From contig OZ038378.1 of the NCBI GenBank assembly GCA_964036045.1, positions 176,350,341 through 176,414,340 of the forward strand: DNA of 64,000 nucleotides. The letters run 5' to 3'. The notes under the pieces were generated by a model, which saw nothing but the letters and a program-made list of their open reading frames with translations, was not told where the DNA came from and made no database searches. The position numbers were made by a program, and so were the translations under genes. Of this stretch, positions 1 to 64,000 are shown piece after piece (the stretch's first letter is position 1; each line of letters starts with the position of its first letter). The DNA is from Eutreptiella sp. 'Long Island Sound 2002'. Taxonomy: Eukaryota; Euglenozoa; Euglenophyceae; Eutreptiales; Eutreptiaceae.

Positions 1-2
1 GC

Positions 3-347
3 ACCCTGTCACAGTACCCAGTTTTGCTCGTGTCCTGCGATGGCGCACTCATGGGCAATGCCATGGGAGGCGGGATAACTACATATGCCCCGGGCTACGG
101 TGTGGTCCTCACCGCGTTGTATGGCTTCGTGGTCCTAGGCTGCACCCCAACACTTGCAGAGTGGTACGCCAAAATAGTGGCATTGCACCTACTTCGGGAC
201 TGGTGCGGCACCCTTGTACTGCTGGTTGATGCCGCGAAGGCTCAATTTGCCCAATACACGTCCTTTCCCCCGCCACAGACGCCAGTGGATGCATTGTTTC
301 GGCAGCGGGTCAATGTCCTGGCCCACATCTGCCTAGTCGAATTCTAG
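3..347 (+). CDS. Retroelement RNase H-like domain, 5' part cut off by the window edge
   Basis: An open frame enters from the left edge and ends at a stop at 345-347. Its layout fits a type-I RNase H fold. An early Asp sits in the motif SCDGA (Asp codon 39-41). A Gly-rich strand follows, then Glu in LAEWYAKIVALHL (Glu codon 159-161), then Asp in VLLVDAAKA (Asp codon 228-230). These are the three carboxylates, in order and spacing, that bind metal in RNase H of retrotransposons, which removes the RNA strand of the RNA-DNA hybrid. Seen: the motifs and the open frame. Known: the D-E-D pattern of the family. Inferred: this is the C-terminal domain of a retrotransposon protein whose reverse transcriptase lies to the left of the window. 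A cellular RNase H is less likely because decayed coding sequence follows. Confidence 0.55.
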   Translation, partial: TLSQYPVLLVSCDGALMGNAMGGGITTYAPGYGVVLTALYGFVVLGCTPTLAEWYAKIVALHLLRDWCGTLVLLVDAAKAQFAQYTSFPPPQTPVDALFRQRVNVLAHICLVEF

Positions 348-2100
348 CACCCAGCGGCGCATGACGTCCGTTGCCTCACTTCCTTATTACCTCAACCCCC
401 TGTCCCATGCCGGCGCCACAGCGGGCATGCATGCCCCCACACCTCTTTCCCTCCCCCTCCTCGACCTCCTGGAGGGCTGAATCCTGTACACCTCGGGTGT
501 TTCTGTCGTCTTGGAGGCAACGGCCGGCCTGGACGAGGTGTATGTTTCGGCGGTCCAACGTAGGTACTAGGACACCCTGACAGTGCCCACACAGCACATG
601 GACAGCAAGAGTTTTGAGCGACGGTTCCTTGGTGACCGCCTCACCACCCTCGCAGTCAAGTAGGCCCTGGCTCTGCACGCACTGTGCCTAAACCCCCCCC
701 CTCTGCCAGTATACCCATGGAATGCCATTATTGCAAAACGGTGGTCACCCACCTCCGTTCACACGTCCTTCGCCACTGTATCTCCTTTTTCCTCCTGCGC
801 ACCCACACAGCCCCCCGCTTTTTCACCAGCATCCCGAGTTCCCAGCACGGTATGGTCAAGGGGATTGACACCCTGACCCTCGCAGACACCCGCTGCACCC
901 TCCTATTCGCCACGGACAGCCACAGACCCCATTGCCACCAGCCACAGGTTCACCGCCACATTCTGACGGCCACAGGTGTCTAGTACCATGAGGACCCATC
1001 TCAGGCGTGTCTACCCCCCCGTATTGCCACTCTGCCGACCACCGAGCTGGTGGTCTCGGCCCTAGGGACCGCCACCCCCAGCTACGAGATGCCCTGACCG
1101 CATGGAGGGACCTACCCCAGGATCCTGAATGGGTGTGCCAAGATCCGCGAGTCCGCCAACCACACTCTCGTACCCCCATGACATTGCGGCTGTCAGTCCT
1201 ACTGTTGGTCCTACTCAGGGGTTTGGCTAACTATGACCTGCGCCTGTACGTACCGCCAGCCACCCCCATGCCGTGGCCCAGTGCCACAACGACGCAACCT
1301 GCAGTGCCGGTAACGGTTGCCAACCCCCCGGTCTTACCGTATGCACTGCCAGAGGTGCAGCTACAGGCGGCACCTTGTCATGGTGTCCCTGCCGGAAGAG
1401 ACCCCCCTCCCCCCCCTCCAACATGTCCAGGTCTTCTCGGAGCAGGGGGCGTGTGTCTTGATTACAGCGACCACCCCCCTCAGCCTAGAACTCACACAAC
1501 TTCTCCTGCATATGCAACAGCCGGCGACCCGGAGTTGTGACACCTGATAGAGGATTCCCGAGTTGTGCCTGCTATGCCCGCCCCTCGCCAGCCGTAACCA
1601 ACCCAGCGTGGTGCACGCCATACAGTGTGCCCCGGAAGAGTACCGACGGGCCGACGCCGAGCCCCGAAGCCGGAACCCCCCAGGGAGTCTCTTTATATGG
1701 TCTCAAGGCGGTCAGTCTCTTGGTGAGCAACGCCTTGCACCGGACCGCAGATGCCCCAGGGGGAGAGCACGGAGTGCGGCAGTGGCCTGGAGCCCGATGC
1801 ACGCGCAGGAAAGACGCAACGTACAGAAATGGACCGACTCCCAGAGTGAACGGTGGCCAGCCCAGAAGCCACCAAGTACAGACCCCCTCAGCACCGCACA
1901 CACACGGCCGGGGGAAGGGGGTCAGCGGGGGTACAAGTGGCAAACCCTAATAAGGCAGTTTCACCCGTCTATCGCGAAGGCGGCAGTGGCTCCACCCCTC
2001 AGGCCTCACGGACCCGGAGAGGCAACCGATGACGATGCGGCCCGGCAGTGGCAGCGGGTAGTCACGGCGCAAGGGTCCAACCCAAACCAAACCTAACCCC
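348..2100 (+). pseudogene. Decayed coding remnants downstream of the RNase H domain
   Basis: This GC-rich stretch has protein-like segments that keep changing frame and are broken by stops. Examples are a segment around 375-475 containing YYLNPLSHAGAT, one near 482-560 containing SGVSVVLEATAGLDEV, and one near 1330-1540 containing LPPLQHVQVFSEQGACVL. No single frame stays open for long, and I recognise no domain. A C-x2-C...H pair near 720-780 (motif ECHYCKTVVTHLRSH) could be a zinc-binding remnant. I interpret the whole as the frameshifted 3' part of the retroelement that begins at the left edge. Several short GC-rich exons would be an alternative. Confidence 0.35.
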
Positions 2101-2111
2101 CTTGTGACACA

Positions 2112-2112
<1 letters not shown>

Positions 2113-2160
<48 letters not shown>
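2113..2160. repeat. (CA)n microsatellite
   Basis: About 24 uninterrupted CA units. It directly follows the decayed retroelement sequence, the position where an element tail would be expected. Confidence 0.95.
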
Positions 2161-2161
<1 letters not shown>

Positions 2162-2319
2162 CCTCTTGTTGCATGTTTGCCAGTGTCTCAACCTAGTTCC
2201 AGAGCCCGTCAACGGGGCGCCGGCACTCATGAACTCATGGTTCGGTCGCATAGCGGTAGGACGTAGTTGTTGAACCTCGCAGTTTGAGCATGATTTCATC
2301 GATTTGGGCGTCACACACA

Positions 2320-2355
2320 CACTCACTCACCCACTCACTCACTCACTCACTCACA
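2320..2355. repeat. (ACTC)n microsatellite
   Basis: About nine ACTC units, followed by a CT-rich stretch (CTCTCT, CATCTCTC) up to about 2390. Confidence 0.9.
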
Positions 2356-2360
2356 CATGC

Positions 2361-3729
2361 ACTCTCTCTCCATCTCTCCATCTCTCTCACCGGGGCACTT
2401 GGGGGGCAAGGCGGTCAGTGGAGTGTCTGCGCCTGCCCTCAGGCAGTTGCAGCCTTGCTGCCACGACAGTCACATGGGCAGTGGCACGCAGTCCAAGACA
2501 CGATGCCACACTACGAGGTCGGGGCCCGAGCCACCACTGCACTGGGGCATGGGGAGGGGGGGGGGGAGGCATTGGCACTGGCTGGCGGCTGACGGCCAAC
2601 AACCAGCCGCCAACGGCCGGCAGCTTCTGATCAGGAGTATCCCCCAGCCCCCGGCCGTACATCTTCTACCCGTTCCGTTTGGACGGGATCTAGGCGCCCC
2701 GCTGCCGCTGCACTGCTTTTGTTACGGGGAAACAAAATTTCCATTGCACGTCAGCGGAAAATGGCGGCAGTCAAGTGCCCGGCTGGTTACCAGCAGCACT
2801 TGTTCATGGTCACTGGACCGCGTTTGGTGGCCGATCGTCAAGGTTCGGCGGATTGCATTTCAGCATTCAACCACCATGCAATTCTGCACATCAAATCAAG
2901 TATTCTTCTGGTAACAAGTGATTCCTCTTGCAGACTCTCAGCCTTCAACTTCCCAGAAATCTGGAGGGCCCCATGCCACGAAATTCGAGTGAAGCTGTGT
3001 AAGACCACGAAAACGGGGTGTTGCAGAGGGAAGTAATCTTTTGCGACCATAGTACCCTGTGCTCTGCTTTTGCAGGCCAATTCGCCGTTTCTTTAATGTG
3101 CGTTCTCTGATTCCGAGGGGATGGACGCTGAGACTCGTTTGCCGTCACACAGTTTGAGAATGATAAGTCGCTTGCAATCTTGTTTTAGAGCGCATGCCAA
3201 TCATCCGCACGGTGAGCCACATGTATGCTTGGAATTGCCCTCCAGTCCTCGGAGTGTTTTTCAGTTAACCCCCCCCCTTTGAAATCTCCCATCCCTTGCA
3301 ACCCCCCCCCCCATCATTTCAATGTGTTTGCTAGTTAACATTTGTTACGGAAGTTTGTGTTGCCTGTGTGTCACACAAGGCATTGCACTGGTCTCCCATT
3401 CAAGTCAATCACCTGCATGTGTTCTGTGATATTCTCTCTCCAAAGGCGGTGTATGGAGTGTTGTGTTGCTTTTTCAGACCTAGGTATTTCCCCCTTGTGA
3501 CCGTGTATGGTACCATTCACGCACACTTAGTGCTCATGTGTTGGCCACTGTTGTGGGGCCTTCACCAAATGGGCCACATTTTTGCCCCATTCGGTACATG
3601 CGCCCTGGTCGGGTCACTGAAGTGGATCACGTGAGTGCTCAACTCTTGAGGCTAGAGGCGGTGGTGGTTGCAACACCCAAGTCTCCAAGGTCACTGGACG
3701 TTAGCATGGCTTGAGAACCTCAAATACAG
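2361..3729. other. Intergenic, no supported gene
   Basis: Contains G-runs (2555-2566) and C-runs (3269-3276, 3303-3312) and only short frames on both strands. I see no convincing exon. A few segments (for example 2719-3036) are open but have no recognisable motif. Confidence 0.5.
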
Positions 3730-3897
3730 GCACAACACATCGTGGTGGCAAATGTGTCCCAGAAGCGCTGCCTGCAGTCCACGTTGGATGCCTTCTTGAA
3801 GCCCATTCCCATTGTCACGGACAGTGCCGCCGACAATGTGCAATTGACTGGCAGTCCCAGCCCTCTTTCCGAATCATCCATGTGGGGAGGTCATTGA
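3730..3897 (+). pseudogene. Short coding-like fragment with a QSTLDAFLKP motif
   Basis: After a possible acceptor (TACAG, ending at 3729) a frame runs to a stop at 3895-3897. It contains QKRCLQSTLDAFLKPIP followed by VTDSAADNVQ. A Q-x2-L-x2-F-[FL]-K-P segment close to the N-terminus is common in hAT-type and other transposases and also resembles a PCNA-interaction box. No further domain follows, so this is at most one exon or a fossil fragment. It lies upstream of the cyclase, but its phase does not show that it belongs to that gene. Confidence 0.25.
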
Positions 3898-4374
3898 ACA
3901 GCGGAGGCAACATTTGGCTAGAGCTGATGCCGAGGGCTTCTGCCACGGAACTGTTTTGCAAGTTGTGAACGATGCGCCATCTATGCCCCTCAGGCGGCTC
4001 GCAGTTCGACCTCTTGGTTCTTTTGATGTGCAGCATTTTTTGGGGCATAATATTTAGGCCAAATGACAATTTCAGGGGGGAAATCACAAAAAAAAACTTA
4101 TTTTCTGATTTTTTGGGGGTGAAAACAATTTTTTCCCCTGATATTTGTTGTTTTTGACGCACGCAAAATATTTGTCATTTAATATTTTCGTATGTTCCCC
4201 GGTTACGACCGTCCAGTACTCATTCCCCCGGTCAGCCTTTGCATTGGTCGATTGGGCTAAGGCTGGGACTCATCAGACCATCCCGCCAACACAATTGCCA
4301 TGTGAACGCAACCCGTGACTCCGAGCAACGCAGTCGCAGCATTTAAGGTTCATTCCCCTCTTGATTGCCTACAG
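3898..4374. other. Non-coding stretch upstream of the first visible cyclase exon
   Basis: Holds A- and T-rich runs near 4080-4150. It ends with a pyrimidine-rich tract and the acceptor CTACAG at 4369-4374, which opens the first visible cyclase exon. The true start codon and signal peptide of the cyclase must lie upstream, but I could not place them. Confidence 0.45.
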
Positions 4375-5081
4375 TATCCCTTGGACGTCGCCCTGACAGA
4401 CACCCCAGCTGCCCCGCTCGCAGCGCTGACGCTGCCAGTGCAGCGCACGCGGCGCGCGACCGTCCAAATGACCTTCAGCGCAAGTGACTGGGCCTACGTC
4501 GCGATCCTCGACCCCTCCCACGACCAGAACGAGCCCTGGGCAGTGGCAGGCGTCCGGCTGCACCCCACCCTCACCCTCATGGGGGCCGTCGCCGAAGAGC
4601 CCCCGAACTGCCGCTACACGACCCTCCACTGCCCGTCCCCACTGCTGGGCCCCGTCCTCGACCCGGACGCGCACGCGCTGTACTTGGCCGGGGCCGACGC
4701 CGGGCGGCTCCATTGGTTCACGACCACCGAAGTCATCAGCGTCAGCCCCGAATTCGTTGATATGTACAGCGATGACACGAACTTGACGGTGCATGGCGTG
4801 GGCTTCCGGCCCGGCATGCGCTGCTACATCGGGGGGTACGCGGTGCACACCGTGTACTGCAACGCCAGCACGCTGCACTGCCTGTCCCGGGCCCGGGACA
4901 TGCCGGAGGACCTGCGCGCCCCCTACTGCGGCGTCCCCGTGGAGGTGGGCCTGCCGGGCGGCCCCACCACCCAGAGCGACCGCCGCATCTTCCATCTGGC
5001 GCCCCCGCGGCTCACGGCCGTGTACCCCCCGACTCTGCTGCTGGGCCAGCCCAACTCAGTCTTCACCATCCACGGCCACGG
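4375..5081 (+). CDS. Adenylyl cyclase exon 1 (extracellular, first IPT/TIG repeats)
   Basis: Starts after CTACAG and ends before GTATGC with two bases of a Gly codon left over. It contains a Cys-containing N-terminal segment, then an IPT-like unit beginning VISVSPEFVD with a GxGF turn (HGVGFRPG), then the start of a second unit (LTAVYPPTLLLGQ). The second unit is completed in the next exon: FTIHGHG joins FSAVQPLGC. An earlier frame back to 4315 is open but lies upstream of the acceptor. Confidence 0.85.
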
Positions 5082-8000
5082 GTATGCCATCCTTCGCCCC
5101 CTATTCATTGCACGCACCATATCGGCCAGCCTCCACCTGCAAAGAGATTCCGCCGGCTCGAGAGGCCAAAGCACATCGCTTCTGCACACAGGATTTCAGG
5201 TTCGAATCCCAAGCATCGAAGGTTCTACTCAATCGCGGCCTCCGAACGCCCTCCTCTTTTTTCGCCATTCCCAACCGCCCTCCCCCCTCCCAAAGCTTGG
5301 GTTGGGGTGTTGGTATATAGTTCACTCCTGGACCCCCCCCCCCCCTCCCCCGCCCCCAAGCGTGACAGTTTACCACAGCGTCTGCGGGCGAGGAGCGGTG
5401 TCGGCTGCATCTGGACCACACAGTCCGGAGCATCTCCCCCCTGCTGCCTGGTTGACATCGACATGCCTCTCCCCAGCACCGAGGCCAGAGCCCTGCCCAA
5501 CGGCTCCTGAGTGCCAACATCCCCCCGGCAGCCCTTGACCACGGATGGGGTAGAGGGGGAGAGTCGCTGGTGGGTTGTTTCTAGAGTACCGGCAAAAGCG
5601 GCAACTAGCGTTTCTCGGGCAAGTACTGGCGGTAAGGATACGTTTGCAGTGCAGTGCGGGTCAGTTAAGAACGGCACTGAAGGGCCCCCTGCAGGGGCTC
5701 CGTGTCGGAGGTGGGGTATTTGTCCGGTTTGCGATTTTTATGCCTCGCATTCGCGAGTTTGAGGGGATGCATGCGCCTGTTGAGCCCATGCGTCCTTGAC
5801 TACTGTCACTGCGCCGGTCGCCCGTGCGCAGGGCAGTGCACTGGTACTGAATGGGCACTGGTAAAGCGCCTTGACACTGTGCCCGGGCCACGGGGTCCGG
5901 ATGCACTCTACCAAACGCCCACAGAAGCGCTGGGCATTATGAGGCGGCGAGGCGGTCCCGAAGCCCTGCGCCCCTCCGCAGGTTCAGCGCCGTGCAGCCG
6001 CTGGGGTGCCGCATCGAGGGCGACGGGGTCATGGCCGCGCACGCCGCCACGTTGGTGAGCGGGGTCGCTCTCCTCTGCCCCAACGTCCACGTCACGGCCC
6101 CGGGCCTACTCCGCATCTGCGTGTTCTTCGCCGGGGAAGCGGCGGAGTGCCGGTCGGACAGCGTGGCGGTCACGGTGCTCTACCCGACGATCGTGCGGGT
6201 CCGGCCGGCGTCCCGGTTCATCGGCGACGTCAGCCCCGTGAACGTCAGCGTGCGGAACTTCCTCCCGGACGACCGCGTGCGCTGCAGCTTCTCGCACAAC
6301 CTTTCCACCGACGACTTGGGGGCCGACTCGGCAACCACGACCCCAACCCTCGTCCGTCATCAGTTTGTCTTGTGCCCGGTCCCGATGGTGTCCGGGTCCC
6401 TGTTCTGGATCATCCGGCTCGCCTACACCGGCAGCGGCTACACTGAGACGTACGGCACACTGGAGCTCATGCTGCCCGAGGTCTGTGCCATGTGGCTTTT
6501 GTCCCCCCCCCCCCCCGCCCTGTGCCCTTTGCCGTGCAGGACATTGCTGAGTGGCAACCCCCGCCCCCCCTACGTGCCATCCAACACTTAGTGCATAGGA
6601 CTGTAGGTGTAGTGAACAAGCTTGACTCATCTGCCATCTTGTTTGCTACACAGTGAAAGGCGCCTACGACATGTCACCGAAGATCTCTTCTTCCATTGCG
6701 TTTGTCGTGTGACTTCCTTCTTTGCTCGCCAGCGCAGAGTCGTGCACACGCATCTGTTTTCCATGGCGTCGCCGGGGGGGGGGGTGGGGGGGGACAAAGT
6801 TTGTGTACCTCAAATCGGTCTCCAATTTCGGCCTCTCTAGTGAAGTCCATTTTCCCTGTTCTATTGTGGCGGGGGTGGGGGAGTTGGCCGTGGCTAGTCA
6901 GGCCCCAAATGACCCCCCGCCCCTTCTGTGTGGACCCCTCCTCCGTGTGGACCCGACGCAGTGAAACGGGGATAGTCCGGGGGCTCCGTTGGCACCACCG
7001 ACCGAGGGAAAGGAAGGGTGTGTGCGGGGGTGAGGATAGGCCAGACCGGTAGATCAAGGGCACTCGGCGGTCATAGGCCGCTGGGCGCCGCCACCGAGGG
7101 AGGGAAAGGGTTCGAGGAAAGGACAAGGGTAAGCGGCGAGGGGCCAATAGGCGCCGCCAGCTTCAGACGGCAATCCATCCAGGCGTCATGTGCCGTGTGC
7201 CCTGTGCTTTGTGTTCTGTGCCAGGCGCCCGGCGCTGCGCCCGCCGTGTGCCCCATGCCTTACGTGCCCACGTTCTTCAGGTCCTGTCGATGGCGCCCAC
7301 CGCCGTCTCGATCCTCGTCACAACCTCCGTCACCTTCACGATCCGCGGGTTCGGTGCGACCAACCGCACGGTTTTGTGTGGCTTCAGCGGGGACAACGGG
7401 GAGACGCTGTACTGGGCGGGGGACGTGCACGGGCGCGAGGGCATGTCCCTGCCCGGCATCTCAAGGGTCAGCTGCCGCGCCCCGCGGCAGCTCGGGACGT
7501 ACACGGTCCAGCTCCTCCTCTCGGCCCCCGTTGCGCTCCTCCCGGCGGCGGTCCCACTCCCATCGCTCGCCGTCTGCGACGGGGACTCGATCCCGGGCAC
7601 GGACGGGTCTTGCCGGCGGTGTGCGCATGGGGTAGCGCGTGTGCCCTATCTGCAGTGCAAGGTCTGTTGGGTGCGGCATTTGGAGGTGAAAGGGGGAGGA
7701 TGCCTCGGTGCGCCTGCTCAGCACGACAAAGGGGGGTTACGATTTCCGTGGCGTGCTGCAGTCTGCTGCTGTGTAGTGCCCGGTGCTGGCGGCCTGCCAC
7801 CTGCTGCTCGCTGCCACATGAGCGTGCTGCGGCTGCTTGCGTTTGCTTGCTGCTTAGCCGGTGTTTCCTGCTTTGTTTTGGCTTGTGATGGGCAGAAAAG
7901 TACAGGGGGGGGGGGGGGTTCGCGGCGGGAAATTTTCGCCATGGGATATTTCGCAGCGGGTTTATTTCGCAGTCCTGAATTTGCTGTGGGAAATTTTGCA

Positions 8001-9069
8001 CCCACATGCTGTGAGCTGACCTTTGGTTGGTGGTGGTTGCTGTTATTTGCTGATGCTTTGCAGTTGAGTCCTAGAGGGTTGTTGTTCCTTCCTGATGAGT
8101 TGCTGGTTGCTGGTTGTTGTTACTTCATGGTGGTGGTTGTTATTTCCTGGTCGTTGCTGGTGTTTTCTGATGCATTGCTGTTACCGTTCAATCCCTGCAA
8201 GGCGCAATACTCTGCACTCAGACCATTGAACAAAGGCTGCAATAAACAGTTGAAGAACTGTTTTAGATGGCTGCAATTGACAATTGCAGCTGAGAAAAGA
8301 CTGGCTGGGGTGCACAAAAACAGTTGAAGAACTGTTCGAACACAGCACTCAGGCTATGCACTGACAAGGGGCGCAAAAGGACTATATGGGCACAACAGAC
8401 TTATGCTCAGGCAACTGTTGGACAAGACATTTTGCTAAACTTTGCAGCGGGTTTATTTCGCACAGCGGCCTGAAAATTATGTGGGAAATTTCGCACGAAT
8501 TTGAAATGCGAAATATCCCACGGCGAAATATTCCCGCCGCGAAGTCCCCCCCCCGCCTGTATTGCACGCGGCTGGTGACCGCGAGCACGAGGCACAGTCG
8601 TCCCAGGGCCAAAGGCCGGACTGAGCAGGGTCATGCCTCACCCTGGGCGACAGAACGGGCGCCCTGTAAGCTCCGGAATTACCAGTAGCTCAAGAATTTG
8701 TGGGCAGCTGCCATCCCATTTGGGATTCGCAGGGGCTAAGACAGCTCATTGGCCGGTCCATCCGGTTTTAGAGCGGCCCTCTCCCTCCCACTGTGTCCTC
8801 ATGCCACGCCATGCGCCACACTCCATCCCCATTCATTTTATCCCCACTCATTGGTGCCCCTTCATGGTGAGACCCTTGCCAGCATTAGCGTTGGCGTTGG
8901 CGTTCGCTGCATTTCTATCATCTGTGTGCCTTGATGATGGGAGAAGGAATCACACGGATGGACCGATGCCATGGTGGTGTTGTTGGCCACTTTATAGGCA
9001 ACCTGCTGTTGAGCACCGTCCTCCTTCCCTCTGAGTGGTGGGTGTAAGTTCCTTTTTGTGTCTCTTTGC

Positions 9070-9153
<84 letters not shown>

Positions 9154-12100
9154 CGAGTCGTTTTGATCAGTGCCTGCCTGTCTGCGATCAACAGTGGGTT
9201 GGGTTCTCTTGATCACTGTCACGAAGTGTGTGTGTGTGTGTGTGTGTGGTTGTGTGATGGCCCACATGGCATTCACTGCTTTGTGGGGCATTGCATCGGT
9301 GCTGTGATTGTTTTGCACTGCTACCCCTTCGTCCCCTTGGTTACTGTCGGAGCTGTGGTGAGGGCACACGTATAGAGATGGACAGATCGGTGGCGGAAAT
9401 CACAGCCACCCTACGCAGAGGAGCTCAGAGACCTTGACCCACGCAGGGTGATAGGACGAGAGATGGCAGTGATGACAGCGCCATGGGGGCCCAACCCACC
9501 CTGCCACTCTAAAGAGGTGGTGCGCACCTGCTCATCCCTGGGCACCGAGTTGTGGAGTGCCATGCCAGCGAATATGCTGCTTGGCACACTGGCAAGAACG
9601 CCAAGGACGCCACAAAAGACTCATACAAGCCAGAAAGCCGGGAGGAAGCGTGCGACCCTCAGCCCCAAGGGCTAGCGGGTTGGGTGCTGTGCAGATGTAG
9701 GACGCTAGGCTCGCGGCTAATGGGGGGCCCGAAGAGCGGGTCAGCTGATTAAGTTGGTATTGGCTCCAAGCTGCGCAATGCAGCACTGCAGCAAAAGGAG
9801 ACGCGCCGGCCACACTTATTCGGAGGCATGGGAGCCATGCTTCACAGGGACTCTCCATGGCCACGGACCCGAAAGCTGGAAACCCCCAACCGCTCGGATA
9901 TGACCGGAGTCTCCGGCAACGTGCCTGACCCACAGGCCCCCACTGGTTACCCTCCCCCCATATGTGAGACAGACACACACAACCACTCCCCCATCCACAC
10001 AAACACACGGCAGCCCGCGTCAAGTCTCCTGCCTCTCCGTTCATCTCTCTCTCAGAATTCCGTGCTGCTGTCGTGGCTGGTCCCAGCCATTAGCGTCGTC
10101 GGTTTTCTCGTGATAACTGGCGCCGCTTGCGTGATCCACCGCTGGACGATCCGCTCGCGCGTCCTGCGGTCGGTGCCCGGCGGCGGCGAGCCCGGCATCG
10201 ACGTCACGCTCGTGTTCACCGACATTCAGGACAGCACGCGGCTGTGGGACGGGCACCTCGACGCAATGCAGAAGTCGTTACAGCTGCACAACCACACCGT
10301 GCGGGCCCTCATCGCGCAGTGCCACGGGTACGAGGTCAAGATCATCGGCGATGCTTTCATGGTGTGTTGTGTGCGTATGGGACTCGGTAGTGGAGGTGCA
10401 GGTGTGCGGCGGGTACGGCGGGAGCACTGACCTCACTGTGCATTGTGTGCACCAGGGGGGGGGGGGGGCGTTACCGGGTGCCAGGGCAACCCCTGCTCAA
10501 CCGGCATCAGGTGGGGGGTGTCTCCCGCAGCCCAGATGGGCTGTTTGCGTAACATGAGCGGGAGCCCATCAGGGGCAGACCAGCCGTGAGGGGGAAAAGG
10601 ACATATGGTGGACGGCCCACGGGGGGGCGGCCGGGCCCGGTCCTTGTATGCGACACCCCCCAGCCCCCCCCCCCCCCCCGGGTTTTGAAAGATAGTGGTG
10701 CCGGGTCGGCCACCAACAAGTGTCCCTAGAGAAAACTGTCCCGCGCCGAAGGCGCCAATTTTTTTTTTCATACTATGTGTTTATACTTAAAATACTCAAA
10801 ATTTTGTAGAGAATTCATATTTGTGTTAAAACAACAAGAAAAAATTTTGACCTGAAGGAGGGCTACAGGAGGGCCCCGGCAGGACCCCCCCCCCCGACCC
10901 CTGGCAGGACCCCCCCCCCGACCCCCGGCTGGACCCCCCCCCTCCCCCCAACACCCCCCCAAGTTTTGACAGATCGCTGGGGGGGGTGTCGCATCAGGAC
11001 CAGTTGTAGTCGCCCCCCCGTGGGACGGCCGGGACAGCGCGTGGAGGAACAGGGCACCTGGGCCTCACGCACACAGAAACACAGCGAGGCAGGCTACGGA
11101 CGGCCTGGACAGAGGCGCGTGGACAGCAAAAACAGTCAAACGACCCCGGCAACAACCAGCACATCCTCAATACGCCAACTATTGGGCGCCGCTGACGCGC
11201 AAACGGCACATACTGCCACATTCAGCACAGCCCCAACACACCAACTACTGGGCTCCGCGAACTCGGAAACGACACCAGCAGGAGCACCGGCCGCAGCGGC
11301 CGACAGAAAGCAGCAACCGGACGCAACATGCGAAGGGAAGAACGGGTGACCGTCCAGGGCCCCGTAAAGGAGCAACAACCAGACGGAATGTCACACAGGG
11401 GGGCAAGTGTTCGAGGCATGGGGGCACAGGGCAGGAGGGGCTGTTTTGTAGGTGGACTAGCCCGCAGTCGCACGAAATTTCTGGTGGCAAGACATCGCTG
11501 ATGGGCCCTCTTCCGCAACACAAATTGCTGTCTTGTGACATGCCATCGGGTGTTGAAGCAGGGCCGCCGTCTCCTGCTCCTGGACGCTGATTGACATCTT
11601 TTACATGTTTGCTGTCTTGCCCCTCACAACCGCCAAAGAAGTGCAAAACACCTGGTGTCTTCGCAGAGCCTCCGTTTGTTCCCCGATGCGATTCGGTGAT
11701 TGACACCGGGCTCGGTTTTGGAGGCGCCCACATTTTCCCCTGTCAACAGAGACCGTCAATGGCCTCGCTCTTCCCCTCCCCATATTGCAGGGTTCCGCAG
11801 CGCCCTGCGGATCACCTACCCACCCAGCCCCTTTCCTGTCACGCACCCACCCCCCAAACCTACGCCCATGGGGCGGAGCATTGCAGTGCGCTGGGGCCGA
11901 CAACATCATTATAGCTCTTTGCGTGCTTTTCGGAGGTTGATGGTTGTCCGCTTTTTTTTTCATTTACCGTGAGTGGCCTGAGTGGCCGACAGCCCCCAAT
12001 TGTGTGCAGTCAAAATGCCGAGAATTTCACAGGGCGTATGCCAAAACAAAAAACCAGTGGGACATTTCTGAACGCACCCACCCACCCCCAAGACCGCGAA

Positions 12101-13864
12101 TGTTGGGTCCAGAACTACACCCAAACGCCCTCCTGTAGCAGCGCCTTTGTCCAGGCAACGCACGGTGCTAAATCTACCATTTTGCGTCATTTTGCCATTG
12201 CTGAGGCCAAAGCGTGGCGGGGGCAGTGCGACTGTGGATGGTTGTGGTTGCGGAAGCTTGTGAAGGATGGCTGTGGGTTGTTGGGCCAGGGTTGTTGAGG
12301 ATTTCAGTAGCTGGTACAAGATGGCGCAAGGTTGAAGACAAGAGGCGGCATCAGGAGCAGTGCAGGGGAGGGGGGGGGGTGAGGTCCGCAATTTTTTTTG
12401 CAGTTTTTCGCGATTTTTCCGCAATTGCTTTTTGCTTGTCCCCCTCGCGCGCTTGTTGGTGCCCTGTGTGTCCCCTGTGCAGAGCTGTTGCACTTTGAGG
12501 CTTCCGGAGGTTTGGTTACGGCACCACAAGTTTTCCGCAATTTTTTCGCAATTGGATTTGGCAACCGCAACCCCCCCCCCCCCCCGGCCCTGATCAGTGG
12601 ATAAGCAGGACACCAATGATCCCTGCCTCCCTCTGTGAGCGTGTCGCGGGCCCCCTCTGCACAGGTCTGCTTCCCCCACGTGGACGACGCCATGGCCTTC
12701 ATGGCCCGCGTCCAGAGCGAGTTCCTGGAGCTCGACTGGCCCGAGGACATCCTCGAGGCCGACAGCTGCCGCACGCAGCTCGACGGCTGGGGGCGGAAGG
12801 TCTGGCGGGGGCCGCGCGTGCGCATGGGCGCCCACGTCGGGCCCGCCGACGTCGAGTACCAGCCGCACCTGCGGCGCGTCGACTACTTCGGCCCGACGGT
12901 GAACTGCGCCGCGCGGATCCAGGGCAAGGCTCACGGGGGGCAGTGCCTGATCAGCGGCGCCATGGCGGCGGACTGCGACCCGCAGCTGCAGCCGCAGCTG
13001 CAGGCGCTGGGCAACTTCCAGCTCAAGGGCATCCAGGACCTCGTCCCCGTGTTCGAGTTCGCGACGGTGGCCGGGCGCACGTTCGCCCCCATCGACGCCG
13101 GGCCTGGCGGCGCGGAGGAGGAGCCGCAGCCGCTGTGCGAGCAGACGTGCGGGACGTGCTTCCGGCCCCTCCAGTGCCGGGCCTGCAAGCCCTTCTCGCC
13201 GCGCGGGTCCTACGGGTCCCCCGGGGTCCAGTCGCCGCGGCACGTGCCGGAGTCCATGAGCCCCCGCTCCCGAAACTCCGGCGTCCGGTCGCAGGAGCCC
13301 CCCCCGGGCAGCCCCGGGCACCCCAGCGGGCGGGAGGAGGCGGGGATGCCGGTGCACCGGACGCCGAGCTGGCTGCGCAACTTCGGCCGGATCGGGAACA
13401 AGCTGACGTCGAGCTGGACGACGGGGAAGGACGACGAGCGGGACACCGGGGCCGAGTACCACGGGCCCAAGAACGTGGGCTCCACCCTCAGTCTCCTGCC
13501 GGGGCAGATGAACGCGGAGAGCGGCGGCGAGAGCGACCTCGAGAGGGCGCAGGACGCGGCGGGGGCGGAGTCCTCGACGGCCGCGGCGGCGCGGCGGCAC
13601 CCCTCGTCGGTGGGCAGCTCCAGTGCCCCGCCCCTCAGACACTCGCTCATCCAATTGGATGCGGACGGCAGGAGGATCTCGGTGGCGACGACGACCGGGA
13701 CGGCGTCCGACGCGGCAACACCGACGCTGCTGCTTGGCCCGGTCCGGGCCAACGGGACGGACAGTGCGCCGGCGCCCTCCGGTGGGGAGCGGAGGCCGCG
13801 GGTCCCGCCACTGCCCCTCAAGCCCCTGTTTGACGCGGACGGTGCTCAGAGTTCCAGCGGGTGA
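4375..13864 (+). CDS. Receptor-type adenylyl cyclase with IPT/TIG-like ectodomain, five visible exons
   Basis: Converts ATP to cyclic AMP at the plasma membrane. Exons are 4375-5081, 5982-6480, 7281-7631, 10056-10361 and 12665-13864. All junctions are GT-AG and in phase, and give 1020 residues from exon 1 to the stop. Residues 1-519 are extracellular, with about four IPT/TIG-like beta-sandwich repeats starting near 120, 211, 303 and 403. One membrane helix lies at 521-549. The class III catalytic domain spans 570-790 and is split by intron 4. Metal Asp575 (FTDIQDST) and Asp618 (KIIGDAF), Asn701 and Arg705 (NCAAR) are all present. Lys614 and Asp694 specify ATP, where a guanylyl cyclase would have Glu and Cys. 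The tail 800-1020 is low-complexity with a small Cys cluster. One helix and one catalytic domain imply a working homodimer, as in other protist receptor cyclases. The N-terminal exon(s) were not found. Confidence 0.9.
5982..6480 (+). CDS. Adenylyl cyclase exon 2 (extracellular IPT/TIG repeats)
   Basis: Follows acceptor CTCCGCAG and ends at GAG before GTCTGT in phase 0. Its first base completes the Gly codon from exon 1. It finishes one IPT-like unit and contains another (LYPTIVRVRPASRFIGD), with N-glycosylation sequons such as NVS and NLS. The upstream intron 5082-5981 carries a C-run at 5332-5344. Confidence 0.85.
7281..7631 (+). CDS. Adenylyl cyclase exon 3 (last IPT/TIG repeat)
   Basis: Follows TTCTTCAG. 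The best donor is GG before GTAGCG, giving 117 codons in phase 0-0. Encodes SVTFTIRGFGATNRTVLCGF, a typical IPT strand-turn-strand, and ends in a short Cys-containing juxtamembrane segment (VCDGDSIPGTDGSCRRC). The preceding intron 6481-7280 holds a G-run (6774-6798) and no gene. The following intron 7632-10055 holds an inverted-repeat element and a long (GT)n tract. Confidence 0.8.
7905..8554. mobile_element. 650-bp inverted-repeat element (MITE-like) in cyclase intron 3
   Basis: Bounded on the left by a run of 14 G (7905-7918) and on the right by a run of 9 C (8546-8554). Just inside both ends lies an inverted repeat of about 37 bp with only a few mismatches: TTCGCGGCGGGA...ATATTTCGCA at 7919-7955, mirrored at 8507-8545. 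A direct subterminal repeat is also present: GCAGCGGGTTTATTTCGCA at about 7953 and 8444, each followed by GTGGGAAATTT. No coding capacity is evident. The pattern fits a non-autonomous DNA transposon. I did not identify a clear target-site duplication. Confidence 0.7.
8245..8336. repeat. Duplicated palindrome inside the intron-3 element
   Basis: AACAGTTGAAGAACTGTT, itself an inverted repeat (7-bp arms, 4-base loop), occurs at 8245-8262 and 8319-8336. Between them, at 8270-8290, lies a perfect palindrome with 10-base arms (GCTGCAATTG / CAATTGCAGC) around one A. All three could form hairpins in single-stranded DNA or RNA. Confidence 0.8.
8555..9071. other. Cyclase intron 3, part downstream of the element
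   Basis: No exon-like sequence in the cyclase phase. The short open frames show no recognisable motif. Confidence 0.4.
9072..9152. repeat. (GT)n microsatellite, about 81 bp
   Basis: Uninterrupted GT units in cyclase intron 3. A second, shorter GT tract lies at 9226-9249. Confidence 0.97.
10056..10361 (+). CDS. Adenylyl cyclase exon 4 (membrane helix and first half of the catalytic domain)
   Basis: Follows CTCTCTCAG and ends at ATG before GTGTGT; 102 codons, phase 0-0. It encodes the hydrophobic helix from SVLLSWLVPAISVVG onward, a basic stop-transfer (HRWTIRSR), then VTLVFTDIQDST and EVKIIGDAFM, which carry the two metal-binding Asp residues and the adenine-selecting Lys. Confidence 0.92.
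10620..11020. mobile_element. About 400-bp inverted-repeat element in cyclase intron 4 (copy A)
   Basis: The left end contains GGTCCTTGTATGCGACACC followed by CCCAGC and a long C-run, then GGGTTTTGAAAGATAGTGG. The right end contains AAGTTTTGACAGATCGCTGG, a G-run and TGTCGCATCAGGACC. The right end is the inverse complement of the left: gctgggggg-tgtcgcat-aggacc is shared. A second copy with the same ends lies at 55253-55686. The interior has A/T runs and repeated CCCCGACCCC units and no coding frame. Confidence 0.65.
12665..13864 (+). CDS. Adenylyl cyclase exon 5 (second half of the catalytic domain and cytoplasmic tail)
   Basis: Follows CTGCACAG and runs 399 codons to TGA at 13862-13864. It carries VRMGAHVG, RRVDYFGPTVNCAARIQ (substrate Asp, transition-state Asn and Arg) and LKGIQDLVPVFEF, the usual end of the fold. 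The roughly 220-residue tail is rich in Ser, Pro, Gly and acidic residues. It has a CxxxC-x2-C-x5-C-x2-C cluster near 13135-13190. Very high third-position GC leaves long open frames on the other strand; these are shadows. Confidence 0.93.
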   Translation, partial: VCFPHVDDAMAFMARVQSEFLELDWPEDILEADSCRTQLDGWGRKVWRGPRVRMGAHVGPADVEYQPHLRRVDYFGPTVNCAARIQGKAHGGQCLISGAMAADCDPQLQPQLQALGNFQLKGIQDLVPVFEFATVAGRTFAPIDAGPGGAEEEPQPLCEQTCGTCFRPLQCRACKPFSPRGSYGSPGVQSPRHVPESMSPRSRNSGVRSQEPPPGSPGHPSGREEAGMPVHRTPSWLRNFGRIGNKLTSSWTTGKDDERDTGAEYHGPKNVGSTLSLLPGQMNAESGGESDLERAQDAAGAESSTAAAARRHPSSVGSSSAPPLRHSLIQLDADGRRISVATTTGTASDAATPTLLLGPVRANGTDSAPAPSGGERRPRVPPLPLKPLFDADGAQSSSG

Positions 13865-14916
13865 CTCCCGGCGGACGTCCAAACAAACGGACGAAGCAGT
13901 GCCTCCAAGTCAAGGCGTGGAGCCTCCATCGAGGGTTTGGTGCCGAAGGCGCCGAAAGAACATTGTTTTGAACACTCGCACATGATGCGCGCGGTTTGTC
14001 GTTCATGGGTCTGCACCGATGGCAGTGCCTCGTTCTGACTCCCTCTGCGGGGGCCCATGGGGGGGGGGGGGGGGCGTCCCATGACTGCGCCGTGCGATCT
14101 TTGTGGTGGCGCAGCGGAACGGCCTCTTTGATTTCGTCACGGATTTGCCATTGCACCGCCGAGGGGGGGGGGGGGTGTCGCGTGAGCCCTGTGAAAGAAG
14201 GCGGAGGGCGGTTGGAATAGGGGCTCAGATGTCAGGACTTTTGTGAAAGGGCAATCTGAGAGCCATTGATGCTCGAAAGTGGAGCCCCAAAAGGGGCGGG
14301 GGGGGGGGGCATCGATGCGCTGTGGGGGTCCTTTTAAGGGCTGCGTTGGGAGTACCATGCAGCTCCCCCCGCCTCACGTCCCACGCCCACCCTCCCTGGC
14401 CTTTGTGGCCCCTTCACGTCGGAACCCGAGGCATGGACGGCATGACTGGTCTAAGACTCTGTGGCCCGGCCCCGGGGGGGGGGGGGCTGCTGGGGGAACG
14501 GGTGTGCCGGGGCGTACATGCGGCATTGCTCTGAAGTTCTGCAGATGTGGTCGTTTGCGAAGTGGCGAGGGGAAGCAAGCCCTTCCAATAGCACGCCCCT
14601 CTGCCACGCGCTTTTTCTTGCCGACTGCGGTTGTCAGATCCCTCCTGCCCCCCGCGTGCCGCCACGCACTCCGGCAGTGAGGCAACATTCCACTCTCACC
14701 CACAACACTGACCCCCATCCCCCATTTCCCACACTGCCCGCCCCCCCCCCTGCCACACACATTTTGTTTTATGCTCACTGTGTTACATTTGCTGTAGTCT
14801 GACTGATAACCTGACTGTTAGTGATTGTCTGACATGACATTCCTGTCTCTGTGTCTCTGACACAGAATGTGTCCTGAGGTTTAACCAGGTTTGGCATAGA
14901 GAATAAAGATGCACTT
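13865..14916. other. Intergenic region after the cyclase
   Basis: Holds G-runs at 14049-14063, 14163-14175 and 14299-14309 and C-runs around 14740-14750. Several open frames exist on both strands, but none has recognisable motifs or consistent splice sites. No gene called. I see no clear poly(A) signal directly behind the cyclase stop. Confidence 0.4.
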
Positions 14917-15510
14917 ATGCCTTACTGTGGAGTGCAGTACCTCAACCTGCAGTCTTGCTGCACTGTCTGTTTTTCGACTATTCAATCCTCTCAAATTAAT
15001 TCGGTCTCACCCCCCCCCACACACACACGGAGCGGTAGGGCACACACGGCGCACGCAATGTGTTTCTTGTTGTCACTCGGGGGAGTTTCAGGGCAGGAGC
15101 CGTGGTTCGTCAGTGGCAGTTGTTCATACAGGCAGATTGGGCCCCCCTGGGCGGCCTCCTGCAGGGCCAGAACACTGAACGGATGGTTTGTAGTGCTGGT
15201 GGGACTGTGGGACGTTGACCCTCGCAGTTTGAGCCGGAATGGACTGGATGCCTTGGCACACGCACACGCACACGCACACGCACGCACACAACTGAACTTG
15301 ACCAACACGCCGATCCACCCAAGGCCTGGGGACTGGATACCGGTGGTGCTGCACGGCAGCCCACCAGCCCTTGCGGAACGCTCCCTCCGAGTGGGCCGCT
15401 GGATCATTGAGAATTCGGTCAGAAATTGGGGGGCCAGCAGTGATGCCGGCATGTTGGGGGTCATGCTCAGGGAGTCTCGAGCACAAACTCGACCTGCCCC
15501 GCTCCCTTGA
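14917..15510 (+). CDS. Unassigned ORF with an internal Ala-His repeat
   Basis: A 197-codon frame that stays open through a CACACG microsatellite (15258-15290), which it translates as alternating Ala-His. The part after the repeat (GDWIPVVLHGSPPALAERSL) looks more protein-like than chance, but the opposite strand is also open over the same span. No family recognised. It may be an exon, a remnant or a chance frame. The block GTTGACCCTCGCAGTTTGAGC (15213-15233) is nearly repeated at 2268-2288. Confidence 0.15.
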   Translation: MPYCGVQYLNLQSCCTVCFSTIQSSQINSVSPPPTHTRSGRAHTAHAMCFLLSLGGVSGQEPWFVSGSCSYRQIGPPWAASCRARTLNGWFVVLVGLWDVDPRSLSRNGLDALAHAHAHAHARTQLNLTNTPIHPRPGDWIPVVLHGSPPALAERSLRVGRWIIENSVRNWGASSDAGMLGVMLRESRAQTRPAPLP

Positions 15511-16269
15511 CAGCAGGCCACTGTATGCCAGGCCGGGGGGATGGGGGCTCCCCCACCGTCAGTGCTGCAGTCGTGGAGGCATGACAACGCAGAGAAGGAC
15601 GCGCCGTATTGTGTGCATGTGTGTGGGTGGGTGGGTGGGTCGGTGTCGGTGTGTGGGTGGGTGGTGTCGCTGGCAGTTGCTGCCTAGGGCAACATCAACA
15701 CAGCCAACAGACTGTTTGTACCCCCGGGGGTTGTGGCGTCAGCTGCGCATACACACGCAAGTGCAGGTGGTAGAACGCGCCCCACAGATATCCAGAGTGC
15801 GAAGGACGCGAGGGGGCGATGCTCACCACTTTCAGTCACATGTATTGAGGGTGGAGGCCATGAAGCAGCTCTAGGCTTGGACAGCTGGAGGTCCTGTGCC
15901 CCTGAGTGTCCTGCAGCTCTCCTGACTGTTCCTCACAGGCACCACCTTCTTCAGACACAAGGATGTACCAGGCGGTATGGGACTATTGTGTTCCCATGCA
16001 GCTCTTTGCTTGATGGGCGGCGGGACAGGGGGGGAGGGGCCACTGTCTGCACATGCACGGGGACTGCCATCGTCCGAATTATGCCCACTCTTACCACACA
16101 GAGGAAGGGGGCACCCAGGTCGCATGCACATGTGCCAGGTGGTCCATTTGGTGCTTTCGTGGTAGCTTCACCATTTTGGTGTTCTGGTGACTGGAAGATC
16201 CGGGGGGGGATCTCAGTAAGATCCAGCCCCACCTGTTAGGCAACTTGCTCCGGCCCGGCCCCAGAATTG

Positions 16270-16385
16270 GAACACTTGAGTAGGTCCCAGGGAATGCCGT
16301 GCACACAATGCGCATGCAGCGGAAAGTTTTGTATGTCAGTGACTACCCGAACCCTAGTTTTGGCCCTTTGTGGAGGTTTTTTGTT
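16270..16385. repeat. Dispersed repeat, copy 1
   Basis: Shares with 49615-49712 the ordered blocks TGCCGTGCAC, CAATGCGC.TGCAG, ACTACCCGAACCCTAG and GGCCCTTT, with small insertions between them. The two copies are about 33 kb apart in the same orientation. Confidence 0.6.
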
Positions 16386-16675
16386 CCATGATAGGGGGTT
16401 TTAAGCTTCTGATGCATTCAGGATACAACAGAGTTGAATTATTATCCATTTTCACCTATTTTCACCTATTTGTACCCCTTTCAACCCCTTTGCCATTTGG
16501 GTAGAATTGAGAAGAATCGATGCAGCAGTCAGCAGCCCTCATCAGGACTCCCAAAAATTGTGCAAAGACATGAGATGGACACAAGAGTTGGTGTGTCAAC
16601 CAACTCCTACACCAATCACGCTCCTACATTCACCCTGCATGACGTACTGTGACAGTATGGACAGTATGGGTGAGG

Positions 16676-16760
16676 GATCGTGAGGGTTGGGTGAGGGTTG
16701 GGGTTAAGGACTCCCATACTTTGGCTTGGCCCCTCGAGTTGGGGTTAAGGACTCCCACCT
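16676..16760. repeat. Short G-rich direct repeats
   Basis: GTTGGGGTTAAGGACTCCCA occurs at about 16699 and again, nearly whole, at about 16740, preceded by GTGAGGGTTGGGTGAGGGTTG. The G-rich GGGTT units look telomere-like but are too few to call a telomere. Confidence 0.6.
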
Positions 16761-17004
16761 GGTCCTTCGCGAACGCACGGACAATTCACTGATATGAAGT
16801 GGGTAATTACGATGGCGGAAGAGGGACAAGCTTGGGGACAAGACGGAAGCTCACCAAGAATATAATGTTATACAGAGGTTGCATGGCGGGATTCAACTGC
16901 AATGTGGGCACAGTGCGCACGCAGTGCAAAAACTTGGCCCCAGCCCCATCCTGGGGCCCCTGTGTGTACAAGGGGAGGGCACGGGTTCCCCGGGTCAGTA
17001 GGCT

Positions 17005-17526
17005 GTGACAATCTTAGCATGTTCCAAGGTTTTGTGTGCCCCAAAGTCCGCAAAATCCTGCAGATTTCATCTGAGCACCCCTTTGTTTTGTAGCAACGAC
17101 CCTCCATTACACCAACTTACCTTCTTCATGTCTTCATACATATGTGTTCCAGGTGAGGGGCCCTCACAACCCCCTGCCGCCACAGCATCATCAACCCACA
17201 ATGGATCAAAAGTATATTGGTTGACACCAGGTCAGCACTTGGCACAGTGTACTGTACGGTCCCCAATGGTACCAGACAGCATGGTTTTCTTTGAAAATCG
17301 TTGTGAATCAATGGTGAATGCACATGGAGCGGGGTCCAAGCACCGTAGAGAGCAGAGCAAGGGGTGTTGCATTGGACTGGACTGGATAGCGATGGGCTCT
17401 CAACGGGTATCAATGACACCCGCAAAATGCTTTAACAGGGCGATGATGGCTGACTGGTTTTGTGAACTCTGCCGCACATTGATGCGTGCAGTGCAGCCTC
17501 GTATGTCAGAGTGGTTCTGGAGGTGA
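17005..17526 (+). CDS. Unassigned 173-codon ORF
   Basis: Open frame with a possible acceptor inside it (GTGTTCCAG before 17154). It contains EGPSQPPAATASS and, near the end, ADWFCELCRTLMRAVQ. Both strands are open across much of the span, which weakens the case for either. No family recognised. It may be a terminal exon or an eroded element. Confidence 0.15.
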   Translation: MTILACSKVLCAPKSAKSCRFHLSTPLFCSNDPPLHQLTFFMSSYICVPGEGPSQPPAATASSTHNGSKVYWLTPGQHLAQCTVRSPMVPDSMVFFENRCESMVNAHGAGSKHRREQSKGCCIGLDWIAMGSQRVSMTPAKCFNRAMMADWFCELCRTLMRAVQPRMSEWFWR

Positions 17527-17529
17527 CGA

Positions 17530-20500
17530 CCTCGGCGGTTATCGGCCACGCACCACCCTGCAATTACACCAAATGTGCGTGGCTGCCTGGCAGTGCCTTG
17601 CTGACACTTGGCATGAAGGCTGATCACCTATTTCTGAACCGATAATCTGAGACAATCTGAGATATTTTGTGGTTAAGTGCTTTGGTCCCCGTCTTTTGCG
17701 CAATTGAGGTTCAATTGGACTTCTTGGGGAAGAGGAGGGAGATCAAACCTTGGTACCAACTTTTTTTTTTCAAACAAGCACCCATTTCTGTACAGCACCT
17801 CAGCCCTGCCAGCCGTGCCAATGTTAATTCTCATTTGCAAAGAAATTTTTAATTCCCGGCATAGGGTGGTGTTTTGCGCAAAAAAACCAAACATAAAAAA
17901 CCATTTATTTTCAGGTGCACGCCTTTCCGGAAAAAAATGATATTTTGCTGCCGGAAAAAAATGATATTTTGCTGCCCAGGGATGCATTAGAACGGCTGAC
18001 AAGCATAGCAGGTGCTCCTCCTCGCACCTTTTTCCATTTTTTTGAATGTTTTGCACGGTCAGCTGATGCGAAGCAACTCCTAAGCCACTCACCTCTGTTT
18101 TAGAACCTTTCCCTGAACCCACATTAAACAACCACCCCGAGTACCAGCAACACACAAAAGTTAAACACACCCCTGTTTGGTGGTATTTGTATTAAAACTG
18201 CACGCATTTTACCCCAAAAGAAACCGGCATTACAAGAAGTCTTTTTTCCGCAATTTTTCCCAAAGCCTATCCATACAAGCGGCAACACTGCAACATCATG
18301 TTTTACATGTTTTGGTGCTTTGTCTTTGTTATTCAATTACGCGAAAATGCAAGGTGTGGCAAGGTTGTCCAAACGGCACTGCCACTGCCCAGCACGCAAG
18401 CATGCCCACATCCAAAATTCGTCTCACCAAAGAAAAGGCATGCTGCACAGGACAAGGATGACCAGCCTATGACGGTGTACATATGATGCATGATGCACTA
18501 AGCGCCCAGCCCCGTTGTATGTCATTTATTCATTGTATTATACCATGAGTGGTTCCCGAGCCAGAATTGAGTTCGAACTGGAGTATTTTAAAAAAAAAAA
18601 CAGTCGGGTAGTCATGGAGGTTTTTTGTCAAAAGTGTATGTTGGGGGGGGGGGGTTAAATTCAAGAGTTTTTTTGTTAAGGGTTTGGTAGGTGAACTTTT
18701 GGTAGCATTCTGAGGTTCTTTTTGGTAAGTTTTGTTCGCTGGTGCATTTCTTTTGCAAAAACACGAATGTTTGTTTTTTGTAACAATTGCGACGTTTTTT
18801 GGTACACAAATGGCAGGGTGCCACTGCCATTACCAAGAACAATACCGGTGCATAATAAGATGGGCTCACCTTTCACGCCAAAGCAAAGTATGGCCAATAT
18901 TCAAATTGAGCAATGGGCCACCACATGATATAAAACATGCATTGAAGAAGAAGGCATGGCTGCACAAAACCACTACTTTGCAACCAGTACACAAATACGC
19001 TGACAAACATTGCATGATCTTTGGTCATGTACGATGAGTGCTATATTGTAACATCTACCATGGCTATCTTTAAATCACCTAAGTAGGCCAAAAGCCCCGA
19101 AAGGTGCGTTGTTCGGCAGCTAGCCATTTGGCATTGCACATCTCTTATAGTGTGCTATCTCGGTTTTAAGAATGTCTGTTTCCCAAGGCTAGGGTAGCAA
19201 ACATTTTTGTTTTTGCAACAGGCCAAAGGGAGAGGAGCCCAAAATTCTCACGCACCGTATTGTTATAGAAATATTCCTAATACTACAACAACACTGTAGT
19301 CAGCCTTCAGACCACAAACTACATCAACAAGGCTCTACAACCGCTTCCTCCCAGCTCCGACAACCACGGGCACGCAGGCTTCATACACACTAAATGATGA
19401 CAAAGTTGTCTTTTGGTTAAGAGAAGCCCCTACAATTTCAAAGGTTGACCACTAGACCAAAAGCTACATGCATCGCAGTTGGCTGCATGGGCTCTGATAA
19501 TGGGAACAAAAATGTTGCATATGCACTTGGTTGCATCTTAGAAGCTTAATTTTTGGCAAAGTGGTTGCATAAGCCTTGCCTTTACGGTGTTCTCGAACGC
19601 TTACTACGGAGATACAAGTACAGGTAGCTGCTCAACCCCAACTTTCTCGGGTGGCAAATAGTGGTAACTACATAGCTACGGTCTTTTCGGAGTTCCCTTA
19701 GTAATTTAGAATGCCATGTTTGGCCGTTGTGTGCCAATGCATGCTTACTTCTTCTTCATCATCTATTTTTGCGTCATTTTTATGTTTCTGGTTAAAATTT
19801 GGCACTATATCCACGTGATTTTCTTTATCTACAAATCAATTTCTTCGGTTGGATGCGAGCATGCATGACAAGTTTTTATGCATAGTACAGCCAGTTGTGA
19901 TTCTGGTCCAACACACAACATTGACCAAGAAATACACTATCCCGGATGCCACCCTTTGTGCCCAATGATCAACCGCATTAAGCAAAACATTTGGACCGAA
20001 TTTGGCTTGCTTTGTTGGCTATGATGACTACCACTTTTAGCAAAGCCCCACCCTTGCCTACCCCATGACTGCTCCACATTTGAACCAAGCCAACTTGTTG
20101 GCGAAAGATCCGTTTTTTTTTGGCACCAAATCATTTTCTACCACATTTTGTAGACAAGCTAGCAATATTGTTTTTCGTCTTAGCCCCAACCAAAATAGGC
20201 CTTTTCTGTTGGCATAAGAACCCCAGTGTGGACCCCGCACGTGCCATTTTGCTTCAACCTATGAATCTTGTCTACCGGGCGTCATATTGGATACAAAAAA
20301 AAAGATCGTTGAAACTTTGAACTGCACGGATTTTGAAACACCAAACAATTGATTTAACTGTACTTGATTAACAACCTTCGTTTTCTACGCTAGCTATCAA
20401 AGTTAAAAAAAAATTCAAAGTGAGGTGCTACCCAAAGACTATGCTTCTCACTCGAAGCTAGTTTAAGGTATGTGTAATTTGTCTTTTTGGTGCATTCATA

Positions 20501-20678
20501 ATCGATGTTACTGATGAGATATTGTATATCCTTTTGAGTCTGTTGTTGATTTGAATTGTATTGAAATTATGATACTCATCCTCTCTATTGTCATTAAAAT
20601 AAAGGCTCGTTTGATCGAAGTGTGCACTAATGAGTACTACTATTTCATGCTCTCCATCCCAAATACATCAACTATTGT
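17530..20678. other. AT-richer non-coding DNA
   Basis: Base composition drops clearly in GC compared with 0-16 kb. Only short open frames occur. A local direct repeat CCGGAAAAAAATGATATTTTG appears twice at 17929-17972. No gene called. Confidence 0.5.
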
Positions 20679-21121
20679 GTGTTTCTCCAAGCTTGCTACA
20701 TGTTTGGAAAATGCTTCTTGAAAAAAGATAGGGCATACCAGGTTGTAGCCCTTGTTGGAATTTCTTCCTTTGTGGTGTTAGCTGTGGTACCATTTTTTAA
20801 GGCATGGCGGTCCCCGGCCGAAGGCATTGCACCAAAGCGGCCTGACCATAGGCGAAGCGTTCATGGTGAGCCGAAGTTCACCGAAGACAGCGTGTATTGT
20901 ACACAATTCCAAACCCACGGTGTTCAACACTGCACTGGTGCACCAAAGGTGTGGGAAAGGTTTGTGCTATGATTCTTACCCGTTTTCGCATTGAAAATTT
21001 TTTGCTCGTTGTTGAGTTTCTCGTGGAGCCTTCCAACTCAAAGACATCTGTCAAGGCACTCTCCAATGAGATCTTTGAAAAGAGCACCACTGGGACCTCA
21101 CTTTTTAGTGCTTGCAATTAA
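20679..21121 (+). pseudogene. Possible decayed coding segment
   Basis: Two overlapping frames look protein-like. The first (20679-20972) has a hydrophobic stretch (VVALVGISSFVVLAVVPFF). The second (20897-21121) ends in VKALSNEIFEKSTTGTSLFS before a stop. A frame change between them would join the two. No recognised family. Low confidence, because the opposite strand is open too. Confidence 0.15.
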
Positions 21122-23100
21122 CCACAGCTTGCAGTGATGTTCAACGTTGGGCTGGTGATTGTGTAGGCAATAGCTTATTGGCTAGGAATGCACACGAACA
21201 AAGATTGCGTTAGCATCCGACATCCCACGTATGTTTACCACTTTAAGTGTGTCTTGCGCGCCTAAAAACTACTTTATATTCCTTAGAGGGTCCGTTCTGC
21301 ATGATATAGCGTGCAATGTAGTGCTTTCCATGCAACAAATTTGAAGCATACCAACAACAGTACTTTGTTCAACCAACAAATATACAGAAGAACTTCAATA
21401 TCGAACTTTGTGAAAAATTGTAGAAGATGGAAGCTAACGGTTCCCTTGTTCTTCTGCATACTAGACAACATGAAGGAAAGGGGGGGGGGGGGGGGCACCA
21501 TCAAAATGTTGATAGCCACCTTGCACCACTGGTTTACAACCGCTGTGCAACTCTGCCTTTCTTCCGGGCTGAAACAATTCGGAAACCAAAAATTGATGAA
21601 CTCAGCACATAATCAAGAACTAAGCAAGTGATGGAGCGGCAGTTCAAAACGAAGACCACGAAGAGGATTGAAATACCAGATCATATGGCACCTGCAGTAC
21701 AACAATAATAGGTTTACATGGTCTTGCACTTGTGCACTTGCTTGCATGAAATGTGTATGTTTACAATAGAATACAAAGAGACCTGCATTCGCTTTTATTG
21801 CGACTTATGTATCAATTTTTCGTCACATAGATCCAGAAATCACTTCAGCAAAGGTCAACAAATGAGAACTTGGATATTTTTTTTGTGGTAAAAACTAAAA
21901 GGGCCATATGAAAGACAATATTAAAAATAGTGAAAAAGCATCAAAGATTTTCTTGAAATGCACCAAAATAAAAGTCCTGTCCTAACATTTTGGCACTTCT
22001 TGTATATGTGTGCGCCAGGTGTTTTAAGAAAGGACTGAGCCCAATGCAGAGGTCTGTACCTGAGTGCTGGCACAGTCTAAATGGACCCCTGCTACTGTAT
22101 GGGAGGGTAGTACGGGGGTGCTGAGCTGTGTGCATGCTCCTGTGGGATCATTTTCTATAAAAGCTCCCAAAGACAGTGCTCATGCACAGTGCATGGTGTT
22201 TCTTATCAAAAAAAGGTACTAGGATTTTTTGGGCAACACCCGGAAAGGGATGGGGAGAAATCGGTGCGACAGCATAATAATAATAATTTTTTCTCCACGG
22301 TCCTGCGACCAAAACCGGTTCTGTCAACGGCAATCTGAGGCCCCAGCCGGCATCTTTTGCCTGAAGAAAACCGGCCCCCCAGATCTGCAGAAATCGGCCA
22401 GAAAAAGCCAGATCGAAAGTGGCCCTCGATGGGGGCATTTTACCTTACACAGAAAATTTCCACATGTGTGTGTATACTGGAGCATGTGTGTGTACATTGA
22501 ATGCAATGAATGCAAAACATGCACCCTATTTCAGACCCTACCATGTTCAATTGATTTTGGCTGCGGAGTTGGTGCCGGCTGGAGTAGTTGTTCATACATC
22601 AATGTTTCGATTCATTGTGTTAAAATGTGTGGTGACATAATGATGATGCCATTGCCGTCACCGAAACCGGCATTCTTTGGTGGCTTAGAAAACAGGTCAT
22701 AGTGTGCTCCGTATCAAAGAAGTATAAGACCCACTTCAAAAAGACCACTATATAAGACCCACCCGACATGGCTCAGGGGGAAAAAATTATAAGCCCCGGA
22801 TCTACAATCGGGGGGGAAGGAGTAACCCGGTTTGGGCCACGGATTCGAAACAACATGATAGTGAAACATTGGCCAAATTGCAGTGTGACCTAATTAAGAG
22901 TTGGAAAGAGGTTCTGGAATTGGGATGTTTCCGGTCATCACAATTCAAGTGCCAGAAGCCCAAATTGTATCCACTGCGCCGAACACACCAATCGTAGGCC
23001 AAGGAAAGGCAGATAAGCAAAGGTACAAAAACAATAAGTGCAAGAGAAACTCAACAGCATGAGTAGTTCCCCAACAATACGGACAATGGGTTAACTCCTT
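21122..23100. other. Intergenic, no supported gene
   Basis: Contains a G-run at 21480-21496, an AAT triplet run near 22276 and AT-rich sequence. A frame at 21311-21631 crosses the G-run and is probably chance. Confidence 0.45.
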
Positions 23101-23416
23101 AACATGTGAGACACACCCACCCTCATAATTACGCTCTTTGTTATTACAATGCAAACTCCACCCCTCTCGGCTTTTGCAAAGCCATTTGCAATTAGTTTTC
23201 CGTATTTCAAACAGTGGGTTGCCTCTTGAACCATTAACTCACACTTTCATTGGAATTTCCAATTATCCAACATGGGAGGATGCAAACTCCACCCCCGTCA
23301 GCCTTTGCACCACCATTTGAATTTTTTTCAACCAATGTGCCATTTGCAATTTGTTTTCCGTATTTCGCACAGTGGGTTGCCTCTTGAACCATTGACTCAC
23401 ACTTTCATTCCAACAT
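23101..23416. repeat. 131-136-bp repeat units, left block
   Basis: Two full units and a partial one. Each unit starts with TGCAAACTCCACCCC (23150, 23281) and contains CAGTGGGTTGCCTCTTGAACC and CTCACACTTTCATT. The spacing is 131 bp. Related units resume at 24300. Confidence 0.75.
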
Positions 23417-24299
23417 GTGGCCGCTGTCTTGGGCTATCACGATGGGATATGGTGAGAATTGGTGGTCCATTTGCCTTTGTTATTGCACCTCTTTTGCATG
23501 CACGTCCAATTGCATTGTGTTCCATCCGATTGGGTTGCTTGACATCCCTAGGAGCGCCCTACGGTAAGTGTTTGTTCAACATTTTTTGTCCACACGGGGC
23601 CTCCGCGCAGTTCAACCCCGGAATGTGTATATTGCTCACTTTAGCCTATGGGAGCGAAACCGACCATTCTCCAAAAATATTGCAGCAGGAGGATTGCAAG
23701 CAAATGAAACGAATTCAACATACTATGTGTATGCAGTATGCTCTTCAAAAAGAATTGTTCCATAGCACATCATGTGCTCTGTGGCGGTATGTGGCAAGCA
23801 GACACAAGGCAAGACAAGGTCACAATCAACAAGAGTCGGAGACCCCCCATGCCATGACCATGCCATTGCGCAATGCTAGTGGTGCCTCTTTTCATTTAAT
23901 TTACCCGTGACGTAGTGTGGTCTCCACAATGATGAGGAGTCGGTGTCTATGTCCCACCCCAAAAGAATCCATCGGCGGGGGTGTCATACCGTCCACGGCG
24001 TTCTTCACAACACCAGGCACAAAGCAAACACCCCCGAAAAGACTTAAAAAGACGCAAACGGACGCCACCAAAAAACCAAAACGGACGCAAGTGGGCGCAC
24101 CCCACAATCACAATGCTTAATCAATTGGTTGAATCTTTCTTCCGGTGCATTGCCCGCTTTTGCCTGATAGCGATGTCCAATGTGCCTACTTCCAAGTGGG
24201 AAGCAAAAACGGCGCTTTTTTTGCGATACAAAATTGTGGTGGCCATTCCAAGGTGGTCAACAACACGGGCTTGCGCATTTGGATGTTGGAACTTTTGGA
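23417..24299. other. About 0.88-kb insertion between repeat blocks, with eroded coding-like frames
   Basis: Interrupts the repeat array. It contains a frame to 23910 (KILQQEDCKQMKRIQHTMCM) and another that starts at 24145 and runs past the block to 24336 (NTGLRIWMLELLENIQF). Neither shows a known motif. A possible mobile-element remnant inserted into the repeat array. Confidence 0.3.
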
Positions 24300-24530
24300 G
24301 AACATCCAATTTCCAACATTGCAACGTGGTACTTGAGATGATGATGCAAACGCCACCCCTCTCGTCCTTTGCATAGCCATTTGAAGTCTTTTCAAGAAAT
24401 ATGGACAATGGGTAACCTCCTTGACCATGATGTCACACCTTCCAATTTCCAACATTCCAACATGGCACTTGTTACGCTGATGCAAACTCCACCCCTCTCG
24501 GCCTTTGCACACAAAGCTTGGACACACTCC
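24300..24530. repeat. 131-136-bp repeat units, right block
   Basis: TGCAAACGCCACCCCTCTCG at 24345 and TGCAAACTCCACCCCTCTCG at 24481 are 136 bp apart, in the same orientation as the left block. AATTTCCAACATT precedes both, matching the unit end seen in the left block. Confidence 0.75.
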
Positions 24531-25204
24531 ATAGAACAGACATCCACGATGGTCTGCCGTTCATGGCCGTTCGAGAGCGCCTTCTTGTCTTGTGCTTTTG
24601 TTAGTCATCGATGTGGAAGATGGGTGTGTGTTTCAGCTACGCGAGGTTATCCGCCATGGGTACTTGTTTTGCGTCATGCTGTACAGCACATGCTAGTTAC
24701 ATAGAGCAAATCCCAATTACCCCATGCCACTCACAGTACAAACTATGAACAGCATACTTGACATGGGACCCATTGATGTCGTCACTAGCACTGAGTTGTC
24801 ACCAGCAACCAATTGCTTGAACTCTCCAAGGACCAATGAAGTCATGGGTTACCTTGGGCCCTAGCCCCTTTGCATAGAGGATGAGGAGGTGGATACCGCT
24901 GGGTGGGATTAAGAATCCATGCATGCACAATGCATGTACAATCCATCTACACGCGATTCGCACAACAAGAATGCCGCACACACACACACACACACAGTAC
25001 AAGCAGTTAAACCACTACTTTTCCTTGAGGCTTTTGGTTTTCATCCATCTCAGTCCAACGCTAAACTTGTTATGAAACCGCCGGTGTTTTGCTGTCAACC
25101 TAGTGACGTTGCCATCCCCCATCACAGCAGCATAGGCTGGATGCTTTCAGCCCAAACACGTGTGACAAGTGCGGCAGGCAATAGGGGGAGGGGGGTTTAT
25201 GGGG
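24531..25204. other. Intergenic region before the retroelement
   Basis: Short (CA)n tract at 24977-24996. No supported gene. Confidence 0.5.
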
Positions 25205-25316
25205 TAGGTGATCGGGATCATTTTTGATCCAAACACTAGGCACTGGAGGGGGGGGGGGGGCTTTTCGAGGGTGGTGATCCAAAAGTGATCCATGGATCAT
25301 TCTTGGACCATTTTGC
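25205..25316 (+). repeat. Left terminal direct repeat of the retroelement
   Basis: Begins TAGGTGATC. It contains the hairpin GGATCA-TTTT-TGATCC, a G-run of about 15 and TGATCCAAAAGTGATCC, and ends ATCATTCTTGGACCATTTTG. The right copy is at 28431-28544. Confidence 0.8.
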
Positions 25317-25550
25317 TAACTATACTTCCACTACTACTATACTTTCTGAGTGTCTAATTTTTTCCGGTTTTTGTGACAACCCTACTGTTGGGGCTCTGTC
25401 ATTTTTTTGTGCAACCGTGGAGCCTTTGCCTTTGTGTGCTCGCTGAGATTGACTTGTGGGCAGTTCATCTTTGGAAAAAACGATCCAACACCACGGTAAC
25501 ATGCAAGTACAAAGGGGAAAAGATGATTCAACACCTCATGTAACAAGCAG

Positions 25551-27815
25551 GTACCGTCCTTCAAAAGCTTTAAGGAGGCTCTTGCGCGAAGCCTGCAGTG
25601 CCTGCAATCCACGCTACCTAATCGCAGGCGCCAGGCCTCCTCCTGTCTGGCCAGTGCGTTGGAAGACGTGGTTGAACGATTTTACACCTCCGTTGCGCGC
25701 GCGTTCCCTAAACGCCTCTATGAGCCTGCCCTGAGGGCAGCGGGCGCAAAGCTTCCTTCAGAGCTGGTGTTCGGCGTTTTTGATAAGGGCACCGAGGTAC
25801 CCAACTTCATCTGCGTCAACGGCTGGCGCGAAATCCACCGTCGCATTTTTCTGGACACCCCCCGTTATAAGGAATTGTTGCGGTGTGCGGACGCGCGTGA
25901 TGCACGGTTTCTACTGCTTTGGCGGCTGGCGGATACACTCTCCCTGAGCTTTTTTGGTAAGTACTGTGCCTTCTCCATCCAACATGCGCTTTCCCTCCTC
26001 CCTGATGCCGCTGCCACCCAGTGCGCGTGCATGCACGGTCGCTGTCGACCATCTGCCGGCTGTAAGTCGCTTTATGCCCCGCTACTGGCGACTGCGTGCT
26101 CCAAGCTGAAAAAATTGGGACCGGGTTTTTGGGCGCGCGACCTTACCACTGCGCCCCCCCTGCATGATTTGCTCTCCCCCTCTATCCTTGCGCGACGTGT
26201 ACGAGGCACCCTGCGGTCTTGTCCTGATTTTCTCCCGCCTATGGATGGGCCTAGCGTCTCCACACTGCCCGCTGATAGTCCTGCCAGCTCTGTGGACTTC
26301 CCACGGACGCTGGCGCATGCACTCCCTGAGTTGTTTGGGAGCCCTGCCCCGCGTGTGTCCCGCTGCATGGTTAGGCCTTCGGCAGGTGCGCGGGCTCAGC
26401 GTTGTCGACCGCCGCGCGTGGGCGACCGCGTGTCCGCCTCTGTCGCGGGTGCCCACCAGTGTCTGGCTGGACATGGCCCAGCCTGCCCTGCTGGGTCGGA
26501 ACGCCCCCCTGCTACCTCAGCGCGAGACACGCCTGCAACCCCTGCTGAGCCCCTCCGTCGCCTAACGCCCCAAGTCCTTCTCTCTCTCTCTACTAGTGAT
26601 GCCTCCACTCTGCCGCCCCAACGGGCCTGTATACAATTGGGTTTGCGTGATGTTCCTGTGCGCATGGGAGTGCCTGATGTTGAGGTCCTCGTGAAGCATA
26701 AATACCGGGAGGATTTAGCTGACGCGCCGGTGAAAGTTCGAGAGATTTTGCGTCACGGTGGCCACCCTTTTCGTCTCGCGAATAGAAAGCTGTCTCGCTG
26801 CCTCTCGTTAGTTTGGAAGTTTGCTGAATCTTTACCGTCGTCTGTGGAAGTGGTGTCCATGGAAAATTTAAAGTCGTTTGTGCATAAACTACGCGGTGAG
26901 GGTGTAACGCCAGGGCTGTGGGGCGAATTAGATGTTGTGGAAATGTTTCCCAATATTCCGCGCCCTCTAGTGGTGACGGCGCTGGAGCACTATTGGCAGC
27001 TGCTCTGTGAAGCGCGTGGTTGTAGCTCTGATCGTCTGATTTTCCATGTCCACAAGGGTGGTCTTCGTTCACTGGACTACGTTGGTGCGCCTTCCCGTGA
27101 CTCCTCTTTCCATCATCTTTCGTTTCATGATGTGCTGTCCTTCGTTGTGTGGGACCTGACGTGGAATGACTGTTTTGTGCACTACAGTAGCGTGTTCTGC
27201 CAGTGTAAAGGAGTACCGATTGGTGGATCTGCGTCTGCCCAGTATGCCAGCATTGTCCTGATGTACCTGGAACGCAATGTGTCTTGGAGTTCCTTCCCAC
27301 CCTGCATGCGGTACCGTGACAACTATTTGTTTTACTTGCGTGCGTCCGACCCAGCACTGCTTCAGAACCCTGGTGAGTATCTGGCAGGTGTTTCTGAGCG
27401 CTTGCAGGATGCAGTTGGACTGCCGTTGCAGGTTGAAGGATGGGGTGAGTCCCTGGACTTTCTTGAGTCCACCCTGTGTTTTACGAATGGTCTGCCGGAT
27501 ATAGGCTTGAAGGTACCGCTGGCATTTGCTCCGCGGGGCTCGCCAACACCACCACAATTTGTGAAAATGGTCGACGCGCACAGCCCCAATGCTCCGCGAG
27601 TGCTGCAGTCCTTTATCCCTAACATTTTTCGAAAAGCTAACTGGTACCGTTTCGACGATCTCCGGTTTGTTATTAATATCGGACACATGATTCGCTTGCT
27701 GCGTACTAAAGGTTACCCGTCAGCGTGGTGGAGGCCCACCATGTTTGCTAAGGCGGCAGCTCTGGATATGAGCTGCCTGATGCATGTGGCGTGGGCCCTG
27801 GGTGCGGATGAGTAG
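25551..27815 (+). CDS. Reverse transcriptase with YRDN catalytic box
   Basis: RNA-templated DNA polymerase of a retroelement. The frame is open from 25527 and ends at TAG 27813-27815. A plausible acceptor (AACAAGCAG) sets the exon start at 25551, giving 754 residues. The first in-frame ATG is only at 26031, so the start may lie in an upstream exon. Residues 1-350 match nothing I know and include a CACMHGRC-x5-C cluster. Polymerase motifs follow in order: A, LDVVEMFPNIPR (Asp461); B, KGVPIGGSASAQYAS (from 553); C, YRDN (588-591) in place of the usual YxDD; then LQVEGWGESLDFLEST, like motif D. The second Asp of motif C is therefore Asn. No stop or frameshift interrupts the polymerase domain. 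The element could be active, or a conserved lineage with altered chemistry. Confidence 0.75.
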   Translation, partial: VPSFKSFKEALARSLQCLQSTLPNRRRQASSCLASALEDVVERFYTSVARAFPKRLYEPALRAAGAKLPSELVFGVFDKGTEVPNFICVNGWREIHRRIFLDTPRYKELLRCADARDARFLLLWRLADTLSLSFFGKYCAFSIQHALSLLPDAAATQCACMHGRCRPSAGCKSLYAPLLATACSKLKKLGPGFWARDLTTAPPLHDLLSPSILARRVRGTLRSCPDFLPPMDGPSVSTLPADSPASSVDFPRTLAHALPELFGSPAPRVSRCMVRPSAGARAQRCRPPRVGDRVSASVAGAHQCLAGHGPACPAGSERPPATSARDTPATPAEPLRRLTPQVLLSLSTSDASTLPPQRACIQLGLRDVPVRMGVPDVEVLVKHKYREDLADAPVKVREILRHGGHPFRLANRKLSRCLSLVWKFAESLPSSVEVVSMENLKSFVHKLRGEGVTPGLWGELDVVEMFPNIPRPLVVTALEHYWQLLCEARGCSSDRLIFHVHKGGLRSLDYVGAPSRDSSFHHLSFHDVLSFVVWDLTWNDCFVHYSSVFCQCKGVPIGGSASAQYASIVLMYLERNVSWSSFPPCMRYRDNYLFYLRASDPALLQNPGEYLAGVSERLQDAVGLPLQVEGWGESLDFLESTLCFTNGLPDIGLKVPLAFAPRGSPTPPQFVKMVDAHSPNAPRVLQSFIPNIFRKANWYRFDDLRFVINIGHMIRLLRTKGYPSAWWRPTMFAKAAALDMSCLMHVAWALGADE

Positions 27816-28430
27816 CAGCTACCTAATCTGTGTGTGCCCATGACATGAGTTTTCCACCTCGGGATTAGGCGCTGTGATTTGTTGCACTTTGGTGTGGGGC
27901 TGGTTTTACCGAACTCTATGCCGTGTGCATGACACTTCATAGCCACTATCTCTCCTCGCTTGCAGAAATTGATCAATCGCCTGTTCCTTCCGCTTTTTGT
28001 TTCGCTGGGCTGTGGGTCTGCTGTGCCCTGTCTGTACCCTGTCAACGGTGAAACACGAGTGGTGGAAACGTAGGCGGCCAGTCGACGCAAGTGAGTGATC
28101 GGAGGTACCAACAAGGAAAAAATATTCTGTATAGAAAGCAACATGCGGATGCACCAATTAGTCCAAACAAAATGATCCAAAAATTTAACGTCCCAAAAAA
28201 AATGAAAAAGGAAAGGAAAAAAGGGAAATGGTTCAAAGTTCAGGCAAGACACATACAATTGATCCACAAGAGCACAAGAGCATTGCATTTCTTTGCTTGT
28301 TGCTTGCACGTTACACTACACCACATACACTTTGAACAAATTGGTGGCTATTGGTAAATTGGTAGTTTGTAAAACCTTTTTTTTCCGCCGCGCAACAGGC
28401 ATCGGGGGGGGTTTACTCTCTCGAATAATC

Positions 28431-28544
28431 TAGGTGATGCGGATCATTTTTGATCCAAACACTAGTCAGTGGCACGGGGTGGGGGGGGGGGTTCGAGGGT
28501 GGTGATCCAAAAGTGATCCACCGATCATTCTTGGACCATTTTGC
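28431..28544 (+). repeat. Right terminal direct repeat of the retroelement
   Basis: Same order of blocks as 25205-25316: TAGGTGAT, GGATCATTTTTGATCC, AAACACTAG, G-run, TTCGAGGGTGGTGATCC, AAAAGTGATCC, GATCATTCTTGGACCATT. The differences are mainly in the G-run and its surroundings. Confidence 0.8.
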
Positions 28545-30950
28545 CCATTGTGCTTTCAACTATATGCCCATGGTCTTGTGGACTTGTAGATCAATTTTGT
28601 GTGCCTTGTCAAGACCTCAAACCATTTTCTCTGCTCTTTTATTTTGAAGTTGGATTGCTGGACCAATTTTGTGTGCCTTTGTGTGCCTTTCTCTTTTGGT
28701 TTTTTTTTTGGAAATTACATTTTTGGATCATTGTTTTAAACACAAATTGGTGGATCAGTTGATGCGAGCGGCTGTTCTTTTGCACCGTTTCTCATGCTTG
28801 CTCAATACCCTCCCCCCCCCTGACAAGAGAACCCGTACTCTTAATTTTTTGCCCCTTGGAAATTTAACCGTGTCACATACATGGCGGGGTTTCAACCGTG
28901 TCACTAGTATGTTTGGTTTGTGTGTACTCCATGAGTCCCTTTCGTAATTAGCTCTTAAACATGAGTGAAAACGGCAACGACAATGTTGAGATGGAATAAT
29001 TGCGTGAAGTTATGCAACCAACACTTACAGAACGGTTGGTTGTTGAAGTGTGGCGGCCCTTTGAGGCAGGGCACCCATCAGTAATGCAAGATTTGCCACA
29101 TCTATTTGCACTCCGGGGGCATGGCTGTCAATAGCCAGGGCAAGTGTGCTTTCTGCCCTTGAGGCTCTGCGAAGAGTTGTTATGGATGCTTGAAGATTTT
29201 CCGTTGTCTGTGTTTTTTTGGCAAAATGTGGGCTCGTCCACGGGGACCCCCACTATGTGCACATGTTTCTCTCCAGGTGTGAATTGTGTCGCTTATTCCG
29301 ACCGTGTCTCCTAACAGCTTTTTCCACCCCCCTCAAATGAAATCCACCGTGTCACATATCGGGGGGGAATTTTCGTGTCTCTTGTCAAGGGGGGGGGGTA
29401 TGTTGCTTTGTACTTGCACTACGTGTTAGTTATACTACATGTTGGATCATTTTTCTTGATGACGAATTGGTGGATCATTTCTTTGCTTTGTGCCTCTTTG
29501 CTTTTGTGTACTCCACTTTTTCTAATAGTGCATTAGTTTGTGTGCCTGCCTTCTTTGTGTTTGCATGATTCCATGTGTGTGCTCATTGCAACCTCGGGTT
29601 CTTGGGCCCCTAGGAGTGTCTTCACTGGCCCCAAGAAATGTCCACGTTTCCACATGGATGGTCCGGAAAATCGCGGATCATTTTGCTCGGCAGTGGGGGG
29701 GGGGGGTTATGGGGTAGGTGATCGTGGTCCGTGGATCATTTGGGGTGGGGGTATGGACCCCCGCTGATCAATGTTCCGTGGACTACCTTATGCACTTCAC
29801 ATGCCTTTTATGTACTCAATTTTTAACAATAGTGTGTTGGTTTGTGCTATGTGTGTGCACTTTGCAACCCTACGTTCTTGAGCCCCTAGGAGTGTCTTCA
29901 TTAGCCCCCACGATTGCCCACGTGTCCGGAAAGGTGGTCCAGAAAAACCGCGGATCATTTCTTGAGCAACAGCAATGCTTGGTTCATCTGCCTTGTGTTT
30001 TAGATTGTACCGCCACTCAGTGCCCGCTTCTATCCTCCGGCTTTTGATAGCCGCGCAATACATCTTCTTTCATGAGTGATGTGATGCTATATCTATAGGC
30101 AGTGGCAAGTTGGCTTAGTCCGCTCTCAAAAAGGTTGCCTTTTATTTGAACCCATGTTCTTAAGTCGTGATTATAAGTTGCTAGTGCACAAATTACGCAC
30201 GTCTTCACGCGTGCTGGGCCGTGGCCGTGCCTCACTCTTCTCAAACAAAGGGTTGTGCCTTGTGTTGTCTCCTCGTTCTTTGCGCTCCGTGTGCCCTAGT
30301 GTTTGTGCCTCATGGGGTAAATTATGGGAACAACCACACAATCGACGTGAGCATCAGTTGTTGAGAAAATATCATCAATGCCTTTCCTCATTGTGTTTTT
30401 TTATCAAGGACGAAGAACTCAATTGTGGATCAACAACATTATCGGCAAGCAATAATTGTGTGTGTCAAACACCTTGTTTTTAGTTTATTTGCTTTGCAAT
30501 TTGTGCCCCAAGTTGCATTAAGAAGGCTTTTCCAGAGGAGCCCGATTCGGAGTTGTCAATCGTCTCAATTTGCTTTGTTGTGTGCCCACCTAGTGTATGT
30601 GCATGCCCATTGTGGCTCTACATTGGAAGGTTGGTGTAAGAGTTGGTGAGGCCAGGGCTACCAGTAGTCTTCGCAGCGTGCTGTGGCTTTTTCCAGGTTT
30701 TTTTTGGGTTTGATCCATTTTGGATGGTAGGAAGGGGGTGGGGTTTGAGGAGGGGGGGGGGGGTCAGCACCGTTCCTGATCCATGACCCGGTCCATTTGG
30801 GGTGGGGGTGGGGGGGTTTTCCAGCACCCTGATGTGCAACGGATCAGATTGCCTAGTTCCCATTGACACGCACGCTGGAATTGCACAAGCAGCCCGCGCA
30901 TCCCTCTGCAGACACAATGATTGATGTTGCCGCTGCATTCCTTGAGGTTG
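28545..30950. other. GATC-rich repeat region
   Basis: Carries many GGATCATT / TGATCC blocks related to the retroelement ends (28721-28760, 29443-29480, 29706-29745, 29950-29965, 30711-30730). A segment is duplicated in tandem: 29530-29705 and 29815-29970 share GAGCCCCTAGGAGTGTCTTCA-type blocks, then CCGGAAA and CGCGGATCATTT. No gene supported. Confidence 0.6.
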
Positions 30951-31109
30951 CAAGCCGCGGCAGCGGAATGCAGTGCAACAGATGATGAGCCTCCTCGAAA
31001 GAAGCTCTGCACTGACCAGAGCCATGCAGCCCTAGAGCCCATTGGTTCAACAAATGGCACTTCCGGGTTCAAGCCGCTGCCCCGGGTTAGGGATGATGCA
31101 GAGATGCAG
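30951..31109 (+). CDS. Candidate exon with a basic PPRKK motif
   Basis: Ends at a strong donor (CAG before GTAAGG) in phase 0. It encodes SATDDEPPRKKLCTDQ, a possible nuclear localisation signal. The acceptor is uncertain (TTGCAAG at 30950), because the better CTGCAG at 30911 would place a stop in frame. Confidence 0.35.
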
Positions 31110-34100
31110 GTAAGGCATGCTGTGTGGGAACGCATTGGATTGACTCCTATATGGCAACTCCCTGGAGTAAGGGAATCATGGAGAAGGGGCTGAGTCTCAT
31201 TGGAGGAGTGCCCTCCGGACCCCCTCCCCTTGATCTGTCTCCGGTGGAGATGTGAAGCCTGCCCTGTGACCACGGCGCGGCAGAGGGACCGGGCCGGTCG
31301 GGCTGTGTCTGCTCACCTGACCTGACCTGACCTGACCGGACCGGACACAATCATATTAAGGAGGGCAGGCCTTACAAGGGCGCTGATGCGCCGGGAAGAG
31401 CTGAATATTATTAGGACTCAGGGTTTATGGCAAACCTCCCTGCGCACAATCAGCCTGTTCCCCAAAATGCTTGAACCCTGAACATGACAGTCCTTCCCAC
31501 ACACATCACTCCCCGCACAAATTACACAAATTTCACAAACAATCATGTCACACAAAAGAAATGGCACTGGACACCAGTTGTACACCACACACAACCAGCT
31601 TTTATGCACCCCCCCCCCCCCCGCTACTCACGGTGTGGGCCACAGCCACACCAGCAACACCAAGGGGCAAGATGTCTGGAAATGCAGCAGACCACCTCAC
31701 TTTTTGGTGCGTTGACCCCGGTTTCGGATACACGTTGGTCATAACACTTCGTAATTCGGAACCTGCTGTGGTTAACTTGAGAGCGCCCGCCCCTCGTGTT
31801 TGTGGGAACGACCGCATGTGATGCCTGCTGGCGCAAACAGCGGAGTGCACGCCATGTGGGCAGAATGCTGCCATGGCGAGGCGCCGAATCGCCATTCCAC
31901 TCTGACCCAGAAAACTGCGCTTCCCCCTCTCCCCTCCCAATCGACACAAACGACCTCGATCAACAAGCAGGTCCCACGACAGACAAAAGCACTGGCCACT
32001 GGTTGTGTTACACGCCAACCAACCAGCATTACTGGAACCCCGACCACCCCAGTCTCTCCTCATTTGATCGTGCTGATGATACTCGCAGGCAATAGGATGT
32101 TGGTATTCCATACGTGGCTGCGAACTTTTGGCTTTTGGCACTACGTACGACCCTTTGTTCCCTGCACAAATATCCTCCTTACAACGGCCCATAAGCAGCT
32201 GCAGCAGCTGTTCTAATCCGTCGCCCTGCGATGGTCCTCCGCTTCCACTCCTGGACACCTGGCCCCTCGCAGGAGGTGTGAGTGCAAGGAGAGCCATTGC
32301 CGGAGACGTGTGGGGATGTATGAGCCATTTGATGACACGATGCAAGCAAAGGCAGGGCTGAGAACAGGGTCAGGCCTGGGTCTCCACAGAAACCCTGGCC
32401 ACGTCAGTGTCTGGTGCCCGCATCGGTGCAACATCCCGGGCTAGACTGTTTTGGTAGGCCTTGGGCGGGGGGGCTATTTTTCCGTGGCATGGAGCCAGGT
32501 GCAGGGCCAGGGGAGGGTCAGGGCTACAAACTCGTGCAGGGGCAGTTGTGCGTCCAGTTGCCCCATTTTACTACACCGAATTCCCCTTTCAGATTACAAC
32601 ATCTGAGCCATCCACAGCTGTGGCTCCCCCATCCACAGCGCCCGCGCAGTCTTCCATGGATCCTTTTCAGTCTTCCACAACCCCCATTCAGTCTGCCACA
32701 GCCCCGATGCATCCTTCCATGACCTCGGCCGAAGCTATTGCCAGCTTGATGCACTTTACGCGGCTTGCAATGGCCTCTGGTAAGCCTTCCACAGTCCCCT
32801 ATCAGCGTTCCACGGCATCAGGCCAGTCTTCCTTCACCTACAGTGAGCGTTCTCCTGCCGCAAGCCAGAGTGTGACAGCCCCAAGTCAGTCTTCTGCCCC
32901 AGGTCAGTTGTGCACATCCCCTGGTCAGCGCTCCAAGGCTGTTGTTCAGTCTTCCATGGCCCCAAGCCAGCCCTCCGCAGCCCCAACTCCACAGCTCACA
33001 ACCCCAGTGCAGGCACCCATGCCTGAATGTTCCATGGTTCCAAAGCAGCCCGCCACAGCAGCTACTCAGCCTTCCAGAACCTCTACAACCCTGATCCAAC
33101 CCCCCCCTTCCCCACCTCAGCCTTCCACAGCCCCACCTCAGCCTTCCACAAACTCTACAACCCCGATCCAGCCCTCCCCTTCCCCACCTCAGCCTTCCAC
33201 AGCCCTGGCTCAGCCTCCCATGCTCCCAAATCAGCTTCCTGCAGCCCCACTTCAACCCTCCACAGCCTCCAGCCGCCCCACAACAACTCAGTCTTCTGAA
33301 GCCCCTGCTAAGCCTTCCGTCGTTCGAATTCAGCCATCCACCCTCCAACATCAGTCTTCCACAACTTCCAGTCATCCTTCCACAGTCCTAACGCAACCTT
33401 CCACAGGCCAAAGCCAGTCTTTTGCAATCTCCACTGAGCCTGTCAAATTCCCAGTTCAACCTTCCACACCCCAAATTCAGCCCTTCATACCCTCAACTCA
33501 GCCTCTCAGAGCCCCAGTCCAGTCGTCAGCAGCTGCATTTCAGACTCCCACGACCCTGTCAGCCTCAACCGTACACCAGCTATCCACAATCCCCAATCGG
33601 CAACGTGCAAACTCTCTTCAGCAACCTACAACCACGTCTGCAGCCCTGCCTCAGCTATCCAAGATTGCACCAAACCCATCCCCAGCTATAGTTCAGGCTC
33701 CAACAACTCAATCACAGCTTTCCAGAGGCCCGTCTCAGTCACAGCAAACCGCACATCAGTCACGTGAAGTCCCATTTCAGCCAACAGCAGCCTCATTTGC
33801 GCCACCCCTAGCTGCACCACAGCTTTCCCATGGCCAGCATCCCGCAACCCTGCCTCAGTATCAGCAACCCACAGTCCCCTTTCTGCAATCCACAGCCATA
33901 CCAAAGCCATCGCATGCCACATTTCAGCCTTCCTCGGCTGTGTTGCAACCCTCCATGGCTCAAACTCAGTCACCGACAAGCATGCAGCAGTCGTGCCAAA
34001 CCTTGCATCAGCCACCTGCAGCTGCAATTCACTCCTTCACAGACGCAGTCCAGCGTGCACACACCTCAACTCACCCACCACCAGCGTCTCAGCTTTCAGT

Positions 34101-37100
34101 AGCTGTCAATCAGACTTCATTTCTGCCAGCCCCAGCTGTCCTTCAGCCTTCTATGGCCTCAACTCAGCCCTGCACAGTACCGCGTCAGTCATTTCAATCT
34201 GTGCATCCAGCTGCCCCTCTAATGAGCAGAGTGGAGCCTCCTGCTGATGTCTTGGGACATTACAGCAACCAAGGCCCAACAACGCCTTCCCCTGCAAAGG
34301 TAATGTTGCATGCTACAAGGCATCGGGGATACATTGCTATTTCAAAACTGCTTGTGGGAGGGGTTGGTCTTCAGAACGAACGAATGGTGTGCATTAGACC
34401 ACTTCATCGCGCTATCTTCTTCTGAGGCGTGACCGGGACACCTGGGCATGACGAGCCTACAGGTACTAAAGGTCCAAAGGTACAAAAAAATAAGAGCAAC
34501 AACGTTCAGCAGCGACCCAAGGAACCCATCGCCTGCTCCAGGGTTGATGCCACTCGCTTACTGCTCGCCCCAATGGCCACTTCCTGGCCACCCACCAGCC
34601 CCGGATCGAGAGACAGGGTCTGCAGGGGACCCAAGTTGCTCCGGATCAATGCAATCACAGCTCAAATTGCAAGGTTCCTGAGGGTTGGGGTCCAATATTG
34701 CACCCATTAGCACCCCCATGACCGACATACAATTCTGTTTGTCATCAAAGCCACATACATATTGAGTGCCAAAGGCAGCGAATGTTGGGATGATGCATGG
34801 GGGTAGACAGAGGCATTGCACGACATATGCACATCCGTTCGCAGGAATTGCTGCTGGTGGACATCGAACGCGACGACCCTCTGGACCCCACCAGCGGCAT
34901 GATGCAGTTTGCATTTTGTGATGCCAAGGTCCAGTGCTCCCATGCATGCTTGTTTTTTGTTCAGGAATTGGTATTCGGCCCAGAGCATTGCTTTCATTCC
35001 ACGTTTTCATTGGGGCCCACAGACCCAAAAGGTGCATGTGATAGGTTGGTACACAGATGATCATTTTGCATCCGAACACCACCAGTTTGGGACCGGGGAA
35101 AGCAGCACTATGGGATTATTTTGTGTCTACCCCAATAGCAATTGAGTCAGCAGGTCTGAGGCTGCGATGGCATAGTTTGGATTTCATGTTTTTTATGGTA
35201 CACCAACCAGATTCATCGACGCCCAAACCATTTGTGTGCGCTTTGTGTTCTGCGCTAGTTCCTTACTATCAGTGTCTCTCCCTGTGGCAGTACATTTCTT
35301 CCTTCCAAAATCCCTACCCTCAGGCCCTATTATTCCCTTTCTTTGCCCAAACCTGTTGCAGTGGGTTGCAATGAGACTTGAATTGGGAGAGGGCAGTTTT
35401 TACAAACTTAGACCCCTTCCACATCAGTTTCTTTCCTTTCCCCTTTAACTGGAAATATTCCTAATGGAAGGTCACACATACATTCCACGGTCCACAGCTG
35501 GTTTCAAATGCCTAATCTGCCCTCTAAATGGCACGTGAATGATCTTTGGATCTAAGGTTTGAACGTGCGGCTGTGTTGCCAATTCGAGCGACGCAGTGTG
35601 CCAAGGGAGTGACTGCGTGCCCGATGGTTGATTGGGGGTGGTCTGTGCTTGGGGGCGCTTTGCCCCCAAATGACATTCTGGCAGACTTCGATTTTTTCGT
35701 GTTTTCGATGAGAAAACCCTTTCCCCAGCTGTCGGTTATCTCCCAGCCAACAATCGGGGAAGGGTTTGACTTTCTTCCTTTCTTCCTGGCAGTAAGCTGT
35801 TCTGATCACGTTGGTTGCCTGGCTAAGATGAAGTGTAGTATCTGTTCTTATGGCGCACCGTGTTACACTTGCACGTGGCATTGCTGTTAGGAGGAATGCG
35901 AGGCCGGGCAGTGGTGGTGAGGGCATCCTGTCACGGGATCACCGTGGAAGTAAGGAATGGACCCTCGATGCAGAAACTGCCAGGCTCGCTGAGCGTCACC
36001 GTTGGGGGCAGCTGAGGACATGGACCCTCCAGCACGGGGAGTGCACTGCAGGGCAGGGCTGTGGGAAAAAGACATCTATGTCCTTTTTTTTTTTTGCTTC
36101 TTTCTTGTCAAGACAGCCTCAGACCTCAGGTCAGGATAGCAGTTAACCGCCGGTGGCTGTTGGTCACCGACGGTCGTCGATAGTCAATCGACGCAGGTTG
36201 GCTGGAAATCGAGATACTGACTGTCAGTAGACCAATCTTTTTCTTGAGGTCAGGGTCAGCTCAACATATCAAATATCGGTTGCCACTCTGAGCACATGGG
36301 CACCCTCATGTCGGCCGATTGTGATGGAACTGCCGAACATTGCAGCATATGCATACCAGGACGTGCATGTGTGGAGCGCTTTGTGACCTGCGTATGGCCT
36401 CATGTCGTGTAACAGGTGCTGTCTAAAGCCCGCGGCCACGCCAAGAGCAGTATTTCGGCACAGGAGATCGAAGTGCAGTGGTGCATAGCATCCAACGGTG
36501 CGTAGTGTGCACTGTAGTGTGTAGCGGAGATGTAGTATTCGGGATGTGGTTCCAAAGACGTGGTTCCCGGAATGTGGTATTGGGATTGTTTTTTCAGGGA
36601 TTATGGATTGGGCACTGTAGAGGAGGTGGTACTGGGGACGGGGCTCCAGGGGTGTGGCACTGATGAGGTGGTACTTGGGCTGTGGTACTAAAGATGTGGT
36701 ACTAGAGATGTGGTCCAGGGTTGTACTAGGCATGTGGTCCAGACGGTAGGGCACGTGGTGCGAGGGATGTTTTCTTTCCAGAATTGTGGTATGAGGGCCG
36801 TGGCTCCAGGGAGGTGGCGCCGGGGAAATTGCACTGGGTGTGGTACTGGTCCAGGGATGTAGTGCTAGGAATCATGGGAATCCGTTGGCCAGCCGCGTCA
36901 GCTCGTGCGGTGCCAGAGAGCGTGTTCCATTGTGAGCATTTTCAAAGTAGACACCACTAGGTAACCCAAACAGCGCTGTGCAGGGATATCCTAGCACTAG
37001 CCCTCCCCAACCATGTATTAGAACGGCTGTACACCGTAGGAGGAGGGGGGGTACCTCCCCCTGACCCCCCTACCCCCCCCCTTGACCCCCCCCCTCCCTC

Positions 37101-40100
37101 CCCCCCTTCTAATGTGTAATTGGACTCGCAAACTGTTGTTGATTGTCACCGCTATGTCTATGTCACCCAGGACACACCATGGATTGTTTCTTCCCTGTGA
37201 AGAAGGCAGTGGAAACTGTCACACTTCAGGACCTGGTTGCAGCCGTCATGTTCTTCCGATGCGCTGACATATTTAGTGGGAAGCGCCGACAGGAGGCCTA
37301 CAATCAAGCGCAAACGATTGATGATTAACCCAAACTTGAATGAACCCGAATGAACCTAAATGAACCAGAGTGCACCTTGAATGAACCGGAATGGCGCCAA
37401 ATGAAGCTAAATGGCGGTGCTGGCCCTTGCATTGCATTGCCAACTCACCATCCACTGATATGCGGGTGTGGTTTGCAAAGAAAAGTGTGTGCAGAATTGG
37501 ACAGCCAAAGCACCAAAACCAATTTTCAAAAAAAATGGTCCTGGTGGTCTCCCATCTCAGTACCAGGCGGCTCAGAAGTTGCTTAACTTCTGAATTGGAC
37601 AGTGTAGTAGGCCCTCCCTAGAGCGGCACTGTTCTACCACCATTGTGGTCAAACAACCTATAGAGAATTTCTGGGAACTTTTTTTTCGATAACATGTCAA
37701 GGTATGAACCTTGGGTTGCATAGATCTGGCAAATGTGGGTCATAGGTGAGTGGTAGAATAGTGCGCTGCAGGGTGAAAGGGAACTGGTTCAAACCCACTA
37801 GGGGCATATTTTTGCTGGTGCTGATGTCCCACAGATTTTCGTTTTTTTTTTGGGTGCCATTGGCGCCTTCGGCAGAAAAAAAAGTATTTCCCCCATTTTT
37901 TGGGTGGTCACCCTAGGAGGAGGGGGGTCCCAGCCAACCCCACCCCCTCCCCCCTTCAGACCCCCCCCCTCCCTGCCCCCCTTCTGACACATGTCTGGCC
38001 CCTCCCTTCTCCCTTTTTGGGGCCACCGGTTAACCCTCCGTAGACCTAGCCCCCTCAGGAAAGCTCTCTGGGCCCCAGGATAGCGCGGACTGTCGGGTGT
38101 AGACCTACTGAGCCGCAATTCCTGTGGCATTGGAACCCACACATCCCTACCCATCCACTCTTAAAAAAAAATCTTCAACGGATTCTTATTTCAAAAAAGG
38201 CACACCATGGACGTCTGCTTTGGACATTCATAGCTAGTACTTTGTCCATGGTGTCCCAGAAATGTTGATGTAGTGATTCTTTTGGGTGGTTGTGTTTCGT
38301 GTGGTCTTCCTGCATTGCTATTTTGTGTCCCACTTTGTTCTCTTGGAGGCTGGGATGTCGGGTGGGTCTGAAGGGTGAGCGCCACCAAATCGTGTGATCC
38401 ACAGTATTCTCAAGGCAGGGCACTATGCTGTTCTCCTATTGCTCCAAAAATGTCATCAGGTGGTGTGAACAGTGATTAAACAAGAACATCAGAACTTTTT
38501 TGTACACCGCCCTGCCGGGGATGGGAGGGGCAGATCCCTTCATGCCATAGTTTGACCCCTGCGATGTTGAACCACTCTGCCTCTGAAAGGAGCTGTGACC
38601 TTTTGGTGGATCCAGTCCGCCCTTGACAAATTTCCCAGAGCTGTGGCCTGTCTAAATGCTGTGCTGTTGGAACACCACACGAACGGGACAAAAAACTAGC
38701 AGCAAAATCCTTGGAAATGCTGCGCATCACTAATGGGTAACACTTGGTGTTTTAGAATCCCTGACCCTGAGTTACATTCACCACCTCAGTGGTGGTGAGC
38801 ATCCTCTAAACTTCACTGTTATGGAAAATGGGACAACTGTCGAATTTTCACCTACTAAAAATGCTTCACCCTAGTCGCTTGGGACAAGCAATGTAGACAA
38901 TTTCCTCCTGAAAGCAAACCAGTGTGTACTCCTGGAAGCCTGATACTGCATTCCAGGTAACACACCATTTGCATGACATTCCTGGCCAATAAGAATCCGC
39001 TGCTAGTAGGTCTACCCCCTGCCCCCCCCCCCCCTGGGCACTATAAACCAGAAAATTGGCCTTGAAAGAGGAGCATTTGATATAAAGGCTACGTAAGTAT
39101 GCTGGTTGTGAAATGTGGTAGAAGTGACATGGTACTGGGGGGTTTGTTCAGCTATGTGGGTCTCGGGGTGCAGTATTAGGAAAGGGTGCCTCAGCACATA
39201 GGGCTGCTACCCACAACCGCACACCTGGTGGGGCATTCAGTGTATCCTTTGTCCTTCCGAAACTGCAGCTTGCATGCCTTCCACCGTTTTCTCTCACAGT
39301 GGTCCAGCACACTTTGGCACTGAACCAATCGAAACGCAAATGCAGCGTTCCCATGTGCAAAAGTGGTTGCAAGTTTGCGACAATGATATGTCCGCAGCCG
39401 CACTGTACATATGCCGTTTGTGAGTATTGCCGCAAGCTTGGGGTGACCCATCATATGGCTGAAGGTATGTACAGCTTGTTCAAATTAAGGGTCCTGAGTC
39501 TGACTGTGATCTGAACGAGGAAAGCAGCAGCGGTGATGGGGGTGTCGTGCCCATCCCACGGGCGCTCGGGGCCCGCCCCGCGGACCACTTCGGGCCGCGG
39601 CCGGGTGTGTGGTCCCCACGCGTCCAGCGGGACGGCGGGAGTGCACCCATTCAGGTCAGCGGCTGAATTGGCCGGCCCCTTGGTGTAGAACCTGCGAGCC
39701 CACTGAGTGAGCCAGCGCACCAAGTGTCACCGATGCGGCAAGCTGACCCTGCAGCGCGGGGGAGTGCACTACTGCGCAGGCCGATGGACATAAGACATTT
39801 CTTTTTTTCAGGCTTCAGGTCAGGGTGGTGGTCAACTGACGGCGGCGACGGTAGTCGATGGTCAACCGACGAAGGTTGTCCGGTGACGGACAGCAGTTGG
39901 TCACTGAAAATACTGAGTATGGAAGAGGAGGCTGTGCACAAGAACGAGACAAGGTAAGGGCTGTGCTATCACGCCAAGATATAGCCAATGTGCCTCCGCC
40001 CCGCCGTTGCTACCTTCGAAAATGCCAATGGAAGTGCCTGCACAGGCAGCCACCTCTCCTCTCACAGTCAGTGCACCCCTGCTCACAGCCATTCCCCCTC

Positions 40101-43100
40101 TGCCCATGGCCCATGCCCCCCAACCCCCGCTGTGCTACACCCACAGTCACTGGCCACAGCCAAAGCATCCTCCTTCACAGGTGGTGAGACGCATGTGCTG
40201 AAGCTTGTTGTCAAGCCTTCGCATCACGTTTGTAACATCTGTGACGGTCGAGATCTTGTGGCCCGCTGCCCAGTAGGTACTTGTGATTACGATGTCTGCG
40301 AGAAATGCTGGCAAAAAACCGACCAATTTCATTATGTGGAGGGTATGCGGGCCATCAGGGATGGAGTGATATTTATGGGGAAGAGAGGCGTAGTCGGGGA
40401 GACAGAAGCCACTGGATATTCTACGTGTGGTTGCCCCTAACCCCCCCCCCCCCCGCCCATGGGGGGAAGACCATGGCTTCTTGCCAAAACCCCCCCGCCC
40501 ATCATGCTTCAGGGGTAACACCTGTCTGTTTCGTGGTTGGCGAACACGTCACCCATCCCAGCCCCAACCCCAGCAACCCAGCCACGGTAAAAGACGTTGC
40601 GATGTCTTTGGTCTGGGTACGTGCCCCCCTCCCCCCTCCCCTAGTAGCTCTTCGTAGGTGGCTGTGTTAAACAGGGTGGGCCTACCAAAGGTTCCACCTA
40701 CACGTTTGCTTACCTCACCTTAATTAGGTTTCCCTGTCTGGCCTTGAGCCACGCTTCGTTGCGAAAGGCAGCTGGATTTGGGCCATTTTCAAGGCATTAT
40801 GCGCTGTACAAGAACGCAACCTGGCAATTGGTGGCCGTTCATAGCCTTAAAACACCACTTTTACCATCCTTGGTGGTCCCCGAACGCTTTTGGAAAAAGA
40901 AGCATGATTTTTGACCATTCTTTGACCCCATGTGACCCCCAATGTAATCCCACCCCAGCATGCACAACATGCACCACTATTGCGTGCGGCAGGTGTGTCG
41001 AAAGGTGTATGTGTTGTGCAAGTGTCTTACCAATATTCTTTGACAAAAGGAGCATCATGCACCACCAATGCAATGCATAGCATTCAGAGCCATCCCAAGT
41101 ATCCGCATGTTTGAAATTTGGCCATCTTGGGCCCTTTTGATCCAATTTGTCAGCCTTCAGATCCCCACGAATACGTCACGGAGGGTGACAGCGGATAAAC
41201 AATGAGCCAAAACGCACTCGCTCTTATCACACACACCATGCAGACCACACTAACTATGCACGTGACACACATGCCATAGACCGTAATACCAGCCTGTAAG
41301 GTGCCACAAAAAAAATCACTGTGAATTGATTGTTTAGTCATGGGCGGGCCCACCAAGTGGATCATGTAGCATACCCGAGGGTATTTTGGACGGAGTTTTT
41401 CAGTACGCCCTTTTAGCACAGAAAGGTTGTCTGGATCCTGCCATTTTCGACACCAACTGCTGTACTTTGTCAGCCTTATCATAATGGCCTACAAAAGTTG
41501 TGAATTTCTCACCAACAGTATGACAGTGGTCGTAGATGTGTGGGTGCATGTGTGGGGTTGGTTGGAGACACTCAAATATCAGCTTACATGTACGGCATAC
41601 TGGCGCAGTCCAAGGTGGTTCCGGCCACCCATGGCCAGGTCCACCTGGGGATACGGCACGAGGCAGTCCGTTTGTTTTTTGCCCGTGTTTTTGGTGCCGC
41701 CGCCATTCAAGGCGTTCGCCCGGTGCTGACCTGAAAACCGACTCTTATTGCGCAGGGATCAGCAGCTGTGCTGTTTGCCTCCGCACCCTCTGCACCACGT
41801 GCTCCAAGGCCGTTACGACCTCCAACGGCCAGGTCCAAACCTGGGTACTGCACAAGTTGCATCCATCTGCATACCCCCACACTTATGCCCGAAAGTGTTA
41901 CTGTCCAGTGCCTAGCCTTTGCGTGCTACCTTTGTTTGCAGTGGCCCGACAAGAATCGTTTGCCACTTCACTGCATGCCACGCACACGATGCAAAACACA
42001 CTGTGCGAGCAAACCAGGAGTGAAAAATGGTCATTCTTTGTGCCAACGTGCTGTGCGCCTTCGATTTGGTGTCGAAAAAGCCTGTCTTCCTCTCGCCGAA
42101 TGGAAGGCTCCGGGCTCAGGGCGCTCCAACAACGGCTGTAAAACTGCGTGGTTGTCCTGCAAAGCGGCACCAGTTCCCTCCTCCACTGAAACTGCAACGG
42201 CACGCCAATAACTCGCCTGTTGGCAATTTTCCCCAGTTCCGCCAGATGAACACGTGACGATTGCTGCGGAAAAGGAGGAAACGCAGACGATCCCCTTGTC
42301 CAGCGTTGTGTGCTCCAGTATGGGTGTGACATGGGATGTGAACAAGGATAGCGGAGCCACCCAAGCGCGCATCAGCAAAGAGGAATGGCACCGCTTGAAG
42401 AAGATGTTTAATGAAGGTCTGCTCCATTCATTTGATTTGCTACAGTGAGCACTCCACGAAGAAGGGACGGGCGAACTCAGTGTGTGGTGGATGAGCCCCT
42501 TGCGCCCCTTGGAGGAGGGCTGGTGTGCGTTTTTTTAATGTGTCTTTTGGTGACAGGCATTTTTCATTCAGTGGTCGCAGCTTTGCTTGCCTGCATTGCT
42601 TTTTTGGTGCATTAAATTCGGCTGACGCCATTACGGAACAGCGTACTGGTCCCAGATACCGGTGTGGAACCCGTTGCCAAGGAAGGAGGAAGCCAGCAAA
42701 CGCCCACGAATCAGCATTCGAAGATGGCATCCTCAGGCCTGAGCGACTTGTTTTTGTGAGTCGCAACGTTGTACTTCAGATCTCCGTGTATCACGGGTCC
42801 GACCCCAACACATTCTGCATCGCTCGGCCCGCGACAAATTGGGTTTTGGTTCTTGAGGGTGGCAGTCATAGATGAAGATACGACGGTTCCTTTGGATGCC
42901 AATCCCACCAGATGACTGCGCATTTTCACTGCGCACTCTGCACATGGCACACGGCTGCCTTTGCGCGTTGCAGAGTGTGGTCTGAACAATGTGCGCTGTA
43001 CGCTCCGCACGTTGCACATTTCTCTCTGCGTACTGAGACCTGTCTCCTCCACACCGCACCGTCAACTCTGCGCACGCTGTGCAACCTACACACCACGGGC

Positions 43101-46100
43101 ACTGCCCACTGTGCACTCTGCACATGGCACTGGACATCACAATGCACTTTGTGATCCACAGACTGAGCCCTCCGCAAGGTGCGTCCCGACTGTGACGTGG
43201 TTTCTCCCCACTGAAAACGTCAAAGCGCTTGCATGTGCAGAGAACTTCCCTGAATGTGTCTCATTTTTTTGGCCGTTTGTGCTAGAGTGCTAGCGTGCTA
43301 GAGTAGAGGATTTTTAGCACTTTGAAGGGATCATGCCCTGAAAATCCTGATTTGCCGTCCAAGGTAGCTTGTATCATGTGGGTAGTGAGCATCCTACACA
43401 CACTTAAACCATTTTGAGACTGGGAAAACAAACTGCAAAACACAAACAAAAGATTTGGAAAACGACAAAACAAAATAGAAAACATGAATCCAGTGGTTGA
43501 AAAAGATCTGATTCTTTCATGATGTTTTGCTATCATGTCACCAATGTATCAGTTTAACAACATCTGACGTGCCTACACCTTCAGAAAAGTCGAACACAAA
43601 AAAAAAGCCACTTCCCTGCTTTTCACAAGGGTCTTGTGTCTCATGGCACGCCCCCTTCGTGTGTCTGCTCCTCCTATTTCACTATTATTCCAGAAGCCAA
43701 GATCCGGATATTGCTCAACAGAATTACAGAACACATCCGGAAGGGCGAGATGAAGGAGGCAGAGAAAGAGTGTAAAGCGTTGGAAAACAAGAATAAGGCA
43801 AGGGAATATGTGGCACACAACCTGGCTTGCATCTACTGGAAGCAGGGTATTGCCGTGCTGTTTTCCTGTGCCTGCAGTGAGATGCCGTATGGATCTGTTC
43901 AGGGCGGGTTTTAAAAATACATGGCTCCTTTTTTCCTTTTGTTGAAGACCGCCCTTACAAGTACCCTAGTTGCCATCCAGCCGTTTATCCTTCCAGTGCC
44001 TAAGACGCGCAGTCTCAGGATTCAACCCAAGGTACGTCAAAGCTGCAGCAGTCAATCAGCAGTCCTCAAACAGCCTTCCAAAACTCAGAAGTCAAGGCTT
44101 CGAAAGTGAAGGTCGAAATCACGGGGGGTGCCCAGGTGCAGGCCCTGACCTCAACCCCCCCCCCTCTCGGGGGCCAAAATGTTTGAGAGGTCCCGACCAT
44201 CATACAAACCATTTTGGAGAAATTGGCTGGCGCCGGAAAATTTTGGTGCCCCATTTAAAGGGGTTGGGAGAATCAGTCACCCATGTGTTTATAATCAAAA
44301 TGCTCAGTTTTTTTGTTGGCAGTTTCCCTGGGCCCCAAAGAGGGCAGGATTTGTGCAGCCCTTTCTGATTTTGTGGCCGCATCGATCTTTCCCCGCCACA
44401 GGGACAAATGGGGGCAAATGTCGTTTGTTGCTCATTGAAGATCCCGCCCTCGAAGCTCAGCCCCAGCACGAGGTAGCGGTTGGTGTTTTTGGTCCGAGCC
44501 CCCACCCCCCCCCTTTCAAGGGGCCAAAGTGTTTAGGGGGTGTCGGGGTCAAGGACTGCACCTGGGCACCCCACATGGTCGATATCTCTGATGCAATCCC
44601 ACTTAGGTAACATGTCTACTTGGGAAGACGTGTTGGCGAGTATGATCCACATGCAATACCCTCCTACTGCCTTGAGTTACAGTCCAATCGCCCTTACTTC
44701 CCCTGCAGTTGCCAGGCCACATGTACCGGACAGAGATTTTTTTTTTTGTGGCTGTGCTGGACGCTATGTCTTTCCAGGTTTGGGGCGTAGGGGGGTACAG
44801 ATTTGGCACGTGTGGGTGTTGAAGAAGGAAGGCATTGCCCGTGAAGGGAAGCCACCGTACCGTGGCTGTTGTGGGTCAGGGGCCATAGGCTGTGTAGAGG
44901 GCACCCCAGGGGAAACCGGGCTGTGGTGTAGGCGTGCCGGGTGCACGTATGGAGACGCTGGTGCACGCCCTCGGCGGAGGTGAGGTGGCAAAAGGGTTTG
45001 AGGGGGGGAGGGGTCCTTCGAGCCCCCAGAAGGGGAAGGGGGTGTGGGGGCTGGAAAAGGGGCTCAAACGTCAGAGCTTTTATATAAAGACAGTCCGTTG
45101 ACTTGAAGATGGCTCGGAAATCGACGGACGGAAAATTTTCTAAAAAATTCTTTTCCCCATGGTACAGACCTCAAAAGGACCAGCACATCGTGGGGATCGT
45201 TTAGAGGTGATGTATGTGGGGGTACCCCCGACCCCCGTCCCGAGCCCATTCCCGCTAGAGCAGTGACATGGACCTGCCAGCTGCCAGTGGGATGACCGCC
45301 TGAGGCGGAACCCGAAAACCCAACACTTCTGTTTGCTGTTTACGGAAAGACTCGGCTGGAGGAAAAAAAGGTTTGCCGGGGGGGGGGGGCGTTCGAACCC
45401 CATTCCCAGCCCCCCTCCACCCTCCCTTCAGGCTCAGACGTCAGGCGGCGGTCGGGTTCGAACCAGCGACATTCCGATCCCGCATCTTCCGTCAAGGCGC
45501 CACCGCGTGTGTAGGTCATGTGACAGGGGTGGCGGGTGCATGCTTCCGAAACGGACCCCGGGCCCGCATCTTCGCAGGGAGGCGCGAAGATGCGCTTGAG
45601 GAAGCCACCAAGGCCATTGCAATGGGCGTCAGGAAAGAGGAATTGTGGCAGGACCCGGACCTTCGGGGCCTCTTCTACATCACCTTCGACGAAAGCCTTC
45701 GTTTGGTGCAAGGGCATGAGAAATGGACCAGCCCCGGACCCCCGACCCTGCAGCGGCCCAGTGGGCCCGGGCTCACGGGGCTGTCTGAGACTGTCCGCCA
45801 ACACGTTTTAACTGGGGAAAGGCTTGGGAAACTGCTGTGCCAGTGGGCCATCGCATCCCCCGGCCCTGGCCCCGGGGACCCCCCGGCGGGCACTTCCCCT
45901 TCCCCGCGGCCCCACTCGCAAGCGGTCTCCCCCGACGCCAGTGCCCATGGTCCTACTCTGTGGCTGGGCCCCGGCTGGTCAGCCGCGTGTGCCCAGGAAG
46001 GCCCGGGCGTCGCGGCGAATGGGACGTCCATGGCAGGTGGCCACGCCTGCCTCCTGCATCCAGGTCCGCCGGGCCCGGGTCCGCCGCTTCAGCCCACCGC

Positions 46101-46233
46101 GTCCCCCTCCCCATTGCCATCTGGACCCCCGGCCCTGAATGGCCTACAAGGGCACGCAGGTGCTAAGGACCTTCACATTGTGCACTGCCCGCAGAAAGGG
46201 GAAGTCATAGAAGTGTCGGATGACGATGATTAA
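30951..46233 (+). CDS. Tentative multi-exon nuclear-type gene: P/Q/S/T-rich, ZZ-like fingers, TPR, C-terminal SIM
   Basis: Eight exon candidates lie on one strand: 30951-31109, 32593-34299, 34845-34928, 39300-39464, 40181-40342, 42237-42416, 43694-43846 and 45578-46233. Splice phases agree at every junction except 34928 to 39300, where at least one exon must be missing. The parts are a basic PPRKK motif, a 569-residue low-complexity exon, two ZZ-like zinc fingers, a helical TPR-like region and a C-terminal VIEVSDDDD. The features suggest a nuclear scaffold or transcription-related protein, but this is inference. It may equally be two genes, one ending before 42 kb. The last three exons are the firmest. 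No start codon is assigned. Confidence 0.4.
31672..31821 (+). CDS. Small ORF MSGNAADHLTFWCVDPG
   Basis: ATG-initiated 49-residue frame directly behind a run of 17 C. The FWCVDPG motif recalls the FWCxxPG segment of XPD/RAD3-type helicases, but nothing else of that family is near. It could be a first exon, with a possible donor at GTAATT (31749). The opposite strand is open for 247 codons, so this is weak. Confidence 0.2.
   Translation: MSGNAADHLTFWCVDPGFGYTLVITLRNSEPAVVNLRAPAPRVCGNDRM
32593..34299 (+). CDS. 569-residue Pro/Gln/Ser/Thr-rich exon
   Basis: Bounded by CCCCTTTCAG and by AAG before GTAATG, phase 0-0. It is built from degenerate 7-10-residue units of the type Q-P-S-T-A-P, Q-S-S-M-A-P and Q-P-S-P-S-P-P, so Gln is spaced almost regularly. 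There are no Cys-rich or charged segments. Such sequence is disordered and is common in transcription coactivators, mucin-like surface proteins and adhesives. No signal peptide is visible in this exon. The DNA repeats are 24-30 bp and imperfect, which suggests old expansion with selection for composition. Confidence 0.65.
34845..34928 (+). CDS. 28-residue candidate exon
   Basis: Between TTCGCAG and AAG before GTCCAG, phase 0-0. It encodes ELLLVDIERDDPLDPTSG followed by MMQFAFCDAK. The phase permits direct joining to 34299. No domain recognised. Confidence 0.4.
35900..36240. repeat. Dispersed repeat with Cys/His-coding remnant, copy 1
   Basis: Shares with 39640-39920 the ordered blocks GTCACCG, CTCCAGCACGGGGAGTGCACT (the other copy has CTGCAGCGCGGGGGAGTGCACT), GACAT, a T-run, CAGGTCAGG, TAGTCGATGGTCAACCGACG-like sequence and AGGTTG. 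The two copies are diverged and in the same orientation. Confidence 0.6.
36241..37178. other. Non-coding, GTGGTAC-rich
   Basis: From 36530 to 36870 a short G/T-rich unit recurs irregularly (variants of GATGTGGTACTAGGG), forming a degenerate minisatellite. C-runs lie at 37060-37105. No gene. Confidence 0.5.
37179..37328 (+). CDS. 50-residue ORF with RRQEAYN motif, paralogue of 61942-62271
   Basis: ATG-initiated and ends at TAA 37326-37328. It encodes MDCFFPVKKAV, then LQDLVAAVMFFRCADIF and KRRQEAYNQAQ. The same pattern occurs at 61942 (VVNAILYFRFQDRW, then KKRQEAYNVAQ), giving two copies of a domain I do not recognise. Positions of start and motif agree between copies, which argues for real coding sequence. 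This copy stops early and is probably truncated. Confidence 0.4.
   Translation: MDCFFPVKKAVETVTLQDLVAAVMFFRCADIFSGKRRQEAYNQAQTIDD
37736..37806 (+). other. tRNA-like sequence (A- and B-box-like)
   Basis: TAGGTGAGTGGTAGAATA resembles a tRNA D-arm/A box. 30 bases on, GGTTCAAACCC matches a B box, with an imperfect T stem. The acceptor stem does not pair, so this is at most a tRNA pseudogene or the head of a tRNA-derived SINE. Confidence 0.25.
37807..39299. other. Non-coding, C-run rich
   Basis: G-run/C-run block at 37915-37985 resembling 37045-37110. Poly-C at 39019-39032. No convincing exon. Confidence 0.45.
39300..39464 (+). CDS. ZZ-like zinc-finger exon, copy 1
   Basis: Between CTCTCACAG and GAAG before GTATGT, phase 1-1. 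Cys pairs are CSVPMC, CKFATMIC and CTYAVCEYC, followed by two His (VTHHMAEG). The ligand order fits a ZZ-type or related cross-brace finger, which usually binds peptides. It shares intron phase, length (165 against 162 nt) and the end motif EG with the exon at 40181-40342. CEYC aligns with CEKC. Confidence 0.6.
39640..39920. repeat. Dispersed repeat with Cys/His-coding remnant, copy 2
   Basis: Copy of 35900-36240. In one frame it encodes KCHRCGKLTLQRGGVHYC, a possible C-x2-C...H-x-C zinc knuckle, before a stop at about 39792. The other copy has lost most of the ligands. Confidence 0.55.
40181..40342 (+). CDS. ZZ-like zinc-finger exon, copy 2
   Basis: Between TCCTTCACAG and GAGG before GTATGC, phase 1-1. 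It encodes THVLKLVVKPSHHVCNIC, then LVARCPVGTCDYDVCEKCW and FHYVEG. The C-x2-C ... C-x4-C-x4-C-x2-C ... H pattern is typical of ZZ fingers (C-D-Y-D-x-C-x-x-C-W core). The frame upstream to 39988 is open too and Pro/Ser-rich, so the exon might be longer. Confidence 0.65.
40343..42236. other. Intron or intergenic DNA with possible further exons
   Basis: C-runs at 40441-40454 and 40627-40638. Protein-like frames at 41540-41734 (VRLFFARVFGAAAIQGV) and 41768-42211 (Cys-rich) may be exons, but I could not fix their splice sites or phases. Confidence 0.35.
42237..42416 (+). CDS. Exon preceding the TPR part
   Basis: Between TTTTCCCCAG and GAAG before GTCTGC; starts and ends after one codon base (phase 1-1). 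It encodes PPDEHVTIAAEKEETQ and ISKEEWHRLKKMFNE. Joined to the next exon it forms a continuous charged helix (KKMFNE-EAKIRILLNR), which supports the junction. Confidence 0.55.
42912..43150. repeat. Degenerate GTGCAC/TCTGCACA-rich stretch
   Basis: Irregular repeats of TGTGCACTCTGCACATGGCAC-type sequence. Similar stretches occur at 46770-46860, 47235-47345, 60290-60375 and 60640-60785. They are self-complementary in part and leave open frames on both strands that I treat as chance. Confidence 0.5.
43694..43846 (+). CDS. TPR-like exon
   Basis: Between TATTCCAG and CAGG before GTATTG, phase 1-1. It encodes IRKGEMKEAEKECKALE and YVAHNLACIYWKQ. Splicing to 45578 restores LACIYWKQGRREDALEEA, a textbook tetratricopeptide helix-turn-helix with the small residues and Gly of the consensus. 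The repeat crosses the intron exactly, which is good evidence for both exons. TPRs are protein-protein adaptors. Confidence 0.75.
44123..44573. mobile_element. 451-bp inverted-repeat element in the TPR-gene intron
   Basis: The left end GGGGTGCCCAGGTGCAG-GCCCTGACC is mirrored at the right end as GGTCAAGGACTGCACCTGGGCACCCC, about 26 bp with two to three mismatches. A subterminal C-run and GGGGCCAAA-TGTTT follow on both sides. The interior is unique and AT-richer. It is inserted in the intron between 43846 and 45578. Non-autonomous DNA-transposon-like. Confidence 0.65.
45425..45510 (-). other. tRNA-like sequence, minus strand
   Basis: Read on the minus strand: TGGCGCCTTGACGGAAGATGC (D-arm/A-box-like), an anticodon-arm-like segment, then GGTTCGAACCC, a perfect B box, at normal tRNA spacing. 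The acceptor stem pairs poorly. Lies in the TPR-gene intron. Likely a tRNA pseudogene or tRNA-derived SINE. Confidence 0.3.
45578..46233 (+). CDS. Last exon: end of the TPR, Pro/Gly-rich linker, C-terminal SUMO-interaction-like motif
   Basis: Follows CATCTTCGCAG and ends at TAA 46231-46233. It starts with RREDALEEATKAIAMG, then LWQDPDLRGLFYITFDESL, then about 130 residues rich in Pro, Gly, Ser and Ala, and closes with GEVIEVSDDDD. A V-I-x-V core followed by an acidic run is the standard SUMO-interaction motif. Here it is strictly C-terminal. That function is inferred from sequence only. The frame is open further upstream into a G-run but lies inside the intron there. Confidence 0.7.
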
Positions 46234-49200
46234 AGTGGCAACACCGGTCCCCGTGTTCGGCTTCCAGCAGGACGACCCCCGAGGGGTCCCTCTCCGTGAT
46301 CAGACCTAACCAAAGTCTAACGAAGTCTAATACTACGATGTTATATGCGTGGTTCAAAAAGCAATTTGGCTGCATGGGCCCAACAGGAACGCAGGGTCAC
46401 ATTGTGAAAAGGAACACAGCAAGGAGTTCTCTACAAACCGTATCACAGTACCCTGCATTGTTATTTGCAACCATTATCCAGTGATAGAGAAAAGCAGACG
46501 CCAAGCATTTCTGGCTGGAAATGATGACAAGCAAACAACAGTAGCAATTACCGCAAACCGGCAAAACCATGCACTGTTGCCCCCTTGCAGCCGTAGAAAC
46601 AATCGAGACAATCAAGAAAATGTTCACCCAAATCTCATACAAACCAATGCGGCACCCAAAGCAGGCAAATGACCAGCATGCAGTCACATGATGCCTGTGA
46701 TAACGACATGTTAACGTACAGGATGAGTTATGATCGTGTTTTATTTGATCCACAATGCACATTTTGACCATTGCACAGTGCAACACGACGCACATTGCAT
46801 ATTTTGCACTTGGCACACCAGGCAGTGCACACTCCACACACTGTGCACACTCCATACATTGCCTTTAGGTTGCCGTTGGAGGGTGGTGAAGGGAGGTTCT
46901 GCCACACTGGGCCACATCACAATTAGTGGTTTGTTGTAGCACACGGCTGATCACTTGCAGCTATGGGGGCCACCAACAGTGCCGTGTTGTTTTTTGTAGG
47001 CAAAGGGTGCCGGGTGCCAGCCCTGTTCAAAACGGTGGGTGCATCATTCTCATGGAACCTTTTGATTGGATGGGGCAATACCGGGTTGGCTCGCTTTTTG
47101 TCCATCCATGATTCACTTCTTTGTTTCCTGCTGTTTTACCAGCAAAACATTACTGAGGGTCCGCACGAAGCACAGCATCTTTGGTGCTGCGGGTGTACCA
47201 GGTAGTTTGGGACCTTTGCATCACCCAATTTCGCACTCCTGTATCTGTACACCCGTGCACAACTGTACACAGTGTTCACCCCTGTGCACGGCTGCGCACA
47301 CGCGCCAACACCTGTACACAGATGCGCACGCCTACGCATGCATGGGGCTCCTGGAAAAGGCTGTGCACAGCATATGGCAGTGGAAGCAGAATCAGGGACA
47401 CCGGAATATACGCCCTTGAATACGGGGTTTTGCCCGTTTATGGCGACCGCCGCCGCCGCCGCCCCCCGCCTCAGTCAAATTTGTCCCAGATTTTTGCCCC
47501 CACCCCATTCCAAGCTTCAACCAGAGCCTTCCCTGAGTCATACCAGGATAACCAGGCAAGGGCTGCAGGAATTGCCGGAACGTGGTGGAACGTGGTGCCT
47601 ATGACCTTAATGCTGAATCCTCCCTGCCAGAGCAATTCTGACGTATACCTAGCAGCTACCAAGTAACCAATGGCGGCTGCAACGTTCTCAAGAGCAAGGG
47701 CCACCAGTCGTTGTATTCAACACTCTAACCACGCCTTGTACACAGACCCTGACTTTGACCATGAACCTTAACCCTAACCTGCAGACTTATGGTGACCTTG
47801 ACCCTGACGCCAATGCTAGCTCTGCCCCTGCTCTGCACCCTGCCCCTTTGACCCTTTCACCGAATATTGAGTCACCAATGAACGTCTAGGTGGATTTTGA
47901 CAGAAATCGACTCCAGGTGGAATCAGCAGAACCCAACAAGCTCTATTTTATTGAATTCTATTTCTAGAATTGTGCTGTCAGGGGTTTGTTTGCATTACGT
48001 ACAACTGCCACTTCCATACGCATCCCCACAGCAGCTCGAATGATGGGATAATGAATGCACAAACAGAAAGTACTTTGTGCAGCCACCCTTCCACGGGACT
48101 CGATCTGCATCAGGTTTACACACTAACTCCATTGGTACCCTCCCCTAAATTTTGACTGCAGCCCCCTCTGGATGGTCCGAATACGGGTCACTCTCACCAT
48201 TGGCTCAGTGCACTGTGTTGAAAAACCATGTGAAGCAGGTCAAAGGCTGAAAACAACACTGGTGCCGTTTGCACAGGAGTGCGGGGGAGCACTTGATCCG
48301 GGGCACGGGAAAGGGCAATGGAGGGCAACCCGATAAGGCTGGAACGAGCAGAGCATAGCCTGAAGTGGGAAATAATCCGGCCGTTCCACCTCAACCACCT
48401 CAAAAGGTGCGTACAGTGCGCGCCCAGCGCAAGTACTCCCCCTGTTGCTCCATCAACCGATTCATGCGAGTCAGACGGACAAACAGGGCGCGCCCTGTAT
48501 CGTGTGTCGGCCCCGGAGGAGGGAGGCGCAACTTAGTCAAGAGGTGCTGGTTTTGCATGGAAGTGGGTTTACAGCACCGTGGCCCAGCCAGAATTGCTGT
48601 GCTGTTTGTGCAGTCGATGTCTCTGGCCCCCTTCCTGCCGGGGTGCTACAGCATTTGACCCTCATTGTAACTCTCTCCTGAAGGCACTCCCTCCGGTGCA
48701 CCAAAGCCAAAAGGCCAGTACCAGAGTGCGGTGGTGGTCCTACCCACCGCACCTGCTCCAGGGGGCTAGCTCCACGGGGCACCAGCGCTGACTCCAGGTA
48801 TCCCAACCGGGTACCACCGTGCAATCCCGAAGCAAAAAGGCCGATGGCCTCCTGAATGTGACGCTTCCTGCATCCCCCTGCACACATTCCCTACTGGTCC
48901 GGGGTCTTGTTTGCGCAGTGATGGTTGTCATCCAAATCAAGTGGGTTCCGAGGATCAAGTGCCATGTGAATTTCCCTACCAATGGCCACACAGCAGTGTT
49001 GTTGCTTTCTGCTCTTCATTCAGCATTCAGTATTTTAGCCACAGGGACATGCGTATTTGGCTCCACATTCCTGGGGGTTCAAGATGACAGACTCGCCGGG
49101 CTTGTTGATGTGTGGCAGACATCATGGTCTGATTTTGATTGCTCTGTGGGACTGGGGGAGTAGGGGTTGGAGGTGCAGTAATGTGTGCAATCCCAGATTG

Positions 49201-49614
49201 CACATGGGCGTAAGGTGTTGATCAATGCTGTATCAGTGCTGCTTTCTCAAGGATGGAGGGACAGGATGCACTGCGGACCACTTCTTATTGCAGCAGACAG
49301 CAATTTTTTGCAGGTTCCTGGAAAGATTCAGATACATTTGCATGCAAAAGGTATTCCGACGGAGTGAGTGGAAGATGTTTGGAGTTTCGGGGCAATTGGT
49401 GCGGACGGCATTTGGGTGTCGGGGGCATTTGGATGTGGAAGGGGTGCGATGCCATGTGTTTATTGGGACCTGGGATTGGCGGAAAATGTTTCAGTGGGGA
49501 CCTGTGTTGGTAGGACAGCCATCAGTGCAAAGAAGGGAACCCAACCCTGATGGGGCACCAAGTGTCGATTTTGGTGTGTGAAAGCCCTCTGCGCATGCAT
49601 GTGTTGTGAATTTG
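46234..49614. other. Intergenic, no supported gene
   Basis: Contains GTGCAC-rich stretches (46770-46860, 47235-47345), a CGCCGC run (47445-47463) and CCTTGACCCTGAC-type repeats at 47740-47830. Open frames are short or overlap on both strands. Confidence 0.45.
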
Positions 49615-49712
49615 TGTTAGGGATTGCCGTGCACGCAATGCGCGTGCAGTGTGCACTGCACAGTTGTGTACTTTGGCAACTACCCGAACCCTAGCTTCAG
49701 GCCCTTTCCACA
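49615..49712. repeat. Dispersed repeat, copy 2
   Basis: Same orientation and block order as 16270-16385: TGCCGTGCAC, CAATGCGCGTGCAG, CAACTACCCGAACCCTAG, GGCCCTTTCC. Confidence 0.6.
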
Positions 49713-49730
49713 AGATACTGAGTTTCTTGG

Positions 49731-50378
49731 GTGAATTGTACTGATGCCATCTATGTCGTAATCATTTGTGCGCAATGGGATCATGGAATGATGGAAAGGG
49801 TGCTTGGGTTGGACTCCAATGATGAGAAGTGGGACTTCAATGCGTTGCTTTGCTGGCTGAAGATGAGGCAAAGGACCCGAGGGAGTAGGCCATGTGGTGG
49901 GTGGGGTGGGGGATTGACCACCGCCCCAAGCAAGAGCCGTGGGAGGACTCAGGGAGACAGGACAGGGATGGATGGGTTGGCCAGGGGGCACAGCGACTGT
50001 GAGGGGCAGGAGGAGCCTCTGGAGGATGCAAACAAGGGGGAGGAGCGGCCAGAGGCAGACAGGGCAGGGATGGAGGGGTTGGCCGGGCGGGCACAGGAAG
50101 TTGCAGCGGGAGCAGATGTGCGGGTGGAGGGGGGGGCAGGGAAGCATGAGTGTGGGATGCATTGGAGGAGGCCAGACCTGGTGAGGGGTTGGTATCTGGT
50201 GACTACACCGTTTTGGGTTGAGAACCCTCCACTCTACCCTCACCCCAAAAAATCGTCCATACCACCCTGCCAAGGATGGAAACACTGCCTCTTCTTTTCA
50301 AAGCAATTCAGCCCATGGCCCTCACAAGCGGCGTGCTTTGGCAGCTCCCAGTCATCCGATCCCATATTGGCATGGTAG
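49731..50378 (+). CDS. Unassigned 215-codon ORF over a purine-rich repeat
   Basis: The start (NCTDAIYVVIICAQW) and the segment SNDEKWDFNALLCWLKMRQ are protein-like. The middle is Gly/Glu/Arg-rich and contains a degenerate duplication about 105 bp apart (TGMDGLARG, AGMEGLAGR). The opposite strand is also open for 201 codons. Probably a composition effect, but the first 60 residues may be a genuine exon. Confidence 0.2.
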   Translation: MNCTDAIYVVIICAQWDHGMMERVLGLDSNDEKWDFNALLCWLKMRQRTRGSRPCGGWGGGLTTAPSKSRGRTQGDRTGMDGLARGHSDCEGQEEPLEDANKGEERPEADRAGMEGLAGRAQEVAAGADVRVEGGAGKHECGMHWRRPDLVRGWYLVTTPFWVENPPLYPHPKKSSIPPCQGWKHCLFFSKQFSPWPSQAACFGSSQSSDPILAW

Positions 50379-51793
50379 TTTAGCCCACCATGACCATTCA
50401 TGCAGCTTAACGACCACTTCCCACTATTTCTAACCTCATAGCTGGCTGACAATACCAGCATTGCACAAGCCTTGGGCAGGCACTGTGCAGGCCTTTTTTG
50501 GGCAAGCATCCCTGCACATGCCATAGCATGCTCACCCACTACAACCCACTAAGGGAATGGTGTTGCGCTGCATGCGCACTGCGTGCATATGTGGCAGTAA
50601 TTGTGGGGAATATGAGTTTCCCTTTTTTGTTCTGTGCAAGCTGAGAGCACGTCTCTAGTTTCAGAAAGAACACCCCGCTTTCAAAATTGTATGCTTGGCA
50701 GCTGAGCTCAGAGAAACATAACAGTGGCCGCACCCTGTTTGAGCATACCTTGAATGGCTTTGGCTCCCCTTTCAGGCCATAGCTTTAGGTGTTTGTTTTA
50801 TGAGGCGGAAAAGGCACATACTCCACATGCGACACCTGCCCATGCCACATGCTGAACACCACTGAAATTCACCCACAAGGCAAGAGTTGTGTGCTGCTGC
50901 CACATCAGGTCGGATCTTTGGATGCCTAGGATTTGCCGTTTCTCTGTTCTTTGTTTTGTAGAGCTCCACAATGACTGGCATGAAGATTGCACCCCGCAGA
51001 ACGATGCAGTATACTGAGAACGGGCAGAGGAAGTGTACACGTGGAGAGCCCGTGGCTTCGAAATTGTGGGGTGCAGAAGAGGCAGGTCCGCACATCCTGC
51101 AACATCCCTGCTGGCTCTATACGATCGTTGCTGGCCCTCAAAGTCGACCATGCAAACCCTGCTTTTCATGCACATCACGCTCACACACTACGCCTGCCAC
51201 ACAGACCACACTCACCATGCACAGCGCACATACTATGCAGACCACCCCCCAGCACACACCATGCAACCCACACCAACCACGCACACTGTCCCCATCTGAA
51301 ATTCAGAAAAAAGAGTGCCTCCCTGAGGGGCGGTACCTTTCACAAGCCCGAAAGGAACAGGCAATCCCTTTGTAACCATGCAGATACGAGCTTCACAACA
51401 AACACGGCAATTTCTTTCTTCGACCACCCAAGGCTACCCCGTAATTCTTTTGGGATCCTAAATGCAATAGGTACTCAGGTATGGAGCCACAGTTGCCTTT
51501 TTGGGAAGAGTTGGAAACGGAAACGGAAAGGAAATGGAACAATAGCCTTGCTAAAATGTTGGAGGGAGCCTCACTATGCAGTATGTGTGCATGGTACATG
51601 CAGGGCAGACTTTCAGGCCTCAACATTTCTGGCCGGTGCTATCTAAGGGGCTGTCAAACCTCTCATTGCTGAGGGACCTCCAAAGCTGCAAGGCTTAGGT
51701 AGCCATTTCAATCCTCTCCATTTTTGGGGGGCTGAAACAACACTTGTGTGGCCACATGTGCTCATGAAATGAGCTTGTCCTTTACTCCAATAG
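50379..51793. other. Mostly non-coding; possible exons
   Basis: Behind TTTTGTAG a frame from 50971 (MTGMKIAPRRTMQYTENGQ) is protein-like for about 60 residues, then runs into a CACAC-rich stretch. A second segment near 51482 (MEPQLPFWEELETETERKW) follows TACTCAG. Either could be exons of the gene ending at 52031, but phases do not prove it. Confidence 0.3.
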
Positions 51794-52031
51794 CAAGGAC
51801 CCTGAATCCGACACCAATGACTCATGGGTTTCTGTAGCTTTCAAGTCAAGTCTGCCGTCTATGCAAAAGGAAGCAACACAAGTCATCATGAGGCTCCGCG
51901 AACAAGCACCGCCACGCCTGGCCAGCACGCTTACACATTTGAGACACCAACTATATCTATTAAAAGGGATGCCACCACCGGCAAAGCCTGAGGCAGCAAA
52001 TACCACTCCTGACGCTGCATGGCCCTTCTAA
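51794..52031 (+). CDS. Terminal exon of an unidentified gene
   Basis: Follows CTCCAATAG and ends at TAA 52029-52031. It encodes DPESDTNDSWVSVAFKSS, then KEATQVIMRLREQAPPRLAS, TLTHLRHQLYLLKGM and a Pro/Ala-rich end. The middle is a clear amphipathic helix region. Codon use is coding-like and only one frame makes sense. The frame is open back to 51768. I recognise no family. Upstream exons remain unplaced. Confidence 0.5.
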
Positions 52032-52075
52032 CCTAACCTAATGGAACCCAATCCCCCCCTTTGTCCTTCTGTTCC

Positions 52076-52102
52076 TCCATCCGTCCGTCCGTCCGTCCGT
52101 CC
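52076..52102. repeat. (CCGT)n microsatellite
   Basis: About six TCCG units followed by CCTCCCTCCCTC. Confidence 0.9.
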
Positions 52103-53154
52103 CTGCCTCCCTCCCTCTCTCTACACAAGAGGAAATCTTTGCCCCAACACACCTTGCATACCTTAAACGCACCCTTTTGGCACCTTTTCAAGCAAACAAG
52201 AAAACATGACCTGAGAAGTGAAATCCTCCAAAGAAGCCGGGAACCAGGCCGAAAAGAGGTTATCTGCCCAAGTGACTGTGAAATACCACCTTGGAGGTCC
52301 TCTTGAATTGTGGTACAAGGTATTGTATCTATTTTGTCACCTAAAAAGCGGCACAAAGCCATCCATCTATCTCAAGTTTGAGTGCATCAACCCCATCCCT
52401 GGTAGTGCATCCAGGTTACGGCCTACATGTCCCCTGCGCTTGACACCTTGCATGATTAGGTCCCATCCCCCGGCCTATGCCTCTGTGCCTCCCACATCAC
52501 ATCATCATGCAGCTTCCCTCGTCAGTGAGCAAGCATGAATTAAGTACTGGCCAGGCCACTGGCCAAATGGCAAATAAATGCGTTTACACGTTTATTTTTC
52601 GAAAAATGCTCTTTTTGGGGGGATAACCGTTGTTTATGAACGGTTATTGGTGTTTATTGACATTTCTGCATTCATTGCTGATGGTTTTTGTGCCTTTATC
52701 AAAGTTGGAATGTGGTGCAGGTAAGGGGAGGTGAGTAGCATTGTGTGTCGGCTGGCATGGTGCATCATAGTGGGAAGATCTAGGATGTGGGTCATGGCAT
52801 AAATGGACACACGGACACGCCATGTACAGTCATTCATGTCCTGCATTCATGTCATGTGCATGTGTGCATGTGTGTCAATAACATTTTTTCTTGTTCCGTA
52901 TATCCCTCTGTCAGACACTCTTTCCCTTCCTCATTGTTCACATGGGGTCTGGCGTATGGATGCGCCCACTTGGCCCGGTTGCAGCTGAGGGTGCTGCTTG
53001 GATGCACTTCCACAGTGTTGCCGAGGCCCTCCGTTACCTCCATTCCGAGGCGGGAGGGTCTTTGCGGCACCTCAAGCACACGCAAGTCGCCCGTGCAGCC
53101 AAAAACGACGGCACCCGGGACGGCTAGTCCTTCACCTTCAAGGAGCCAACGTCC
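52103..53154. other. Intergenic, no supported gene
   Basis: AT-richer with short frames. A segment near 52915-53120 is GC-richer and coding-like (VWMRPLGPVAAEGAAW) but isolated. Confidence 0.4.
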
Positions 53155-54108
53155 ATGGTTGTCGCTCGGCCCGCGCGTCCGCAGCTGGCAGCCACACCCA
53201 CTTTGGCATCGTTTGGGTTGAGCGCTTGTTGCGGTGCAAACATATGTGGTGTGAGACACTCTTGCACTAGATGCAATGCAACTGTCGACGAGGCTTGTAT
53301 GGCCCGTGTCGGAACCGAGGTACACTGCTTCGCATGCACGTGTCGGGCTTGCAAGTGTGCAGGTGTGTAACCGCCCACTTGGTGCAATGCCGGAAGTGCA
53401 ACTTTCGGGTGCATGATGAATGCACCACAAATGGTGTTTGCACCCTTTGTAGTGCCGCATGCGCTTCCGGTGGGAGTGCTACAGTGCGGAAGCCGCGCAA
53501 ATTCAATCAAAAGTGGCTCTTGTCAAGGCCTTGGCTTCGATACGACCCGGTTTGTGTCTTGATGTGGTGCGAGGCTTCGGATTCGTGTGCTGACCGTTCA
53601 TCAAAGAAGGAGGAGCTTGTTTTATGTTCGTACGGCCGTGGATGCACGAATGGTGACCATGCAACTTGACCACACGTTTCTAGATCTTTTGGGAGATACC
53701 TTGCAATGTGCCGCGTCATTTTGGAACAACGCCCCCTCTAGGTTGAAAACCTTGCAGGCTGTCGCACAGAGTCTTGAGGTGGCCGCCCTGAAGTTGGGTG
53801 TCTTGCACACCCGCCGGTGGTCTGCATTCGCAGGTGATGCTCTGCGCCGCCGGAGAAGCGGATGCACATTGAAGGAGACTATGGCACCGATGAACGATGC
53901 AGTAGCATGTCGGGGGTTGAATCAGGGGACAAAGGGGAGTGGGGGTCAAAAAGCAAAGGAGGGGGAGGAATTAGGGGGGGAGGGAGAAGAGGAGGGGGAG
54001 CACCTGTTTTGCTTGGGACAGATGTACGACACGTTGCAGGAGAGGGAGGCAGCAGGTAGCGAATGGCCTCCCGACTTTTTAGCACACACACTTTCTCTCA
54101 CAATTTGA
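53155..54108 (+). pseudogene. Eroded hAT/TTF-type transposase
   Basis: Three pieces in changing frames. 53155-53370: Cys-rich zinc-finger-like sequence (HSCTRCN, HCFACTCRACKC). 53340-53669: HLVQCRKCNFRVHDEC, then KFNQKWLLSRPWLRYDP followed by M-x-C. The F-x3-W-L-x3-P-W-L-x-Y-D pattern is the signature of the TTF/BED-like N-terminal domain of hAT transposases and their host-derived relatives. 53587-54108: FLDLLGDTLQCAASFW, APSRLKTLQ and HTRRWSAFAGDALR, the dimerisation part where hAT proteins read TRWLSR. The core DDE region is missing between them, so this is a fossil, or exons with the middle lost. An acidic Gly/Glu stretch ends it. Confidence 0.5.
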
Positions 54109-54289
54109 CACCTGGTCTGCAAGTGATTTTTTCAAATTGCTTTATTGCTTGTATACCATGTGCAGGGCGCATGGGAACACAGTGTCAGCCGCTCAATCGT
54201 TATTCCACTTTTTGCAGAGAAAACGTAGAAAGTGGGGTGGTTTGTTTACAAAATGAACCATCAGTGTACAGTTAAGTTAGCAGTGACCG

Positions 54290-54690
54290 AACAAAGCAGT
54301 GTGTATTTCAAGGCAATTTGGACGAAAACAACCTCAAGCAAATAGGAAGCGCAAATGAACTTGCAAAAAGCATCTGGTAATTAGCATTTTTTACACTTTT
54401 TGACAAAAAAACACAAAAAACCAAGAGCAATGTGTATTTCAAGGCAATTTGGATGAAAACAACCTCAAGCAAATAGGAAGCGCAAATGAACTTGCAAAAA
54501 GCATCTGGTAATTAGCATTTTTTACACTTTTTGACAAAAAACACAAAAAAACACGAGCAGTGTGTATTTCAAGGCAATTTGGATGAAAACAACCTCAAGC
54601 AAATAGCAAACACCAAAGAACTTGCAAAAAGCATCTGGTAATTAGCAAAAATGACGAAAAAAACACAAAAAAAAACAAGAATAAACATTG
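54290..54690. repeat. Three tandem copies of a 130-131-bp unit
   Basis: Each unit starts TGTGTATTTCAAGGCAATTT (54300, 54431, 54561) and contains CCTCAAGCAAATAG, AACTTGCAAAAAGCATCTGG and an A-rich end (GACAAAAAAACAC). Copies 1 and 2 are nearly identical; copy 3 has diverged in its second half. No coding frame. Confidence 0.95.
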
Positions 54691-55252
54691 AAATCAACAG
54701 TCTACTGACCACTGGCCAAAAACCTTTGGGCCAGTGTTTAATTCACGCTTGTCACTGAGTGGTGTGCCAATCCCTCCAAAGGGACATACTGCAATGCAGC
54801 GGATGAGCCCGAGCAAGAGGAGGCGGTGATATCTGTGCACAACAGCGCTAAGAGCATCGCATAACATAAGACCGGCACTATTTCCAATGCTATGGTTGTG
54901 GTTGTGGTTGGGTCAAGGTGCAAGAGGAGCAACATAGGCGGGGTGCAACATAGGGCACATGTTGTGTTGGTCAAGGCCAAATACATGGAGAGACAATGGA
55001 TCTGTGTGTGGGTGGGGAGGTGTGTATTGCTAGCAAACAGTAGGTACACACAAAGAACATGTAAGGGGTTTGCAGGTATGAATGTTGGTGGTGGGGTAAT
55101 GGGACTTGGGTGACATGCAGGTTGTCACAAAGTGCCCCATGGTCGCTAGGAGGTTGGGAACCCCAAATGCAGCAATCTGAGTTTGGTGTGCTTGTGTTGC
55201 ACAATACACAGAGCAGTGTTCGGTTGTTATTTGTGGGGGTTTGCAGCCCCTA
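54691..55252. other. Intergenic, no supported gene
   Basis: GTTGTGGTTGTGG-type short repeats near 54890-54910. Nothing coding. Confidence 0.45.
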
Positions 55253-55686
55253 GGGGGGGCGGCTGGGCCCGGTCCTTGTATGCGACACCCCCCAGCCCCT
55301 CCCCCTGAGTTTTGAAAGATAGTGGTGCAGGGGCCGTGGCGCCAACGGTGCCAAATTATTTGTCCCATGCTTAGTCGAAGGGGGTACTATGCCTTTGGTG
55401 CTTAAGACCCTTAAGACTTTCTTCGTGGCAAAGACGAGAAATCGCTATTATCGCATACATACCTCTATACCCCCATGCCCCTAGACACACACACTCCCTT
55501 GAGGTATGCATGAGGTAGTAGTGGGTCGCGCACAGCCCCCCCCCCGGCCGAGCTGCCAATTAACCCCCCCCCCAACCTCACACCAACCCCCCCCCCCCAG
55601 TCCCAACTGCCCCCCCCCCCCCCGCGCAAGTGTTGGCAGATTGCTGGGGGGGGTGTCGCATCAGGACCGGTTGTAGTCGCACCCCG
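55253..55686. mobile_element. About 430-bp inverted-repeat element, copy B
   Basis: Same ends as 10620-11020. The left end contains GGTCCTTGTATGCGACACC, CCCAGCCCC and GAGTTTTGAAAGATAGTGG. The right end contains GGCAGATTGCTGG, a G-run and TGTCGCATCAGGACCGG, followed by TTGTAGTCGC as in copy A. The interior differs between copies except for the C-run-rich right half, as expected for non-autonomous family members. Confidence 0.65.
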
Positions 55687-56799
55687 GGTTGCAGCCATTG
55701 TGTGATGCCCAGCGTTAGCCATGCACAGCCTGGAGGCTAGCCTCCACACACCGGTTAAGCATTTAGCACACACCCGAAAGTGGACCAAAGGGAGGGTGCA
55801 CCAGCAACAGGGCAACTAGACTTGTTGAACGCATACCCTACACTGTACTATCGGTACTATCTTGCAATATCTTGCTCCTGTGCTATGGGTACCTGAATCT
55901 AATAGCTACCTTGCAGCACACCCCAGTTGCCATCCAAATTGTTCCGATTTCCCACCTGTATGCCTAGAGCAATCACCAATCTTGTTGAAGGGCGGCTAGT
56001 TTGCGTCATGCACAGCCGTGCTCTTTAGTGAAGGTGATTTGGACGGAGAGCTACCCACTGCATCAAACCACCACACCATCACTTCTCCATGACATAACTT
56101 TGTTTCCTCGTGCTCTCGGATTCTTCGGCATGATGCCATGAGCTCTTTGGGCTTTACATGTGCATTGTGTGCCCTGTGTGCTTCATGGTGCTCGTATCTC
56201 GTGTCACATCACCTATGTTGTGTTTATGTGTGAGTTTTTGGTGGTTGGAGGGCTGCCCTCCCATTGCTAATGTTATGGCTGAGCCTCACGCATTCACCCC
56301 TTCGTCACTCTAGTAGAGAGGCACTGCATCTCATTTACAATTCCAAGCAAGCCTGCAAGGAATTGGGTACCTTTGGGCACCCCGGGAATTGCCCCCACAA
56401 GAGGGTGTGGCAGTGGGAAGGGCGGGGGGAGGTAGGGATGGAGGGATGGGTGCAACGGCACTATCTAGGTTGTCATCTAGCCGTGGAATCCACGTGGCCG
56501 AAATTGGACCCCTCGTTTTGGCAAAAAACTGCCATATGTTTGTCCATAGAGGCACACACACAAAACGATTGATGCACTGTTGGTCCAATGGGGGAGTATT
56601 AGCGCGCCGGGCATCTTTTTTTTGCCATCCCCCCCGTGCTTGTTTTTGCCCCCCTTCACCAAACAATCTGCCCCCAGAACGCCGATGAGTTACACCAGTC
56701 AATGTGTATTTTATTGCATTGTTGTCAAGTTTGCATTCGGAGCCAGGTCCGCCACCCTCCTTATGGACCATGGAACCATATTCTGCCTCACGTTTGGAC
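55687..56799. other. Intergenic, no supported gene
   Basis: Short frames only. The segment 56580-56700 has T- and C-runs. Confidence 0.4.
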
Positions 56800-56970
56800 C
56801 AGACAAGAGCAACTCAGCCGCCACGCAAGATGAGGGAGAGGATGAGGCAGAAGTGCGTGCATTTGTGTTGTCACAAGCGCTCCACCATCACAGTTTGTGG
56901 TGAGTGTAAGGAGTACTGTTGTTATGAATGTATCGACACCCACACTTGTGGGAATAATATTATTTATTAA
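56800..56970 (+). pseudogene. Cys-rich tail resembling the C-terminus of piggyBac-type transposases
   Basis: The frame encodes RKMRERMRQKCVHLCCHKR, then TVCGECKEYCCYECIDTHTC and a stop at 56968-56970. The order C-x2-C ... C-x2-C-x3-C-x2-C-x3-H, after a basic stretch and right before a stop, is how piggyBac-like transposases end (a cross-brace finger that binds the terminal repeats). No catalytic domain precedes it, so it is a remnant, or a final exon whose upstream exons I could not place. Confidence 0.35.
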
Positions 56971-57009
56971 AGGCATTCTGAGTGACATGTTGTGGTATTG
57001 AATTCTCAG

Positions 57010-57126
57010 ATTTCGGCTTATGCAGCGTGCTTTGCAGGGAAGGTTTGCGGTCCAGTGCAGTCTACTTGTGGGATTTCTCTAGGTGAGGATAAAATTGGGG
57101 CTAGAGCCAAGATACTTCATGCAAAG
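57010..57126 (+). CDS. Candidate exon of unknown gene
   Basis: Between AATTCTCAG and AAAG before GTAGCG, phase 0-0. It encodes ISAYAACFAGKVCGPVQ and LGEDKIGARAKILHAK. It looks coding but matches no domain, and its end phase does not fit the EF-hand exon at 58277. Confidence 0.25.
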
Positions 57127-57599
57127 GTAGCGTGCCGAGCACGCACCAGGCACACATCCCCCGCAATGAGATAGTCTTTTGGCTCACAATTGGACATTTA
57201 CAAAAACAACTGTGGATGGTGGTGCAGGTGGAGGTGCAGGTGGTGCAGGAATGCATCGCACCACCATCTATGAATGCACACACACAAGCATCTACCTATG
57301 CAAGCATGCAGCCATCACCCATTCATCGATGCATTGATGCATGCACATGCATCTGTCAATCCATGTTCTAAGCCATGCATCCATCCATGCAGCAATCACC
57401 GTGTGTCTATGCATGTATTTATTATGAAGGCTTATGAAAGTAATGCATAGGTTCGGGGGGTATTCAGGGTTGCATTATTGGAAGGATATTTGTTGGTGGC
57501 GTTATTGTTGAGGTTTGCTTTCTTCTCTGTGGAGGAGTTGGGGGTTGTTGAGATTGGTGGAGGTTGCAAAGGGTCCTAGATGGTGTGTTGGATGCGCCT

Positions 57600-57860
57600 G
57601 CCTCTGCACATTTATGCATCCCACCTACCCATACATATTGTGCCATCACGATGCATCTACACATTTTATGCATGCATGCATCCATCATGCTGCACATCCG
57701 TGCATCGCTCCCTCCCTCCCTCCCTCCCTCTATTTATCCATTTGTTCACCGATGTGTGTATCCATCCATCCAGCCAGTCGGCCATCCATTATCCACCCAT
57801 CCATGCATCCATCCCCATTCATCCGTCTGTCGAGACCCATCCATCCACCCATCCCAGTGT
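57600..57860. repeat. Degenerate (CATC)n/(CTCC)n low-complexity region
   Basis: Runs of CATCCATCCAT and CTCCCTCCC with interruptions, continuing weakly at 58017-58032 and 58085-58130. Frames through it are Pro/Ser/His-rich artefacts. Confidence 0.8.
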
Positions 57861-58276
57861 GGGACAGACGCAGTTGGTGGAATTGCCCCTTGGGCGCCCA
57901 CACTCAGTGGAATGCATTGCCGTCTGGGCAGACACAGTCGCTAGGATACATTGCGCTGTGGGCAGATAGAGTTGGTGGACTGCACTGTCTTGGAGGGCAC
58001 ACAGCCATGTACACTTGCATCCATCCATCCACTCTGTCCGTGTAAGTTTATGCTTGCAGAAGCATACACTCATCCATTCCTCCATACTCATGCATACATC
58101 CATCCTTTCACCCACCCACCCCACCCAGCCATGCATGTGTGCTTACATTCAACACAGCCTTCATCCAGCTAAAAATGTATGGATGGTAGGATGCAAGGAG
58201 GCATGAATACATGCATGGACGGGTGCATTCAGTGGGTAAGGATGGGTGCACTAGAGGTGGCATGGTATACACACAG

Positions 58277-58464
58277 GCAAGGCGGATTTCGACATCCCTT
58301 CCCGCACGGAGCGTCTGGAAAGCCTCAAGCAAGAGTTCAACAAGTTCGATGAAGCGCATACCGGAAAGATCGCAGTGTCTGAATTGCCCGATGTGATCAG
58401 TTTTGCCTTCAACATGGACACCGAGCGAGCTCGGAAAATGTACCTAGACTGCATCATCCGAGAG
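58277..58464 (+). CDS. EF-hand protein exon A (EF1)
   Basis: Follows ATACACACAG and ends at GAG before GTGCAA in phase 0. It contains LKQEFNKFDEAHTGKIAVSE, then the linker helix MDTERARKMYLDCIIRE. The first two bases complete a codon from an upstream exon that was not found. Confidence 0.75.
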
Positions 58465-61400
58465 GTGCAAGCCCTGGACCCAACCTTAATTCTACGACAT
58501 CGAGGAGGGGTTGCCTATCCCTGCACCACACACTGCGGTGCCTAGGGAGTAGTCATGGGATGCAGGCTGCGGTTCTCTAGGCTTGTTGCGCTTAGAACCG
58601 AATTCTGGAGGATATCCTCAAGTCAGCCTAGGGGTGAAACGGCAGGGGGGGAAAGCGGTAGTGCCACAGGCATGTTTGAAGTTAGACCAACCAGCTGTGT
58701 CTCTCTCAAGGCGGAGGTTGACTCGGACGGAAACGTCAACTACGAGAAACTGCTAGAGGACGAAAAGGCGATGTTCCGGATGTTCCTGTGCGCAGACCGG
58801 GTGGTGAAGCTGGAAAGGCAGTTCGAGGAATGGGACACGGAGGACGAAGGTTTGTGTGGTGCGTGTGCCCGAGCTTCAATGCAAGGGGAATCTGAACTGG
58901 GTCACGGACGAGGGGTCTGCTATGCTACAATCAGCAGTGCGCAGGATCACAAGTCTTCACACCAGACACTTGTCCAGGACCCGGCTGACATAGCGTCCAT
59001 GTGTTCTGCCATCTCAGGCAGCTGCTGACATGGTGTGGGAAAGTGCGACGGGACAACCTGGCCGCGCCACCCCTGCTGTGGCTGCGCCACCCCTGCTGTG
59101 GCTGCGCCACCCCTGCTGTGGCTGCGCCCGCTCTTTTTTGGACCCGTGAGGGAAGGCCAAAGGAACAAAGTGTCCTGAAGCTCTTGGTGGACGGCTTTGC
59201 CGCACAAGGTCGAGCATACGGAGGGGTCCGCCCACTACCGTTTCTCTGCCCGCCGGACATATCTCCGTCTATGTTCCGGCTTCTCCTTATGCTTGTGGAT
59301 CACCTCTCCCCTCCGAAACCATATCGTTGACATCCCGGGGGAAGTAACCACCTGTGCACCACTGGGAGTGACCTCTGGCTTCGTACGGACGCCGCTGACG
59401 CTAGAACCCGGCCATGTAAGGGCTTGGGTCGAGGTGGGACACAGACGGGGGTGAGGGCAGAACAATCTTTTGAGGAGCGCTTCACTACCCAATACCGAAC
59501 ACTCTACTCATTGTCTGCGCTGAGCGCGATAGAAGTTATAAGGCAGGTGCGGCTACAGCGAAGTCGCGGTTCCGAGCGTGACTTATTTGAGCGGTCCACA
59601 TGATGCAAAGCTTCCATTCTGCTGTCCTGTGTTTCTCCTGTTTTCTCCTGTTTCAGGGGAAACAACCTGTTCAAATGCATTCTGTTCCAATAGATATTTC
59701 CACACACATTTCTACACTCTCGTGTCCACACACCTTTCTACACTCTTGTGATCCTTTGTATATCCATCCCAGAGCAAGCGTGGCGCCCACAGATGCGCAG
59801 TTCATACACTGACACCCGCACCAACTTCTTGGGGTTCTGTATCAGTAGAGAAAGGGATGTGTTCACGTCAAAATTTGCTGTACTTGTCTGGGCTTTGCAG
59901 CAACATTCATCAATCTTCCTGTGTGCTTTCATCTTCCTCCATGTTCCTGCATGTCCCCTCAGGCACAATTGAGGCAAGTGCACTGAAGAATTTTGTGTGC
60001 CAAGCATTCAACCTTGTCAATGAGGACAGCCGAGAAAGGTAACTTCAACCCTACTACCATCTCCCAGCGGCACTCCTCAGAGCAGAGCACGGGTCAAAGG
60101 CGTGGTCATCGACTTTCAGAGCAAGCAAAGACGGCGCACTTGTTCGGCTGGATTGCCAAAAGAGGAATTCTGTGCACCCCTCCTTACCCGCTGATGATGC
60201 TATCAAGTCCGAGCTTTGGGCCCAGCTTTTGGGGAAGGCTACTCTGCACACTGTACCTCTGCACTCTTTAACGCAGAACACTATGTGATCTGCATCCTGT
60301 ACATGGTACACTGCGCTGCACTGCCAATGTGCGCTACGCATGCAACCCACTGCACACTGTGCACTCTGCATGCGAAGCACACCATATGGGTGGAGCACAG
60401 GCTGCGCATGAATTGAGCGAAGGAGGCCTTTGTTGCTGGAGTCAAAAACAAGTGCAAAATGACTTTTTTGCCAAACTTAATCCAGCCTGATCCAGGGCAT
60501 CAGAAATACGGGCTTGGGACAGACGCTGATTGGTGCTTTGCTTCTGCCCCAGAAATTCCGAAAATGCGTTGAATATGCACAGTACACAGTGCAAGTGCAA
60601 TGTAAAGAGTATTAAGGCCCCGGTGTGCAGAATCGACAGAGGCGCAATGCGCAGCTTGTGCAGAGTGCACACTGCACAGTCTACCGTGCTCTGAGTGCAC
60701 TGTGCAATATACCCATTGGAGAGTGTGTAGTGTGCAGTGAGCATAGCATTTGTGCAGTTTGCAGGGTGGCACTGTGCAGTGTGCAGAACATGAATATAAG
60801 TGCTTCGTCTGCAGTGGGTCTCCTAGGTGTGACCACCATGCAATTCTGGAGGCCTGTTGGTTTTGCTCCCAGATTGCTGCCACCACACCAAGGACAGAGT
60901 GGGGAGTTGTGCAGGGGCACCTTCCCTGCACCCTGTGCCAGGACATGCCTCTCTGTTCCTAGCTATCCCATGCCCGCCTTGTTTGCCATCCTTGACTGGG
61001 CCTTGAAGGATACCCCCCATCCCTTCCCCCCTTGGGGGAGTGACAAATAAAAATCGGTAATTGAGCAAACCTCCGAGGTAGATGTATAATGCACTCTTTT
61101 TAGGGTGTCTGCAACCCAGGAGGATTTGAACAAGCACATGGGGAAACGTGAACCCCCTATTAATAGTGATACCATCCTAGGAGCAGGGATTATTGATCTT
61201 GTAGCTTATTGTCCTGATGAGCTGAAGGTGATTTTGGCTAGCTTGCCCCCAATCAGGACCCCTCTTCCTCAGACTCTGAATCTGAGCATGAACAAGCATG
61301 TTCTGAATATGGCTACTTCAACACTCATAATATGTCCACAAATGGCCTCAATTGCACAAATTTGAGGCCATTTGGAGCCTTTTGGGGGCATCTTTTGGAC

Positions 61401-63813
61401 AGATCATGGTGCTAGGGTGTAAACAAGCTTATCTGGCACCAGTAAAGCACGGCACATGTCACTGTGACTTTCACTTCTCATGGCCTGGCCATCCTGAATG
61501 GGTTTCAGGGTCAACAGCTTTTTGGCCCAATTATTAATGATCCGATTCTGCTCAGGGCGAAAGCATGGATGGCCCAAAGCGCCATTGTTGAAGTTTTGAC
61601 TCAAACTCTAGAATTTGGGGAGACATCGTCATTGGAGTCAATTTTAGGAGACAATAGCAGAGCTTTCCAGGGGAGGGAGGGGGCTGGGGGATGATACTCC
61701 ACCCCCCGGGCGTTGCTTTAATTTTCATTCCGGCAGGGAGGGGGGACCCCTCCCACCACCTCCCTCCCTCCCCTGGACCCCCTCCCCCCCCTCCCCCCTC
61801 CACTCTAATTCACCTGAGAATTAGGGTTTTGGGAACGTTTTTTCGTTTGGGCCAATTTCGCCCTCCCGCGCCTTCGGCGCACTTATAGCAGGGTTCTTTG
61901 GTCACTCCACTGTATCCTTTCTTCCCTCTATTGTAGACACCATGTCGCAGCGTCCCATAAGTGCGTTCTTGCGCTCCCTGGTCCAACCATGTCTCCGCGT
62001 AAAACGCGACGACGTTGTAAACGCAATCCTCTATTTTCGTTTCCAAGATAGATGGACTAGGAAGAAAAGGCAAGAGGCGTATAATGTGGCACAGAAAGCA
62101 TGTTCCACACTGTTTCTGAACACTCCAATGGCAACTCTGCGTGAGTTTATAACACAAGCAGCCGTAACGGCACGCCAAGTCCTGGTTCCTCTTCTAGTTC
62201 TGAGGGGGATGACATTGGTGAGTCCAGCTCAGGTGAGTCCAACTCTGATTGATCTTGGGCAAAGAATTTGATAACAATGAGCATTCCACTGTGTTTCCTG
62301 TTTGTGTTGCTTGGTGGTGTTTAGGTGAGGGCACAATGTATGGACCCAAAAAGATGATTTGATTACCTGTGTTCAGACATTGTGACAAATGTATATACTG
62401 AATGGGTCAATGTGGTGCATTTTTGCAATTCCTGGTCGATATGGTTCAGTCCGGCACGGGGGGGGGGGCTCCCCCCCTGGACCCCCTCCCCCCCCTTCCC
62501 TGGACCCCCTCCCCCCCCCTCCGCTCAAGCAACGCCCTGCTCCACCCCTCCCCATTAAAATCCCGAGGCTATTGCATTTGGACTTCAGCAGATTTCATTA
62601 TTTGCTTGAATTTCAATGTACCATCCTCTTTGTCGCTCAGCTGGGAAAGGGCAGGGTCCACAAAATTGGTTTCATCAACAGAAAAAGGGAACACCGCCGA
62701 ATCCTACCATCCAAAACAATGCAGTGAACCAAAAGATTGGAGATCCAACTACATTGGATTTAAACCATAATTAGGCTATCAATTTCAGGACGTTGGCAGA
62801 GGCAAGCTAATAGCCCCCTGTTGGATGTCAACCCTCACTATTTGTCCCCCACTCTATGCGAGACAGTCCCATCCCGTGGGGGATGACCCACCCCCACCAG
62901 AGACGGCATCGCCACCGTGCACGAAATCGGATATCTTAGAAAACGAGACACAAGATAGTCGTATTTGGCATTTGTGTAGTGCACCCTCAGTATTGTTTAG
63001 GCAGAACACCTGTGTGCAAGGCAGATGTGAAACTACGTCTTGTCTTGGGGTCCAGAGGTGACCGAACAGTCCTTCATGGATTTTATTTTGGTGCAATTAC
63101 CGTGTCCTACCGAGCAATCGTTGTTCCATTGTGTCCTTCACCCGGCTTAATCACACCTGTTACGAATGTTGTTGTGACCTTGAGTAGTATCAGCAGTAGA
63201 AGTAGCAGAGGGCAGGGTCTTTTCCTTCTTTTGGTGGCCAACACAACTCAAGGAACCTCAAAATTCTCAGAAAAATTGTGGTTGGAGTCCAGCCCCCCCC
63301 CCCCCCCCCCACCCACCCACCCCCCCAACCCAAATCTCCCGTGCACATTCTTGTAACCTATCCACGTATGTATCCTTTTGGAGTGCTGGGAGGAGTAATC
63401 AGGTACATCAGTTAATGTGAGCTACTGACTGTGTGTGCAGTTTTGTGAATGCTGTTCTGCTGGACTGCGACACCAGCAGTGGGCTCATCCAAGAAGACGA
63501 CCTGTTCAAGTCTGAGTACTTTTACCTCATGGCCCTGGCAGAAGAAGAGGAGGTCTCGGCTCGTAAGAAGCCCGATCCAGGGCCACAAAAGCTCCCTCTG
63601 GAAAAACCCAAACCCATCGGCGGTGTGTCCGTCTGCAGCGTGCTGCTGTTGTGCATGCCACGTGCTGCTTCCTGCTGCCTTGCCCTGTGGATTTGGTCAG
63701 CATCCGGCCGCAGCACAATGCAGAAGAAAGTGTGCGCTAGACCCCGGCCCAATCTGGCCCGTTGCAAGAGCCACATGGAGGAGCTTCTCTACGAAACGAA
63801 AATGCACCAATGA
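58277..63813 (+). CDS. Four-EF-hand calmodulin-like protein, four visible exons
   Basis: A calcium-sensor-type protein assembled from 58277-58464, 58711-58849, 59963-60038 and 63441-63813, all in phase. The EF-hand loops in order are FDEAHTGKIAVSEL, EVDSDGNVNYEK, WDTEDEGTIEASAL and LDCDTSSGLIQEDDL. Loops 2 and 3 are split by introns and restored exactly by splicing (CIIRE joins AEVDSDG; TEDE-G joins TIEAS). Only loop 2 has the D-x-D-G core, and its position 12 is Lys rather than Glu. Loops 1 and 3 lack ideal ligands, and loop 4 has one extra Ser, so calcium binding may be weak or partial. Spacing between hands is as in calmodulin and centrin. The start codon lies in an unplaced upstream exon. 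After EF4 comes an acidic then Lys/Pro-rich tail. Confidence 0.75.
58711..58849 (+). CDS. EF-hand protein exon B (EF2 and the start of EF3)
   Basis: Follows CTCTCTCAAG (an AAG acceptor) and ends at GAAG before GTTTGT, leaving one base. It contains AEVDSDGNVNYEKLLEDEKA and VVKLERQFEEWDTEDE. Confidence 0.8.
59061..59128. repeat. Three tandem copies of a 20-bp unit
   Basis: GCTGCGCCACCCCTGCTGTG repeated, with a partial fourth copy. The period is not a multiple of three, and it lies in an EF-hand gene intron. Confidence 0.95.
59963..60038 (+). CDS. EF-hand protein exon C (end of EF3)
   Basis: Follows GTCCCCTCAG and ends at AAAG before GTAACT, leaving two bases. GTIEASALKNFVCQAFNLV completes the EF3 loop and its exit helix. 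The 1.1-kb intron before it holds the 20-bp tandem repeat at 59061. Confidence 0.7.
61104..61363 (+). CDS. Coding-like segment in the large EF-hand intron
   Basis: Follows CTTTTTAG. It encodes VSATQEDLNKHMGKREPP and GAGIIDLVAYCPDELK, ending in a stop at 61361-61363. Its phase would also fit exon C, but inclusion would break EF4, so I treat it as separate, or as an alternative terminal exon. No domain recognised. Confidence 0.25.
61942..62271 (+). CDS. 109-residue ORF with KRQEAYN motif, paralogue of 37179-37328
   Basis: ATG-initiated (MSQRPISAFLRSLVQ), then VVNAILYFRFQDRW and KKRQEAYNVAQKA, then a less conserved C-terminal part. It sits inside the 3.4-kb EF-hand intron in the same orientation. 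The start-to-motif distance matches the copy at 37179. The domain is unknown to me. The short Ser/Pro-Phe N-terminus is reminiscent of transposase or DNA-binding proteins, but that is speculative. TTGTAGACACC precedes the ATG. Confidence 0.4.
   Translation: MSQRPISAFLRSLVQPCLRVKRDDVVNAILYFRFQDRWTRKKRQEAYNVAQKACSTLFLNTPMATLREFITQAAVTARQVLVPLLVLRGMTLVSPAQVSPTLIDLGQRI
62272..63440. other. Rest of the EF-hand intron
   Basis: G/C-runs at 62460-62522 with repeated CTGGACCCCCTCCCCCCC units (also at 61774-61790), and poly-C at 63294-63310. No exon seen. Confidence 0.45.
63441..63813 (+). CDS. EF-hand protein last exon (EF4 and tail)
   Basis: Follows GTGTGTGCAG; one base plus two from exon C give Ser. 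It encodes FVNAVLLDCDTSSGLIQED, then FYLMALAEEEEVSARKKPD and KLPLEKPKPIGG. The frame stays open to TGA 63811-63813. A small intron at 63623-63700 is possible (GTGTGT...GGTCAG, phase-compatible); it would remove a hydrophobic Cys-rich stretch that looks out of place. Confidence 0.65.
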
Positions 63814-63869
63814 GACCCTTCTTCGCTTTGATGGCTAATCCCCCGCATTCAACCACAACGGTGGCTTGT

Positions 63870-63920
63870 AAGGGGGCGTACCGTGCGCTGTGCGCGCGCT
63901 GCGCGCACGCTGTGTGAAAA
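63870..63920. repeat. CG-rich palindromic stretch
   Basis: GTGCGCTGTGCGCGCGC and GCGCGCACGC are complementary over about 10 bp and could form a hairpin just downstream of the EF-hand gene stop. It might act in 3'-end formation, but no poly(A) signal is evident. Confidence 0.5.
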
Positions 63921-64000
63921 GTAGGCCATTCTCCACCACCGGTAGGCAGTTTTTTGGGTGTAGGATTGCCGCAGGGTACTACCGCCATTGTGTATCCTTG

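Follow-up and report, generated by a model that had tools for sequence, protein, structure and literature searches.

Penelope-like elements normally carry YxDD in motif C of their reverse transcriptase (RT). Within this group, Chlamys and Naiad were reportedly described by Craig et al. in 2021 as Penelope-like elements with an N-terminal GIY-YIG endonuclease. In both, the nuclease lies N-terminal to the RT and is joined to it by a linker with a CxC motif, an insertion-in-fingers domain sits between motifs A and B, and a hammerhead ribozyme is absent. Canonical Penelope elements combine a telomerase-like RT with a C-terminal GIY-YIG nuclease (PMC11167929, PMC3846280) in a single ORF (PMC11167929). 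Their copies show 5′ truncations, target duplications, tandem arrangement and pseudo-LTRs, and a hammerhead ribozyme occurs in an anole Penelope element (same two sources). Chlamys elements are reported from the brown alga Ectocarpus (PMC12477816).

According to PMC3394715, every RT has Asp at the second Asp position of motif C, and birnavirus RNA polymerases have Asn there, which still binds an ion. Laboratory mutants of yeast elements carry the same substitution. The D214N enzyme of Ty3 still polymerizes in vitro, at reduced processivity, and that of Ty1, D211N, does so with kpol lowered 223-fold (PMC5371799, PMC2148107). Transposition is lost in both; for Ty1, suppressor mutations within the RNase H domain bring back 5-10% of it. 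A search of the open literature found no natural YxDN or otherwise changed second motif-C Asp in RTs.

The window analysed here is a 64,000-nucleotide stretch of the genome of Eutreptiella sp. 'Long Island Sound 2002' (contig OZ038378.1). Comparison with related loci by blastn delimits on its forward strand, at 25550..28132, a 5′-truncated copy of what is likely a Penelope-like retrotransposon, consisting of the remainder of ORF2 and a 3′ untranslated region. The 3′ part of ORF2 (25551..27815, +) is open, with 754 codons ahead of the stop, and contains the RT N-terminal region, a linker and the RT; the ORF listed inside it starts at a TTG at 25659 and encodes 718 aa. The preliminary description had placed motifs A, B and C in order in an open frame, with R-Y-R-D-N as motif C, and the sequence bears this out. 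The alignment puts motif A, LDVVEMFPNIPR, at 26928..26963 (+), with the catalytic Asp codon at 26931-26933, and motif B, KGVPIGG, at 27207..27227 (+), about 93 residues from motif A. Motif C, RYRDNYL, occupies 27309..27329 (+), with the Asn codon AAC at 27321-27323, and is followed by an aligned FLES segment (27459..27470, +), which we take to resemble the FLD segment of Penelope RTs. The 3′ untranslated region (27816..28132, +) reaches the 3′ end shared with related loci and includes GTCGACGCA at 28081..28089 (+), a 3′-terminal motif shared between subfamilies. The copy is incomplete: its truncation junction, near 25550, coincides with the start of the reported frame, and the nuclease region is missing because of this truncation. 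The part ahead of the RT, which had been called unlike any familiar domain, proved to be a family-conserved region (25551..26150, +; boundary approximate, residues 1-200 of the query being matched in many copies), partly alignable with telomerase in the structure model, plus a Pro/Ala-rich linker.

Elsewhere in the window, whose CpG observed/expected ratio is 0.63, an ORF with an IPT/TIG domain (PF01833, E 6.4e-6) lies in a G+C-rich stretch at 4315-5538 (+), and the frame at 12635-13864 (+) reads by eye like a nucleotide cyclase catalytic domain. A 654-codon low-complexity frame at 32461-34425 (+), rich in Pro, Ser, Thr and Gln and with 21- and 72-base repeats, has no Pfam match. CCCTAA repeats stand at the start of contig C2 and are absent from both ends of C1 as read.

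Sequence profiles recognize this RT poorly. The window copy matches no Pfam family at E<=1, while RVT_1 matches weakly in 4 of 12 other family members (best E 0.0021) and in two of three full-length copies, where the match spans the B-C region with an E of about 0.05. Neither the RT nor the nuclease region had a meaningful counterpart in a sequence search of the PDB, and PHROGs yielded chance matches only. The AlphaFold2 model of the window frame has a mean pLDDT of 57 and a pTM of 0.50 overall; its N-terminal region is helical at moderate confidence, and the RT part mostly reaches a pLDDT of 67-93, with low values in loops. Telomerase RTs are the top matches of this model among solved structures, at 8-12% identity, and the alignment starts at model residue 92, thereby reaching into the region before the fingers. 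Given this fold match and the model quality of the RT part, the motifs belong to a real RT. Two other candidates were rejected. TAL-effector matches in a PDB profile search reached their scores by adding up weak repeats, and no individual stretch passed. A second, upstream RT domain had been considered from the strings ALGSPMGG and YVDN; it was dismissed because the former sits in the ORF2 N-terminal region of unknown fold and the ORF with the latter looks by eye like a host protein of an unrelated kind.

The replacement in motif C is a property of the family. In the 2.28-Gb genome that contains the window, the pattern RYRDN[YF]L occurs at 454 sites (208 + 246; reversed-pattern control, 3), against 3 sites for RYRDD[YF]L (reversed-pattern control, 9), and all three of the latter lie in frame-broken relatives, with the match divided between two frames. 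Among loci fetched regardless of motif C, RYRDx[YF]L has Asn in 22 of 23 cases and Ile in one (L028), a count that omits seven sites (4 Asn, 3 Asp) from pattern-fetched or tandem-row loci and is blind to sites with other changes in the motif. YRDN is also present in all 28 aligned RT domains of our tree (18 from the window and genome loci, two from pattern-fetched loci and eight database proteins), although pairwise identity falls as low as 0.35, and the same 28 show no variation at the Asp of motif A or at the first Asp of motif C. Both AAC and AAT encode the Asn. The genome-wide count and the conservation of YRDN had been among the proposed checks, with close YRDD homologues as a refuting observation; the outcome rules out a point mutation or simple decay and upholds a retroelement lineage with YRDN fixed. 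We regard the replacement of this catalytic residue throughout a family of mobile Penelope-like elements as real and well supported. Protein searches at E<=0.001 returned at least 3, at least 7 and at least 2 proteins. The database protein P0011 and a copy in the window's genome are 100% identical, so at least some of the database matches derive from the same species, and they do not demonstrate a wide host range. Two peptide patterns run against viral contigs and two against prokaryotic contigs gave no relatives.

Longer relatives reveal what the window copy lacks. ORF2 is open for 1,523 to 1,664 codons in L016, L017, L019, L021 and L023, and for 1,299 in L025. In the long frames among these, about 470-510 residues of unknown fold are followed by a GIY-YIG region, a CPC motif and the RT. 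By motif and order, GIY-YIG and RT share one ORF in seven loci (L016, L017, L018, L019, L021, L023 and L025). GIY-YIG, CPC and RT follow one another in this order in the eight frames with both motifs (L016-L019, L021, L023, L025 and L026); in L026, as in L022, the RT falls in the next frame. Within the subfamily of the window copy, a longer relative in L012 has the nuclease region and CPC upstream, spread over several frames. When the nuclease regions were cut out, PF01541 was the sole Pfam match in 9 of 9, with a best E of 0.007, below the curated cut-off; the member shown scored E 0.018 and 15.8 bits against a cut-off of 22.6. No GIY-YIG match appeared when three full-length copies and the proteins P0010 and P0011, which contain that region, were scanned whole. 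The model of P0010 has a mean pLDDT of 32 and is of no use, which leaves the nuclease without structural support.

Upstream of ORF2 lies a separate ORF1 of 682 open codons (668 from the first Met), assembled from L032 plus L019. A CCHC knuckle is found in ORF1 of L015, L019 (with L032), L021 and L022, and Pfam returned a chance-level match only. In the five loci from two subfamilies in which this ORF1/ORF2 junction is present (L018, L019, L021, L022 and L023), ORF2 occupies the −1 frame relative to ORF1, and the heptamer C CCA AAC stands directly ahead of the stop of ORF1. Programmed −1 frameshifting at this heptamer is offered here as a suggestion from sequence, because the junction is a C-run in L017, L025 and L026 and leads to the +1 frame in L016, and because folding downstream of the possible slip site was less stable than that of shuffled sequences (z +0.76 and +1.10). 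Rfam matches up to E 1 in eight loci and the window copy included no hammerhead ribozyme; the families that did appear (miRNA families, an IRES, lncRNA and a histone stem-loop) were all below their gathering scores and were rejected.

The copies have common 3′ ends and staggered 5′ ends. The window copy and L009-L013 share a 3′ end at window positions 28131-28135, beyond which their sequences diverge (blastn). The window copy ends at 25550 on its 5′ side, and element sequence runs on beyond this point in L010 and in the second L012 copy. Further 5′ ends lie at 25882 (L009), about 26539 (first L012 copy) and 26657 (L011). A duplication may account for the L013 boundary at 26867, because L010 and L013 are 98.4% alike over 2,604 bases including the 3′ flank. 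A 16-bp repeat, AAGGTGTAGCCCATGC, flanks L011, abutting its 3′ end and lying 7 bases from the aligned 5′ end, and L009 sits between G-rich repeats. No target duplication was found for the window copy, the flanks of which have just 7 bases in common, and none of the 3′ ends inspected in this comparison shows a poly(A) tail. Nine ends, representing about five subfamilies (that of L023 was placed by eye), were compared for a terminal motif: eight have GTCGACGC 29-57 bases from the 3′ end, and the ninth, L016, has GACGACGCAA. This 3′-terminal motif may act as an RT signal. Copies also form rows. At G000:C3:69645518-69667203, four YRDN sites in one orientation lie head-to-tail in 7.2-kb steps (L035 represents the first two units, with broken RT frames), and head-to-tail rows of 6.4-6.5 kb occur on C22 and C25. 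Self-comparisons of 14 loci, many of them short of the element's 5′ end, gave no clear pseudo-LTR.

Two further observations concern the flanks. By eye, one 31-base sequence (GGGATGCAGCGTTC...) adjoins the 3′ end of the element in L020 and L021 and the 5′ end of the first L012 copy, where its orientation is opposite; it may mark a preferred target repeat. Downstream of the L020 and L021 copies lies a 634-codon frame (L020:340-2241 and L021:379-2280, −) with a weak phytanoyl-CoA dioxygenase match (PF05721, E 0.013) below the cut-off.

The family has probably been active recently, to judge by its youngest copies: the P0011 search found four that are 98-100% identical to it, each with a stop-free frame of 1,408-1,423 codons, and the window copy is 98.7% identical to L009 over 2,251 bases. 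The RT domain of the family is under purifying selection. By the Nei-Gojobori method, dN/dS is 0.045-0.17 in most pairs with measurable dS (for example, 0.067 for L019 and L023, and 0.074 for L017 and L025), 0.21 in one nearly saturated pair and 0.27-0.35 in three young pairs; synonymous sites are saturated in most between-subfamily pairs.

We consider it probable that the window holds a 5′-truncated Penelope-like copy whose RT works with two catalytic Asp residues and a fixed Asn. Longer relatives encode an ORF1 protein with CCHC and an ORF2 protein with an N-terminal domain of unknown fold, a GIY-YIG-like nuclease, CPC and RT. The nuclease would probably nick the target, and the freed 3′-OH could then prime reverse transcription from the 3′ end of the element; early termination would leave 5′-truncated copies such as that in the window. 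The RT probably polymerizes by means of two Asp residues, one in motif A and the first in motif C, and has a fixed Asn at the second motif-C position. We infer the nuclease and polymerase activities of the family, and equally how ORF2 is translated. The wider proposition, that this is a natural mobile clade of telomerase-like RTs in which the second motif-C Asp has permanently become Asn, in a two-ORF Penelope-like element that may use retrovirus-like −1 frameshifting, seems to us evenly balanced.

Since the Asp-to-Asn change at this position kills Ty1 and Ty3 transposition, the YRDN RT could itself be catalytically dead, the copies having been mobilized in trans by an RT that belongs to a different element of this genome. 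However, no intact RYRDD partner of the family was found in the genome, many copies retain long open ORF2 frames, and the Asn has been held through synonymous codon changes in a domain under purifying selection. A dead RT would not be expected to remain so constrained, and we therefore judge this explanation improbable. An active YRDD enzyme might alternatively arise by adenosine-to-inosine RNA editing, with AAY read as GAY, and adenosine deamination would convert AAC and AAT to exactly GAC and GAT. Nothing in the analysis points to editing, however, and genomic GAY would be expected to arise and persist in open copies were Asp the functional state, yet is seen only in the three broken ones; we give this idea very little credence. 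The least credible reading is the host-adopted polymerase gene raised in the preliminary description. Long open frames under purifying selection would suit such a gene, but a single copy at a conserved place is not what was found: one protein search gave at least 71 matches and another 48, the motif recurs at 454 sites, and the copies lie at unlinked positions and have staggered 5′ ends, common 3′ ends and, in one case, a target-site duplication. A mobile element with a working RT is our preferred explanation.

The residual activity of the Ty1 and Ty3 mutants, together with the birnavirus Asn, indicates that Asn is chemically tolerable at this position, and a lineage in which it is fixed may carry compensating changes. 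One speculative candidate, picked out in the alignment, is the Glu three residues past the motif A Asp (ELDVxEMF), which is present in 26 of the 28 RT rows, the exceptions being L012 and P0003. PMC3394715 describes the second motif-C Asp as invariant in RTs, and its change to Asn ends transposition in Ty1 and Ty3. A lineage that spread with Asn fixed would be a working alternative found by evolution. The YRDN family would then provide a natural test of the role of this Asp in metal binding, pyrophosphate release and processivity, and of what compensates for its loss.

Architecture and fold make it likely that the family belongs to the Penelope-like elements. It has a telomerase-related RT, with a GIY-YIG region in the same ORF; it departs from the group in having ORF1 upstream in place of a single ORF, and YRDN in place of YxDD. 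The term "undescribed clade" in the preliminary description goes too far, as Penelope-like elements that carry their GIY-YIG nuclease N-terminally have the same layout. Telomerase RTs share the palm and thumb fold with the family RT, whereas the latter belongs to a mobile element, is accompanied by a nuclease and has Asn in motif C. The Ty1 D211N and Ty3 D214N mutants have the same Asp-to-Asn change, but they are laboratory mutants that do not transpose, while the Asn of the family is its natural, fixed state. With canonical Penelope elements, the family shares the telomerase-like RT, the GIY-YIG nuclease, 5′ truncations and a target duplication, and some of its copies stand in head-to-tail rows; it differs from them in its N-terminal nuclease, its two ORFs and YRDN. 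As for Chlamys and Naiad, the GIY-YIG region upstream of a telomerase-like RT, the CPC linker and the lack of a detected hammerhead all correspond, whereas YRDN, the separate CCHC ORF1 and the long ORF2 may set the present family apart.
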